From the NCBI GenBank assembly GCA_951812925.1, contig OX638371.1, positions 32,462,101 through 32,526,100 of the forward strand: a stretch of 64,000 nucleotides of DNA. Direction: 5' to 3'. A program made the position numbers and the translations under genes. The DNA comes from Calliopum simillimum. Taxonomy: Eukaryota; Arthropoda; Insecta; Diptera; Lauxaniidae. Positions 1-64,000 of this stretch are shown here, piece after piece (position 1 is the stretch's first letter; each line of letters starts with the position of its first letter). Below the pieces are notes generated by a model. It saw only the letters and a program-made list of their open reading frames with translations, was not told the DNA's origin and did no database searches.

Positions 1-216
1 AGAGATCACTTTAAAAAAAATCTCCGGCTTTAGAGCTGTAGACTGACTGTGACTGACAAGAAAACTTTATTAAGATTATATTTGCTACAAAAAAAAAATT
101 TTTTTTTGTCAAATACAAAAAACACAAAGAAAATTTTAATCAACAAAATTGTGTGAAACGTAATTAAGAGGGAAAAAAAGGATTTCCAATAAGACCGCAG
201 CTGTCAATTGATACAG

Positions 217-280
217 GTAAGTAAATATTTAAGACCTATAGCTATTATATACCTAAAAAGACCTCAATTTTTATCTTTAG
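217..280 (+). other. Candidate short intron (GTAAGT...CTTTAG)
   Basis: The bases run ACAG|GTAAGTAAAT at the left and TTTATCTTTAG|ATGCTG at the right, giving a 64-base segment with a consensus donor, a pyrimidine-rich acceptor and a size typical of short fly introns. The exon it would join to is not recognised, so this is a splice-signal call only. Confidence 0.3.
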
Positions 281-529
281 ATGCTGCAGCCTTCACGCTT
301 TTTTAATACCAACGCAGAAAACAGTTACCATGGACAAAAGGTTACCGTCAAGTTCACCAAGTTCGCAAGAAGCATTTATTTTTGTGGCAGCAAGTGTGCA
401 CGTATTTTTATTGAAAATGACTTAAGTCGGATGAATGAGTTCTTATATAGTAAGATAAAGTACATAAAGCTCATGAATAAATTATTTAAAAAATTAAAAA
501 AATTTATGAATTTCGTTCTTAGATTTTAA
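281..529 (+). CDS. Unrecognised 82-codon ORF after a candidate acceptor
   Basis: An ATG sits directly after the candidate acceptor at 280 and opens an 82-codon frame. The product is basic, with Lys-rich and aromatic stretches toward the end (KLFKKLKKFMNFVLRF), and its last third is built from the AT-rich repeats that continue downstream. I recognise no domain. It could be the start of a second exon, a fragment of a TE, or chance. Confidence 0.15.
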   Translation: MLQPSRFFNTNAENSYHGQKVTVKFTKFARSIYFCGSKCARIFIENDLSRMNEFLYSKIKYIKLMNKLFKKLKKFMNFVLRF

Positions 530-770
530 GTACAAGTTTTTACATTTTGAAAATGATTCATAAGCGTGCGTATGCGTTCATTATTTTTTTTTTTTTTTTG
601 ATAAAAAAAGTTTATGAATTTTATTGTTAGATTTTCAGAAAAAATTTTTACGTCTTAAAATTTATGAATTTCGTTCATAAATTTTTAGAAACACTATGTA
701 CTTACGTTTGAACAATAATTCACAAAGGTACGTATGCGTTTATATATATATGAATGAAAATACTTATGGA
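470..770 (+). repeat. Degenerate short repeats around TTTATGAATTT
   Basis: TTTATGAATTTCGTTC or close variants recur near 502, 613 and 661, and CGTRCGTATGCGTT recurs near 567 and 731. The copies are diverged and spaced unevenly, as in an old tandem array. No coding sense is seen. Confidence 0.4.
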
Positions 771-994
771 CAATGAATGCTGTTCTCGGCTCAAATTCGA
801 TAAATTTTATTGTAAGAATAATAAGTTTTTCATAAATATTATGCCCTTTTTTTTTGTGTGTAGGTATAGTATTTTCAATAATAAATTAAAAATTTTGGTT
901 TAAAAAAAAAAGTTCATTTTATTCTATGCTAAATATCCCAGAAAAAAATATTTTACAAAATCTTAACAAAACATCATTTTTTTTAAAGCCGTTT

Positions 995-1217
995 TAAACG
1001 TTTAATTTCTTCAGAGAAATTTTTTGCTAATTGGCAAAGGTTAATTATAAAATAAAATAAATAAATAATAAATTGGAAATGGTTCATTTAATAAAAAGTA
1101 TAGGAAAAATGTAAAAAAGACTTCCGTCATTTACGAAATCAAAATCAAAATGATTTGAATTTTTAAGAAATTAACAAAAATTTTCATCAAAAATTTCTCT
1201 GAAGAAATTGAACGTAA
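995..1217. repeat. Small inverted repeat (arms about 27 bp)
   Basis: TTCAATTTCTTCAGAGAAATTT read on the minus strand of 1191-1217 is matched on the plus strand at 995-1022, with about 170 bases of AT-rich spacer. It adjoins the rearranged 5' edge of the gypsy fragment and may belong to the same rearrangement. Confidence 0.45.
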
Positions 1218-1218
1218 A

Positions 1219-1268
1219 TACTTTGGTGCCAGTTTTGCGGTAAAATTGTCGATCGCTTTCGACAAGTG
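1219..1268 (-). repeat. Inverted copy of an integrase segment (pairs with 1453-1502)
   Basis: The roughly 50 bases starting TACTTTGGTGCCAGTTTTGC are, but for two or three mismatches, the reverse complement of 1453-1502 inside the integrase coding region (residues SKAIDNFTAKLAPK). This marks the point where the upstream part of the gypsy element is lost; the fragment begins with a fold-back of its own sequence. Confidence 0.75.
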
Positions 1269-1270
1269 AA

Positions 1271-1640
1271 GTTACCGCAGGCACGGGAACAGCGAACCAA
1301 GGGCCGAAGGAACGGGCGACCAGACTGCGTGAGGTGTTCGAGCTCGTCAAACATCATCTAGCTCAAGCGGCGCAGAACCAGACGCGACACTATAATCTTA
1401 GAAGACTGCCGTGGAAGCCGAAAATCGGAGATCAAGTCCTAGTGTGGCAACATCACTTGTCAAAAGCGATCGACAATTTTACCGCAAAACTGGCACCAAA
1501 GTATGATGGTCCCTACCAGATTGTGGGATTCGTATCGCCAGTAATCGTTAAACTTACACGCGAAGGGGAACGGGGTGTTCGTAGGGCTCACCTTAGTGAA
1601 ATTAAAGTATATCACGACCACCACGTAGAGTGTCGTGAAG
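1271..1640 (+). pseudogene. Ty3/gypsy integrase C-terminal region (5' truncated)
   Basis: The frame is open from about 1271. It reads GPKERATRLREVFELV, then QTRHYNLRRLPWKPKIGDQV and KLAPKYDGPYQIVGFVSPVI, ending near RRAHLSEIKVY. This is the integrase tail of Ty3/gypsy retrotransposons: a basic YNLRRR-W stretch followed by the chromatin-binding-like GPY(F) segment. The zinc-binding and DDE core parts and everything upstream are absent; the left edge is an inverted copy of part of this same segment. The frame does not stop after the GPY segment but continues for about 90 codons into the kinase-like domain described next. Exact family within Ty3/gypsy is not determined. Confidence 0.85.
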
Positions 1641-1789
1641 TAGGTAACAATGCTCAGGAACTAATCAGTCTTTCCTTTCTCGTCACAGATAAAACATTTC
1701 GCAACATTCAACAAGCAAACCGTTTTTTTAAAACGACGGCGTATGTGCGGCCAGTACCCTTCATTCAACGCCCCAGCTTAGGCAAGAAG

Positions 1790-3151
1790 ATGGAGGCACA
1801 AGCTAAAGAAGCCGGAGAATGCGTGACCACTGCCTATTTCCGAAAAAGCCGATTTCTGGGTGCGGGGGCATTCGGAAAGGTGTTTGAGGTAACCAAGATT
1901 TTGGGCATCACTATGCATTAAAGGTGATGGATAAAAGCGAAGTCCTAGCACCACACCTAAGTCCGGAAGCGGCAATGGCGGAACGAAGAGTCTTGGAGAT
2001 GGTAAAGTCGGGGCCATTCCTGGCTAGAATGTACTATGCCTTTCAGGATGAAAAACAACTAAGCCTAGTATTCGAGTACGCTAGAGGCGGAGATCTCTTC
2101 GGCCATTTAAACGATGCCGGGAAGTTCCCCGAGGACCAAGTGGCGTTTTATGTCGCAGAGACCATATTGGCGCTCCAATTCATGCACCGGCAGAACATCG
2201 TGCACCGGGATGTAAAGGCGGAGAATATTCTCATAGATGGAGAGGGTCATGTGGTTTTGACGGACTTCGGGTTGTCCCAAATCTTCCCACCGGGCACGCG
2301 GCCCAGAACACCAGAATATTTGGCGCCCGAAATTCGGAAGATACGGCCACGCGGATATGGCCTCGCAGTAGATTGGTGGGCTTTAGGCATTCTGACCTAC
2401 GAGATGTTGGCAGGATCTCTTCCTTACACCGCCACAAGTGGGAGTGGAAAGGCGCATTGAAAGACTGATCGACACAGCCATACAAAAGAGTCGCTCGTTT
2501 TTGCTACAACTCCTAACGGTCGATCCGGCGAAGCGGCTAGGCAGTGAAGACTGCGGTGCTTCCGTCAGTCAACATCCCTTCTTGGCAGATATCAACTGGA
2601 TTGACCTTGTAAACCGGCGATTGAAGGCACCATACATACCTGCCAACGAAGCAGGACGGCAATCATCAGTGACAAACGAAGAATCGACCGATGACGACTC
2701 CGCCCCGATACACCATGTGATGATACCAAGGTACAGCTACGTTACTCGGCGCCAGTAGAAAAGAACGGTGATATATATAAGTGATAGCGAAGATGACGCC
2801 GACACGGCTGAATTTCCAGGAGTAAGTGGCCAGCGAACTCCGACGACATCCTTACTACAACCACAAGAGCTGACCGGGGATCAGGAACAGCCTCAAATGT
2901 TTCCATTACCACGACACAGCCAGACAATGCCATCCAAGCCGAGCGCTACACTAACAGAGATAACATCAGACCAGCGATCACCGATGCCCTGCGCGGAGCC
3001 AGTACCACAGAGCCCGGCAATGCCATCGGATTCGAGCGTGCTGACACCCCCAGAACAGGCCCTAGAGTCCAGAGAGGCACCAAATCTGCCCATTCCAATG
3101 CTCGAGGCCACGGTCGATGACGACCTATCAGGTTGGGAAGGACTCGCATAA
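1790..3151 (+). pseudogene. AGC-type protein kinase domain fused in frame to gypsy integrase
   Basis: Glycine loop GAGAFGKVFEV is in the integrase frame (about 1858-1890). YALKVMDK with the ATP-binding Lys follows one frame over, then ERRVLEMVKSGPFLARMYYA, catalytic HRD in IVHRDVKAEN (HRD codons at 2203-2211), DFG (2263-2271), APE (2323-2331) and DWWALGILTYEML. After a second frame change near 2430-2440 come DPAKRLGSE, HPFLADINW and RRLKAPYIP, the C-lobe end and start of the AGC tail. The set resembles S6K/RSK/MSK/JIL-1 kinases. The activation segment is about five residues shorter than usual and lacks the TFCGT phospho-site. An in-frame TAG lies at 2756-2758; the same frame then continues to TAA at 3149-3151 as an acidic, Pro/Ser-rich tail (SDSEDDADTAEF). 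Two frameshifts and one stop make it a pseudogene as it stands. It occupies the place between integrase and 3' LTR where env lies in other elements. Confidence 0.85.
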
Positions 3152-3525
3152 TTCACCCAAGACGAAGTTGAACAAATTCAAAGGTTTATTTCTGGGTTCA
3201 CGAAGCGGCACCGCAAACATCTAAGAATGATCACCGTGATCAACAGAAAAAGTTGAGAATAAAGACATGGGTCAACGGTAGAGTCGTAGTGACGCGACTC
3301 TGAGTGCATCGCCAAATTCGACAATCAAAAGAGTTCGCGAGAAGCGATGCCACCAAAATCGAAACTTGTGTCGAAAAGCCAGGCTAATTCCACCACAAAA
3401 CAACAACAACAGGGTGCACAATAGAAAGATCACCATTGTTCACAGCATCAACAACACCTGCAGTATGCACGACATCAGCACGACAAGCACGACGAAGGAT
3501 ACACGCTCCGGCGGTAAGGGGGAAA
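3152..3525 (+). other. Gypsy element 3' untranslated region
   Basis: No open frame of note. The stretch is richer in GC and CA than its surroundings, with a CAACAACAACA run near 3402, and leads into a polypurine tract. It reads as the non-coding segment between the last ORF and the 3' LTR. Confidence 0.5.
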
Positions 3526-3535
3526 TGTGAGGAAG
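3526..3535 (+). promoter_or_regulatory. Polypurine tract of the gypsy element
   Basis: AAGGGGGAAA lies directly before TGTGAGGAAG, which has the TG start of an LTR. In retrotransposons this tract primes plus-strand DNA synthesis. Confidence 0.6.
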
Positions 3536-3785
3536 TAAGTCGCCAACCCCTCATTAACGTCCACATCACGTGTGGAACCTGAAATTTTTCCGGGTAGTTT
3601 TTTTTATTATTCATAAATATATGTAGGTTTTAGTAAACAAAGTTATTTAAGTTAGGCGCGATGGATTTGTGTGCAACGCAACATCGGGCAACCAAAGATC
3701 GTTCGTGCAAACACGGCATAAGCAGATAGCACTGCTGCACTAGCGAACGCACTCACGACCAACGTACTATGCGCCTAATTACCGC
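3536..3785 (+). repeat. Putative gypsy 3' LTR
   Basis: It starts TGTGAGGAAGTAAGTCGCC right after the polypurine tract. There is no second LTR in the window to compare it with, so the right edge, set where a LINE fragment begins, is uncertain. The sequence has a different composition from its flanks, in keeping with a unit of its own. Confidence 0.5.
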
Positions 3786-3789
3786 ATGT

Positions 3790-4790
3790 TTCGTGCGCTA
3801 TCTGGTTTTACTCAAAGAACATTACTTACTGCTCTTAATGATGTCTTTTTAAGTGGTCAGGTTAAGGATTCTTGGAGAATTATTAAGATTGTGACAGTCC
3901 TTAGAAGAATTATAGAAATTTTCGGCCCATATCCCTAATTTCTGATTTCTTAAGTCCATCAATTTAATGATTAAAAACCGTTTAACCAAATGTATAAATG
4001 AGATAAATTTTCTTCCAAATAGGTGTTATGCCTATAGGAAAGGAAAGTCGGCTTCAATGTGCCTAAATGAGATTTTACATAGAATTGCGGTTCTTAAAAA
4101 TAGAAATTTTAAAGTTATTGGTCTTTTCTTAGACCTAATGTCTGATGTTAAATACACACTTTATATGATATTTTCACTAATTGTCGAATCGCTGACGCTT
4201 ACAAAAATTGGATCTTCGATTTTTTGGTTAAAAGAATACTTACGCTCGGAGTCGGTTGAGGTCAATAATGGACTTCCTAAGGGAAGTTGACTATCACTAA
4301 TACTTTTTAATATCTATACGAAAGATCTTCATAAGAATGAAGATGGAAATACTGAAGTTTATCAATTTGCTGATGTCTTCCTTATTTTATCCTATAATAA
4401 GGATTTTGATGAAGCTGTCAATAATCTAAACTATAAAGTTAATCAATTATCAAGGCTTTGTGAGCCATTAAACTTATCATTTAATGTTGAAACAACAAAG
4501 TCAATTTATTTTGCCAAGGGAAATCGTAAAATAGTCAGCATTTGGATAAACAATGCTTTGATTCAACAGGTTAATAAAATGAAGTTTCTTGGTAGAATAA
4601 TAAATTCATCACTTACTGTAGGTGAGCACTATGACAATGTTATAGAGGAGACATCCACGAGCACCAATCTTCTTAAATGCTTAACCACTGTTCAACGGCA
4701 AAAAATTTTCTGAGTTCAGACCATGAAATTATTATTCCTTGCTATTGACATAATAGAACTGCATTTACAAAATTTCTCCATCACGTCTCA
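3790..4790 (+). pseudogene. LINE (non-LTR) reverse transcriptase fragment
   Basis: Translated pieces in order: MFRALSGFTQRTLLTALNDV, KDSWRIIKIV, then MIKNRLTKCINEINFLPNRC, AYRKGKSASMCLNEILHRI, VIGLFLDLMSDV, VNNGLPKGS, LFNIYTKDLH, VYQFADVFLI, NLSFNVETTKS and NKMKFLGRIIN. This is the fingers-to-thumb order of a non-LTR reverse transcriptase, with the LDL...D and FAD (normally YADD) motifs decayed. Several stops and frame changes are present and both ends are missing. Clade not determined. Confidence 0.75.
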
Positions 4791-5392
4791 ATTTTCAGAT
4801 AAATTGACAAATCCAAAATCACGACTTACAACCGCGCTCAAATAAATTAAAAACTTTGTATCCGTCAGAATTACAAAAAAAAAAATGTGAAACGATTCAG
4901 AAAATAGCAATAATTTCAAATCTGAAAAAAATTTTGAAATCGGTCCGGCAGTTTTTTTTTTGTATGCCCTGAAAAAACCAAAAACCAACCATCTTTAATT
5001 ACATAAATCTTGCCTAAATCAATACAAAATTAAAAAAAACTCTTCACGAGCTTGTGCGCCATTATTTTAACTTTATTTTGATACCAAAAACTTGAGGATT
5101 GGAACATGAATAACCAACTTATTTCCTTTTGAACAAAAAATTTACATACAGAAAGACATACAAAAGCCATTGAATTTTTGTATCAAAACCACATGGAAAT
5201 AAAAGTACTTGTATGACTTCCTGTATGTACTTTTTTGTTTAATGTTATTGTTCTTGTGTTATTTTTGTGAGTGTCAAATGTGCTTCGCGCCAGGGGTACA
5301 TTTGACAAAATGTCTTTATTTTTATTAAATTAAAAAAAGGAATCCTAATGCAGTTTTTCTTAATTTTTTTTCTTGGTTATAATCTTAAATAA
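4791..5392. other. No gene seen; small inverted repeat near 5147-5228
   Basis: AT-rich. TACATACAGAAAG at 5150 is answered by CTTCCTGTATGTA near 5217, a possible short palindromic element. Otherwise nothing is supported. Confidence 0.4.
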
Positions 5393-7146
5393 CACTAGTT
5401 TACAAATGATTAAAATTTTTTTTCCCAGCGAATGCCGTTACTCATTTTATATGGAAAATGGGCTGCTGATTCCGAAAATCGCATTTTTTTTTTTTTTTTA
5501 TTTCGTGTCGTTTTCGAGATATCGGTCATTTTCGGTTTTTGGACCAAAAAAAAAAGATAGTTCCACTTAAATACAAATATCTCAAGAACCAATGTTTGTA
5601 TTCAAACAAATAATATGTCATATTAAAGGTAATTAAATTACCTACAAATGATACTCACGCCACTTCTTGGCTCGTTTGTTAGTTTCGATGAAATAAATTG
5701 ATTTCTGAAAAAAAGAGAATATTTTTCCGAAAAAATTACAAAAATGTCTAAATCAACTGCAGATTTTTACAAGAAAAAAAAATTTTAAAAATCATTTTGT
5801 ATTTTTATATCATAGTCTATAAATTTGTTAGGCAAATAAAATACTATTTAAGAAAATCGTTGGAAAGATGCAAAAGTTGTATACAATTCATTGATAAGTT
5901 ACCAAAATGCGTTTTTCCCTATTTTTCCGTTTTTTTGTAATAAACTGTTCGAAAATTTGAAACTTTTTGTAAAAGAAATTAGAAAATCCAAAAAATTCTT
6001 AAAGAAGGCATTAAAAGGAAATACCCGTGCTTCGCCGTTTTTCTCTAGCACGTCAGATTTTTTTTTAATCGATTTTTGAAGTTTTTTAATCCACTGTACA
6101 TGAAAAAACAGAAATAACGCATTCTTGTGTTAAATCGATGAATTTAACTATATGATCCTTACATCTGAGGTGTATCATGTCTTCAGCAAACTTATGCAGG
6201 ATACTACGCGGAATATTTTTGTAGACAATTTTAACCCTCTCAAACCCCCACATGTAGGTCAAAATGACCTTCATGTGGGGGTCAAAATGACCCACATGTG
6301 AGGGTTTTAGAGGGTTAAAATTGTCTACAAAAATATTCCTCGCAGTATCCTGCATAAGTTTACTGAACTCATAATACACCCCAGATGTAAGGATCATATA
6401 GTTAAATTCATCGATTTAACACAAGAATGCGTTATTTCTGTTTTTTCATGTACAGTGGATTAAAAAACTTCAAAAATCGATTAAAAAAAAATCTGACGTG
6501 CTAGAGAAAAACGGCGAGGCACGGGTATTTCCTTTTAATGCCTTCTTTAAGAATTTTTTGGATTTTCTAATTTCTTTTACAAAAAGTTTCAAATTTTCGA
6601 ACAGTTTATTACAAAAAAACGGAAAAATAGGGAAAAACGCATTTTGGTAACTTATCAATGAATTGTATACAACTTTTGCATTTTTCCATCGATTTTCTTA
6701 AATGATATCTTATTTTCTTCACAAATGTATAGTCTATGATACAAAAAAAAAAAATATTATAAAAAAGTTATGTCTTCTTGTATAAATTTGAAGTTGAATT
6801 TGATTTTTTCTTAATTTTTTCGAAAAAAAAAATTTTTTTTTTTTAGAAATCAATTTATTTCACCGAAACTAACGAACCAACCAAAAAGTGAAGTGGATAT
6901 CATTTGTAGGTAATTAAGTTACCTTTAATATGACATATTATTTGTTTAAATAAAAACATTGGTATTTGAGATATTTGTATTTTAATGGAACTATCTTTTT
7001 TTTTTTGGTCCAAAAACCGAAAATGACCGATATCTCGAAAACGACACAAAATAAAAAAAAAAAAATGCGATTTTCGGAATCAGCAGCCCATTTTCCATAT
7101 AAAATGAGTAACGGCATTCGCTGGGAATTTTGGCTGTAAACTAGTG
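5393..7146. mobile_element. Long palindrome (fold-back element), arms about 875 bp
   Basis: CACTAGTTTACA at 5393 and TGTAAACTAGTG at 7135-7146 are the outer ends; the two halves are near-perfect reverse complements meeting near 6269, so there is almost no spacer. The centre holds CCCACATGTGAGGGTT-type sequence and the motif GGTCAAAATGACC. A 62-codon frame in the left arm (5891-6079) recurs identically on the minus strand (6470-6658), which shows that the arms are homogenised, not that the frame is a gene. No transposase is present. A diverged relative lies at 37558-38823. Confidence 0.85.
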
Positions 7147-7309
7147 TAATCAATGTTTCAAAAACCGTAAGTGTCAAATGTGCCATAGTTTCCCCTATGT
7201 CAAAAAAAAAAAAAATATTTTCTCAACGAGCTGAGTTACACATTATAAACGCATTTGTAATTTCTAGTAAGTTATTTAGCTTAGACTAAATTTCAAGTTC
7301 GGCATCTGG

Positions 7310-7448
7310 GTAGAACGTAGCCAGGATTTTGCTTTGTGGGGTTTTAATATAATTAACATGCAAAAATCAATATTATTTTATTTATCACATTATTTGTGAT
7401 GTTTTGGGGGGGTTGAACCCCCAGAACCCTCCCCTAGCTGCGTCCTTG
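7310..7448. mobile_element. Small hAT-like non-autonomous element with 8-bp duplication
   Basis: GCATCTGG occurs at 7302-7309 and again at 7449-7456. Between them are 139 bases whose ends are imperfect inverted repeats (GTAGAACGTAGCCAGG versus CTAGCTGCGTCCTTG). The GGGGGG...CCCCC-rich 3' part is typical of hAT-derived miniature elements. Inferred from ends and duplication only. Confidence 0.5.
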
Positions 7449-7456
7449 GCATCTGG

Positions 7457-8661
7457 AATGTATGTATACCTTAAAAATAACAAAACGCATTACTCAAATT
7501 CAAAATTCTTTTCGGGATATGCATTTGAAGTGCAATAAAAATAAAGATTTTAATTTTTTTTTAATTTAGCTTTTTTTTTGTCGTCTAGTTTCAATGATTT
7601 TGATTTTGAATTGTTTTAAAACGTCTTTAGTTAAAATTCAATAGAATTAAATATTCACTGCCACTTTTTTATAAGGTCCAGTTTAAAAATCACCTGTTCA
7701 ATCTTTTAACTTTAATTCTAACTTATGAAATTATAAGGAAAACGTAAAATCCACATTACGCTGACATTGCCACAAAGAAGATGAAGATATAAATTCCACC
7801 TGCAACATTTTAAGACCTCAATAATCCTATCAGCATATTTTTTTTGTATGCGCTACATAGCCTAAGCTGAAAAGCAAAAAACAAAACCGTGATCCCTACT
7901 CCATCTGTGCATGTGTGTGTGTGATTATGTATGTGAAATTTTTGGGCCGCAAAGTCATGCAGTTGCACCTGTAACCATCAAATTAACATCGTGTTCTTGG
8001 CAGCCACTGCAATCAAATCGAGAGACTTGAAAATCATCTCGATACGCTTTAATTTGAAGTTTGAATTTGGAAGATTTTTTTTTTTGTTTTATGTATGTAC
8101 CTGGGACAGGCAGGCATCTGAAGATAACACTCGTCACTTGTTAAAATTCACCACGATACAAGAACAAAATTTATACATCAAAATTTAATATAAACTTAAT
8201 TAGGTGCCTTTTTACGCTCTTTCGCCGTAATTTGATGTTCATTACAAAAGCAAAAGAAACATAGAATTTTAATTACCTGTTTTATTCAGTTTTATTCACA
8301 CTTTTATTCTCAGGTTTCAATGCCTTCTTCGCTCGGTCGTCTTTTAATGACGTTTCATTTAATTATGAAACATGAAAAAATTATTAGGGTAGCTCATTAT
8401 GAAGGTTGTACTTTTGATGGCCAGTCTTCGTATTTGTACCACAATGCGTTTTTTGTTAGCATTAAAGTCACATAAAACCAAAAAATTTAAAAACGCGTAT
8501 CTTTAAAGTAAAAGACTGATAACTGAAAATACCTTGTAATAAAAACCTAAAAATTTATCAACTTTTAAATAACGCAGTAAACTGGGTAAAATTAATTACT
8601 CATACTGTAAAATTTCATAGAAAGCATTAAAACAGATTAGGAGAAAAAAAAATCCTATAGA
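7457..8661. other. No gene seen
   Basis: AT-rich sequence without a recognisable gene. A 52-codon frame from the ATG at 8321 (ending TAA near 8477) has no recognisable content. Confidence 0.4.
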
Positions 8662-8875
8662 TTAAGTTATGCGTAACTGACCTTCGTTCCTATGAGAATC
8701 AAATATGAACGCAATGGATTGACGGTGATAATACCCGGTGTAATCGTACAGAGGGCAGCAATGCAAAGCATGCTTCCAGTTCCCAACAGGAGTTCCACAC
8801 GCACAACTCTCACTGTTTTCCGAAATTAGACTTATTCCACTTTCAAATAAACTCATTCAAAAGTTAAAAGATATA
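8662..8875 (-). pseudogene. LINE ORF2 C-terminal Cys/His motif fragment
   Basis: The minus strand encodes SESCACGTPVGNWKHALHCC followed by PLYD. A CxCG...W.H.L..CPLYD arrangement near the C-terminus is characteristic of R1/LOA-type LINE proteins after RNase H. A sister fragment with the same motif order lies at 14713-14830. Only this tail is present. Confidence 0.55.
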
Positions 8876-9590
8876 TTTGCCGTAATTTTAAAAATATATC
8901 GTAATTTTTTGGCCAGATTCACGAAATTGCAAATTTTACAGTTTTGGACTAATGTTGTTTCTTGTAAAAAATAATTCAATAAAGTTATGCCAGAAGTATG
9001 AAAGCAATGTCTGATGTGGCTTGGAAGCAAATACAAAGTTTAAAACACGTAAACTCATAATATATATAAGATTAAATTTTGAATTGAACTTTTAGTCATA
9101 TATTCGCAAAGATCGATTTTCATATAAATCCATCAATGCATTTTCTAACACATAATTATGACAAATTATGTACGGAACGAATTAAAAACAAGACTAAAGT
9201 AACATATTTTTCGTCTTTCGCCACAAAGACTCATTAGACTATTTTTGTTGTAATTATAATTATTTTTATTTTACTAAATTAATTATAATTGAAAAATTGC
9301 AAGTTCAAAAACTTTGTGTTTGATCTGGGACGGAGTTGAGCCGAAGACGTCACGGTTGGTACAACTCTCAAGCGCAGTGCCAGTCGCTAGACCACTGCAC
9401 CATCCATGGCCCTCTTACGAAGCCGACTTATCGCCAGTTTTGTTTGTGAGTTAATACGTCGATCTTTGCAAATATATGACTAAAAGTTCAAATAAAAATT
9501 TAATTTTCAATGTATACATCACACCTGTCTTTTGAAAAAATTAAAAAAATCCTTAGAGCACTTCGAAAACGATCGGCTAACGAACAATTT
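8876..9590. other. No gene seen; one tRNA-like segment inside
   Basis: AT-rich spacer between the LINE tail and a GC-richer block. A and B box-like sequences near 9330-9412 are listed separately. Confidence 0.4.
9333..9412 (-). repeat. tRNA-like segment, possible SINE head
   Basis: Read on the minus strand it starts GGATGGTGCAGTGGTCTAGC, which fits a tRNA 5' stem plus an A box, and ends with ACTCCGTCC, whose CCGTCC pairs with GGATGG. The T-arm is poorly formed, so a functional tRNA is unlikely; a decayed tRNA or a tRNA-derived SINE head fits better. Confidence 0.3.
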
Positions 9591-10165
9591 CCATGTTGCT
9601 TTAGTCTGTGACGATCAGTTTCTTCTCGGACCTAGGTCAAGCCGTCGGTGTCCAGGATTCGATACAAAATTTCACTGATTTCACAGACAAAGGAAAAACT
9701 TAAATTTTTAATCACTTTATAATTCTTTTATTTCACTAAATGATGGCCAAACAGAAAGAGCATATATAATAAAATATAAAATAAAATGTTAATAAATTAG
9801 TTAATTAAATTTAAGTCCGTCCGCGTGGGAGAAGCCTGTAACCATCACTTTTCCCACCAGTCCGTTATGTCCGTCCGTTTGGGTCTACCTCGTGTCTAAG
9901 TCCCGTTCGTCCGTAAGGAAGCCGCTTGGTTCCAACACTTCTTCCTTGGTCTTAGTCATAGTCCTGTCCGTTTAATGAGTACGGTATAATTTTAATGTAG
10001 TCCCTGTGGTCGGCCTCCGTCGTTCACAATATTAAATAACCTTAGGATTGCGGAGCAATTCTTAGAACACGTCTTACCTAAATGATGGCCAAACAGAAAG
10101 AGAATTAGTCGATGCCGGAACCACCACCATTACGGCCATTCGACATCAACTCAACTCCCATAAGT
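9591..10165. repeat. GC-richer block with GTCCGT motifs and a 23-bp direct repeat
   Basis: GTCCGT recurs many times between 9814 and 9990. A 23-base sequence containing ATGATGGCCAAACAGAAAG is found at 9738-9760 and 10080-10102. This could be remnants of an LTR element, but no protein match is visible. Confidence 0.35.
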
Positions 10166-10182
10166 GATTCTGTCATTTCCAC

Positions 10183-10329
10183 CAGCTGATCTTGGATCTA
10201 TTTTTCAAAATATCTGTGAATTTTTCAAAGGAAAAAACTATTTCACCAGAAGATGAAAAGGAACTACTACAGAGATTGACAAGAGAATTAGTGCCAGATG
10301 GAATTTGGTATTTTAAAAATTGCAGATAT
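10183..10329 (+). CDS. Exon-like open segment, product unknown
   Basis: CATTTCCACCAG resembles an acceptor just before 10183, and GTAAGT at 10330 resembles a donor. The open frame between reads LILDLFFKISVNFSKEKT and then PEDEKELLQRLTRELVPDG, a plausible protein-like composition, but I do not recognise it. It could be a single exon of a host gene or a TE piece. Confidence 0.25.
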
Positions 10330-10589
10330 GTAAGTCATTATACGTATCACTGTTCCACAATTTCCTTTCCGAAAATTTAGAAATTCCCCTTAAATTATTA
10401 ACAAAACGCCAAGCCTTTTTGTATTAGGTTCAGTATTAAGCAAACCTATGGATTTATTAAAACTATTTTGCTGTTTTCAAATTCTCCCCTGCATTAAATG
10501 CCAACTGAATGTTGACAGGTGTAGGGAATTTATCACATTTTTTACGTGCAGCATTTTGTAGTCTAAATTATCTAGATAAATCATCATTC

Positions 10590-11117
10590 CATCAAAATTT
10601 GGGAACTAACTTTGAGTTAGAATCATAGGAAGCATTCCTAATTTCTCCTGAAAAAACTGATTCAATGCTTTCAAAAGAAGCTTCCATCGAAATTTGATTA
10701 CATGCAGACAAAAGCTTTTTTTTGGCTAGGAATTTTGTTATTTTCTGCTTTACAGCAGTTAACTCTATGAGAAGCACTGGAATCAGAGACCACTTTACAG
10801 GAGATATGAAACTATAAAAAGTTAGATCAAGAATCGAAACGCATTTAGATCTTTTTTAAAAGTAAACGAGCCATCATTAAGACAATTAAAGTGAGATCCG
10901 CTGATGATTTCTTTAAGACGTCTAACATGTGGGGACTCAAAAAATCACCCCACATTCTCGAACGCGCATTAAAATCACCTGCAAATAACACCTCATTAAA
11001 ACCTTCCACAAAATCACACATCCGAGTAATTTCAGTCATGAAAGCCTCGAAACGAATTGAAGGTTCAAAATAAACAGAACAAATAACAAAGTTTCTTGAC
11101 AAATTTAGAGTTTGAGC
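10590..11117 (-). pseudogene. LINE endonuclease domain fragment (APE type)
   Basis: Minus-strand translation gives RNFVICSVYFEPSIRFEAF, then EVLFAGDFNARSRMWGD and, after a frame change, SILDLTFYSFISPVKWSLIP. GDFNARS is the conserved catalytic block of the exonuclease/endonuclease/phosphatase fold in non-LTR retrotransposons, and SxLDLTF...W is the region preceding its final SDH motif. An upstream part (DGGVAIA) seems to lie beyond the fold-back, at 12162-12300. Reading frames are broken and reverse transcriptase is absent here. Confidence 0.7.
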
Positions 11118-12161
11118 TGTCAAATAAAGTTATTCTATGCAAAAAATAAAATTATAGAGGTGGCGCTTTTTTAAAAAAACCATAAAAAGCCCTGTGATAG
11201 GAAAAACGCTTTTTTACTCAAGAGGAAGGCATCTTACGAAAAAAGTGTGCATCGCATAAAATGCTTAGAATTGTTCAAGGAATACGTGTACATTTTTTTG
11301 GAATTTTTTTTTTTTTTTTGAAAAAATTTTTCACCTCATTTTTAATAAATTTTACAAAAAAAATTCCAAAAAAATTCACATGTATTCCTTGAACAATTTT
11401 AAGCATTTTATGCCATGTACACTTTTTTCGTAAGATGCCTTCCTCTTGAGTAAAAAGGAGTTTTTCCTTGTACAGGGCTTCATCACTACGTTTCAAACGC
11501 TATATCATCGAGCCTGCTAGCTCAAAAAAGTCTTAACATATCTTGTCTTAAAGGTTTTTAAGAGTTCTTTTGAATGAAATCTTGTAAATTAAAAAATGTT
11601 CATTTCGTTTAAAGCACGATGACTTTTTTCTTTGAAAAACCCTTAAATTTCGCCTTTTTAAAGCAGTTTTTGGTTTTTTAAGATGGGTAAAATTTTTTTT
11701 TGGCAATATTAGACTGAAGGTTTTAAAGTTCATTAAAAAGCAAACAAAATGAAAGCTTTTAAGCTACTCTAAAGCAAATTTTTCAAATTGTTTGACAACA
11801 TTTTATAATTAATGCTAAAAAAAAATAATAAAAATATATTTTTGCTTTGAGCCACCTTTAAAAATGCATTTAAAAATCTGAAAAAATTCATGGGATACTC
11901 TGTCATGATGCAGAATTTTTTTTGAAAAATTTATTAAAAATGAGGTCAAAAATTTTTTCTAAAAAAAAAAAAAAAATCCAAAAAAATTTACACGTATTCC
12001 TTGAACAATTCTAAGCATTTTATGCCATGTACACTTTTTTCGTAAGATGCCTTCCTCTTGAGTAAAAAAGCGTTTTTCCTACCACAGGGCTTTTTATGGT
12101 TTTTTTAAAAAAGCGCCACCTCTATAATTTTATTTTTTGCATAGAATAACTTTATTTGACA
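11118..12161. mobile_element. Fold-back element inserted in a LINE endonuclease
   Basis: TGTCAAATAAAGTTATTCTA at 11118 is answered by its reverse complement ending at 12161. Outer arms of about 175 bp include AGGTGGCGCTTTTTT and CAAGAGGAAGGCATC; a third, partial inverted copy of the same arm lies at 11340-11480. The middle is AT-rich with no transposase. Sequence such as TAAGCATTTT plus CTTGAACAATT is shared with the inner inverted repeat at 17846-18388, so they may be one family. Confidence 0.7.
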
Positions 12162-12300
12162 TCTCTAATAAGAATTTACAAAAAAATCCGAGGTACATAA
12201 AAATTTGATTTAAATTCTCCCACAAGCACCGTGCAATGGCAACACCTCCATCGCCATTAGCACGTGTCAAATTATTTGTATGAAAGCAATAGTATGAATC
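12162..12300 (-). pseudogene. Possible N-terminal part of the same LINE endonuclease
   Basis: The minus strand reads NNLTRANGDGGVAIARCLW, resembling the GG(V/I)AI strand near the N-terminus of APE-type LINE endonucleases. It lies on the correct side of the fold-back to continue into RNFVICSVYF at 10.6-11.1 kb. The match is short. Confidence 0.35.
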
Positions 12301-12304
12301 CCAT

Positions 12305-12660
12305 AGGTACAAAGATATAGCATTTTTTTTTTTTTTGTATGAAAGGTGCAACTCTCCCTTCTCACCCCCCTCCCAAGTTTTTCAAAGTAAATGGTAGATA
12401 GAATAATCATGTATGTAGCAAGTTTTATAAAGATATCTGCGATATGTGAAGAAATATAGCATTTTGTGTGTTTTTTAAAAAGTGGATGCAATTCTCATTC
12501 ACCCAATATCCCCCAAGTTTTGCATGGTGAATGGTAAATATGTACATTATGCATAAGTTCATCAACTTTCATAATCATGGCTTGTATAACTGTAGATATA
12601 TAGCATTTTTTGTATTTTTTTCGTATAGGGGGTAAAACCCCCCTTACCCCCAGTAGCATC
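12305..12660 (+). repeat. Degenerate tandem repeat, period about 140 bp
   Basis: ATATAGCATTTT occurs near 12317, 12456 and 12598, each followed by a T-rich run and a CCCAAGTTTT or CCCCC-rich segment. About two and a half diverged units. Confidence 0.45.
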
Positions 12661-12811
12661 CCACTCCCTTAAGAACCTTCTACAGACCATAACAAACAAT
12701 TTTAAAAAATTATGTTAATCGGCCTTGTAGTTTCCGCGTTCATAAGCTACATGCGGACACCATTTCATTTTTATATATATAGATAAGTGTGCAAAGTCAA
12801 TGTCAAATAAG

Positions 12812-13193
12812 GGCGTTAGGAAATAAAGCCCAAGGAAATAAGGCCCAAAAAAAAAAATGAAATAACGCCCAAAAAATATGAAATATCGCCCAAAAACAAA
12901 AACGAAATAACACCCAAATTATTTTCATATAAATTTGGACGATAATCATTTTGGAAATAACGCCCAAAAATTTGAGCTTTATATCGTTTTTTTGGGCGTT
13001 ATTTCGTTTTATTTTTAAAAAATGAAATAGCGCCCAAAAACTAAAAACGAAATAACGCCCAAATTATTTTCATACAAATAAATTTTGGGCGTTATTTCCA
13101 AAATGATTATCGCCCAAATTTATATGAAAATAATTTGGGCGTTATTTCGTTTTTTTTTTAGGCGTTATTTCTTGGGCGTTATTTCCTAACGCC
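12812..13193. mobile_element. 382-bp palindromic element with 9-bp target duplication
   Basis: TCAAATAAG is found at 12803-12811 and 13194-13202. The element starts GGCGTTAGGAAATAA and ends with its reverse complement. Inside, GAAATAACGCCCAAA is iterated many times in both orientations. The 9-bp duplication and long arms would fit a Mutator-like (MULE-type) non-autonomous element; no coding sequence is present. Confidence 0.8.
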
Positions 13194-13202
13194 TCAAATA
13201 AG

Positions 13203-14149
13203 TACTTAGTGCGCGAATGTGGAGTTGTGGCTGAATTTGTAGGAGTTGGTAGTTTAAACTCAATTGCACTCCTTAAAGTCAGGCGAATTTTTTCTACTTA
13301 AGGTTTGATAAAAACTCATTTTAATGGTGAAACTCTTTTCAAATAACTGATGTTGTCTGATAGCTAATTACTTCTACAATTTCTCCTAGACAAAAAACTG
13401 GCTTTTGGATTTCTCTCCAAATTTCCCAAAGACATATTGTCCGGTAGATAAAAAAAGGAAACAAATTATATCAACCAAATTAAATGGAGTCTGTGGCGGA
13501 AGTCCGGATTTCTCGTTTATTTTTGATATCAGAAATAGCATATTTAACTTTTTTTTCATCGATTTCGCGTCGGTTTGTCTTCATTTTGTAGTGGCATACC
13601 ATATCTTTAAAATACACAAACTCATATATCAGGAATATGGAGCACATTTGACAAACGTCAGATGTATGTACCATTTCGGCAAGTCATATGTGCCACAAAA
13701 CCTCTGAAAGAATTTAAATTTATATTATTTGACCTTGATAAAAAACACTTATTTTTTTAAATATAATGGTAAGTGCTACCATACTTTGATACTCACTTAG
13801 ATAAAATAATTCAACTTTATTTGCAAACGAACAAGTTGCCGAAAATTACAAAAAAAGCGCAAAATTGCTTAAGTTGTAAATTGGATTCCCCCTATAGAAC
13901 ACCATTCGTTCATTTTTAATCCGGATGGAAAATGATAAATTGTCCATTGAATAAACGCTTGTTTTTGACTACTTTTGGAGCCGACATTTTGTTTTTGCCT
14001 TTGTTTTATGAACAATAAATAATTCGGCAGCCACACGGAAAAAACTTAACCTTAAAAATTCATTGAAAATCCCATTATTTTTTACTTTTTTCTTCAGTAA
14101 CCGTGCGCCCTTAAAACAAAACCGTGATTTTTACGGTTTACGTTCATTT
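13203..14149. other. No gene seen
   Basis: AT-rich. The longest open frame (13405-13707) has no recognisable domain and lies in low-complexity sequence; I do not call it. Confidence 0.4.
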
Positions 14150-14345
14150 AAGTGTGTATTTAACGTGAATCTATGACTAGAGAGAGTTGAAGCCTATCTA
14201 CTGTCATTCTCTGGGTCACGACCCCGGTTGTTTGCAACACCACATTCGAGCATGGTATAAAGCAAATGCTCCACCTGGCAAGTGTTGCAAAATGAACAAA
14301 TGCCAAGCCGATCATGCACTCTAACAGCTCTCCCCTCGTTTTGGG
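14150..14345 (-). pseudogene. LINE C-terminal Cys/His motif fragment
   Basis: The minus strand encodes RAVRVHDRLGICSFCNTC then QVEHLLYTMLECGVANNRG. A CxxC...EHLL...EC array after RNase H is characteristic of LINE ORF2 tails. GC content is higher than in the surroundings, as in other coding-derived pieces. Confidence 0.5.
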
Positions 14346-14712
14346 TAATAACCACAGCCATCACGATGCTCCAATAAAGGGGCTAACCCAAACAGACAGC
14401 CTGTGCAAATTTGTCACCCGTAGTACCAGAAATTAAGAAACAAATTGAAATAAAGATGTTTGGAAGTAAGCCTCCCGGTCGATCCCCATAGTTGGACAAG
14501 CCAGACTATTACAGTAGTGTTCACAGATAACACAAGGACTTTTAGCCCTTTATCGTAGGTCAATACTGCTACGAAAATCTATGTTTTATTCATCGTAGAA
14601 TATCGTCTCCCAAACGCCACCCGTGCGAACCGCTCAAGTTGGTCTCAAGAATCACGTGTCACCAAAGCACCTGACACGTCACAGGTACCGTCATCACTGG
14701 ATTGAACTCATC
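14346..14712. other. Probable LINE-derived non-coding block
   Basis: Balanced base composition sets this stretch apart from its AT-rich surroundings, but no frame stays open. It lies between two LINE tails of the same strand and is probably more of the same. Confidence 0.3.
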
Positions 14713-14830
14713 TAGACAACTGATGACGTCGTACAGAGGGCAGCAGCACAAGACGTGCTTTCAGTCATCGTCAGAAGCTCCACATGCACAGCTCTTACTG
14801 TCAGCCAGTGTTCTCTTAAACAGGAGCTCA
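14713..14830 (-). pseudogene. Second LINE C-terminal fragment (SCACG...CCPLYD)
   Basis: The minus strand reads SKSCACGASDDD, a stop, then KHVLCCCPLYD, clearly related to the fragment at 8662-8875. Two separate insertions or one broken family are possible. Confidence 0.5.
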
Positions 14831-16560
14831 CCATGGAAATGCCCATGAAGTTTACTGACTTATTCATTTTAACCTCTTCGTTCTAAATACAAAATTTGGT
14901 TATCAATTTCGAATATTTGGTAGATATTAAGCATTTTATTTAGCAACAAAGCTTGTAAACTTTTTTGCATTTTGGCCAATCCAAGGAATTTCAGAACCTC
15001 CATACAGTTTGACAAATTATGTATATTCTCTTGTTTGGCAATGTCCATTGTTTTCACAGCTGCCATGCCGTCGCCATATCAACATTCTTAAGTGACCAAA
15101 AAATCATATAAAGCCAATTTGCCATCTTTTGTATCAAATTCTTTTAACTTTAAACCAATTGTTATGAAGTAACACCTTTTTCTTCTAAAGTCATTAAATT
15201 TTGCAGAATTGTGCCACATCTTGGGCGTAAATTGGCCTAAAGATGAAGAACAAAAAGCCAACATTAACTGCAGCCGACACAGTCATCAATCCTATGGTCT
15301 GGTTTTCTTCGTGTACAAAAAGACAATTTAAAGGAAAAAAGGCCACGCCGCCTGAATAATAAAAACAAACGTTCGTTGCAAAAGCTGGACAAAAAATGCC
15401 TAAATGTAAGAAAATAAAAAATAAATAAAAGGAACAAAACTATAAAAGAAATCAATAGAACAAAGTATGACATATAATTTTTTTCTCCTTTTTGTTCTCA
15501 CTTTTGTCCTTGACGCAGTAACACCGCATATCATTAATCATACGGAGTCTGGCACAAAAGGACATTGCTTGTGTGCATTTCTTAGTTACACAAAACTATA
15601 AACGTTGTGTTGTCATTTGCCAATTCAAAGGTAATTTAAAATATTTCGATCGCACATTTACGAAATTGGTTTTTTTTTTTTTGCAATTCAAAAGTTTTGC
15701 AGCTGCCTAATAAAACTTCATAATTTTAATAATTTAAAAAAAAAATATATAACAAAAATAATTTCCTTAAATTCGACTTCAACACTTTTCAAATTAAGAT
15801 AAATTATTATTTTTTTTTAATTTATTTATTTTCTTCTCTTTTCGCGGAAAAAACAAGACATTTATTATTATTTCATTTGTATTATTATAAAATACGATTT
15901 TTCGATTTTTTCATTAGGAGATATAGCCATATGAAAAAATCGAAATTAATTATAATCATAATTATCCAGCTGAAAATTGCAACTTTTTGCCTCAAATTGG
16001 ATTTTGAGCGATTTTTCGATTTTATCATATGGCTATATCTCGGTAACGAGCCGAAAATATTGTTTTGATGACTTCAGCAAAGTTGTAGCTATTGAATAGA
16101 AGAAAAAAAATGCCGAACAAACTTAACCGAAAAAAATTCATCTAGTGCCTTAAAATCGCAAAAATGACCATAAAATCCTTATATGAGCCAACTTTGCAAA
16201 ACGCTCTGGCAGAATTACTTGTTTCGGCGAGTACTTCGACGCCTTATAACGGATTTCAGTTCACTTTTCATGTGTCATACTGTGTAATCAAAGCACAATC
16301 CAAATATTATTCCTTGGAAAAAACCCGAAGAGTAACGTGTAAGAAGTAACATACGAGTAAGTACTACACAGTTATCCATAAAGGGAAGTAGAATTAGAAG
16401 TAGGCGTGGCACTATTCCTAAGCTATTCAACCATTGAATGGTATCCATTTTTGGCAACTGTATTGTTTTTCACAGAATCTTCGAGACAAAAGTAGGAATA
16501 CATCATATTTAATTGAATTTAAAATTGTCGAAAAAAGTCAAAAATATTTTTTTTTAGAAC
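14831..16560. other. No gene seen; short inverted repeat 15919-16040
   Basis: AT-rich. AGATATAGCCATATGAAAAA (15919) and TCATATGGCTATATCT (ending 16040) form an inverted repeat with about 25-bp arms. Nothing coding is supported. Confidence 0.4.
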
Positions 16561-17160
16561 ACCCGACTAGAAAAAAGTTCAGGTTGAGATCCGATTCGGA
16601 TCAGGCTTACCTGAAGAATGATCAGGGATGTCACACCTCATATGAAATGGACCTGATCCTGATCTCATAAAGTTTTCTGGAACGGATCAGAATATTTGAG
16701 GTGCTTATCAGAAAAGTAATATATTTATTATTGAGATCGGATCATATCCATATAAATTAATTTTCTCAAACATTTTGTATTTGCATTTTTTATAATAAAT
16801 ATAAACATGATAAACACCTAAAATGTGTTTGATATGGAATATTTTTTTAGTTCTGCAAATTTGATGCGATACTGATTTAAACAACGCACTTGGACCGTAT
16901 TCAAGGGCGTACGCAAGGGGGGCAGCTGCCCCTCCCCCTAGCTCTAGCTTTAGAGTTACAAATATATTATACTCATTCATTTTTACAGTAGTTTTTACAA
17001 CTTTTCATATTAAAGCCAAATAAAACACTATTTTTTGGACAATAGTTTATACAAATACATACATACACTTTTTTTATCTTTACGATACTATTTATTTATT
17101 TCCTTGCAAACAATTTAAAAGTAAAATCGGATAATATCTTAGAAAGTTATTAATAGTCCG

Positions 17161-17832
17161 GAAGCCGGCCATGCTAAAAGTGCCGTCATCGCGGATTCTG
17201 AAATTTTTAATGCAAAATGGTAGTTTACACTAAGACAAATAAGAAAAGCTTAGTCAGAATGGCTATAGCCTGGCAGAAATATTTTTAAATGATTTTTGAA
17301 TTATTAAATTTTCGGAATGTTTTACCGTCATCGCGGATTTTGATCAATCTTAATAGTAACCGATGATAAATTTCATAACCATTCAGAAAAAATCTGGCCG
17401 ACCAAGTTTTTTTTTGTCGAAATGACCGGCAGACCTATTTTAATGGTTATCACGGAAATTTGTTTTTTTTTTTAATTTTAAGTGTTTTAATGTCAAATTT
17501 AAAAATATCTTGGCATGCGAGCTTAGAAACTGCCGGAAGTACCCACTGTCGCACCATTAAAATAGGTCTGCCGGTCATTTTCGGCAAAAAAAAAAATTTG
17601 GTAGGCCAGATTTTTTCTGAATGGTTATGAAATTTATCATCGGTTACTATTAAGATTGATCAAAATCCGCGATGACGGTAAAACATTCCGAAAATTTAAT
17701 AATTCAAAAATCATTTAAAAATATTTCTGCCAGGCTATAGCCATGCTGAAAAAGCTTTTCTTAATCGTCGTACCATTTTGCATTAAAAATTTCAGAATCC
17801 GCGATGACGGCACTTTTAGTATTGCCGGCTCC
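17161..17832. repeat. Inverted repeat inside the hAT element, arms about 260 bp
   Basis: GAAGCCGGCCATGCTAAAAG (17161) pairs with CTTTTAGTATTGCCGGCTCC at the right, and GTGCCGTCATCGCGGATT with AATCCGCGATGACGGCAC. The motif GTCATCGCGGATTYTGA appears twice per arm. It looks like a separate fold-back that landed in the hAT element. Confidence 0.7.
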
Positions 17833-17845
17833 TCGCCTATAAGGT

Positions 17846-18388
17846 TTCACTGAAGTAGGACTATTCGTTTTTTATCGAAAAAATGAACAGGTACAAAAAA
17901 AATGTTTTTTGCTCATAACTTTTTTTTCTTCTCAGAAGGGATACCCAAAGCTGCTTAAAACTAAAGACTATGTTTTTGCAAAAAATGCTGCGTTAAAAAA
18001 TTCAAAATTTTTTGTGCAGGTAGTATAGATAATATCCGGTTCCAAAAGTAAATTTTTTTATGTTTTTCAATTACGTGGTCGGAAAAGCATTCGTTTACTT
18101 GAGTTTGGCTCTTACGAATAAAATGTATAAGGCTTAAAATGCTTAAAATCGTTTAAAAAATCAAAGTATTTTATAAATTTTTTCAGACCTTTTTTAACTT
18201 TTCAAAAGTTGGTCAAAGAAAAAGAAAACAAAAAATTACCAAAAACTCTAAAAAAATTCACATGTGTACTTTGTACGATTCTAAGCATTTTAAACACTAT
18301 ACAATTTTTTTGCTTTATAAAAATCGACGCAGTTTATTGCACCTGTTTATTTTTCCGATAAAAAATCAAAATGGTCTTACTTCACTGA
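17846..18388. repeat. Second inverted repeat inside the hAT element
   Basis: TTCACTGAAGTAGGACTATT at 17846 is answered by CTTACTTCACTGAA ending at 18388, with AT-rich arms of 60 bp or more. The sequence near 18260-18300 resembles the arms of the fold-back at 11118-12161. Confidence 0.55.
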
Positions 18389-18911
18389 ATAACTTTTTAA
18401 AATATGATCTGATTTTAGTAAATTTAGGCTTTAAATATTTAAAATTAAATACTCTTATAAATAAAAATATAAAAAATATTGCAAAATTGTAAAAAATTGC
18501 TATGAAAATGAACTTTTTGCTCAGTTTTAACTTTTAAATTTAACTCAGCCAATTTGAATAGGATTTTAGTAATTGATACATTTAAAATAAGCGAAAGAAT
18601 TTTTCTTTAAGATAGTGTATACAAAAATAAAAAATTTAATGCGTTTTTTGGAGTCAGCGACCTCAAATTAGTTTAGAAATGTGATACGTATTTAAAAGAT
18701 AACATACCTAAGCAAATTTTTATTTAGAAAGTTATCTAAGTACCTTCATAAGTTATTATGAACTTTTATTTAATATTTTAGTGCACAAAAATATACAGCT
18801 CTTACATTGAAATTCTCAAAAAAAAAAATAAAGGTTCGCAAAATTTGAGTTTGGCCCCCCCTAGATGAAATCCTGCGTACGCCCTTGACCGTATTAAGAT
18901 TTTTGGTATCA

Positions 18912-20729
18912 GATCCTGAAGAGGAACTGATCAGATGACCGTATTAATGTTAATTTCAGTAATAATTCTGGGTTTGAACCTTCTGTCGTATTTCCGTCTA
19001 TTGATTTTGTTTTGCTCAATAATTCTCTGTTAGCTGAAACTTGGGAAATGATATATAATGTATCTGATCCCTCTGTTGCTTTTAACCTGTTCAATAGTAA
19101 ACTTTCCAGATATGTTGAAGCTTGCTCCCTTCCAAACAAGAAAAAGGCAAGGAATAAGATAAAATTAAAGCCCTGGATCTCTAATCAGCTATTAAACAAA
19201 ATTAAAATAAAAAATAAGCTTTATAAAAAAATTAAAAAATATCCTAACAATTCGGTACTTCGTGATGATTACAAAGCACTTAGTAAAGAGATCTCGAAAG
19301 AAGTTCTAACTTGTAAAACAAATTATTACTGTGAGGAATTTACTAAGGTGAAAGGTGACATTAAAAGAGAATGGAGACTAGTTAACAATATTTTGAATAA
19401 AAATCGTAATAATGCAACCATTGAAAGCTTGGATTGTGAAGGTAGTGTGATTACGGGCTCAGATAATTTAGCTGATCAATTTAATAAGTTTTTTGCCTCC
19501 ATAGGGTCTGCTGTTGTTGCAGAAATTGAAACAGATAATCTCTGTAATTGCTTATCAATTGAATCTAGTCTAGCTGAAAGCTTTTTCTTTGAGCCTATTA
19601 CCTCATTTGAATTATATAAAATTATAATGTCTCTGAAAAACTCAAACTCTGCAGCAACAAATAGCTTCTCCAGCAATTTTATTAAGAAAATAGTCTTTAA
19701 TGTTTGTGATGTGTTGAGCCATTTATTTAATAGAAGTGTCTTGGTTGGTATATTTCCTGAAGATTTGAAATTAGCTGAGGTCATACCGCTGCATAAAAAA
19801 GGCTGTCGCAAAAATATCAATAACTATAGACCAATTTCGCTTCTACCTGTTTTCTCTAAAGTATTTGAAAAAGCTATGAAGTCCAGAATTGTGAAATTTC
19901 TAGAGAAACATGAATTTTTCAGTAAATGGCAATTTGGTTTTAGGTCTGGTTTGTCAACTGAGGATGCACTTTTGAACTTTTGCTCCAATGTTCATGCAGG
20001 CCTTAATAGTAAAAAAGTCACTGCAGCCCTATTTATTGATATCACAAAGGCATTTGATACCGTTGATCATAAAATTTTATTAGATAAATTGCTTAAGTGT
20101 GGGTTTAGAGGTTCTATTAATAGTTGGTTTAGCTCTTACTTACTAAATAGGAGACAAAAGGTTAAAATTAGCAACTTGTTAAGTTCTATCAGTCACATTT
20201 CATTAGGAGTTCCTCAAGGCTCAGTACTTGGTCCAATCTTATTTTTAATATTTATCAACTCATTATTTTGTCAAAAATTTAAGAGTAGTCTGAATGCCTT
20301 TGCTGACGATATGGCTTGTACGTTTACTAGTATCTCTCCCCTAAATCTTGTTGCGGATATTAATCATGATCTAGTAGTATTGAGTCATTGGTTTAAAGTT
20401 CATAAAATGGTCCTTAGTGACAAAACTAGACTAATGTTTTTTAATGCCCTTGGTAGAGACTTAGATTTTGGTCCATTTTTTTATCACAGTGGTAATTGCA
20501 ATAAGTTTTCTTATTCAAATGATATTTGCCCGAATTCTATGTCTTCCCAAATCTATTTTGAGCATCAATCTTGCTCTTCTAATTGTTTTCAAATAGATTG
20601 TGTAAATTCTTTTAAATATCTAGGTATTTTTGTTGATGTAAAGATGAACTGGTCAGTTCACACACTAGCACTTAAAAAATATCTTTTGACTGCAATTAGA
20701 CATTTATTTTTGTTAAAGCCTTTTTGTTG
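18912..20729 (+). pseudogene. LINE reverse transcriptase, first part (5' truncated)
   Basis: The frame is open from about 18912; the first ATG-type start is not meaningful because the element is 5' truncated. Order seen: linker KKARNKIKLKPWISNQLLNK, then AEVIPLHKKGCRKNINNYRP with ISLLPVFSKVFEKAMKSRI, FGFRSGLSTEDALLNF, ALFIDITKAFDTVDHKILLD, SLGVPQGSVLGPILFLIFIN, NAFADDMA (the catalytic xADD) and CVNSFKYLGIFVDVKMNW. This is a complete non-LTR reverse transcriptase core of the CR1/L2/Jockey group, with no stop inside it. The frame is interrupted at 20731 by a mariner-like element and resumes at 22038. The endonuclease is missing. Sequence is unusually intact for this window, pointing to a fairly young insertion. 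Confidence 0.9.
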
Positions 20730-20731
20730 TA

Positions 20732-22035
20732 AAGGGTGTTTTTTTTAGAGGTTTGTTTTTCGAATAGAGATAAAACTGACATTTTGTGGTCAAATCTGGC
20801 AACTCTAATGTCATTTATGTTCAGTTTGGTTTACCATTGCATCATGAACAGGTTGACAAAAGAACAACGCTTGCAAATCGTGCAAATTTATTTCAAAAAT
20901 AATGGTTCAGTTCGCGAAGTTTACCGCAAGCTCCGTCCATTTTATGGTCGACATAATCGTCCATCAGAGCAATTAATTCGGTTAACCATGGGTCGTTTTC
21001 GCACTACGTTTACTCTATGTGATAATACGCATCCGCAGAGACGTCGAACAGTGCGCACCGAAGAAACAATTGCCGCTGTAGAGCAAAATGTTGAAGAGGA
21101 CCCGAATGAATCGATTAGCCAGCGTGCACAGCAATTGGAGCTTTGTCCATCAACTTTATGGAAGATTTTGCGCAAAGATCTTGGCTTGCGACCTTACAAG
21201 ATCCAGCTTGTGCAAGAATTAAAGCCGCGAGACCATGCAATGCGTCGTGATTTTGGTGTATGGGCCGAAAATGAGATTGATCTCGATGCTGATTTTCATC
21301 GCAAAATTTTGTTCAGTGATGAGGCTCATTTTTGGTTGAATGGCTACGTCAACAAGCAAAATTGCCGCATTTGGAGTGAAAAGAATCCACATGAGACCCT
21401 TGAGACGCCATTACATCCACAAAAACTGACTGTTTGATGTGCTCTATGGGCTGGTGGAGTCATTGGGCCATACTTCTTCCGAAATAATGCTGGAGAGTCA
21501 GTTACCGTTAATGGAGACCGGTATAGAGCCATGATAACCGACTATTTTGTTCCCGAATTGGATGGCATGAATGTGGATGAGTTGTGGTTCCAACAAGACG
21601 GCGCTACATGCCACACAGCGCACGTCACAATCGATTTATTGAAGGTAACATTCGATGAGCGCATAATTTCGCGGAATGGACCTGTCAATTGGCCACCAAG
21701 ATCGTGTGATTTGACACCATTGGATTATTTTCTTTGGGGATATGTGAAGTCGCTCGTCTACGCCAATAAACCAGAAACGTTAAGGGACTTGGAAGCCAAC
21801 ATTCGTGGCGTTATTGCCGACATACGGCCCCATATGCTCGAAAAAGTGGTTGAAAATTGGACCTGTAGAATTGGCTTTATTTGAGCCAGCCGCGGCGGCC
21901 ACATACCCGAAATCATATTTAAACATTAATGGCATAAAATTATCCTTCCAATAAAGCCAAATTGATGGACATTAAAACGATTTTCTTGTGCTTTATTTCA
22001 ATTCGAAATTCTATACCTCTAAAAAAAACACCCTT
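20732..22035 (+). mobile_element. Mariner-like element, 1304 bp, inserted in the LINE
   Basis: AAGGGTGTTTTTTTTAGAGG begins at 20732 and its reverse complement ends at 22035, with TA at 20730-20731 and 22036-22037. Taking the element and one TA away joins the two LINE parts in the same frame (PFCC then TKLLK), which confirms the boundaries. Confidence 0.9.
20844..21884 (+). pseudogene. Tc1/mariner superfamily transposase, one premature stop
   Basis: ATG at 20844 starts MNRLTKEQRLQIVQIYFK, the first helix-turn-helix; a second DNA-binding part follows (ETIAAVEQNVEEDPNESISQ). Catalytic positions are the D of ILFSDEAHF, the D of LWFQQDGATCH and the D of PPRSCDLTPLDY; I count 36 residues between the second and third. 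The only break in 347 codons is TGA at 21435-21437, next to CALWAGG where a Trp codon would be expected; the same frame then runs to TGA at 21882-21884. One stop and an otherwise open frame mean that it died recently or that a working copy exists elsewhere. Subfamily not assigned: the spacing differs from classical mariner (34). Confidence 0.9.
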
Positions 22036-22037
22036 TA

Positions 22038-22570
22038 CTAAGCTTCTTAAGTGCATATACTATGGGATTTTTCATTCTAAACTAGAATATGGTTTAACAT
22101 GTTGGGGAGGTACACATAGTAATAAAATGAACCCGATTTTAATATCACAAAAACATGCTATTCGTTTAATCTGTAATAGTTCCCGTCGTGTGAGTAGTTT
22201 TCCTCTGTTTCTTTATTTAAATATCCTGCCTCTCAAGCACTTGTTTTACTTTAAAATATTAAAAGTATTTTTTTTAAGATCCGGTCATTTGCTGAGTCGA
22301 AGTTCAAATAATTACAGTTTAAGGGGTAATACTCTAAATTTAGTCACAATTCCACAGCATAATTCACAGTTATTTCTTAGTTTTTATACAGTAGTTGCTC
22401 CAAGACTTTTTAATAGTTTACCTATCGAAATTAGAACTATCCGCATTAAGTCAATTTTCCTAAAGAGGGTGAAATCATGGATTATAGTGCTATTGATGCT
22501 CTTGTTTCAATTATTCATTAATTTGTTTTGTAATGTTTTTAGTTTCAAAATTCCACTAACTATCTATTGA
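22038..22570 (+). pseudogene. LINE reverse transcriptase, C-terminal part
   Basis: This continues the frame broken at 20729: TKLLKCIYYGIFHSKLEYGL, TCWGG, QKHAIRLICNSSRRVSS, LFYFKILKVF and VAPRLFNSLPIEIR. This conserved tail follows the thumb in CR1/L2/Jockey-type ORF2 proteins. It stops at TGA 22568-22570 in what seems the natural position. Confidence 0.85.
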
Positions 22571-22874
22571 TTAATTTATTTATTTATATATTGTAACTGC
22601 TTATTTATATTTATTAATCTGTATACATATTCCAAAAAAAAAAAAAAAAGATTTTACATTTTTGAACCATATTATTAAAATTTTATTATTAATAAGTTAT
22701 TTATTTATTTATTTAATAATTTACAAACCACTTTCGTCACTAGTTCCTGTGAACTACAGATTGTGGTTTTTTTCATTATAATATTTAAAGCTTTTATGTA
22801 ATTGTTATTTTTAAGATTATAATGTAAATAATGGAAAAGAAATAAATGATTTACTACTACTACTACTACTATTA
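22571..22874 (+). repeat. LINE 3' untranslated region ending in a TAC microsatellite
   Basis: An A run at 22635-22649 is followed by 200 bases of AT-rich sequence, an AATAAATGATT stretch and then (TAC)n at 22852-22872. Short tandem tails instead of poly(A) are usual for CR1/L2/I-like LINEs, so the true 3' end is probably the TAC repeat. Confidence 0.6.
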
Positions 22875-22888
22875 AGGAATACCTGATT

Positions 22889-23558
22889 CCAGAACGTCTG
22901 AGAAAAAAGATTTCAAGGTCATATGGAGGTCAAAATGGTCATGTGTCGTTTAGTGATAAATTCGCTACAATTCTGAAACTAATTTTTTATCATTGAATCC
23001 TTAGTTCTAAAAAAGAATATGTGATCAAAAAGGGTCTCTCGGGCCTAGTTTCGGAGATATAGCCATCGGAAGATACGGATATATCTTCTATGAAAACCGC
23101 TATAAGTCGAGAACCACTAGTTGGATTTCAAAAATATTGGTGTCATATGAAAGGTATTTTGTTGTTGTTGGTGTTGTTGGTGTTGTTGATGTATTTGTTG
23201 TTGTAATTGAAAAATTTCTCAAAATTTCAAAAAGGTTATATCTCCAAAACTATGAATCCAATTGAAAATATTTTATTTTATTGAAATTACCTTTCATATG
23301 ACTTAAATTTTTTTCAAATCCATCCAGGGGTTCCCAACTTATAGCGGTTTTCATAGAAAATATATCCGGATCTTCCGATGGCCACATCTCCGAAACTAGG
23401 CCCGAGATACCCTTTTTGATCACATATTCTTTTTAAGGACAAGGAACTCAATGATAAAAAATTAGTTTCAGAGTTTTAGCGAATTTATCACTAAACGACG
23501 CATGAACCCCATTTTGACCTCCATATGACCTTGAAATTTTTTTTCTCAGACGTTCTGG
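22889..23558. mobile_element. Fold-back element, 670 bp
   Basis: CCAGAACGTCTGAGAAAAAA at 22889 is mirrored by TTTTTTCTCAGACGTTCTGG ending at 23558. Arms of about 250 bp include TTCAAGGTCATATGGAGGTC and a GTTTAGTGATAAATTCGC block. The centre carries a TTGTTG(G/T)TGTTG triplet array at 23161-23205. No coding sequence. Confidence 0.8.
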
Positions 23559-24548
23559 AAAAAAACGGACTCCGGATTAGGATTCAGGACGTCAAAGTCC
23601 CTAGGAAACACATAGTCTGGTCAAAACGCCATGACATTTTTTTATTTTGTAAACCTGTGTTATTTTTTTCGAGCTTTAATTTGCTGACATTAGGGTGATA
23701 GGAACTGAGATTTGGTGGATAAATACTAAAATGGGGTACGGCGCACAGTGGTATTTTTGGGGAAAAAAGGAGAGCTCCAATAACGATGAAATTTCGTATG
23801 TTTAATAAGATATAGCTAGTTAAGAAATATTCCAAAAACGGGCGTGATACGACAACGAACACTCCTACCTCCTCCTATAGAAAATTTACTAAAATTTCTT
23901 ACAAAAAAAAAAAAAATTCTAAAAAATGAAAATAGCCATTTTCGATGCATTTACCAATGCTGAAATCAAATCCGGACTCAAAATTACTCTATCACATATG
24001 GTTTCCCAATATCCCAATCTGAAAGCTAAGAAAACACAATTTTTCAGGTTATATAACAAAGGCTCAACAAATTTTTTTTGCTATTTGCTAAAATAAATTG
24101 TATAGAACTATTCTTTGTCACAAAACTTTGTCATAAAAACAATTTCGTGTGTCCTTTAAATAACCTCAAAAATATTTTTTTTTGAACTCATACTTAGATT
24201 AATATACATATGTATCTCAAAAATCATATGTCACAGAGCAATTCTGAGTCCGGATTTGAATTAAGCATTGAGAAATACATCGGAATTCAATTTTTTAAAT
24301 CGTTTTTTGACCTCTTTTTAAAACCGCATAAATCTAACGTATTTTTTTTCCAAATTTAATAACAAACAAAATGAGCCATATTCGATCAAAGTCGGTGCGT
24401 GTTCAACAAAATTAGGTATTTTCAACTAGTTTGCAACTCGCATTGATTATCACATGACCTTTTTTAGAAAATTGATGAATTCAGTAAATTACTTTTAATT
24501 TGTCGAACTTTTTTTTACTTAGATTGAAAGAATAGTTTCCCACCTTTT
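23559..24548. other. No gene seen
   Basis: AT-rich. A short piece near 23960-24015 (ACTCTATCACATATGGTTTC) resembles one near 36100-36130, so a dispersed repeat is present. No coding sense. Confidence 0.4.
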
Positions 24549-24551
24549 ATA

Positions 24552-24881
24552 GTACGAAGAAGTAGCTAGACGTAGGCAACTTAGTAATTTTCCAAGGAAA
24601 ATTGCAAACGCTGCATTTCAAAGAGCCATTTTAATTAATAGATATCTTTTAAACCATTTATGTGATCCAAATAATTTTTCTAATTTTTCTCAATTTTGGC
24701 TCAATTTTTCGAAGCAAAAATTTGGCTTTTTAGAAAAAGTTTTAGTGAAGTTTAAATCCAATTGTTACAAATACAGTTTAAGGAAGAAGATTAGAGATGC
24801 TGATAAAAGTAAGCTACACTACTTCTTGGATGAACGCGATATATCAGAAAATAGCGTTCTCTGCACTTTAAATCAAAGATA
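24552..24881 (+). CDS. Exon-like open segment of 109 codons, product unknown
   Basis: TTTCCCACCTTTTATAG just before 24552 is a good acceptor, and an in-frame stop lies inside it, so the frame can open only after splicing. The translation starts YEEVARRRQLSNFPRKIANA, has AILINRYLLNHLCDPNN and QFWLNFSKQKFGFLEKVLVK, and stops at TAA 24879-24881. It has no ATG near its start. Residue composition is protein-like (basic, with regular hydrophobics) but I do not recognise the family; a last exon of a host gene or of a TE are both possible. Confidence 0.35.
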
Positions 24882-26729
24882 ACTCACATCTAAGATGTGA
24901 TAGAAAAAAACTGTTGTGGAATCAGTGACCTTGAATTAGTCAAAAAGATTAAATAGCAATTGAGGTACTTTTTGCATTTTGTAGATTGTATGAAACAGTG
25001 CACTGTGAGTCGCCACGAGCTTGCGTCACATCCGAATCGTCAGTTTTTTGAATGTAAGCTTCTCCAGGGATCACTTAACATCCTCTCTGAATATCTAAAT
25101 ACTAAAGTAAATACAATTTGCTGTACATACTTGATTTTTGTTGCTTACTATGATTTAAAAAAATTGCTTAAAATCAGATTTTTTATAAAATTCATTTGGT
25201 TAACCAGCAACAACAGGATGTAAATTCGCATCTGCAACTTCATTGTCATCGAAACCTTCAGTTCAATAGCGGAAGTAAATGCAAACCATAAAAGATCGAT
25301 TACCATTAACGCAGTCAGCAACAGATGCAGGTTTTTCTGTTTTTTTTTACAAATTTTTTCTTTCAGCAACGACAGAGCATAACCAATAATGAATGGATGG
25401 TCAAAAATCAGACAAAAAATTATCATATCTGATAAAGCACAGAACAGTGCAGTGCAGTGCAGCCGAGAAATTAACATCTGCTGGAAATATTAAACATAAA
25501 AACCCTTTTTAAACAGCGCGTTCAATTTACAGATGAAAAAAAAAAAAAAAAACCCGAACTTACAAACTGCCCCGAGTCAGCGCTAAAATGAGTGTGGAGT
25601 GAAAAAAACGACTACTTTTGATTTATGCCACAGGTTGCAAATCGAGGTATTTTATTTTTATTTTTTTGTAGTCCTTCGAACACCCTGATTGAAAGGATGA
25701 AAACAAGAAGTAATGCAAAAAATTCGTATTGATTTTAACTGTATTCGTATCACCTGGACAAGTCGGATTATTACGGCCAGATGAAGAGTTTTATGTATCC
25801 TGTAAATCGTAAAGCAACAACAACTTTTCAAAGCCAACAAAAAGAACCAAAAAAATTAAAAAATTCAGTATAAAATTGCAGAGGTAAAAATCCATTGTTT
25901 TTGAACAGGATATTTACAAGATAAGATTTAACTGCTGGTATGCGATACGATCTGCGTTAAACAAAAGTTCTGAAAATGTTAAAATGCGGGTGATTTAAAT
26001 GGATTTAATTAATCTTTTTTGTCGCATATTGTGGCAATTTTTGGGACTTTTTTAAACAAGTAACGATTTTACCTTTTGATGAACCATTTATTTGAAATTA
26101 AAATACAGAACAGAAATTAAGATTAACTTTAATATTTACCCCTATACTGAAAATTTTACTTTTGCAAATTCAAAAAAGTTGGTTTTGTCAATAGTGTCAA
26201 TACCCATCATCATTCATGCCCCGCTCAAATTTCAATCGAGTTCTCTTCTAAAAAGTATGTTCTTGACATTCTTCTTAGTTTTTTGACAAAATTTTTGCTG
26301 CATTTTGGAATTGACACATAAAAATTTGATTTTCCAGCACTTTTTATGAAATACAGGACAAATACAGGACACCTTCTTAAATACAGAACATTTTTGTGTA
26401 TTATATTAAAAAATAAATAATATCCTAAGTAAAATATCCACTATTTTCTCCCCTCAAAAAAAAAAAAAGTTTTTAAAAATCATAAAAAATTAAATTTTTA
26501 ACTCATGAAAGTCACGATTTCTTTCCATTTTCTACTGTATAGAGAATTTCACTTCAGTCGACAACTGTCTTCTCAGACAGTATGGACGATTAAAAAATTC
26601 TGCCATGTAATTAAGCAAGTGAGGTCATCAAATATTTAAAAAGCATTTAATGAACTGATACATGTTTCATTAGGGGTGTTTTAGTGCACGAATTTTGAAT
26701 TTTGATACTTGACACCCCTCAATTTTGTG
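24882..26729. other. No gene seen
   Basis: AT-rich with poly(A) runs. GCAGTGCAGTGCAGTGCAG at 25444 is a small tandem repeat. The open frames here are in low-complexity sequence and carry no motif. Confidence 0.4.
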
Positions 26730-28123
26730 AGGTTGAAAAAAAAAAATGAGTTTGCAAAAAAAATTTTGGGGGTGGGGTGAGGGTAAGGGTCGGCGCATCG
26801 CGGTCAAAGATGAGAGAAAAGGAGAAACAATTTACTTACAACCCTACAAGAGGGGCCACCTCTAGAGGGTTCAAATGTATGACCGACCCACATTATTTTT
26901 TCTCCCCCAACATTTTTACCAAGCATACCTACCTCTTATCTCTAACCCCTAAGGCAGCTTCCATACAAAATTGACATTTTTAGGAAATCGACCCCCATAA
27001 CTCCCAGGGTGCTCCTAGAAGCGTCAAATGTATGACCGGCCCCTAATATTTTTTCCTTCCCAACATTTTTTCCCACCGTACTTACCCTCTATCTCTAGCT
27101 CTTTAGGGGGCACCCATACAAAACTGACGTCCTAGACATAAAAAATATGGAAAGGAAATCGTCAAATAGGCCCATAACTGCCCAGGAGTCTCTCCTAGAG
27201 GAGTAAAATATATGAACGACCCCCATTATTACCCCTCCAAAGTTTCACTGCTTACCTACCCCCTATTTCCAATCCTTAAGGGGGCTCCCATACAAAGAAA
27301 CGTTTTTTTTTAAAACTGCCTCCACTGCCCTAACTGGACCATGGGTACCCTTAGAAGGGTCAAATGTATGACCGACCCCCATTATTTCTAGGAAAATTTA
27401 TATAAAAAAAAATTGTATAGCAGCCCGTTTCAGGGTTGAAAATAGGGGGGTATGTATGTGGGAGAAAAATATAGGTCGCGAAAAAATAATGGGGGTCGGT
27501 CATACATTTAACCCTTCTAGGAGAACCCGTATGCCAGTGGGGGCACTTTATGTAAAAACAGGAACTTTGTATGGGAGCCCTCTTAAGGATTGGAAATAAG
27601 GGGTAGGTATGCTGAGAAAAAACTTTGGAGGGGGGCTAACGGGGGTCGGTCACATATTTGACTCCTCTAAGAGTGACTTCTGTGCAGTTATGGGCCTATT
27701 TGACGATTTCCTTTCCATATTTTTCATGTCTATGACATCTATTTTGTATGGGAGTCCCCTAAAGAGTCAGAGATACAGGGCAAGTATGTTGGGAAAAATT
27801 CTGGGGAAGGCCAGTCACACATTTGACCCTTCTAGGAGCACCCAGGAAGTGATGGGGGTCGATTTCCTAAAAATGTCAATTCTGTATGGGAGCCCCAATA
27901 GGAGTTAGAGATAGGGGTAATAATGCATGGTAAAAATGTTGGGGGGAAAAATAATGTGGGTCGGTCATATATTTGACCCCTCTAGAGGTTACCCCTAAAC
28001 ATTTGTAGGGCTGTATGTAAATTTTTTCTCTTTTTCTCTCGCCTTTAACCTCGATGCGCCAACCTTTACCCTCACCCCACCCCCAAAATTTTTTTTGCAA
28101 ACTCATTTTTTTTTTTTCAACCT
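26730..28123. mobile_element. Fold-back element with tandem repeats in its arms, 1394 bp
   Basis: AGGTTGAAAAA...GGGGGTGGGGTGAGGGTAA at the left is mirrored by TTACCCTCACCCCACCCCC...CAACCT at the right; the axis is near 27426. Each arm contains about four diverged repeats of 150-170 bp marked by TCAAATGTATGACCGACCCC (left) or GGGGTCGGTCATACATTTGA (right) next to CATACAAA and CCTCTAGAGG-like sequence. No transposase. Confidence 0.8.
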
Positions 28124-28149
28124 TTCAGGCATTTTTTATTTTTTTCAAA

Positions 28150-28740
28150 ATGGACAGCGAAATAAAAGTACGTGAATAATTAAAACTTTTCAAAAAAATC
28201 CATTGTGGAATTTCAAAAAATAGCAACAGATCTCAAGGTTCATCGTCACACTGTTTTAAAAGCCATTAAACAGTATAAAGAAGACTTAAACATTGCACAA
28301 AAACCTGGATCATGAAGATGGGCAGAACTAAAACTAATGCTGGGTTAAAGTCGTATAAAGTTCAGAAAGTTCCAGATCGCAATGCGGTAAAGAATTTAGA
28401 AGCCAAAAATCGAGCTAAAAAATTGAGGTCTAATTTTATAAAAAAATTTACTGTGTGATGGATGAGGCAATCATTGTTTTGGCAGACATTTGACAACTTC
28501 CGGGTCAAGATTTTTATGTGGCTGATGGACGAGGAAATATTCAGGAACAATACCACACAAAAAATCAAACAAAATTCTCTAAATTTGCAGTTGTGGCAAA
28601 ACAAGACATCAGGAACGATAAATACAGAAATGTGTATTAAGGAGTGCCTTCAAAAACGGTTTTTGCCTTTCCTAAGACAGCAAAGAGTGCCTAAATATTT
28701 CTGACTCTAATTAGCATCATGCCACTAAGGAAAAAATGCC
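28150..28740 (+). pseudogene. Tc1-like transposase remnant, copy 1
   Basis: ATG at 28150 begins MDSEIKVRE, then broken frames carry HCGI, KTNAGLKSYKVQKVPDRN, FVMWLMDEEIF-like and TINTEMCIKECLQKRFLPFL. This is the order of a Tc1-type transposase: N-terminal helix-turn-helix, linker KSYK.QK.P.R, first catalytic region MDEE, and the following strand. The gap with copy 2 shows a deletion of the middle. Similar residues (INQEIYIKKCLQKRLLPFLR) occur in the minus-strand Tc1 at 60 kb. No terminal repeats found for this copy; its 5' side is replaced by the fold-back. Confidence 0.65.
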
Positions 28741-29151
28741 CTTGAGTGCTATGCAAATAATTATGTAAATTTTGCACCACGGGAGGCAAAAAGATTCTCT
28801 TAAACAGTTATTGCGTATTGCCACAGACATGTTTAAAACACAAAAACTCGATTATATACAACAAAATATTCACTGATTTCTTATTTGTCCCGCAAGTTAC
28901 AACAGTCATCCCCGTGAGTCACAAAATCAAAATGTTATATTTTCTGTATCATAATAACAGGTTTATATATAAAACTCTTCAGTTGTAGACACATAATTTG
29001 TCAATTGCAATTTTAAAAAAATTTCATGAAACAGCACTAGTTTGGCTAAAATTCTTTCTTAAGTTAATAAATGTAGGAGAGCTTTCCGTTTCATATCTCG
29101 CAAGTCACACTTATTAAAACAACAATTTAATACATAAAACATTAGCTTTTT
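28741..29151. other. No gene seen
   Basis: AT-rich, without recognisable content. Confidence 0.4.
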
Positions 29152-29784
29152 ATACCCTAAACCCAGAGTATATTCACCTTGTACTTCCGTTTGTAACGCA
29201 GGGAAGGAGGAAAGTATATATATTCTTGATCAGCGCTACCTCCTGAGTCGATATAGCAATGTCCGTCTGTCTGGCTGGCTGGCTGTGTGTTGAAATACAC
29301 TTTTTGGGAAAACTGGGCAAGATAATTCAATGAAATTTGGTACACTACCTTCGTCAAAGTTAGCTAGGGGGATTGAAAACGAGCAAAATCGGTCAACGGA
29401 CACGCCTACGGCCCATACAAAAAATATATTCAAAATGCATTTTTAGGAGTATTTTTCACGACAATGCAACCAAAATACATATAAATACTACAAATTGTAA
29501 GCGCAAGTTCTGAAAAAGAAACTGAGCGAATTCGGACAAGAGGGCGTGGCACCTCCCATATAAGCAAAAGTTTCAAAATGCTATACTGAGAGAGTTTTTT
29601 AAGATAATCCAACCAAATTTTACTCAAATACTAAAGACTATAAATGCACGCTCTAAGCTAAAACTAAACGAACTCGGACTAGAGGGCGTGGCACCTCCCA
29701 TATGAGCAATATTTTCAAAACACTGCAGTGTAGGGTATTTATTTTTTGGCCAGGCTAAAAGTTACATTCGTTCTTTAGTTTTGT
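29152..29784 (+). mobile_element. mini-me-type repeat, copy 1
   Basis: It begins TATACCCTAAACCCAGAGTA, has TATATATTCTTGATCAGCG, GAGTCGATATAGC, then GTCCGTCTGTCTGGCTGGC, and ends with GTAGGGTATTTATTTTTTGG. The layout (TA run, conserved core, GTCY tetranucleotides) is that of dipteran mini-me elements, which have been linked to Helentrons. The 3' half repeats GGCGTGGCACCTCCCATAT twice. Confidence 0.7.
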
Positions 29785-30835
29785 TTCAAGACTGTTTTCA
29801 CAGTTTTAAGGCTTAAAATAACTTAGTTACAAATAAAGATTTGTCATATTCTAAAGTCAAATATCCCGTGAGTCACAATGGAATAACTCATATGCATAAA
29901 TATAATTCTAGCCAAAGTGATATTATTTTTAATGGTTACATATACTACAGCAATAAGTGGTATTAATATGTAGCTGTGAATTTCTAAGAACGAAATCAAT
30001 AATATCAGTAATGCTTTACATATTAACAAAGGTGGCAAAGAACTTCTTGAAGCCGTAAAAACAAAGCTGAAGAACAACAAACAAAAGAGCGGCATTATTG
30101 AGTATGTGAACATATTGGGACATATTTGAAAATGTAACAACGGCTGTCAAACGACCATAAAATCGAAAAATCAAAGGTTTCTTTTGTGACCAACACAATA
30201 AAACAAACGAAAAGGACACAAAGACCACGTAAGAGCAAAAAGTCATTTAACATTCGTTAAAGAAAAATTACATGTCGTTTGTGGAGCAATTACAATTTCC
30301 AGGTGATGTTGCAATACTTGAAGAAGGCGTGCACTAATTGTAAGTCATTTTGGATTCTTTGATATATTGCAGAAAATTCTTTGGAAATCATTATTGAATT
30401 GCATGGGTGTAAATTAAGTATCAGTAAAATGTATTGACCACTACATTTCATCTGTTTGGTCTATCGACTGTAACTATTGGTAAATTATTGCATTTTATCG
30501 TGCATCTTCCTATACGATTGTTAGTTACACATTTTTTTCTCTTTTGGGAACAAATAAATGGTTAAACAATGGCTGGATGCATCGAATGGCGCTTCAGTTC
30601 AAACACCTTGACATTAGTTACGCTGTTAAGTTGTAAATCATCTCCACTAAAGGTAAATACATTTTTTAGGTAGCTGATGGACAGTGTGGAAAAAAGATGT
30701 GATGATAAAAGTGTCTTTGTTCTATTGTGTGAGAAGTAGCGGTTGGTATCTTTGATATCGAGTGGTAAGTTAATGAAGTTTGAATTTCAGTGAACGTTCA
30801 GTAAACAATTTTTGTACAGTTCATACTTCTGAATT
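29785..30835. other. No gene seen
   Basis: AT-rich. A minus-strand frame at 29844-30140 is rich in hydrophobic residues but has no recognisable motif and is probably chance. Confidence 0.4.
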
Positions 30836-31690
30836 TATAAAGAGTGTGTCGAAAAAAACTTGTACACACTTTTTCAGCCATAACTGTGTCCAAGGAAAAA
30901 TTTTTTTTTTTTTTTTTGAATCACGTTAGCTTTTAAAAATATACATATAAGATATTATATTTATTCAAATTATTCATTTTCAATTGTTATTTCTTTCAAA
31001 ATGGACAGCGAAATAAAAGTACGTAAAAAAATAATTTAAACTTTTCAAAAAAAACTCCATCCATTGTGGACTTCTAAAAAAAAATAGCAACAGATCTCAA
31101 GGTTCATCGTCACACTGTTTCAAAAGCCATTAAATAGAATAAAGAAGACTTAACCATTGCACGAAAACCTGGATCAGGAAGAAAAAAAGGTCCAAAAATA
31201 TAGGTAAGGCAAAATATGTCGAACAACTCTTTTGAAGAGTTCCGAACACTTTTGTCAGCTCGTGTAGTTAAATGCTTTGATTCTTTTGTGTGCAGAACCA
31301 AAGCTAATGCTGGGCTGAAGTCATATAAAGTTCAGAAAGTTCCAGATCGCAATACGGTATAGAATTTAGAAGCAAAAAATCGAGCGCTCGTGAAGAGGGA
31401 ATTAAAGAACACAGGAAAGTTATCCCAGGACATGTCTGACTTCAAGCGTAAATAGACCGCCTCCCCAAAAAAGGTAATGGAAACAACTATAAAATCGTTA
31501 ATGACAGGATTCCCGGGAAAGGTGGATAGATTTATAAATTCCGATTAATATTCCAATATTTTAAAGTTTAATGAATTTCTATAATATACATACTCATAAA
31601 TTCTCATGTTTTTTAGAATTTTTAAATTGAACGGTTTAAGTTTTATTTGACTTTAAGCGTGTTTAAATTTTTTTCGATACACTCTTTATA
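30836..31690 (+). mobile_element. Tc1-like element, copy 2, with both ends
   Basis: TATAAAGAGTGTGTCGAAAA at the left and TTTTTCGATACACTCTTTATA at the right are inverted repeats that include TA. The element is 855 bp, shorter than the usual 1.3-1.6 kb, so part of the coding region is missing. Its transposase start is the same as in copy 1. Confidence 0.7.
31001..31460 (+). pseudogene. Tc1-like transposase N-terminal remnant, copy 2
   Basis: MDSEIKVRK is followed by IATDLKVHRHTVSKAIK and KEDLTIARKPGSGRKKG, a bipartite helix-turn-helix DNA-binding region ending in a basic GRKKG hook. After about 95 bases that look like an inserted intron or scrap (GGTAAGG...TGTGTGCAG), the frame continues AGLKSYKVQKVPDRNTV, a stop, and NLEAKNRA. 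The catalytic domain is absent. Confidence 0.65.
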
Positions 31691-32777
31691 TTTGGAAAGT
31701 TCTAAATAAAATACAGGTTGTCCCAAAAGAAAGTTTATATTTCCTTAGCTTCCTGCGTGAACGCAACGAATTCAAGGGGCACGGGTGGCATGTCAATCGG
31801 TAGCCTGACTTTTGTGCCGCGTCTAGATTCTACTAGATTAATATGAATAAAGAAAGTGTCAATTTGATTCTATTTGGATCCATACAATCCAGACCACGAA
31901 ACTTCTGAATTGAATACCTATCTATTTTAATCTATTTGAATCTAATGGATTGAAATGGATTTGAAAAATAAAAAATTAACTTATTATTCGAGCAATGATT
32001 TCACTTTATAATGGCATTTACTTGATGTTTATAAAATGCAATAACAAAAACGGTTTAAATAAACTTAAATAATTGCAGTTGGATTAAAATGGATAAGACT
32101 CGATTGACATTGATCGCGCTTTTTTTTTCTAAGTTCGTTCTTGGATTGAAAAGGACTCAAATGCATTGAAGCTGGACTTTATTCCTGTGAGAAATACCAC
32201 AATCCCAGTAACCCACAATATTGTTTATGCCCAAATATTCTCTCCTCGATGATCATAAATCAGCAAAATCTAGATATTGCAGGAAGTACCTTGTTGGGTT
32301 AAAAATGGACTTAACTGGATTTCATTTTCATCAAAATCTGTATTCGAGTAATATTAAAATCAAAATATCAAAATTTTTAGTGGTTAAAAAGTGTGCGTGG
32401 CACTTTTCCGATTTCTAATAGAAAAAGTGGGCGTGGCACTTTTCCGATTTCTAATAGAAAATCTATTTTAATCTATTTCAGTCTAATGGATTGAAGTGGA
32501 TTTGAAAAATAAAAAACAACTTATTATTCGAGCAATGTTTTCACTTTAAAAATGGCATTTACTTGATGTTTATAAAGTGCAGTAACAAAAAAGGTTTACA
32601 TTAACTTAAATAATTGCAGTTGGATTGAAATGAATTAGACTGGATATTTTAATACAGATGAATTTACACAACAATTCAAAGAAGCCACAAATAGAAACAT
32701 TGATAAATAAGATATATCCTTGAAATAAAGAAAGTAGAGACCCCATACGGTGCTATGTCGCTGTGTCGCAGGGTGCC
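31691..32777. repeat. Duplicated segment of about 190 bp, plus a 36-bp tandem pair
   Basis: The sequence from TCTAATGGATTGAAATGGAT near 31938 to about 32110 recurs from TCTAATGGATTGAAGTGGAT near 32480 to 32650, both containing TTATTCGAGCAATG and CATTTACTTGATGTTTATAA. Between them GGCGTGGCACTTTTCCGATT is present twice (near 32394 and 32431). No coding sense; the pair could be two copies of a short interspersed repeat. Confidence 0.6.
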
Positions 32778-32781
32778 TTCG

Positions 32782-33415
<634 letters not shown>

Positions 33416-33749
33416 TTGATTATTGAAAAAGAAACTTGCACGCTTCTTTGCTTTCCTGACGAAAGTAAACAAATAAATGACATAAATGTTAACAAAACTT
33501 CAAATTATCAAAGTTTAGAGGTGCCACATGTTTGAAAATAGCCAAAATCGGTAGCCATGCTCGGATTTATTAGAAGATATTAATTAAATTACGTTGGAAG
33601 TAGATACATTTTTGTAAGGTAAATCACGCGATATGTGGAAAAATATAGAGCTAAGTCTCAAAAAAGCCGTAAATCGCGTCATAAATCTTTGGTGTAAACA
33701 TAGTATTATGCCACAAAGGTTAAAAATTTTGTGATATTTATGCACGATA

Positions 33750-34955
33750 GGGGAGGGGGGGGGCTAGTGTGGACTGGAGGCTAGTGTGGACAAATTCAAA
33801 TTCTCGCGCCATTTTGAATTTTTTGTTTCTGTTTTATATTTTTCAAGTTGGTATTTGCACTCTGCATCACCAAAAAAAAATTCATTTGTTGACAGTTCAG
33901 CTTTCCATGATTACGTGACCGAACATGTTTTACGCAGCAAAAAGTAATTTTTTTGTTGTTTCGTAATTTCAGTGATACTTTTAAACTAATTATTCTTTTG
34001 CTGTAGTGTTAATAGATAATACAACTTAAAATAATGTTTATTTAAACCATTGAAATTATTTTTGAATAACTTTACCGTAAGATTAAAAAAAAAATATTTT
34101 TGTTAAAAAAGACATGAAGGGGCTAGTGTGGACAACTGAAATGGGGCTAGTGTGGACATGTCCGCAGCAGCTGAAATGACTCCAGAAATCGTCAGACCAT
34201 TTCTAAAAGCCGTTCCAAGAAAGTACCTTACTAAAAAGAAAGATCGACAGATTTACGTATCCCGATTTACCGGATACCAGCGAAATTTACCGAAATGATA
34301 TAGTGGCAAAGCTGCCACAACCACAACAACTGTCGGAAACATCGCGATCAGCAAGTTATATGAAGTTTGAAACAACATGGACAAAAAGTATTTTATATTG
34401 GCCAAATTGTCACGATCCACGGTTCTCAAGATTTCGGCATTACGTTTCTAAAAAGAAAGAACGATAGATTCACGTATCCCGATATACCGGATACCAGCCA
34501 AATTCACCGAAATGAAATAGTGGCAAAGCTGCCACAAGTACAACAACTGCCGGGAACATCTCGATCAGCAAGTTATATGAAGTTTGATATAAATTTCTCC
34601 AAATACAACATGAGATAGCAGTTAATTTTTTATTTGTATTATTATTTGTATTACATCATTATTTTCTTGAATAAACATGTATCTGAACTCTTTCTTAACG
34701 TTTTTGTATAAATCATCAAGTTTCTTATGGTGTCCACATTAGCCCCGTATAAGGGGCTAGTGTGGACAAATGTAAGCTCTTTTCAAAATGCATTAATAAA
34801 GCATTTATGAAAATAAAAAATCATAACTATTGATGCAATTATGAAGGCAAGGGGTATAAGTAATCGCTAAAAATTACTTTATTACAAAAATGATATATTT
34901 ACATATATAATTTTGTAATTATATAAAATCTGTCCACACTAGCCCCCCCCTCCCC
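33750..34955 (+). mobile_element. Pogo-like non-autonomous element with GGGGCTAGTGTGGACA repeats
   Basis: TA at 33748-33749 and 34956-34957 flank inverted ends GGGGAGGGGGGGGGCTAGTG and its complement. GGCTAGTGTGGACA is found six or seven times in both orientations, at both ends and near 34120-34160 and 34735-34770. Inside is a short piece of transposase-like tail in duplicate. TA duplications and the tail fit a pogo/Tigger-type origin. Confidence 0.75.
34367..34618 (+). pseudogene. C-terminal tail of a pogo/jerky-type (DDE_1) transposase
   Basis: The frame reads VFYIGQIVTIHGSQDFGITF, LKRKNDRFTYPDIPDTSQIH, RNEIVAKLPQ and GTSRSASYMKFDINFSKYN. A YxGxI...FP(D/N)v.D...I..KLP...GTxRS tail is typical of insect pogo-like transposases and related host genes. 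A second copy of the last 130 bases lies just upstream (34215-34355; YPDLPDTSEI, then IVAKLPQPQQLSETSRSASY). The catalytic part is absent. Confidence 0.55.
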
Positions 34956-34973
34956 TATGCCATTTTAATTAAG

Positions 34974-35195
34974 CCCTATCCAACGATTGTCCACTTCAGT
35001 GCCTGGTTAGATGAAATAGCCAGAGTGGTGTGCACTGTCAGAGAGTTTGATAGCCGTCGTCGAGTTATATTACACACGAATGAAAATAATAAAGCTGTAA
35101 AATTAACTAATAATGAAGTTAAATTAAAATGCGGTTTTTGCCAAGGATCGCATGAAATAACGACATGTGAGAAATTTCAGAGAAAGTTAAGCGTT
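34974..35195 (+). pseudogene. BEL/Pao Gag fragment with one zinc knuckle
   Basis: Translation gives PTIVHFSAWLDEIARVVCTV, REFDSRRRVIL and CGFCQGSHEITTCEKFQRKL. The knuckle C-x2-C-x3-H-x4-C and its context match the first zinc knuckle of BEL/Pao Gag, as also seen at 53.7 kb (CRLCKDSHPLRSC). The rest of the element is missing, and a mini-me repeat begins soon after. Confidence 0.6.
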
Positions 35196-35216
35196 ACCAC
35201 TTATTTTTTTTATGTA

Positions 35217-35577
35217 ACCACTTATGTTTTTTGTATGGGCGGAGGTGACGCTGGTCCAGAATATATATGAGCCGTTTATTTTGAAAGTGGCCTTAGTCCA
35301 TTTCCGGGCAAAAGTTATGTCATTCACATTTTGTGCCGTAATAATCGGTTTTTTGCCCGATACTATTTTTTAAACAAAACGCCATTAATTACACACAATG
35401 TGGCAAACTATCTGTAAAGACAGAATTCAATTTTATTCGTTCTGAACAAAATGCCAGCTAATTCATATAATGACAAGTAAACGGCTCATATACTTTTCTA
35501 TGCCTCCCACGCCTCCTTCTATGCGTTACGAACGGAAGGATAAAGTGAATATACCCTGGGTGTAGGGTATAAAAAAC
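35217..35577 (-). mobile_element. mini-me-type repeat, copy 2, internally deleted and interrupted
   Basis: On the minus strand it starts with CCTACACCCAGGGTATATTC near 35570 and reaches the TATATATTC core, but most of the body is missing. A 221-bp element (35268-35488) sits in its TATA run. Confidence 0.6.
35268..35488. mobile_element. 221-bp miniature inverted-repeat element
   Basis: TGAGCCGTTTA and TAAACGGCTCA are the ends; TATA flanks both sides (35264-35267, 35489-35492). It sits inside the mini-me copy, whose sequence continues across it. Confidence 0.7.
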
Positions 35578-35759
35578 AAAATTGACTCGATTTATATGCT
35601 TTCCAAAAATATGTATTTTTTATATGCACTCACGGTCAAAAATTAATTAATTTTGTAACATATTTTAAAATTGTCGTGTAAATTAATATTGTTTAACCGC
35701 CTTAAATTTAATATTATTAAGCTTAACATTATTAAGTTTAATATTATTACAAATATTTG
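35578..35759. other. AT-rich spacer
   Basis: Nothing is recognised except TTTAATATTATTAAG-type short repeats. Confidence 0.4.
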
Positions 35760-36089
35760 GTTTTTCTGGCACACTTTTCATTTTAAATGGCCTTAACATT
35801 CTCAATCGGATTGAGGTTGTTGCTTTTGCCCGGCCATTTGCTTAACTTAATTGCCAAAAAGTCATTATATTTATTTACCAATGCGAAAATAAATAGCTTG
35901 CTATTGTAAATTTACCGAAAAAATAAAGCAAAACATAATGGTAAGTGGGACATCTAGCGATTTCCAACGATGACAAGGTGCAGAATCATATTGAAGTATG
36001 AGTTTAGCTAAGTGCTCGCTTAGTCGCTCGATGCTAGATAAAACGCAGATTTTAATGATGTCAATATAAACTGTAAATGCTGAATCCAA
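35760..36089 (-). pseudogene. Tc1-like transposase catalytic fragment
   Basis: The minus strand gives LILQYDSAPCHRWKSLDVP, corresponding to the second catalytic Asp region (usually QQDNAPCH), then after frame breaks LSKWPGKSNNLNPIENVKA, the third catalytic region (usually WP..SPDLNPIEN). The order and spacing fit a Tc1 transposase with several stops. No terminal repeats assigned. Confidence 0.65.
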
Positions 36090-37343
36090 ATTCAGTCACG
36101 GAATTGCTCTATCAAATATGGTTTTTTGAGATATTCGGAACTAACAACACACAAAACAGATCAACATACCAGAAATAGTAAAGCTTGAGGTGGGTAGCAA
36201 TTGAAATTTTTTAAAAAATTTCCAATAGTGTTGAGTCTACAACCACTTTTCCCTGAAATATGGCCAAACTGGTTCATCGACCTATAAATTGGCCACTAAC
36301 CTTTATTATTTCAAAGAATAATTAAAATTCGAATTGAATTTAATTTTCAAATAGGTGGTCAATTAGCAACGTACCTAAATTGTTGATATAATTTTTAAGT
36401 ACTAAGCACATATAAAATATGCATGTATGTTTACTATAATTTTGTTTTACAAAACAATCAAATTTGCTTTTATTGTTTAAAGAGCTCAAAAAAAAAAAAT
36501 AACACTTTGAAGCGTAAACAAACCCGCCCAAAAGCGCACACCTGTGTAAAACACTCATATTTCTTTCCGTTCCATTAGTCCTGACGACAGTGTTTCCGTT
36601 CCACAAATTCAGCCGGTTGTCAGCCACGTAAACCACAATAAAAACGCGACTACCGCATTAGAACCACAAATTCAACGCAACAGTGAAGATACGCACGTTA
36701 CCTGCTCTTACGCGTATCAGCTTTCAACATCTTTTTTCCAACGTTAGCTGCCTACTACGATAACAAACGACCTGACTGACAGCTATGGATGCTCTCGCAT
36801 ATGCTAAAATAAATGCCAATAGCACAAGACACCACCGTGAACAATGAATGGTGGCACATCTTTTTCATGATTTTTTTTTCTTAACGCACATTTTGTGTCT
36901 GCTCCCGATTTTTTTTTTTGTCAATAGATCAACCACAACATATACACCTACTTCCGTAGTGAAACACGAGTATTTAATGCTTTCTTGAGATATTCGCATA
37001 ATACGTTGTGCTCTTTTAGGATGCGTCTTAAGGAAAATTGTAAATTAAGTACAATTGGTAGCCTATTGCCAGGATATTGGTATCAGTTTACCATAATTTT
37101 TGCTGAGGTTACCAACTGTGGTCGGTGGAAACGTTTTGCAAGATATTGAAGTTAATTTTGCTGCACTCCACTTACAAGATGGTAATTTGTATTCATTAGA
37201 CTGGTTGAGATTTGTATGGAAAAAACGCTCCAAATTTCGTTATCCAAACAACAAAAGTTGGACTTGATGTAAATAAGCGCCATGTAAAACTTGGTTCATT
37301 TCATAGAATATTTGATGTACCAAAAACCATTCTAATATCAGAA
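36090..37343. other. No gene seen
   Basis: Mixed composition, somewhat richer in GC between 36520 and 36720. A 55-codon open stretch near 37103-37265 (VLQDIEVNFAALHLQDGNLY) is not recognised. Confidence 0.35.
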
Positions 37344-37545
37344 CTACACTGCAGCATTTTTAAAATTTCGATTGTGTAGAAGATGATAAACTTTTTTTCG
37401 TATTCACTTCGATTTAGTTCTAGACTTGCTCTAAATACATATTCCTAGTATCTATGCGAATGAAGTGCCACGCCCTTCTGTCTGAATCAACCAAGTCTCT
37501 GATCAGAGTTGGGATATAAGTACTATCCTTAGTGTCTGATTGATA
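37344..37545 (-). mobile_element. Degenerate mini-me-type fragment
   Basis: CTACACTGCAGCATTTT and GAAGTGCCACGCCCTTCTGT are minus-strand versions of the 3' half of the mini-me repeat. Ends are lost. Confidence 0.45.
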
Positions 37546-37557
37546 ACACTGTTCGAC

Positions 37558-38823
37558 AATTTCAAACTTTTTGTAAAACACATGAGAAAGTCCAAAAAAT
37601 TCTTAAAGTAGACGTTAAAAAAAATACCCGTGTCTCGTGGTTTTTCTCCAGCACGTCACATTTTTTTTAATCGATTTTTGAAGTTTTTTTATCCACTGTA
37701 CATGAAAAAAAAAACAAAAATACCGCATTCTTGTGTTAAATCGAAGGATTTAACTTATGATCCTTACATCTGAGGTGTATCATGTGATGAGCAAACTTAT
37801 GCAAGATGTTGCGGGGAATATTTTTGTATAAAATTTTAACCCTGTTTAACCCCTATATGTGGGTAATTTTTAACCTTATCTTAAAAAGGTACATTTTTGC
37901 CCTTTTCTTTAAAAGGTACAAAAATGACACCTTAAACAGGGAAATATTGAGTCAGTATATACTACTGAAATATTTTTTCGCTATAAAATTTCACTACTTG
38001 CTTCTAAACACGTAAAGGTCGAAATTTAAGCCCGAAACCAAAAAAAAAACCTTTAAAATCAATTAGAACTTTTCACATTACATATTAATTACATCCCTGA
38101 CGCGCTTACCTTAAGCCTTAAGAATTTTTCCTCTTTGGTAACTCTTAGTGAAATTTTTTTTAGAATATTTTTCCAAAATTCTTTAACCCATTGTGGCTTA
38201 GTTTCAGAAAAAAGGGTCAAAAAGACCCATAAAAACAGGATATAATAGGTTAATGTGTTCTAAGAAAATTATCCTTTTGTGATTTCGCTATGATCTTGTG
38301 AGAACGAGTTTTGTCCAAAATGTAGTTTTAGACTTTTACAGTGGGGTGAAATTTGGAAAATATTGATTTTTAGAAGTGCTTACTGATTTTAACGATTTTT
38401 TTGCTTTCGGGATAAAATTTTGCTTTTTTAGTGTTTGGCAACTACTTAGTAGTGAAATTGTATAGCAAATATTTCTGTAGTACATACTGATTCAATATTC
38501 CACTGTTTTAGGTGTCATTTTTGTATCTTTTTAAGAAAAGAGCAAAAATGACCCACATCCTGGGGTTGTACAGGGTTAAAATTTTCTACAAAAATATTCC
38601 CCGGAATATCCTGCATAAGTTTGCTGAACACATGATGCACCGCAAGAATGCGGCATTTTTGTTTTTTTCATGTACAGTGGATAAAAAAACTTCAAAAATC
38701 TATTTTAAAAAAATGTGACGTCCTGGAGAAAAACCACGAGACACGGGTATTTTTATAACGTCTACTTTAAGAATTTTTTGGATTTTCTCATGTGCTTTTT
38801 TTTTGTGTCGAACAGTGTAATAA
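37558..38823. mobile_element. Fold-back element related to 5393-7146, with spacer
   Basis: Arms of about 320-380 bp share TTTTTATCCACTGTACATG, TGATCCTTACATCTGAGGTG and GAATATTTTTGTA with the palindrome at 5.4-7.1 kb, but here about 600 bases separate them. The arms end near AAACTTTTTGTAAAACACAT at the left. No coding sequence. Confidence 0.75.
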
Positions 38824-39279
38824 GATGTGTATTTCGAACTGTTTGTTTATTTATAGTGAAATTATATGAATTTGGTTTAAATAAACGTATAAAAAAATTT
38901 TATTTATTTTGATTCAATTTTGCTTAAGCACAAAAAAATTTCTAGCGAAATATGAAAAACAACAGCGGAAGTCCAACAAACAGGCCTTTTTACACTTCCG
39001 TTTCCGTTGCCTATTTTTCTATTTGCTTGTTTACATTGTTAAATATTTATGTATGTAAAAAAAACAAATTTTTGTCAGCCAAATTCAGAACCACTTAACA
39101 TGACTGCATGATAAAATGTCCTACTGGCAAATTGGGTTTGGCAACGATAAACTTGAAGTCTAATGCTCATTAATGTTGGTGACTTTAAGCACAATGACTT
39201 TGTTGTTATAACTAAGTATGTGACGGATAACTTAAATAACGCGTTGCTTCGAAGAAGAACAAAAAGAACAAAAACTGGT
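38824..39279. other. No gene seen
   Basis: AT-rich without recognised content. Confidence 0.4.
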
Positions 39280-39570
39280 AAGGGAAGTATGGCCTAAATA
39301 TAATGTCACGCCTTCTTGTCCAAACTCACTTAGATTTTGCTAAGAGCTTGCGCAAACTGTCCCTAGTTTTTGTTCGAATTTTTTTTGCATTACCTCAAAT
39401 AACAGTTTCACCACAGCTTTTTGTAAACTTTGAGTATATAGGAGGTGCCATACCCTCTTGCTTGAATAATCCACTTTACTGATCAGAGCTTGAATTTACT
39501 ATCTTTAGTATTTGTCTTGAAATTTGGTTGGGTTATCTCAAAAAACGCATATTTGGCATATTTTTGTAAC
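39280..39570 (-). mobile_element. Degenerate mini-me-type fragment
   Basis: AATGTCACGCCTTCTTGTCC and GGAGGTGCCATACCCTCTTG are minus-strand versions of the tandem half of mini-me (GGCGTGGCACCTCC). Ends are not visible. Confidence 0.45.
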
Positions 39571-40495
39571 CGAATCAGACCTTATATAAACATAAAATAA
39601 TTTCAAGGGAAAATTGGAAGCCAAACTCTTTTTGCATGTCAGGTCTTATAGCGCTTTCAACTAATACTTTTGTCTACTGGGTAAAGGATAGAGCTCTTCG
39701 TAGGCCTAAAGTATACGCTTGTGTAGTTTTCCTATTGGGTTGCCTGGAATGAGGGGTCATACATTTACTTAATGGTGAAAAAATATCTCTCTTGTTTGTT
39801 AGCTGACAAAGCTGAAATGAGTATTCAAAAAATTTGTAGAAACAAATTTCACATTTGAGATTTTTTTGGGCTTTTTTTTTGTTTAGCCACATACATCCAT
39901 CTGTCACGTAAGTAACTGTTTTGACACTTTCAGCAAAACAGAATTTGGGGGATATTGGAGGTTGGGTTTTACAGGCGTGTACTTTATTTAGTATGCTTAC
40001 ATGCTTTTATCCTTTGTAATCGAGACTTTTGTTGTTGAATCCTTTGTTAGTTTGCGTGTGTGAAGTTTATAAATTTTGCTGGATCCATCATCATGTGGTT
40101 TACGGGTTATCAGCTGAGTAATTAGCGTATTTTGTTATGGGGAACATTTTGTTATATTATTCTTGTTATTGTTGTTCTACAATGTACACTGTACAGGAAT
40201 GATAAGATAAAATTTTATTTAGGTTTTTTTATTTTTGGTATGAAGTTTATAAATTGCTTGTACTTAGCATGATTCAGTGGGGGATAGTTTTAAGGGCGGT
40301 TTCTCTTTATTTAGTCATTTGATTTATAATATGGGGTTATTGAAATCAAAAAAAAGAAAAAAACGGTGGTAACATTTACACTTATCTTTTTTCGAAATTG
40401 TAAATCGAAAATACGTAGACCCCTCATTCATTTTTTCAAGTATCATCACTGCTTAGCTATATTTGTGATTAATATAAATACATATTTCCCATTTA
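39571..40495. other. No gene seen
   Basis: AT-rich; open frames have no motif. Confidence 0.4.
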
Positions 40496-41104
40496 CAGTA
40501 GGTCCAAGCCAAAGTCGTACACCAAGCAAACTATTTTTCAACGACCCAATACTAAGTACCCAAAAATAATTCAAGAAATTTGAAGTACATTTTTAAATAG
40601 CCTATTTAATCCTTAAATTTAAACAAAAAACCAAACTTGAAATTTTCCTTTATTTTGGAAAATAAATAAAAAGTTGTAGAAATCAAGCATATTCAGTACC
40701 AAAGCCAAAATCGTACACCTTAACAAAATTTTAATTTTTACATGAGTTCAGTAATTAGTGTACATTATTTTGTTTTTGTTTGTCATGTTTAGTTCTTTTG
40801 GCATCCTTTGAATTAGTTTTTCACAATAGCTCGAATGAATTTTTTATTGTGCTGGCGAACTTTTTCGTCTAGATAATTCCACAAGATTTAAATAGCATTT
40901 ATATCTGGACCCTGCGCCAGTGTTACGAATACATTGGGTCAGTTGTATTGAATCCATGATCCCATATCTATATATAAATAGGCAAACGAAATCGGTTCAG
41001 TCCCTGTTTCTATACCTAAATCTCAACCGATTTGCTTGATTTTTTTTTCGTTGGAAAGGTTGTGAGGAGGAGCAGTGCATAGGACTATACTTTTTTTAAA
41101 GAGG

Positions 41105-41680
41105 GCGGTGCCACGCCCCTAAATGGAAAAAACGCTCTCACAGCCAAACCGCTGCATCGATTTTAACGAAATTTCGTATGGAGATAGGGTTAGCACTAAG
41201 AAACGATAATATGACCATTATGTTTTTCAGTGGGCGGTGTCACGCCCCTAAATGGAAAAAATGCTCTTATGGCTAAACCGCTGCATCGATTTTAACGAAA
41301 TTTAGTATGGAGGTAGGGTTAGCACTAAGAGACCATAAGATGACCATTACGTTTTTCAGTGAGCGGTGCCACGCCGCTTAATAGAAAAAACGCTCTCACA
41401 GCTAAACCGCTGCATCGATCTTATCGAAATTTGGTATGAAGATAGGGTTAGCACTAAGGAACGATAATAGGAGCATTATGTTTTCAGTGAGCAGTGCCAC
41501 GCCACTAAATGGAAAAAACGCTCTCACGGCAAAAATACTGCATACGATTTTTATTAAATTTGGTATAGATATAGAGTCAGCACTATATAGCACGACAACA
41601 TGATTGAATTTTATGAATTTTGGTATAGAAAGATATCAAAAACTGTTTGCTGTTTAGTAGGAGTTACACGCCTCTAAGTG
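41105..41680 (+). repeat. Tandem array, 129-bp period, about 4.5 units
   Basis: GCGGTGCCACGCCCCTAAAT or variants start at 41105, 41234, 41363 and 41491, with a diverged copy near 41660. Each unit also has AAACCGCTGCATCGAT and GATAGGGTTAGCACTAAG. It lies inside the composite Tc1 element. Confidence 0.85.
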
Positions 41681-41893
41681 GAAAGTACGATGTTGCAACT
41701 GAGCTGCTGCACCGATGCAGTTAACCCGAACCCTAAGGAAGAATATTAAAAGTTTTTTGTGTTTTATCGATTAAGGAAGAGTATAAAAACTTTTTCCTTT
41801 ATTTTATGGACAAATCAAAATGGTCGAATTTCGGCCACAAGGCGAACTCTAGTTATAAGAAATATGTTTAAAATTGTTATCTTATTAAAAGTA

Positions 41894-42791
41894 GAGTAGA
41901 AAGGGGCAATTTCGTGCATTCAACTTTGACATGCTCGTAAAGCCGTACATCTCAAGCGAATGAGACGAGTAAGCATCCGATCGAAAGATAATTTTGTTGG
42001 TTACATCCATGTGTAACAACATTTGTGTAGCGAGAAATTGTGTTTGTGTAAGTGAAGAAAAAAAAAATGTGCACGACATTACCCCCCTCAAAATTTGTGG
42101 GGTTATGTCGTGCATCGTTTTCCAAGTATAGTAAAGGTACCAAAATGTGTGAGAAATGATAGGTAGTGGTTCTATTAGAGGAGACTTAGCACTATCATGT
42201 ATTTATTCATTATTATACAAGTGTGAAGTACATATTATGTTGTGTAGAGTAGAACGGGGCAATGTCGTGCACTCAACTTTGACATGCTCGTAAAGCCGTA
42301 CATCTCAAGCGAATGCAACGAGTAAGCATCCGATCGAAAGATAATTTCATTGGTTACATCCATGTGTAACAACATTTGTGTAGCGAGAAATTATGTTTGT
42401 GTAAGTGATTGTGCACGACATTACCCCAATGGTCGTTTTAAAGGTCAACTTCGATAACTCGGTGAAGCCCAAAATTTTTTTGGAAATTAAATACTTCTTT
42501 TCTTTGGCAGGATATTTCGTTTCAGAAAACACTTACCTGGTATATTTTGCCGCAAGGAAAATTACTTTTCTGACCCGATGAAAAAACACTTTTATCGTCC
42601 CGAAAGCGTACTTTTTGAAAAAAAGGTTACTCTGTAGAGACGAACTGGTGAAAATTGCTAGTATTATATGCATAAGCTCAGTAGGTCAGCAGGTACCTAC
42701 CTTACGAACAGTTGGTAAATCATTCAATTCCTTGGGCTAAAACAGCCAGTGCACGACATTACCCCCTGTACGACATTACCCCGTTCTACTC
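41894..42791. mobile_element. TA-flanked non-autonomous element, GAGTAGAACGGGGCAATGTC type
   Basis: TA at 41892-41893 and 42792-42793 flank GAGTAGAAAGGGGCAAT and ATTACCCCGTTCTACTC. Motif GGGGYAATGTCGTGCA occurs at least six times in both orientations. A 170-bp segment is directly duplicated (41894-42065 and 42247-42415). No coding sequence. The design (G-rich iterated motif, TA) parallels the element at 33750-34955. Confidence 0.7.
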
Positions 42792-43065
42792 TATATATTA
42801 CTACATTGACCAAGTTTATCCTTATATTGCAATAAATTTTGTCTTAAAATGTTCAAATAAATCTTATGATCCTTACTTCTATCAACAAAATGGAGTATTC
42901 TAGGCACAGCTGCTGAAAAGAGCCCCAAATCATTAGTGAAACACCTTCATGTTTTACATTTGGTCTAACGTTTTTCTTTAATAAAGAAGACGCATCAAGA
43001 CGCTCGGTTGCTGTTTACTAAAACTCACTGCCATAAAGATTTTTTCTTTTGGAAAAATGTCCTCT

Positions 43066-43599
43066 TCTTGAATGAAAGTAAGATTAACACTTTTGGATCA
43101 AACGGCAGACCATATACATATATGGAGAAAACCAACTAAAGCACCTTGTTCGAAAAACCTTAAACCATATGTAAAACATGACGGTGGTTCACTAATGGTT
43201 TTGGGCTCTTTTTCAGCAGCTGGGCCTGGAATACTCCATTTTGTTGATAGTAGTAAGGATCATAAGATGTATTTGAACATTTTAAGACTAAATTTATTGC
43301 AATATATGGATAATCTTGGTCAATGTAGTAATAGGTACTTTTAATAAGATAGCAATTTTAAACAATTTTCTTATAATATGGGATCATGGATTCAATACAA
43401 CTGACCCAATGTATTCGTAACACTGGCGCAGGGTCCAGATATAAATGCTATTAAAATCTTGTGGAATTATCTGGACGCAAAAGTTCGCCAGCACAATATT
43501 TGTTCAAAAACTGAACTGAAAAGGGTATTCATGGATAATGAGAAAAAATTTATCCGAGCTATTGTGAAAAACGAATTCAAAGGATGCCAAAAGGACTAA
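43066..43599 (+). pseudogene. Tc1-like transposase, C-terminal half
   Basis: VRLTLLDQTADHIHIWRKP, LKPYVKHDGGSLMVLGSFSA and AAGPGILHFVDSSKDHKMYL are the region between the first and second catalytic residues. After a break, DINAIKILWNYLDAKVRQHN and ICSKTELKRV follow, the part around the third catalytic residue (usually SPDLNPIENLW). It ends with TAA near 43598. Part of this 3' end is duplicated in inverse at 40790-40975. The N-terminal DNA-binding part is absent. Confidence 0.75.
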
Positions 43600-43872
43600 A
43601 CATGACAAATAAAAACAAAATAATGTACACTAATTTCTGAACTCATGTCAAAATTAAAATTTTGTTAAGGTGTACGACTTTGGCTTTGGTACTGAATATG
43701 CTTGATTTCTATAACTTTTTATTTATTTGGTTTGGTTTTTTGTTTAAATTGAAGGATTAAATAGGCTATTTAAAAATGTACTTCAAATTTCTTAAATTAT
43801 TTTTGCGTACTTAGTATTGGGTCGTTGAAAAATAGTTTGCTTGGTGTACGTCTTTGGCTTGGACCTACTGTA

Positions 43873-44526
43873 CATAATATTCGCGGGTCTTGTTCTGTTT
43901 CTTTCGTTAGGGTTTAATTGGTCGTTTATCAATACCAATTGTTTAAAAAACCGTACTCCCAGATTTTTCAGATTTCTATGTTAACTTGAACCATTTGAAA
44001 TAAAAATAAACCCAAAATGCAATCACGAGTTTTGCTTATGTAATTCGTTTTCCATGACACTGAACATCTTGATGGTAAATATTTTTCCCGGTTCCATGAT
44101 TATGATTTGCGATTTAATTAAAAATATACAAGAGTCATCTTCTGATTTGATATCTTCAGCGTGTGAGGGAGGCAGTTTCAGAGCTGGTTTCATATTGTAT
44201 ACGATTCCGTCTGCAAAGAGGAAACGTTTCTTCATTGAAACGAAAACAGTATTTTATTATGGCATAAGCAAATCTAGCACAACTAAAGTTGCCAACTCTA
44301 CTGATTTTTTCAGAATACTTCTGATTCTTAATCTAGGCCCTGATTGAATCTTCTCCTGAATTATCTACTGATTTTCGGCCAAAGATCGAGTATTTTTATT
44401 ACTACGGAGCAAAAGCTCTCAATTGTTGAAACTCTTAAAACTTTAATTTGATTTAGAAAAGGTTTAATTTGATTTAAAAAAATTTTAGTTTGATGTGAAA
44501 AGAGTTTATTTTGTTTTGGGAAAGAT
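43873..44526. other. No gene seen; T/A-rich TTTAATTTGATTT repeats at the end
   Basis: 44440-44520 consists of diverged TTTAATTTGATTTGGAAAAGG units, which also occur at 46310-46400 and 49170-49300. The 44054-44347 open frame carries no motif. Confidence 0.4.
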
Positions 44527-44562
44527 TTACAGTGGCTCACAGCTTATTTCGTGCAGTAATTA

Positions 44563-44695
44563 TACCCTACACCCAGGGTATATTCACTTTGTCCTTCCGT
44601 TTGTAACGCAGAGAAGGAGGCGTGGCAGATATAGAAAAGTATATATATTCTTGATCAGCGTCACTTCCTGAGTCGATATAGCCATGTCCGTCTGT

Positions 44696-44743
<48 letters not shown>

Positions 44744-45528
44744 GTGGCTGGCTGGCTGGCTGGCTGGCTGTGTGTTGAAATACACTTTTTGGGAAAACTG
44801 AGCAAGATAATTCAATGAAACTTGGTACACTGCCTTCGTCACCAAAGTTAGCTCGGGGGATTGAAAATGAGCGAAATCGGTCAACGGACACGCCTACCAC
44901 CCATACAAAAAATATATTCAAAATGCAATTTTAGGAGTTTTTTTCACGACAATGCAACCAAAATACGCATTAATATTAAAAATTGTAAGCGCAAGCTCTG
45001 AGGAAAAACTAAGCGAATTCGGACAAGAGGGCGTGGCACCTCCCATATAAGCAAATGCTTAAAAACGCTATACTGAAAGCGTTTTTTGAAATATTCGAAT
45101 CAAATTTGACTCAGACACTAAGAATCATAAATGAAAGCTCTCAACAAAAATTGGGTAAAATCGGACAAGGGGGCGTGGTACCTCCCACATAAGCAAAAGT
45201 TTCAAAATGCTCTACTGAAACAGTTTCTTGAGATAATCGAACCAAGCTTCACTCAAATACTAAATACTATAATTGCACGCTCTAAGCTAAAACTAGACGA
45301 ACTCGGTCAAGAGGGCGTGGCACCTCCTATATAAGCAAAAGCTTCAAAACGCTTTACTGAAAAAGTTTGTCACTCAGACACTAAAAACTATAAATGCAAG
45401 CGCTGAACAAAAACTGGATGACCTCGGACAAGAGGGCGTAGCAACTCCCATATGAGCAAAATTTGAAAAATACTGCAGTGTAGGGTATTTAATGTTTGGC
45501 CAGGCCAAATTTTACACCCTTACTAGTT
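44563..45528 (+). mobile_element. mini-me-type repeat, copy 3, with expanded GGCT array
   Basis: Starts TACCCTACACCCAGGGTATA; TGTAGGGTA near 45480 mirrors its first bases, and it ends GGCCAGGCC...CTTACTAGTT as in copy 5. The GTCY region is expanded to (TGGC)n at 44696-44770, about 18 units with one TGGG. The 3' half has four units of GGCGTGGCACCTCC type. It is the longest copy here. Confidence 0.75.
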
Positions 45529-45860
45529 TTCTTTAACTTTAAAACACTGTATCTTTAAAACTAATACAAATATCATCAAATTTTAATGACGGGCATGTCT
45601 ATTGTTCATAATAAGTAAAAAACAAAAATCCACAAAATTTGATTTCGAGACGCTCAAGGTGGAAAAGACCGATTAAGTAGGTGAAATTGAAGTCACAGCT
45701 TATTTCGTGCAGATGCTTATTTTCCCTTTGGAGCCAGCGTTTCGCGTTATTTAATGAGAATTTCTTTTTCTATGTTCTCTGTGTGGTATTCTCAGCCAGA
45801 TGCAGCCAATTTTTAGTTTGATCATGTACACGTGAGGGTAAAAAAGTGCATTTTGCAGAA

Positions 45861-46230
45861 ATGGGTCGTCCAGCAACGAAAATCGGTGATACCCCATTTT
45901 AAGAACGACCAATCCATGCGCTTATCTTCTTAATATATTAGTTTGAGTCCCACCTACAATGCAAAGCACAATTGAAAGCTTCGTTCATGCAAATTGGGTC
46001 CAAAATTAAGGTAAAAGTACGTCAAACAACAATTTTAATCCCGCTGACGATTCATTAATGGTTCACAAAATCAAATCTAACCCACATTATTGGCTCCAAA
46101 AACCGTGTGGGATATACATCAAGAACTAAGTAACTCGTACAGTGCAAAAACTGGCGGCTGCATGTCCCGAGACCACAATTTTAAAGCCTAAGTAGCCCTT
46201 CATAAACCTGCATTTAAAATTTGATGATAT
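45861..46230 (+). pseudogene. Tc1-like transposase N-terminal remnant
   Basis: ATG at 45861 starts MGRPATKIGD, a typical Tc1 opening. Broken frames then carry DDSLMVHKIKSNPHYWL, WDIHQELSNSYSAKT and DHNFKA, matching the second helix-turn-helix (usually ...I..NP..T...I..EL..SVS..TVRR.L). Only the DNA-binding region is left. Confidence 0.55.
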
Positions 46231-46299
46231 TTGTATTAGTTTTAAAGATACAGTGTTTTAAAGTTAAAAAAAAAATTACTGCACGAAATAAGCTGTGTT

Positions 46300-46742
46300 G
46301 ATTGAGTTGTATTTTGATTTGGAAAAAGTTTAATTTGATTTGAAAAAAAAAAAAAAAAAACACTACTGATGTGGAAAAGGTTTAACTTGGAGTGGAAAAC
46401 CTGTAATATAGAAGAACCATATAACAAACTTTGACCTTTTGGCATGAAGGCTATAACTTACGTTATATATAGTTACGTTATTTATTCTTTACACCGTTTG
46501 TTCAGTCATGTACATAATATACAAATATTTTGAATTGATTAATAAACCGAAAACTGGAAATTTTGCAGTATTTTTACTTGAATGTGTAATGACACACTAT
46601 TCTTTGCTACTACCTACTTGTGCAAATTTTGAATCAAATTTTCTTTGCTCAAACTTTTTTTATTGTCAAAATAATTTTATAAGTTTTACAGTTTTGAAAA
46701 TTTTCTTTCTAAATAAAGATTGTTTTAAAAAAAAAAAAAAAA
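46300..46742. repeat. Repeat shared with 49140-49380
   Basis: GGAAAAGGTTTAATTTGATT, GTGGAAAACCT and ATAGAAGAACCATATAACAA occur here and at 49.2-49.35 kb in the same order. No gene is seen in the remainder. Confidence 0.5.
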
Positions 46743-47344
46743 TGTAAGGCCTGGCCAAACATTAAATACCCCACACTGCAGTATTTTGAAAATTTTGCTT
46801 ATATGGGAGGTGCCACGCCCTCTTGTCTGATTTTACCCAGTTTTTGCTCAGAACTTGCATTTACAGTTCTTAATGCTGAGTAAAATTTAGTTCGATTATC
46901 TCAAAAAACGCTTTCAGTATAGCGTTTTGAAGCTTTTGCATATATGGGAAGTGCCACGCCCCCCTTTCCGAATCCGCCCAGTTTTTTCTTAGCGTTTGCG
47001 CTAATAATTCGTAGTATTATGGTTGAATTGTTGTGAAAAATACTCCTAAAGTTGCACTTTGAACATATTTTCCGTATGGGCGGTAGGCGTGTCTGTTAAC
47101 CGATTTTGCTAATTTTCAATACCACGAGCTAACTTTGACGACGAGGGCAGTGTACCAAATTCCATTGAATTATCTTGCTCAGTTTTCTCGTCAAAAATAT
47201 TTCCACGCTCAGCCAGATAGACGGACATGGCTATATCGACTCAAGAGGTGACGCTGATCAAGAATATATATACTTTTCTATATCTGCCACGCCCATTTCT
47301 CTGCATTACAAAGGGAAGGATAAAGTGAATATACCCTGGGTGTA
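46743..47344 (-). mobile_element. mini-me-type repeat, copy 4
   Basis: Reverse orientation: GGCCTGGCCAAACATTAAAT at the left, GTGACGCTGATCAAGAATA and TACCCTGGGTGTA at the right. The tetranucleotide region is nearly lost (CAGCCAGATAGACGGACATG). A deleted mariner sits directly at its right edge. Confidence 0.7.
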
Positions 47345-47348
47345 CGTA

Positions 47349-48085
47349 GGCTGCTATATATGTATATTTCTGACTTAGGCAACACTAATGTCAATAGCTA
47401 AAATCTGGCAACTCCATAATAAAGTTTGACATTTTTTACCATAAACGTACTTAGAACGTTTTGACGTACGACCATAATTTGTGTTGTTTACAGTGACTTG
47501 AAAAAATCAATTTGGCAAAAAAATGGAATTAACTCGTGAACATTTTAGTGCGATCATTTTTCACAACTTTCGACGTGGATTATCACGACAAGAGTGCATC
47601 GATAAACTTAAATTTTTGTATGGCGATGAAGCTCCATCCTATAGCACTGTGAAAAACTGGTTTAATGAATTCAATCATAGCCGACGCTCGCTCAAAGACG
47701 AATTCCGCGAAGGTCGTCCAAAAACGGCCGTTGTGCCAGAGAACATTGATGCCGTGCGTGAACTGATAATGCACGATCGTCATGTGATATACCGTGAGAT
47801 AGAGGCATCCTTGGGCATTAGTTCCACTCCAATACATTCGGTTTTGCTTGAACACTTATTTGTAAAAAAGTTTGTTCTCTTTGGAAACCCCATAATTTAT
47901 CAATCGCTCAAATTATCAATGGAAAAATTAATTTTGTTAACTCACTGTAAACAAAACAAATAGCACTTGTACATCAAAACGTTGTGAGTACGTTTGTGCT
48001 AAAAAATGTCAAACTTTACTATGGTGTTGCCAGATTTCAGCTATTGGCATTAGTGTTGCCTAGGCCAGAAATATATATAGCAGCC
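47349..48085 (+). mobile_element. Internally deleted mariner element, 737 bp
   Basis: GGCTGCTATATATGTATATT at the left and AATATATATAGCAGCC at the right; TA at 47347-47348 and 48086-48087. Further inside, AATGTCAATAGCTAAAATCTGG and its counterpart also pair, giving long ends. The coding part is shortened by a deletion. Confidence 0.85.
47523..47963 (+). pseudogene. Mariner transposase, N-terminal part only
   Basis: MELTREHFSAIIFHNFRRGL, SRQECIDKLKFLYGDEAPSY and STVKNWFNEF form the first helix-turn-helix. RSLKDEFREGRPKTAVVPEN has the GRP hook, followed by the second DNA-binding part (VIYREIEASLGISST). About 115 residues are clear. Afterwards a frameshift and a deletion lead straight into the 3' terminal region, so the whole D,D34D catalytic domain is gone (usual length about 345 residues; here 146). 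A protein of this kind would bind DNA but not cut it; whether it is made is unknown. Confidence 0.85.
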
Positions 48086-48087
48086 TA

Positions 48088-48824
48088 CATGGAGAAAAAT
48101 ACGCATCATAATTTTTACTCCACTCGGCTAGTCGAAAAATTAAAGTAATCAATCAACACAAAATTTCAAGTATAATGTACCCTACGTAAGAACTATTTAT
48201 GGATCCCCAACGTCATATTTACAAATAAAATGTAGTTAAATAATAAAGGTATATTTACTACAAATTTCCTACATTTGACTTTATGTAAAGTAATTTATAC
48301 TTTCAGAAAAAAAATGTATGACCATTTTGAATTTATAATTCTAGTCAAAATAACTTCATTTTTTTCACGCACAAAAATGAGTGTCATAATTGTCACCTTA
48401 CTCGAGTAAGGTAAATATCATAAAAATATAAAATCATTTCGGCTTTTATAATTGTAGTAACAATTTCAATTTTTGGACAGACATGCTTCTACATCACATA
48501 CGTAAGCAGCGCGGGGGATATGTATCTGACTATTATACGGAAAGGCCAGGGTTCGTACCCCAGCGCCGGTCAGCTAATTTTTTTATTTTTTTGTTTGAAC
48601 TTTACAGTAAGGTAAATATCACGCCAATTTTTTCAAAAAAATTACTAGCATACATACATTCTGAATTGACTAAAACAGTAAGGTGAAATTTATTTCGGTG
48701 TAAAGTTGTCACTATTCTGACTTGAAATTCTGGTAAAATTTATGAGAAATAAAGTAACGAGTACTATTTTTTTCTCCGTGTACGTAGAGTATAAAAATTA
48801 TATAGTAATTTTCATTTCACAACA
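48088..48824. other. No gene seen; a palindrome and a tRNA-like piece inside
   Basis: ACCTTACTCGAGTAAGGT at 48395-48412 is a perfect 18-bp palindrome. The rest is AT-rich. Confidence 0.4.
48504..48575 (+). repeat. tRNA-like segment, possible SINE head
   Basis: GGGTTCGTACCCC fits a pol III B box and T-arm; TCTGACTATTATACGGA can form an anticodon stem-loop. The acceptor stem does not close, so a functional tRNA is unlikely. Confidence 0.35.
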
Positions 48825-49145
48825 TTGGTTTTAGATGCTGAGTTGGCTAACAAAGTTGATGCCTCAAGTTCTGCACTTGGAACAGCTCTGGGGCAAAGGA
48901 TTGATGGCACTTGGCAACCTTTGTCATTCTTCACACGAAACTTCAGTCCAACTGAAAGTTGCTATAGCACTTTTGATCGCAAAATACAAAACTTTCCTGT
49001 ATATACAGATCTTAACCCATTGATCTATGTCTTCTCACAAAAACCAGAAAAATCTACACCACGACTGCTCAGACATCTGAACTTTATTTCGCAGTATTCA
49101 ACAGATTTCCGTCATATCTTCTGCGAAAACAAAGATGTTGAATAT
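48825..49145 (+). pseudogene. Ty3/gypsy RNase H fragment
   Basis: Translation gives VDASSSALGTALGQRIDGTW, QPLSFFTRNFSPTESCYSTF then DLNPLIYVFSQKPEKSTPRL and LRHLNFISQYSTDFRHIFCE. This is the RNase H core of Ty3/gypsy Pol: D.S..A.G..L.Q, SF.S..L, Y.T.DRE, the H.PL strand, and RHL.FI.QY. About 20 residues in the middle are missing (after YSTFDRK). Everything before and after is absent; AT-rich repeats follow immediately. Confidence 0.8.
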
Positions 49146-49385
49146 GATTTGAAAAAAGCTATTTTTATTTGGAAATGGTTTAATTTGATTTGGAAAAGGT
49201 TTTATATGATTTGAAAAAGTGGCAGGTTAATTTAATTTAAAGTTTAATTTGATTTGGAAAAAAAAAAAATCATTATGATGCGGAAAAGGTTTAATTTAGA
49301 GTGGAAAACCTTTAGTATAGAAGAACCATATAACAAACTTTTACCTTTTGCCGTGAAGGCTATAACTTTGAATTTAATAAAATGA
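49146..49385 (+). repeat. TTTAATTTGATTTGGAAAAGG repeats, second copy
   Basis: Diverged short tandem units followed by AGAAGAACCATATAACAAAC, the same order as at 46310-46440. Confidence 0.5.
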
Positions 49386-51030
49386 AAATCATTTTTAAGT
49401 AATTCCTTACTTCAGAATTGCATACATCTCCTTTATAAGGTGTTAAATAAAGCTTAATAAAGTAAAAACGAGTCATTATACATCCCAACATTCTTTGAAC
49501 TTCTCACAGCGATTTAACATTAAACTGCATACTAAATCTCACTTGCTTCACCAACTTTCTATTCACAGCTACCAATTTCATATTTCATCAATCAAATGGA
49601 AGGTTGCCGGTGACTTTTATTAGCTTCTAATGTATGAGATGTTCTCAAAAGAGTTGGTTGTTCGGTTGGTTCGTTGGCTTGACATAAACGTCAGTGGACT
49701 ATTTTTTTTTTTTAGGGTCATGTATTTTACGTATTTACGACGCAATCAATCATAATTTCGATACCCACCAAAGTTGGAACTAAAGGTGGTGCGCGTGTAT
49801 GCAAATAAAGAGAAAATTCAAAAAAAAAAAAAAGAAAAGCCAGCGGTAAAAAGTTAATATGAAATGAAATTACTTAGATGATTATGCTGAAAGTTGCTGC
49901 TGCACATTAAGGTCGTTTTCCAAATATTGAAACTGTGAGATTTTAGTAAATCACTAGTAGGTTTCGGTTTTTGCTGCAGCAGGTGTTTCCAACTGTAGTT
50001 CTACGCTCTGTTCACTTGCACTGTAAATTCATTCATGAATCCATGTAAATTTTAGGGGTTTACCTAAGGAAATGTTAGCTTGCTTTCAAACAAATTGATT
50101 TCTAATTAGTTACAGCTCACCACTAAGAAAATTAACATTGTTTCCTGGAGGTAATTAGAAGCATGACAACGCCATTATGTCGCATGCTGCATGCTACACA
50201 TCTTGGTGACATATAGAGAAACCACATGAAAACTCTAGTAGCAACAGATGCAACCAGGGTGCAGCACGGTTACAGTTACAACACACTGCGGCCGGCAGCT
50301 CCATGATTGTGGTATTCAACCCACATTTATTATATTCAGATGTTGAAAAAGAAATATTTCAGATTTAGTTTACTGAACATTAAAAATATTTAAATGCTAC
50401 ATGGGTTTGTCTGCTTTAGCAAAACATATGGTGCAATGGTGCAAAAGGGATCGTAGCAAAAAGAAAATCAGGATTAATAAATATATCCTATTCATGTAGA
50501 AGCCGTGACATGTGTCAGCATGTGATCATATTACAATGTCAAAATTATTGCGTTGTGGTGCGCATTAACAAATGAAGCATCGGTCTAATAAATCATCAGC
50601 TATGTATGAGTAGGACTTTGCATTATTGATTATACATGGAATGACAGGCTGCAATAAGACGTAGCAGAAGCAAAGAAGAGGTTAGCAAAAAAATGCTCGT
50701 ACATATTCTTAATCTTTATCACAACACTTCTTAAGTCGGTAGATTCAAATTTTAAAACATATTCCGAGATCAACTTTTAGGAGCTTCTTAGTTTCCATTA
50801 TATAAATGTACATTTTTAAAAATGTTTATCAACAAGTAGTTAATGTCAAGTTAAAAATTTTGGTTCCGATCCGAAAATGTTTGACCTTGCCCCCAGGCCG
50901 TTGATGGTCGGAAAAACTGTATTTATATGAAAATATGTGGCTTTAATTGACACAATCAATCCTATCTTTGAAACTATTTGACATATTTAAATGAGATTTC
51001 GTAAATAAAGTGACTTCCAAAGTGACTTTT
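49386..51030. other. No gene seen
   Basis: Balanced to AT-rich, without repeats or motifs that I recognise. It is the least TE-like stretch of the window and may be ordinary intergenic or intronic sequence. Confidence 0.4.
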
Positions 51031-51650
51031 ATGCCCTACACCCAGGGTTTATTCACTTTGTCCTTCCGTTTGTAACGCTGAGAAGGAGGCGTGGCAGATA
51101 TAGAAAAGTGTATATATTCTTGATCAGCGTCACCTCCTGAGTCGATATAGCCATGTCCATCTGTCTGTCTGGCTGGCTGGCTGTGTGTGGAAATACATTT
51201 TTTGGGAAAACTAAGCAAGATAATTCAATGAAATTTGGTGCACAGCCTCCGTCGTCGATTGAAAATGAGCGAAATTGGTCAACGGACACGCCTCCCGCCC
51301 ATACAAAAAATAAATTCAAAATGCAACTTTTGGAGTATTTTTCACGATAATGCAACCATACACATAAATACTTCGAATTGTAAGCGAAAGCTCTGAGCAA
51401 AAACTGAGCGAACTCGGACAAGAGGGCGTGGCACTTCTCATATAAGCAAAAGGTTCAAAACGCTATACTGAAAACATTTTTTGAGATAATCCAACCAAAT
51501 CTCATTCAAATATTAAGAACTATAAATTCAAACTCTGAGAAAAAACTGGGTAAATTCGGATAAGAGGGCATGGCACCTCCCATATAAGCAAAATTTTCAA
51601 AATACAGCTGTGTAGGGTATTTAATGTTTGGCCAGGCCCTTACTAGTTTA
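51031..51650 (+). mobile_element. mini-me-type repeat, copy 5
   Basis: Starts ATGCCCTACACCCAGGG, carries TATATTCTTGATCAGCGTC, GTCTGTCTGGCTGGCTGGC, and ends GTTTGGCCAGGCCCTTACTA. Same ends as copy 3, with a short tetranucleotide region. Confidence 0.75.
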
Positions 51651-51876
51651 TAATTGATAAGGATAGGAAATCTAAAAATTGCTTGTAATATTTTTAAAAG
51701 TTTAAAAGCATATATTGATTTTTTTTTACAAATTTTAAGTAGCAAAAAAGCACAAGTTAAAGTCATAAGGACTGCGTTCGATAAAATTGTCCACCATAAA
51801 ATTTTAAATATCTGCCAAACCAATAGTCCTATTAACAAAACAAAATTTTGTTTGTAAAGGTATTTTTATTTAAATT

Positions 51877-52172
51877 TGTTCGCGCGACTAAAACGCACTC
51901 ATGTGTTCGTGCGACAAAATGCGTGCATGCAGTGTATACTAGGCATAACATGCGTGCGTCATCCCTGCGAACCAACACCGGGGCTCGGTTTGGTTTACAA
52001 TTTTTTATTCTGGCACTTGGATTTTTCAATTTGCAACAGCAACAGCTCTATTTTTTGTTAAAACTTAAAGTAAAATTAAAATCAAATAAAAACTTAAATT
52101 AAAGTTAAAATCATAATAAACTAAATATAAACTTAAAAGTTAAAAGAAAAGTTGTGTTTTTTCATACCAACA
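51877..52172 (+). repeat. BEL/Pao 5' LTR
   Basis: Begins TGTTCGCGCGACTAAAACGC and ends CATACCAACA. The first half is GC-balanced with CG-rich motifs; the last half is A-rich. Promoter and polyadenylation signals would lie here; none is clear enough to mark. Confidence 0.95.
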
Positions 52173-52177
52173 TAAAT

Positions 52178-52197
52178 TGGTCCTTCGAGCCGGATTT
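52178..52197 (+). promoter_or_regulatory. Primer binding site, tRNA-Tyr type
   Basis: TGGTCCTTCGAGCCGGATTT begins five bases after the LTR. It is the complement of the 3' end of eukaryotic tRNA-Tyr (...AAATCCGGCTCGAAGGA plus CCA) as I know it. Confidence 0.75.
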
Positions 52198-52740
52198 GAG
52201 GCAGCGTTGGATTTTATACTGAGCCGTATACTGGAGTACGAAGTTTTCCCCCACGGAGTCTCAAGTACAAGGTCAGTGCGTGAAATATAAATTCAACTTT
52301 ATGCTATTGTCTCAAATTTTTTCGTGATTCATTTGTCAACTTTATTTGGTTTTTTTTTTGCCACTGGCGGCTCAAATTTTTTCGTTTTTTTTGGTGCGGT
52401 TTTTGACTCGGGTGCCATTACATCACGAGTTTTTTCATACGTTAGTCTTTCAAGGCCAATTTTACGACACCGTTGCTACGGTTCTTTGTTTGTCACGCCA
52501 CTTTTTTTTAAAAAAAAAGCAGATATCAAGGTTATTAAGGTTACACTGTGCATCATACAAAAATTTTTTCGTGATTTCATTTTCTTTTCAAACGAATTTC
52601 ATCAATTTTTTTGAAGATTCATTGTGCTTCAGTACATACACTGTTAAAAATTTTATAAATAAATTAAAAATTGTTTTGTGCTAAGCAAGGATTGCCTTTT
52701 TTATCAATTTTTTCGTGAGTTTTTGTGCAACTGTAACGAA

Positions 52741-53979
52741 ATGTCAGCCTTAGACATATTCATTCGTACGGCAGATCGCTTAGTTGAATACGAGGCTTAT
52801 TTTGTAAGCATTAAAGTTGAAGAGCATTCGCTAATTGCGTTAGAACTTGAGCAAGAAGAGCTCAAAAGTATTTGGACCATTGTGAAAAGTTCATATGAAG
52901 ATTGTCTCGCTGAATTAACTGACAGCGATGACGACGTCAAGGTCGTCAAGGCCAAATACCTTGAGTGTCACAAATGCTACATTCGTTCCATGACGGAAAT
53001 TAACAAATTTATAGCGGCTTTATCTCAATCAGTTCTACCAATTTCTACACCACAAAGTGCGAAAGACTCTGGCTCTAATATTAAGGTCCCACCATGTGAT
53101 ACAGATGTGTTTCATGGTAGTTATTCAACATGGCCAACTTTTAGGGATATGTTCACTGCTATCTATGTGAACAATAAGAGTCTCCATCCAGTAGAAAAAC
53201 TTTATCATTTATTGCAAAAAACAAGCGACGAAGCGAAAGAAATAGTGCAAAAAGCCCCTTTGACCAATGATGGTTTTCCTATTGCGTGGGAAAATCTTAA
53301 AGCTCAATACGAAAATAAAAGAATTTTGATTAATAACCAACTAAAAATTTTATTCAACTTGCCAATGATGACACAAGAGTCGGGAAGTAGCCTCAAACGT
53401 CTTCAACGTGATATAAATAACTGTATTGCATCATTACAGCTTTATAAAATTGACATAAAAAATTCGGACGCAATTTTTGTTTTTTTGTGCTCCACACGGC
53501 TTCCAGAGCAAAGCCTTGCACTGTGGGAACAATCAGTGAAAAATAAAACTGAAATTCCAAAATGGCTGGATCTCGATAGTTTTCTGACTGACCGGTTTCA
53601 GACTCTCGAGACCGTATCAGATATCCGTAGTTCCACATCTTCTCAGCCTGTTGTTTCAAAATCTACCAATGCTGTTCCAAAGTCCAAGTCCTACAACAAT
53701 TATCACAATAAAATCGATTTTTCTCAGTGTAGGCTGTGCAAGGATTCTCATCCTTTACGATCTTGTTCTAAGTTTCTCAAAATGAACTTTCAAGATCGAT
53801 TTTCAACAGTAAAGCAGTACCACTACTGCCTTAATTGTCTCTCTGCGTCTCATGAAATAAGAGATTGCCAGAGTGTTAATACTTGTCAGACATGTAAAAA
53901 GCAACATCATTCGCTTTTACATAAAAACACTACAAGTGCACAGCAATCTACCTCGACACAAAAGTGCTACCGGCACTAA
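52741..53979 (+). CDS. gag: BEL/Pao Gag
   Basis: The first ATG of the frame, at 52741, gives MSALDIFIRTADRLVEYEAY, a helical N-terminus. The middle has FHGSYSTWPTFRDMFTAIYV and KLYHLLQKTSDEAKEIV, the DUF1759 type capsid region of BEL/Pao Gag. The C-terminus carries three zinc-binding motifs: CRLCKDSHPLRSC, CLNCLSASHEIRDC and CQTCKKQHHSLLH. Gag would package RNA and form the particle. The frame stops at 53979 after a frame change near 53960; the protease continues in the next frame. Whether this is a decayed junction or a programmed shift cannot be decided from one copy; most BEL/Pao elements have a single gag-pol frame. Confidence 0.9.
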   Translation: MSALDIFIRTADRLVEYEAYFVSIKVEEHSLIALELEQEELKSIWTIVKSSYEDCLAELTDSDDDVKVVKAKYLECHKCYIRSMTEINKFIAALSQSVLPISTPQSAKDSGSNIKVPPCDTDVFHGSYSTWPTFRDMFTAIYVNNKSLHPVEKLYHLLQKTSDEAKEIVQKAPLTNDGFPIAWENLKAQYENKRILINNQLKILFNLPMMTQESGSSLKRLQRDINNCIASLQLYKIDIKNSDAIFVFLCSTRLPEQSLALWEQSVKNKTEIPKWLDLDSFLTDRFQTLETVSDIRSSTSSQPVVSKSTNAVPKSKSYNNYHNKIDFSQCRLCKDSHPLRSCSKFLKMNFQDRFSTVKQYHYCLNCLSASHEIRDCQSVNTCQTCKKQHHSLLHKNTTSAQQSTSTQKCYRH

Positions 53980-54300
53980 ACCAAAGCAACCAATTGTTTC
54001 TACAATAAGCTCTTCTGTGTCTCATGCTACAACCATACAGTCCACTAATTCGAATTCAAATCCTATAGAAACTGTTCAAACTTGCTTCAATGCTGTCACC
54101 AAAAAAGTTTTACTTGGTACAGCTATAGTAAACGTTTTTCATCTTGGGATTACATATAAAGCTCGGGCACTTATTGACCCAGCATCCGAAGGTACATTTA
54201 TTTCGGAACGCCTTCGAAATTTATTAAAACTCCCCACCAAAGCTGTATCGGCTCAAGTGTCTGGTTTAAATGGCGCCATCAGTATAAAACCTACTCATCA
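53960..54300 (+). pseudogene. BEL/Pao protease domain
   Basis: Reading in the frame after the first shift: VLLGTAIVNVFHLGITYKAR, ALIDPASEGTFISERLR and LPTKAVSAQVSGLNGAIS. This is a retropepsin-like A17/DUF1758 domain; the usual D-S-G-S is D-P-A-S here, with the Asp kept. A second frame change near 54300 returns to the Gag frame, where GSLSDSSVQIEVTALVV and later DMLIGGDLYPLVI complete the domain. It would process Gag-Pol. Confidence 0.8.
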
Positions 54301-57300
54301 TTTTATATTGGATCTCTTTCTGATTCAAGTGTACAAATTGAAGTCACTGCACTCGTTGTACCTCTAGTCACTGGAAATATGCCCTCGCATTCTTTTGACC
54401 CATCTTTATATCCAGAGCTGCCAAAGCTCCACTATGCTGATGCCAATTTTTTCCAAAGCTCGACCATTGACATGTTAATTGGTGGTGATTTATATCCACT
54501 AGTAATTCTTGACGGAATCCGTAAAGGAATTTTAGGTACTCTTGTTGGCCAAGAGACCGTGTTCGGGTGGATACTTACGGGACCAGTTCCGGATCCACAA
54601 TCTAATATGCAAAACAATACTATTGTTTCTTATTTCATTGAAGTTTCTCTAAACGATCAACTTAGTAAATTTTGGGAAATCGAAGAGATCCCTTCAAAAT
54701 CGCCTGTCTCACAATCAGATGCCTTTTGCGAAGAACTTTTCACTAAAACTGTGTCGAGAAATGGCCGTTACATAGTTAATTTGCCGTTCAAAGCTTCCTT
54801 TATGAAACAAATTAATCTTGGCTTTTCAAGACATATTGCCATTTGTCAATTTCTACGAAATGAAAAGTCTCTTCTTCGAAAGCCTGAATTTAAAACCGAA
54901 TATGATAAGGTTGTCAATGAATATATTGAACTTGATCATATGAAAAAAGTTGATTCGCCATCTCAACCAAGTTCTTGTCACTTTTATTTACCTTACCATG
55001 CGGTAGTAAAACCGGAAAGTACAACCACAAAAATTAGGGTTGTATTCAACGCTTCTAGCAAATCGTCGAATGGCACTTCTCTTAATGACGTTCTTCATAC
55101 AGGCCCTGTGCTTCAAAATGATCTCGTGTTGTTAATCCTTAAATGGAGATTTTTCGCATATGTTTTCAATGCTGATATACAAAAAATGTATAGGCAGATT
55201 CTTATTAATCCTCAACATTCACCATATCAAAGAATTGTATTTCGTGACTCTGATGATTTAGCAATAAATGATTTTGAGCTGAAAACTGTCACCTTTGGGG
55301 TGAATTGCGCTCCATATCTTGCAATAAGGACCCTGTTACAACTAGCTGAAGATGAGAAACTTCGTTTTCCACTTGGCTCGAAAATTCTAATGGATTCGAT
55401 GTTCGTTGATGATGTTTTGGCTGGCGCACATGATATTTCAAGCGCAAAAGAAGCCCGCAATCAACTCATTGGAATTCTTGAGAGTGCAGGATTTTATTTG
55501 AGAAAATGGACGTCAAATTCTGTGAATTTTTTAGAAGATTTGCCTCGCGACCATCTCCTTAACGCAGATTTCTTGTCTCTAGAAGATAAAAGCACGGCCA
55601 AAACGCTTGGAATTTTTTGGAACGCTATCACAGACTCGTTTCATTTCCATGCTTTGCCTTTGCAGTTAAAAAATTCTTACACAAAAAGAGAAGTTCTCAG
55701 CATGATTGCCAGATTATTTGACCCAGCTGGTTGGCTCTCTCCCGTTATAATAACGGCAAAAATAATAATGCATCAGTTGTGGCTCGAAAAAATTGACTGG
55801 GATGACAACTTAAAACCGGTATCATTGAAAAAGTGGCAAAATTTTGTGTCTAATTACACGAAAGTAAAATTAATTTCAATTCCGCGATGGGTTCAATTCT
55901 GCCCTACTGGTAACATTGAGTTTCATGGTTTTTGCGATGCCTCTGAAAAGGCATATGCAGCCGTTTTGTATGTGCGAATCGAAAATGGCAACAAAATTCA
56001 TTGTAATCTTCTTTTTTCAAAAACAAAAGTGGCTCCGATCAAAACACTGTCTCTCCCACGTTTGGAGCTGTGTGGAGCTGTTCTTCTCGCAAAAATGATC
56101 GATTCGATAACCCCACATTTGAATATTGGCTCCAGTTCATTGTTTCTCTGGTCAGATTCAACTATAGTTCTTTCGTGGCTCAAAAAACCACCATGTACTT
56201 GGACGACTTTCGTCGCAAACAGAATTTCCACAAAAGTTGAAAAGGTTGGCAGCGATAATTGATCCCATATTGATACGCATTCCAATCCAGCCGATCTAGC
56301 AACCCGGGTGGTATACCCTGCAGAATTGATATCTAATAATTTGTGGTGGCATGGACCATCTTGGTTACAGATGCCTAAGTCTCAATGGCCAGAAAATTCA
56401 TTGTAACACAATTTGGATACCACACTTGAAATCAAAAAAATCCAATCTCATTTTACTAGATCGGCGGTGTGTGAAGACATACTTGAAAAATTTTCTTCAT
56501 TACCAAGAGCTTTTCGTATTTTATCATATGTATTCCGTTTCTTCAAACGAACACATCCATTGACTCGAGCTGAAGCATCATTTCCAAACACTACCATATC
56601 AGTTGCTGAAATATGCTCAGTCAAACTTCGGCTAATCATCCTTTCACAACAACTTCACTTTCAAAATGAATATAATAATTTAAGCGACAAAATTTCGATA
56701 TCTTCCAAAAGTACAATTTTGACAATGACTCCATTTTTAGATAGTCAAAAGGTGATCAGAGCCAATGGTCGCCTTTCTTCCTCCATATCACTCACCTATA
56801 ATGAACGACATCCTATTCTCCTATCTAACAAAAGCAGATTTGCGCGATTGTTGGTCCACTACATACATGAATTATCACTTCACGGTGGCAATCAGCTTGT
56901 GCTGCGTCTCGTCCGACTAGAGTTTTGGATTCCAAAAGTCAAAAACTTAATAAAAACTGCCATACATAATTGCAAAATTTGTGTTGTCAACCGGAAAAAG
57001 TTGCAAGGTCAAATTATGGCTGCCTTGCCACCTTTAAGAACATTTTTAGATCGTCCTTTTACAAATACGGGTCTCGATTTCGCCGGGCCTTTTGAGATTA
57101 AAAGCTTCACTGGTCGCTATTGTCGCGTCACGAAAGGATACGTATGTCTCTTTGTGTGTTTCGCGACAAAAGCCATTCACTTAGAACCTGTTAGTGATCT
57201 TTCAACGCCAGCTTTCCTCGCAGCACTATCACGCTTTATTGCACGAAGAGGTTGCCCTAGTCGAATTTATTCCGACAATGGTAGAAATTTCGTGGGAGCC

Positions 57301-57978
57301 TCAAAAGAATTAGCTAGAGATCTTGAAAACTTCACTAAACGTGTACGCGATGATGTTGTCTCAAAATACAGTTTACAAAAACTTTCTTGGCACTTTATAC
57401 CTGCGTCTGCGCCTCATATGGGAGGTCTGTGGGAGGCCGGTGTAAAAAGTTTCAAGCAACATTTTCGCAAGATAGCTAGTCAAATCAAATATACATTTGA
57501 AGAGTTTGCAACTGTACTATCGCGTATCGAAGCTTGTCTCAACTCGCGTCCACTTAGTCCCTCTTCTGAAAATGTCTCTGATCTTGCCGTGTTGACTCCT
57601 GGTCACTTCCTGATTGGCTCACCTCTACTGGCTCTACCTGAACCAGAGGAAAATTTTAGCTCGATCTCCATCAACAATCGCTGGCGGCGCCTAAAAGCTA
57701 TGCAACAGGAGTTGTGTCGACGATGGAAGGACGAGTATTTAAAAGAGCTGCACAAAAGGAATAAATGGCAAAATCCCCAATTAAATATCCAAAAAGATGA
57801 CATGGTTATTGTACGTAATGAACTTGTAGGCCCCTCGGAGTGGCGATTAGGTCGTATCATTAAAGTATATTTTGGCTCTGATAAACGTGTTCGTGTGGCT
57901 GATATTCTGACACAAAACGGTGTTATCACGAGGCCAATCCATAAACTTGTCATCTTACCTACTGAACCTGACCAATAG
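54301..57978 (+). pseudogene. pol: BEL/Pao Pol: reverse transcriptase, RNase H, integrase
   Basis: One frame with two stops (TGA 56260-56262 after VGSDN, probably a former Trp codon; TAA 56404-56406). Reverse transcriptase: YHAVVKPESTTTKIRVVFNA, FNADIQKMYRQILINPQ, FGVNCAPYLAIRTL and the FVDD catalytic box (55402-55413). RNase H: FHGFCDASEKAYAAVLY, LSLPRLELCGAVLLA and LWSDSTIVLSWL. Integrase: zinc-binding HELSLHGG with CKICVVNRKK, then the catalytic D in NTGLDFAGPF, D in IYSDNGRNFVG and E in PHMGGLWEAGVK, and the tail VIVRNELVGPSEWRLGRI. All catalytic residues that I can check are present. It ends with TAG at 57976-57978. The clean catalytic set despite two stops fits recent decay of an active lineage. 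Confidence 0.95.
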
Positions 57979-58068
57979 TCTCCTATCGAGCATTAGTCCC
58001 GTGATTAGTATGTCTCACCTATATCAAAATCAGCAATATTAGAAATAAGAACTTTACTCGTATCATTT

Positions 58069-58094
58069 TTTACATTTCATCTTATATTTTTTAG
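58069..58094 (+). promoter_or_regulatory. Strong candidate 3' splice site before ORF3
   Basis: TTTTACATTTCATCTTATATTTTTTAG ends four bases before the ATG at 58099. A long pyrimidine tract plus AG directly upstream of a downstream ORF is the layout by which env-like genes of insect retroelements are expressed from spliced RNA. The matching donor is not identified. Confidence 0.55.
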
Positions 58095-58098
58095 AAGT

Positions 58099-58862
58099 AT
58101 GAAGCGTCGTTTATACAACAGAAAGTACCAGTGTCCGATCTGTCATGCGGATCACTCTCTACGATTTTGTCGCCGGTTTCACGCTATGAATGCGGCTTCT
58201 CGCAGGGAAACTGTCCAAAAACACGATGGGTGCACAAATTGTCTCGCCATGTCACATGAGCTTCGTTCGTGTGAAAATGAGCAACGCTGCCGCATTTGTC
58301 ACAGCCGACATCATACCTTGCTTCACCTGCACGAGAAACTAGAAATACCAACACCAAATTGTCCTCGGTTCGTATCCCAGCCAGAGATAAGTGACCTTGT
58401 CGTTACGTTAAAAATGACGGTTTTGGTCGAAATCATGACAGATTATGGTCCAAAAGTGATTCGTGGTCTTATCAACCCAGGTCAAGACCGCACCACTATT
58501 TCATTCAGTGAAGTGCAACGACTAAGGATCAAGGTGTTTGAACATCAGCAGTCATGTAACTTAATGCTACGATCGAGGCACAATCCAGATGATTCAGTAT
58601 GGGTAATCGCATTGGTGGAGAAAACTGAATATGGTAAATTTCCACCGTTCAAGCCTAGTCGCGATCTAATCTGCTCGAACTGGCCGACAAGTACTATTGG
58701 GGTACATATAAGGTGAATTTTGTTATCGGAGCCGACTTGTTTGCTCAAATTCTGCGTGGTGAGCCGCGTACTGCACTTGATGCTCCTGCAGCAATTCCAA
58801 CTATATTCGGCTGGGTGTTCTGCGGCAACGTAAAACGTGCACCAAATACATCGTTGTATTAA
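58099..58862 (+). pseudogene. BEL/Pao third ORF: zinc knuckles plus DUF1758 protease-like domain
   Basis: ATG at 58099, right after the candidate acceptor. The product starts MKRRLYNRKYQCPICHADHS and has three zinc motifs (CPICHADHSLRFC, CTNCLAMSHELRSC, CRICHSRHHTLLH) in the same order as Gag. Then comes a protease-like domain: VEIMTDYGPKVIRGLINPG, where the catalytic Asp of the LID(S/P)-G-type motif is Asn. After TGA at 58714-58716 the next frame reads VNFVIGADLFAQIL and TIFGWVFCG, the end of the DUF1758 domain, stopping at 58860-58862; so one frame change has occurred near 58690. Compared with the element's own Gag and protease it is clearly diverged and GC-richer. Likely origin: a captured gag-pr segment of another element or a host DUF1758 gene. 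Alternative: the remnant of an older BEL/Pao copy into which this one recombined. Confidence 0.8.
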
Positions 58863-59500
58863 TGTTGTATTAATAACGTTAAATTTAAAACAAAAAAAAA
58901 TGTAAGTCCCTTTGCAACCGCGATCGATCCATTTTTTTTTGATTCATACTTCTCTTGACGTTTTCTCTTTCTTTATTTTTAAAAAAGGTGTGAAAAGTAG
59001 TCTTTTTAGGACTCGCCTTTGGTTGAAAAAGCTTTCTCTATATTTTTCGTATTCTTTTATGGCGTTTGGTTGCAATTGGATAATATATTTAATTTTTTTT
59101 TAGACCATTGAATTAAGAACATATTATCTTTTTGAACAATCTTGAATTTAAAATCTGTATTTACACATATGGTTAAACCATCATTTTATTTCTTATCTTT
59201 CACATTTGTGAAATTACTTCTCTTTCTCATATATTTTTTTTATATTTTTCATATATTATACGATTTAATGAATTTTCGTGCTTTCATATTGTGAAATTCT
59301 TCAAAATAAGTGAATTTTTCTTATGTAAAATTTTTCATCCAAAATTTGTTAAATTTTCCTTACTACATATTTTTTAATATTTTTCTCATAAAATAAGTAA
59401 CTGAATTTTCCTGATGTATAATTTAGTATAATTTTATTTTATAATAAGCGGTTGTTGCTGCAATCTTTCTTTTTTCTCTTTTTTTTAAATTGCAATACTG
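58863..59500 (+). other. BEL/Pao 3' non-coding region
   Basis: Very T-rich, no open frame of note. It ends with the polypurine tract. Confidence 0.6.
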
Positions 59501-59514
59501 CAAGGCGGGCGGTA
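59501..59514 (+). promoter_or_regulatory. BEL/Pao polypurine tract
   Basis: CAAGGCGGGCGGTA lies directly before the 3' LTR; it is purine-rich but broken by two C residues, and would prime plus-strand synthesis. Confidence 0.5.
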
Positions 59515-59810
59515 TGTTCGCGCGACTAAAACGCACTCATGTGTTCGTGCGACAAAATGCGTGCATGCAGTGTATACTAGGCATAACATGCGTGCGTCAT
59601 CCCTGCGAACCAACACCGGGGCTCGGTTTGGTTTACAATTTTTTATTCTGGCACTTGGATTTTTCAATTTGCAGCAGCAACAGCTCTATTTTTTGTTAAA
59701 ACTTAAAGTAAAATTAAAATCAAATAAAAACTTAAATTAAAGTTAAAATCATAATAAACTAAATATAAACTTAAAAATTAAAAGAAAAGTTGTGTTTTTT
59801 CATACCAACA
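59515..59810 (+). repeat. BEL/Pao 3' LTR
   Basis: Identical in length (296 bp) to the 5' LTR; I see two differences, GCAGCAGCAAC against GCAACAGCAAC and TTAAAAATTAAAAG against TTAAAAGTTAAAAG. Confidence 0.95.
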
Positions 59811-59869
59811 AAATTCATACTGTTTATTTAGTTTTTTCATATTATTTAAAATTAATAAATTTTTTTTAA

Positions 59870-60811
59870 TTTTTTTCTGGTACCTCTTCCATCGTCAATT
59901 TTATTGTTGCTTCGTTTAAAATCTGGGTTGCTGCAGACCACTTTCTGCTAAAATTTTTAATGTCGTTGGCAACTTTTTTTGTTGCCTTTATTTCCTTTTT
60001 GACCAAAGCTCAGTACCTTTCGAGTGTACCTTTTCACGTTATTTTGGAAGCACCACTCTAACCGCTTTACAGTAATGGCAAGAGGCTAGATCTGGCCAAA
60101 AGAATGTTGAAACTTCATGTTTCCTTAAAAAGGGCAACAACCTTTTTTGCAAGCATTTTTTAATATAAATTTCCTGATTTATTGTTCCTTTTGTTACAAA
60201 AGACTTGCTCCTTTCACCGCAACTGCAAATAGCTTGCCAAACAAGATATTTTTGTGGAAATTTCGACTGCTTCTTGGCCTTAAATTTTTCTTGGACATTG
60301 CCTCGTGAGTTTTGCGGTACAGAACTTCTGGCCAGGTAGTTGTGAAAAATCTGCTAAAACGTATGTTTCATCATCCATGACACAGCAGTTGAATTTTCCA
60401 AAAAAAAAATTGTCTTCAGTGACTTTGCTCGTTATTTTGCCTCGCTGTTCTTTTTTGCATTCCTGTCTGGAACTTTTGAATCTTAAATGCTTTAAGTTCA
60501 GCTTCCTTTTTTGCCTTGCGAACAAAAAACTCCGAGCAATTCACTTTTTTCGCGACTTTTCTTCCCGAAATGTTAGGGTTCTTCTTAAATATGGCAACGA
60601 CCTTACATGCCATTTCTTTATCAATGATTCCTTTTATTCGACCAGAGCCTTCCTTTCGGGAGTTGGTCAGCTCCTCCTTAAAATTTTTTAAAACTTTTGA
60701 AACCATTTTTGGGTTACTTTTAACCGCTCTAGCAATTTTTTTAAAAGTCCAATGTGGATTTTCTTGTAAAAATTTTAAAATGTTGGTTCGCTGTTCTAAT
60801 TCATTTGCCAT
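59870..60811 (-). pseudogene. Tc1-like transposase (about 315 codons, frameshifted)
   Basis: Minus strand from ATG at 60811: MANELEQRTNILKFLQENPH, WTFKKIARAVKSNPKMVSKV (first helix-turn-helix), then GSGRIKGIIDKEMACKVVAI, NISGRKVAKKVNCSEFFVRK (second) and the basic linker. A frame change near 60440 leads to FNCCVMDDETYVLADFSQLP, with the first catalytic Asp in MDDE, then INQEIYIKKCLQKRLLPFL and FWPDLASCHY with the second. The third region lies near 59990-60060 and is damaged. Length and order agree with Tc1 transposases. It is related to the remnants at 28 and 31 kb. Confidence 0.8.
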
Positions 60812-60972
60812 TTTTAAAGAAACTACATATAACGTTTAAAAGCATAAAAATTCAGCAGCGATTTCTGACATTTATTTCAAAGGAAACTACATTAAAATTT
60901 TTATTTTTAAATTTCTCTACATAAGGTTATTTCAAAACCTACAGTGGACAGTTTTATCAAACGCAGTCCTTA

Positions 60973-62394
60973 AGTTTCATTTCATATATAAACAAAACAA
61001 ATTTCAACTTATAAGCTACAGGAGTACAACAAATAATATGGAATGCATTCGTTTCAAATGTCACTCAAAAGCTAAAGATACATAAAATAAATAAAAAAGT
61101 ATACATACCGGCCTGTTCCGCAATCCGTGTAATTTCAATTACTTTTAATTTCGAAGACTTGTTGATTACTTTTTATTTTCGATGTGGATGTGAAGCCTAT
61201 TCAACGACTGTTCAAGACGTTTAACTTTTCACAGTAGAAACGCAAACTTTTTAGCTGTCAGTTAAAAAATACACACAAGTAAACAAGATTTATGAATCAA
61301 AATGCTTTTTATTAAATTTATTAAGTTTCACTTTAACAACGGCCGCTGCAATGCACTTGAAATTATAGATGCTCTCAATTTTGCCTGTCAAAATAGTGTA
61401 TTAGGCGAGATGCCCAATTATGGGGTTTCCTCTGATTTGAGGGAATTTCAGAAAGTTTTTTTTCATGCTCAGTGCATTTTATTGGGTTAACTAGATGTTC
61501 TATTGCAATTTAAGAAATAAAATCAGGTGGCATCCTGTTTTCGAACTATTCTTACTAACACCATTAAATAATGAAATGTCAAATAATTCACACAAGCACT
61601 GACTTCGAAAATGCCAATTTGCCGACTTTTTACTTGTCATCGGAAAAAATATTTTTTTAGTTACAGGTTTTTATTTCAGCAATATTTACAATATTACATT
61701 TACAATAAAAATAAGAATTACTCGTTAAAAAAGGGAAAAACTCTAGAGCTTAAACGTGTGTATTTTTTTTCAATTTGATCGATAAAACAGCTTTAAAAAA
61801 GCAAAATTAATTGAAAAGTCGTAGCATAATGCCGAATTTTCAAAAAGTTTCGCATTCCACTTTATACCCACTTTCACGTGAAAGTGGAATTGGGAACAGG
61901 GCGGATAGACTAGAATGTATGAAAACATTGAACTTAAGTACAAAAACAAAGTTTAAGAACTTTTAAACATAATTTCGTAACATTTGTGTCTTCCAATCAG
62001 ACTATAATTGTTTGGTTTAAATAATTTTTTTTTTTTTCTTCAACATAAAAATATTTTGTGAATAAATTAATTTTAATCATTGTCACAAATCTATTACTTG
62101 ATAAAATTACAGATGCAAATCCAAACTTCATCATTCGCTTCTATAATATAACCAACAATAAGTGGGAAATAATGAAACAACGTCCACATTTCTCTGGTTG
62201 AAGCATTAAGTTTTTTCTTTTCTGTGTGTGTAGTGGATATATCTTTATAAATATAATAAACAGTTTGTCAAAACATCGTCTTTTTCAAATATTTTTTGTA
62301 TTTGGAATTTAATAGGTAATATTATTCCACTGTCAACTTTTTCCTCCAATACATTTTCACCACCTTTACTAATACATATATAATATATATATTT
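60973..62394. other. No gene supported; a 20-bp perfect palindrome
   Basis: CCACTTTCACGTGAAAGTGG at 61868-61887 is a perfect palindrome. A 62-codon frame at 61302-61490 (NNGRCNALEIIDALNFACQN) has protein-like composition but no recognisable family. Confidence 0.35.
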
Positions 62395-62806
62395 TTATTT
62401 TGGATGTGTTTTAACATCTTCGGACATAATACCCAAAAATATATTTGATAAATCATTTATTGTCTTTGTAGTTTGAGTAGCATCAGCTTCTGATGAGTCG
62501 ACTACAACTTCTGTAATCAAGTCCAAGAGTGGTTGTATGAGGACATCCTTGATATTATTCTGTAGGCAAAGAACATCGTTTCTTGTAAAATTATTGTTGT
62601 CATTAAGGAGCAAGGAAAATTAAACAATATTTTCGAGGAATCGATCCTTGTAACTAATCTAATCAAAGATGATTTTGAAGAATAAATTTTATCATTTTCA
62701 TCAGATTGTTGCACAAAAGCTTACTTACAGAATTGCTGCTGGAATTCATTTCCACCATGTCCATAACTTCTTCGTTTGCTTTGAACTCATGTCTCGTCAA
62801 TTGCCG
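62395..62806 (-). pseudogene. Weak coding relic, family unknown
   Basis: The minus strand reads RYKRQLTRHEFKANEEVMDM, VEMNSSSNS, then in other frames SDENDKIYSSKSSLIRLVTR and FTRNDVLCLQNNIKDVLIQP, LLDLITEVVVDSSEADATQ. The pieces follow one another with frame changes and stops, as in a decayed gene. NSSSNS is followed by GTAAGTAAG, a donor-like site. I have no secure identification. Confidence 0.3.
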
Positions 62807-64000
62807 TTTATATCTAAAAGCTTGTTAAAATAATTGTTAGCATGTGCCTACTGTGCATACATATATATGTTATCTCATGGTTACAGGCGTGAAAAACTTT
62901 TAAATGGCAAATTAAAATATTCGTACATTCAAAATTTTGTCCACAAATAAAGCATTACATCATCGAATTATATTTTAATTTATGATCAAACTAATATGAT
63001 TGATAAAAAAAAGCTAATACAAAATATTTAAAACAGACGTCACCAAAGACGAGATTGTGGTGATGTAACATTTTTAATAAAAATTGCGTATTGTAAATTA
63101 TATCTATGGTAGGAAGGAAAAACTACTTAAATCGATAAAGAAGCAAAGCAATATAAATTCTATACATAAAAAACCAAACTTAAACTGCTTTGCTTTCTAA
63201 TCAAAAATCGACTTAAGCAGTTTTTCCTTTTTTCCCTTTTTTTCCCCTTTTGTTAACTCTACCATCTTTCTTAAAAAATTAAAATAAGCAATGTTTTTGT
63301 CTTACAAACTTTATTAAACTAATGTCGTTTTCTTTTCTCAAAAAAATGTTACACTTTTTCTGCCCCGTGCGAAGGCTGTCAAAATATTATGTTCTTTTCT
63401 AAAATTTTCTAAAAATTGTTGCCCTCTGAGCAGGCAAAAGTGTAACATTTTTACACTTTTTTCAATCGACGGGGTGAGAATTTTGAATGTTGATTTTTTA
63501 CAAACAGATGATATTGAAAGTTTTTGTTTGATTTTTTATTTACAAACATTTGATTGAAGTTAAATTTATTAAATTAAATAAAAACAAATGTCACAATTGT
63601 GAGAGAAAATAAAAAATAAAAAAATGTAACATTTTATCAGGGTAGAGTGCAAAACTAAAAAAATGTTACACTTCAAACAGGCAACATTTTTTTTTAGAAA
63701 AGAAAATGCTATAAAATAAAATTTTTTTCTGAAATTAAAATGAAAATTTCTCAAATATAAATGAAAACTTCTGAAATTAAATTAAAAAAGGTGTAGAGTT
63801 GAAATACTCATCAACAAACACCGCCAAAACAGCTTATATCGACATAAGCGTTTTTTCCAAGATACACAATTGACTGTAATATAAATTATTTTGAGATAAG
63901 TTTTTTTTTTCCAGAGGAATAATTCTTGTTTATTAATTCTTAAGGGAGTTAAGTGGTTTTTCCAAGCAATTCATAAGAGTAAATGAGGTTACTAAATGTA
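62807..64000. repeat. AT-rich end of window with iterated AAAATGTTACACTTTT motifs
   Basis: AAAAAATGTTACACTTTTTC near 63345, AAAAGTGTAACATTTTTAC near 63436, AAAAATGTAACATTTT near 63620 and AAAAATGTTACACTTC near 63659 are direct and inverted copies of one motif. This could be the iterated terminal motif of a TE. No coding sequence. Confidence 0.4.

What the first reader, a model, noticed from the sequence alone, without database searches (positions are those of the whole stretch)
1271..3785. Ty3/gypsy element that seems to carry an AGC protein kinase between integrase and 3' LTR
Seen: the integrase C-terminus (YNLRR...GPYQIVGF) runs in the same frame into a kinase glycine loop; then VAIK-, HRD-, DFG-, APE- and AGC-tail motifs follow, an acidic tail, a polypurine tract and an LTR-like TG start. 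Known: host gene capture by LTR elements is rare, and the slot after integrase is where env is usually gained. Inference: a retrotransposon lineage transduced a JIL-1/MSK/S6K-like kinase. The short activation segment without the TFCGT site suggests altered regulation or loss of function.
Basis: partly seen in the sequence, partly recalled or inferred. Interest (0 to 1): 0.88.

Follow-up and report, generated by a model that had tools for sequence, protein, structure and literature searches.

The report
Retrotransposon lineage carrying MSK/JIL-1-type kinase
A family of retrovirus-like jumping genes in a fly genome carries its own copy of a host-derived protein-kinase gene where related elements keep their third gene, and the kinase looks conserved across three sub-lineages, so it probably does something for the element.

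Summary
The window copy is a broken relic; other copies in the same genome settle it. One (C2:80166160-80172449) has identical 877-bp LTRs, a 4-bp target duplication, a primer site, an integrase and an uninterrupted 574-codon kinase frame. I scored 20 kinase loci in three lineages, A, B and C. A broken C copy reads zinc knuckle, protease, RT, RNase H, integrase, kinase. Element kinases form one clade (100/100) in or beside MSK/JIL-1; a sister link to the fly's own JIL-1 appears in one tree (93/95) and is unresolved with more rows. Kinase and integrase trees agree on B,(A,C) at moderate support. A-B synonymous change is saturated while the kinase domain stays 55% identical: purifying selection. 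An acceptor-like site precedes a conserved MKR start. All three lineages lost the activation-loop phosphosite and share a SUMO-binding-like motif. Best mechanism, inferred at about 0.35: a self-encoded chromatin kinase opposing silencing. There are no expression or activity data; only one genome could be searched.

The parts
1218..1279 (-). 62-nt inverted duplicate of integrase DNA (arms 1218-1279 and 1443-1504) at the rearranged 5' break of the element
1267..1657 (+). C-terminal part of the Ty3/gypsy-type integrase (94% aa identity to the integrase of the C2:80.17 Mb copy)
   Evidence: SH3_Tf2-1 match below the Pfam cut-off
1668..1688 (+). splice-acceptor-like site, same place as in the other lineages
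   Evidence: 16 of 19 pyrimidines before YAG
1737..1738 (.). junction where 166 bp present in the C2 copy are missing, including the kinase start region; puts integrase and kinase in one frame
1738..2640 (+). AGC-type kinase domain, MSK/JIL-1 group, broken by frame changes and a small deletion in the activation segment
2641..3300 (+). kinase C-tail with hydrophobic motif, acidic stretch and element-specific C-terminal segment, in broken frames
2768..2788 (+). SUMO-interaction-like motif VIYISDS
   Evidence: frame 2759-3151; pattern test on the other copies
3514..3525 (+). polypurine tract
   Evidence: same kind of tract before the 3' LTR of the C2 copy
3526..3785 (+). first part of the 3' LTR (LTR bases 1-313, 73% in a gapped alignment)
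9607..10159 (-). LTR bases 318-877 (92%), read as the rest of the same LTR, displaced and inverted

Best explanation
SHOWN: a lineage of Ty3/gypsy-type LTR retrotransposons carries, between integrase and 3' LTR, an intronless kinase gene of AGC type, in or next to the MSK/JIL-1 group; the kinase has gone with the integrase through three sub-lineages (A, B, C) and was kept under purifying selection; the window holds a broken A copy. INFERRED, likely: an ancestor took up the N-terminal kinase domain and C-tail of an MSK/JIL-1-type mRNA once, and the protein is made from a spliced RNA, as env is in insect endogenous retroviruses. INFERRED, about 0.35 (lowered from 0.4 after one search left the JIL-1 sister link unresolved): the protein goes to chromatin (SUMO-binding-like motif, basic start) and acts as an H3-type kinase without the usual activation-loop control, keeping the element's copies from being silenced. 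Some copies split the functions: the C2 copy keeps the kinase without RT; the C6 and C4:33.43 copies keep pol and lack the kinase body.
For: C2 copy: LTRs 877/877 identical, TSD CACT, primer site, purine tract, integrase, 574-codon kinase frame without stop. Second uninterrupted kinase frame, B lineage, directly after an integrase tail at C3:2.04 Mb. gag-to-kinase order in the C5 copy; pol pieces, integrase and kinase in line at C1:46.44 Mb. C6 copy: LTR matches on both sides, pol, acceptor, 31-residue kinase start, kinase body gone. Trees: element kinases one clade 100/100; with MSK/JIL-1 100/99 or 89/91 with long rows kept; kinase-lineage integrases one clade 94/93; order B,(A,C) in both genes. 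Selection: A-B kinase domain pS 0.77 (saturated), pN 0.28, 55% identity; cluster duplicates L021-L014 dN/dS 1.3. Glycine loop, lysine, HRD, DFG and APE intact in A and B. The fly's own JIL-1-like gene has intron-like gaps in the domain, the element kinase none. In Drosophila JIL-1 opposes heterochromatin spread and activates telomeric retrotransposons (PMC6877644, passages).
Against: No RNA or protein evidence; one genome only. The best 120 listed of 1134 and of 750 protein hits include no close relative (top identity 44%), but retroelement frames are often left out of annotations. Only 2 full-length kinase frames were seen. The L062 copy has uninterrupted gag and pol frames and no kinase body, so not every copy needs it. 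The acceptor is weak in lineage C (499 and 206 of 5000 shuffles as good). Sister link to JIL-1: 93/95, where I had left out four rows (three of them flagged as long there); unresolved; the nearest row was a long S6K-like one (83/78). RSK is not firmly rejected (p-AU 0.065). One search left B,(A,C) unresolved. One C copy (L014) reads DFE for DFG. PMC6877644 reports only small H3K9me2 changes on JIL-1 loss in cycling cells, and its telomeric elements are non-LTR.
Confidence: 0.8

Rival explanations
1. Captured kinase, but its target is not chromatin: it phosphorylates the element's own Gag or integrase, or host signalling proteins that favour cells carrying the element, like a retroviral oncogene.
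For: Selection and position say nothing about the substrate. The C2 copy resembles a replication-defective transducing retrovirus. The exact parent kinase within the MSK/JIL-1 side of the tree is unresolved.
Against: MSK/JIL-1 ancestry and the conserved SUMO-binding-like motif point to the nucleus; both are indirect.
Confidence: 0.45
2. Passenger: the kinase is a captured, functionless retrocopy that hitchhikes.
For: 18 of 20 scored loci show no full-length kinase frame in the DNA held; kinase-less derivatives exist.
Against: Two uninterrupted frames at 42% overall and 55% domain identity with saturated synonymous change; catalytic motifs kept.
Confidence: 0.05
3. A host kinase gene lies next to unrelated gypsy debris by chance, or is a domesticated gene.
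For: The B copy at C3:2.04 Mb has an uninterrupted kinase frame, only an integrase tail, and no LTR pair in 9 kb.
Against: LTR pair and TSD around the kinase at C2:80.17; integrase upstream at 9 of 20 loci; the native JIL-1-like gene is separate.
Confidence: 0.03
4. The three lineages captured kinases independently or swapped them by recombination.
For: Between lineages the kinases are only 39-55% identical, depending on pair and region; fork support is moderate (94/90, 92/89; integrase 94/93, 93/92) and one search left the order unresolved.
Against: Element kinases form one clade apart from the native kinases included, share the phosphosite change and tail motif, and the resolved topologies match.
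Confidence: 0.05

Closest known systems
JIL-1 / MSK (RPS6KA5) kinases
   Same: Kinase domain and hydrophobic-motif C-tail; tree position
   Different: One kinase domain instead of two; activation-loop Ser/Thr replaced by Arg/Lys; different N-terminus and tail
Insect endogenous retroviruses (errantiviruses) with env as third ORF (PMC12992720, passages)
   Same: Third gene after pol, with an acceptor-like site before it
   Different: The third gene is a kinase; LTRs run TG..CA; that paper's passage reports third ORFs as env and only in the gypsy/gypsy clade
Acutely transforming retroviruses carrying host kinases (recalled)
   Same: Transduced host kinase in an element that lacks replication genes (C2 copy)
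   Different: Here the kinase is old, shared by three sub-lineages and also found behind pol (C5 and C1:46.44 copies)
Maize Bs1 retroelement (PMC13317346, passages)
   Same: LTR element with transduced host gene segments
   Different: That review says none of the Bs1 segments was full-length; here a whole catalytic domain is kept under selection
VANDAL elements with VANC anti-silencing proteins, Arabidopsis (PMC10398659, search-listing abstract)
   Same: Works-like comparison only: an element-encoded factor that counteracts its own silencing
   Different: Plant elements with sequence-specific proteins, no kinase; the function is only inferred here

Membership tests
Ty3/gypsy LTR retrotransposon (Metaviridae) | paired LTRs with TG..CA ends and target-site duplication | tested here: met
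   C2 copy, 877/877 identical, TSD CACT
Ty3/gypsy LTR retrotransposon (Metaviridae) | tRNA primer site and polypurine tract | tested here: met
   the label tRNA-Lys type is recalled
Ty3/gypsy LTR retrotransposon (Metaviridae) | zinc knuckle, protease, RT, RNase H, integrase in that order | tested here: met
   C5 copy L012-L013, Pfam matches; of the two protease models one is just under and one just over its cut-off
Ty3/gypsy LTR retrotransposon (Metaviridae) | named clade (osvaldo, mdg3, mdg1, chimpo or gypsy) | not tested
   no named reference RTs at hand; one search gave dipteran integrase relatives without clade names
AGC protein kinase, MSK/JIL-1 group | protein kinase fold with catalytic motifs | tested here: met
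AGC protein kinase, MSK/JIL-1 group | C-tail with hydrophobic motif | tested here: met
   GYSYV / GYSYA / NFTYA
AGC protein kinase, MSK/JIL-1 group | groups with MSK/JIL-1 in a tree | tested here: met
   100/99; 89/91 with a long S6K-like row also inside; weak (66/25)
AGC protein kinase, JIL-1 itself | sister to the fly's own JIL-1 | tested here: inconclusive
   93/95; unresolved, not rejected (p-AU 0.57)
AGC protein kinase, MSK/JIL-1 group | activation-loop Ser/Thr before CGT | tested here: not met
   Arg or Lys in A, B and C
AGC protein kinase, MSK/JIL-1 group | second, C-terminal kinase domain | tested here: not met
   one Pkinase stretch only in A and B
Errantivirus / insect endogenous retrovirus | third ORF is a fusion-type envelope | tested here: not met
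   kinase families only in the A and B proteins
Transposon-encoded anti-silencing factor | relieves silencing of the element | not testable with these tools
   inference only

The most novel reading that the evidence does not exclude
An animal LTR retrotransposon lineage has turned a host anti-heterochromatin kinase of the JIL-1/MSK group into a standing element gene: freed from activation-loop control and aimed by a SUMO-binding motif at piRNA-directed silencing complexes, it keeps the element's own copies open. Sister families in the same genome keep other third ORFs in the same slot, so the slot may be where these elements trial anti-host genes.
Probability: 0.3. Interest if true: 0.95.

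Novelty: new variant of a known kind. Interest (0 to 1): 0.85.

Why it matters
Capture of host genes by retroelements is mostly known as fragments or as recent oncogene transductions. Here a complete catalytic domain has stayed in the third-gene slot long enough for its lineages to diverge to synonymous saturation. JIL-1 protects active chromatin and supports retrotransposon expression in Drosophila (PMC6877644, passages), so an element owning a kinase of that group gives a direct handle on whether animal transposons encode their own counter-silencing enzymes.

Tried and rejected
Chance adjacency to a host kinase gene: rejected (LTR pair, TSD, 20 loci). Independent captures: disfavoured by the trees. 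Sister link to the fly's own JIL-1: seen, but not upheld when every row was used, so stated as open. A shared C-terminal domain between the kinase ORF and third ORFs of sister families (L063, L070): tempting by eye, but a profile search gave L063 E 4.9, no better than shuffled sequences; not claimed. Relatives in IMG/VR contigs: none by kinase alignment or integrase. Proteins: no close kinase relative among the best 120 listed of 1134 and of 750 (where only 8000 candidates were scored). Integrase relatives exist in Bactrocera, Drosophila and Calliphora (best 120 listed of 271); the 6 I read end without a kinase, which says little, since a third gene would be a separate frame. Literature: searches listed no paper whose title or abstract start speaks of a kinase-bearing LTR element; others found no papers, 50, 79 and 81 gave capped lists; most subscription papers are not held.

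Full report
What was given. The window is C4:32462101-32526100 of an unnamed 690-Mb genome, taken to be a fly from its kinases and from dipteran integrase relatives.

Is it there? Yes. Frame 1244-1921 joins integrase and glycine loop, 1888-2457 is a kinase core (Pkinase E 6e-47), and the LTR begins at 3526 after a purine tract. The copy is broken: frames change, the activation segment is short, 166 bp between integrase and kinase are missing, and about 0.77 kb present in the C2 copy is missing before the 3' LTR. LTR bases 318-877 lie at 10159-9607 on the other strand, most simply by an inversion.

Other copies. Kinase DNA hits 8 places; kinase protein hits 79 places, native kinases included (76 of 274 candidates scored, so a lower bound). 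Scored against A, B, C and native kinases (20 loci, one of them held in two pieces): A: window, C2:80.17, C1:89.09, C2:57.83, C2:86.53, C4:40.26; B: C3:2.04, C5:84.80, C1:60.69, C4:41.39, C2:86.73, C1:62.12; C: C5:64.30, 64.31, 64.18 (one duplicated cluster), C1:46.44, C3:46.78, C4:35.72, C2:92.34, C1:108.52. By bits C1:46.44 scores highest with A (209 against 191), because the C queries are partial; by identity it is C (79% against 55%). C2:92.34 was scored for C only with its own N-lobe piece and is placed in C because that piece is 79% identical to C3:46.78. C1:108.52 is a weak C (60%). Of 11 further places fetched to classify, 6 were native kinases. Other hits were left unclassified or are native by reading (names partly recalled).

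Anatomy. The C2 copy (L009:1161-7450) has identical 877-bp LTRs, ends TGTGAGG..TTACA, TSD CACT, a primer site, a gag N-terminal piece joined to integrase, a 574-codon kinase frame and a purine tract. It lacks RT, so it was presumably moved in trans, and recently (0 of 877 LTR differences). The C5 copy, over two adjoining loci, has a gag N-terminus, zinc knuckle, protease, RT, RNase H, integrase, then the kinase interrupted by repeats. C1:46.44 has pol pieces, integrase and kinase in line. C6 (L061) has gag and pol pieces, LTR matches on both sides (93% and 96%), the acceptor and 31 kinase residues, then no kinase body. L062 (C4:33.43) has uninterrupted gag (407) and pol (1058) frames, the B-type integrase end, the acceptor and what I read by eye as a remnant of the kinase C-terminus (not tested).

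Expression slot. A pyrimidine tract with YAG follows the integrase end in 6 of 6 loci read (window, L009, L046, L023, L025, L013); an MKR start follows in 5, and the window has lost it. Shuffles reach the observed score in 34 (L009), 2 (L046), 206 (L047), 1 (L025) and 499 (L013) of 5000, so lineage C alone is weak. Of 8 sister-family regions, 4 (L063, L065, L066, L070) hold third ORFs of 523, 1043, 378 and 519 codons without a kinase; L064, L067, L068 and L069 show nothing comparable.

Ancestry. Element kinases are one clade in all three trees (100/100). Their place: weak (66/25; nearest a long S6K-like row, 83/78); inside MSK/JIL-1 (100/99) and next to own JIL-1 (93/95), built without the long rows; with all rows on the MSK/JIL-1 side (89/91), own JIL-1 pairing with the Glossina JIL-1-like protein (98/99) and the sister link unresolved. 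RSK p-AU 0.065. B,(A,C): 94/90, unresolved, 92/89. Integrases of the kinase lineages: clade 94/93, A+C 93/92 (one C row 37% filled). The own JIL-1-like gene has intron-like gaps in the domain, the element kinase none, so capture through RNA is likely.

Selection and chemistry. L009-L046: 520 codons, 42% identity, pS 0.76, pN 0.40; kinase domain 288 codons, 55%, pS 0.77, pN 0.28; tail 126 codons, 27%, dN/dS 0.33; cluster duplicates L021-L014 1.34; L009-window core 0.57. Glycine loop, lysine, HRD, DFG and APE are present in A and B; in C the L021 piece has DFG, L014 DFE. The model has 261 residues at pLDDT 90 or more; best PDB matches are AGC kinases. The best PDB match by sequence of the window core is MSK1. 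The activation-loop site is Arg or Lys in A, B and C. The motif [VI][VI].[VI]SD[STDE] is in all three tails, in 1 of 354 other fetched proteins and in 8-10 of 20000 shuffled tails.

Mechanism. JIL-1 phosphorylates H3 Ser10, limits heterochromatin spread and activates telomeric non-LTR retrotransposons, though its loss changed H3K9me2 only slightly in cycling cells (PMC6877644, passages). SUMO is linked to piRNA-guided silencing (titles and abstract starts; detail recalled). A de-regulated kinase of this group with a SUMO-binding-like motif may act against silencing: inference, about 0.35, lowered from 0.4 because one search left the parent gene open; the novel case goes from 0.35 to 0.3. Action on Gag, integrase or host signalling is at least as likely.

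Known or new. Host-gene capture by LTR elements is known (Bs1, PMC13317346, passages; viral oncogenes, recalled). Third ORFs of this virus family are reported as env in PMC12992720 (passages). My searches listed no kinase-bearing LTR element.

Noticed in passing
window 3946-4713: Two frames that read like a non-LTR reverse transcriptase fragment, directly after the LTR break; no Pfam match (label from memory).
   Followed up: no
window 52663-58713: Long frames (438, 694, 523 and 235 codons) that read like a BEL/Pao-type element (label from memory).
   Followed up: no
window 20733-21434 and 47502-47960: Frames with helix-turn-helix-like sequence as in mariner-type elements (label from memory).
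   Followed up: no
window 5422-7127: Nested inverted repeats, the largest with 490-nt arms 93% complementary and 10 nt apart.
   Followed up: no
L009:1161-2037 (LTR): The LTR holds two copies of a 28-nt stretch; the first is followed by GTAAG, the second ends in TAG, so the piece between looks like an intron inside the LTR.
   Followed up: no
L063, L065, L066, L070: Sister families keep large third ORFs after integrase (523, 1043, 378, 519 codons) without a convincing Pfam match, one with a SUMO-binding-like motif; L066 has an acceptor-like site with 17 of 19 pyrimidines.
   Followed up: partly
L046:4566-6209 (C3:2.04 Mb): Uninterrupted B-lineage kinase frame with only an integrase tail and no LTR pair in 9 kb; could be a domesticated copy.
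   Followed up: partly
P0005: Glossina austeni JIL-1-like protein with the kinase C-lobe sequence repeated and Asp at the activation-loop site.
   Followed up: no
L012, L013, L014 (C5:64.18-64.31 Mb): Three kinase copies in a region of about 130 kb full of near-identical repeats.
   Followed up: no
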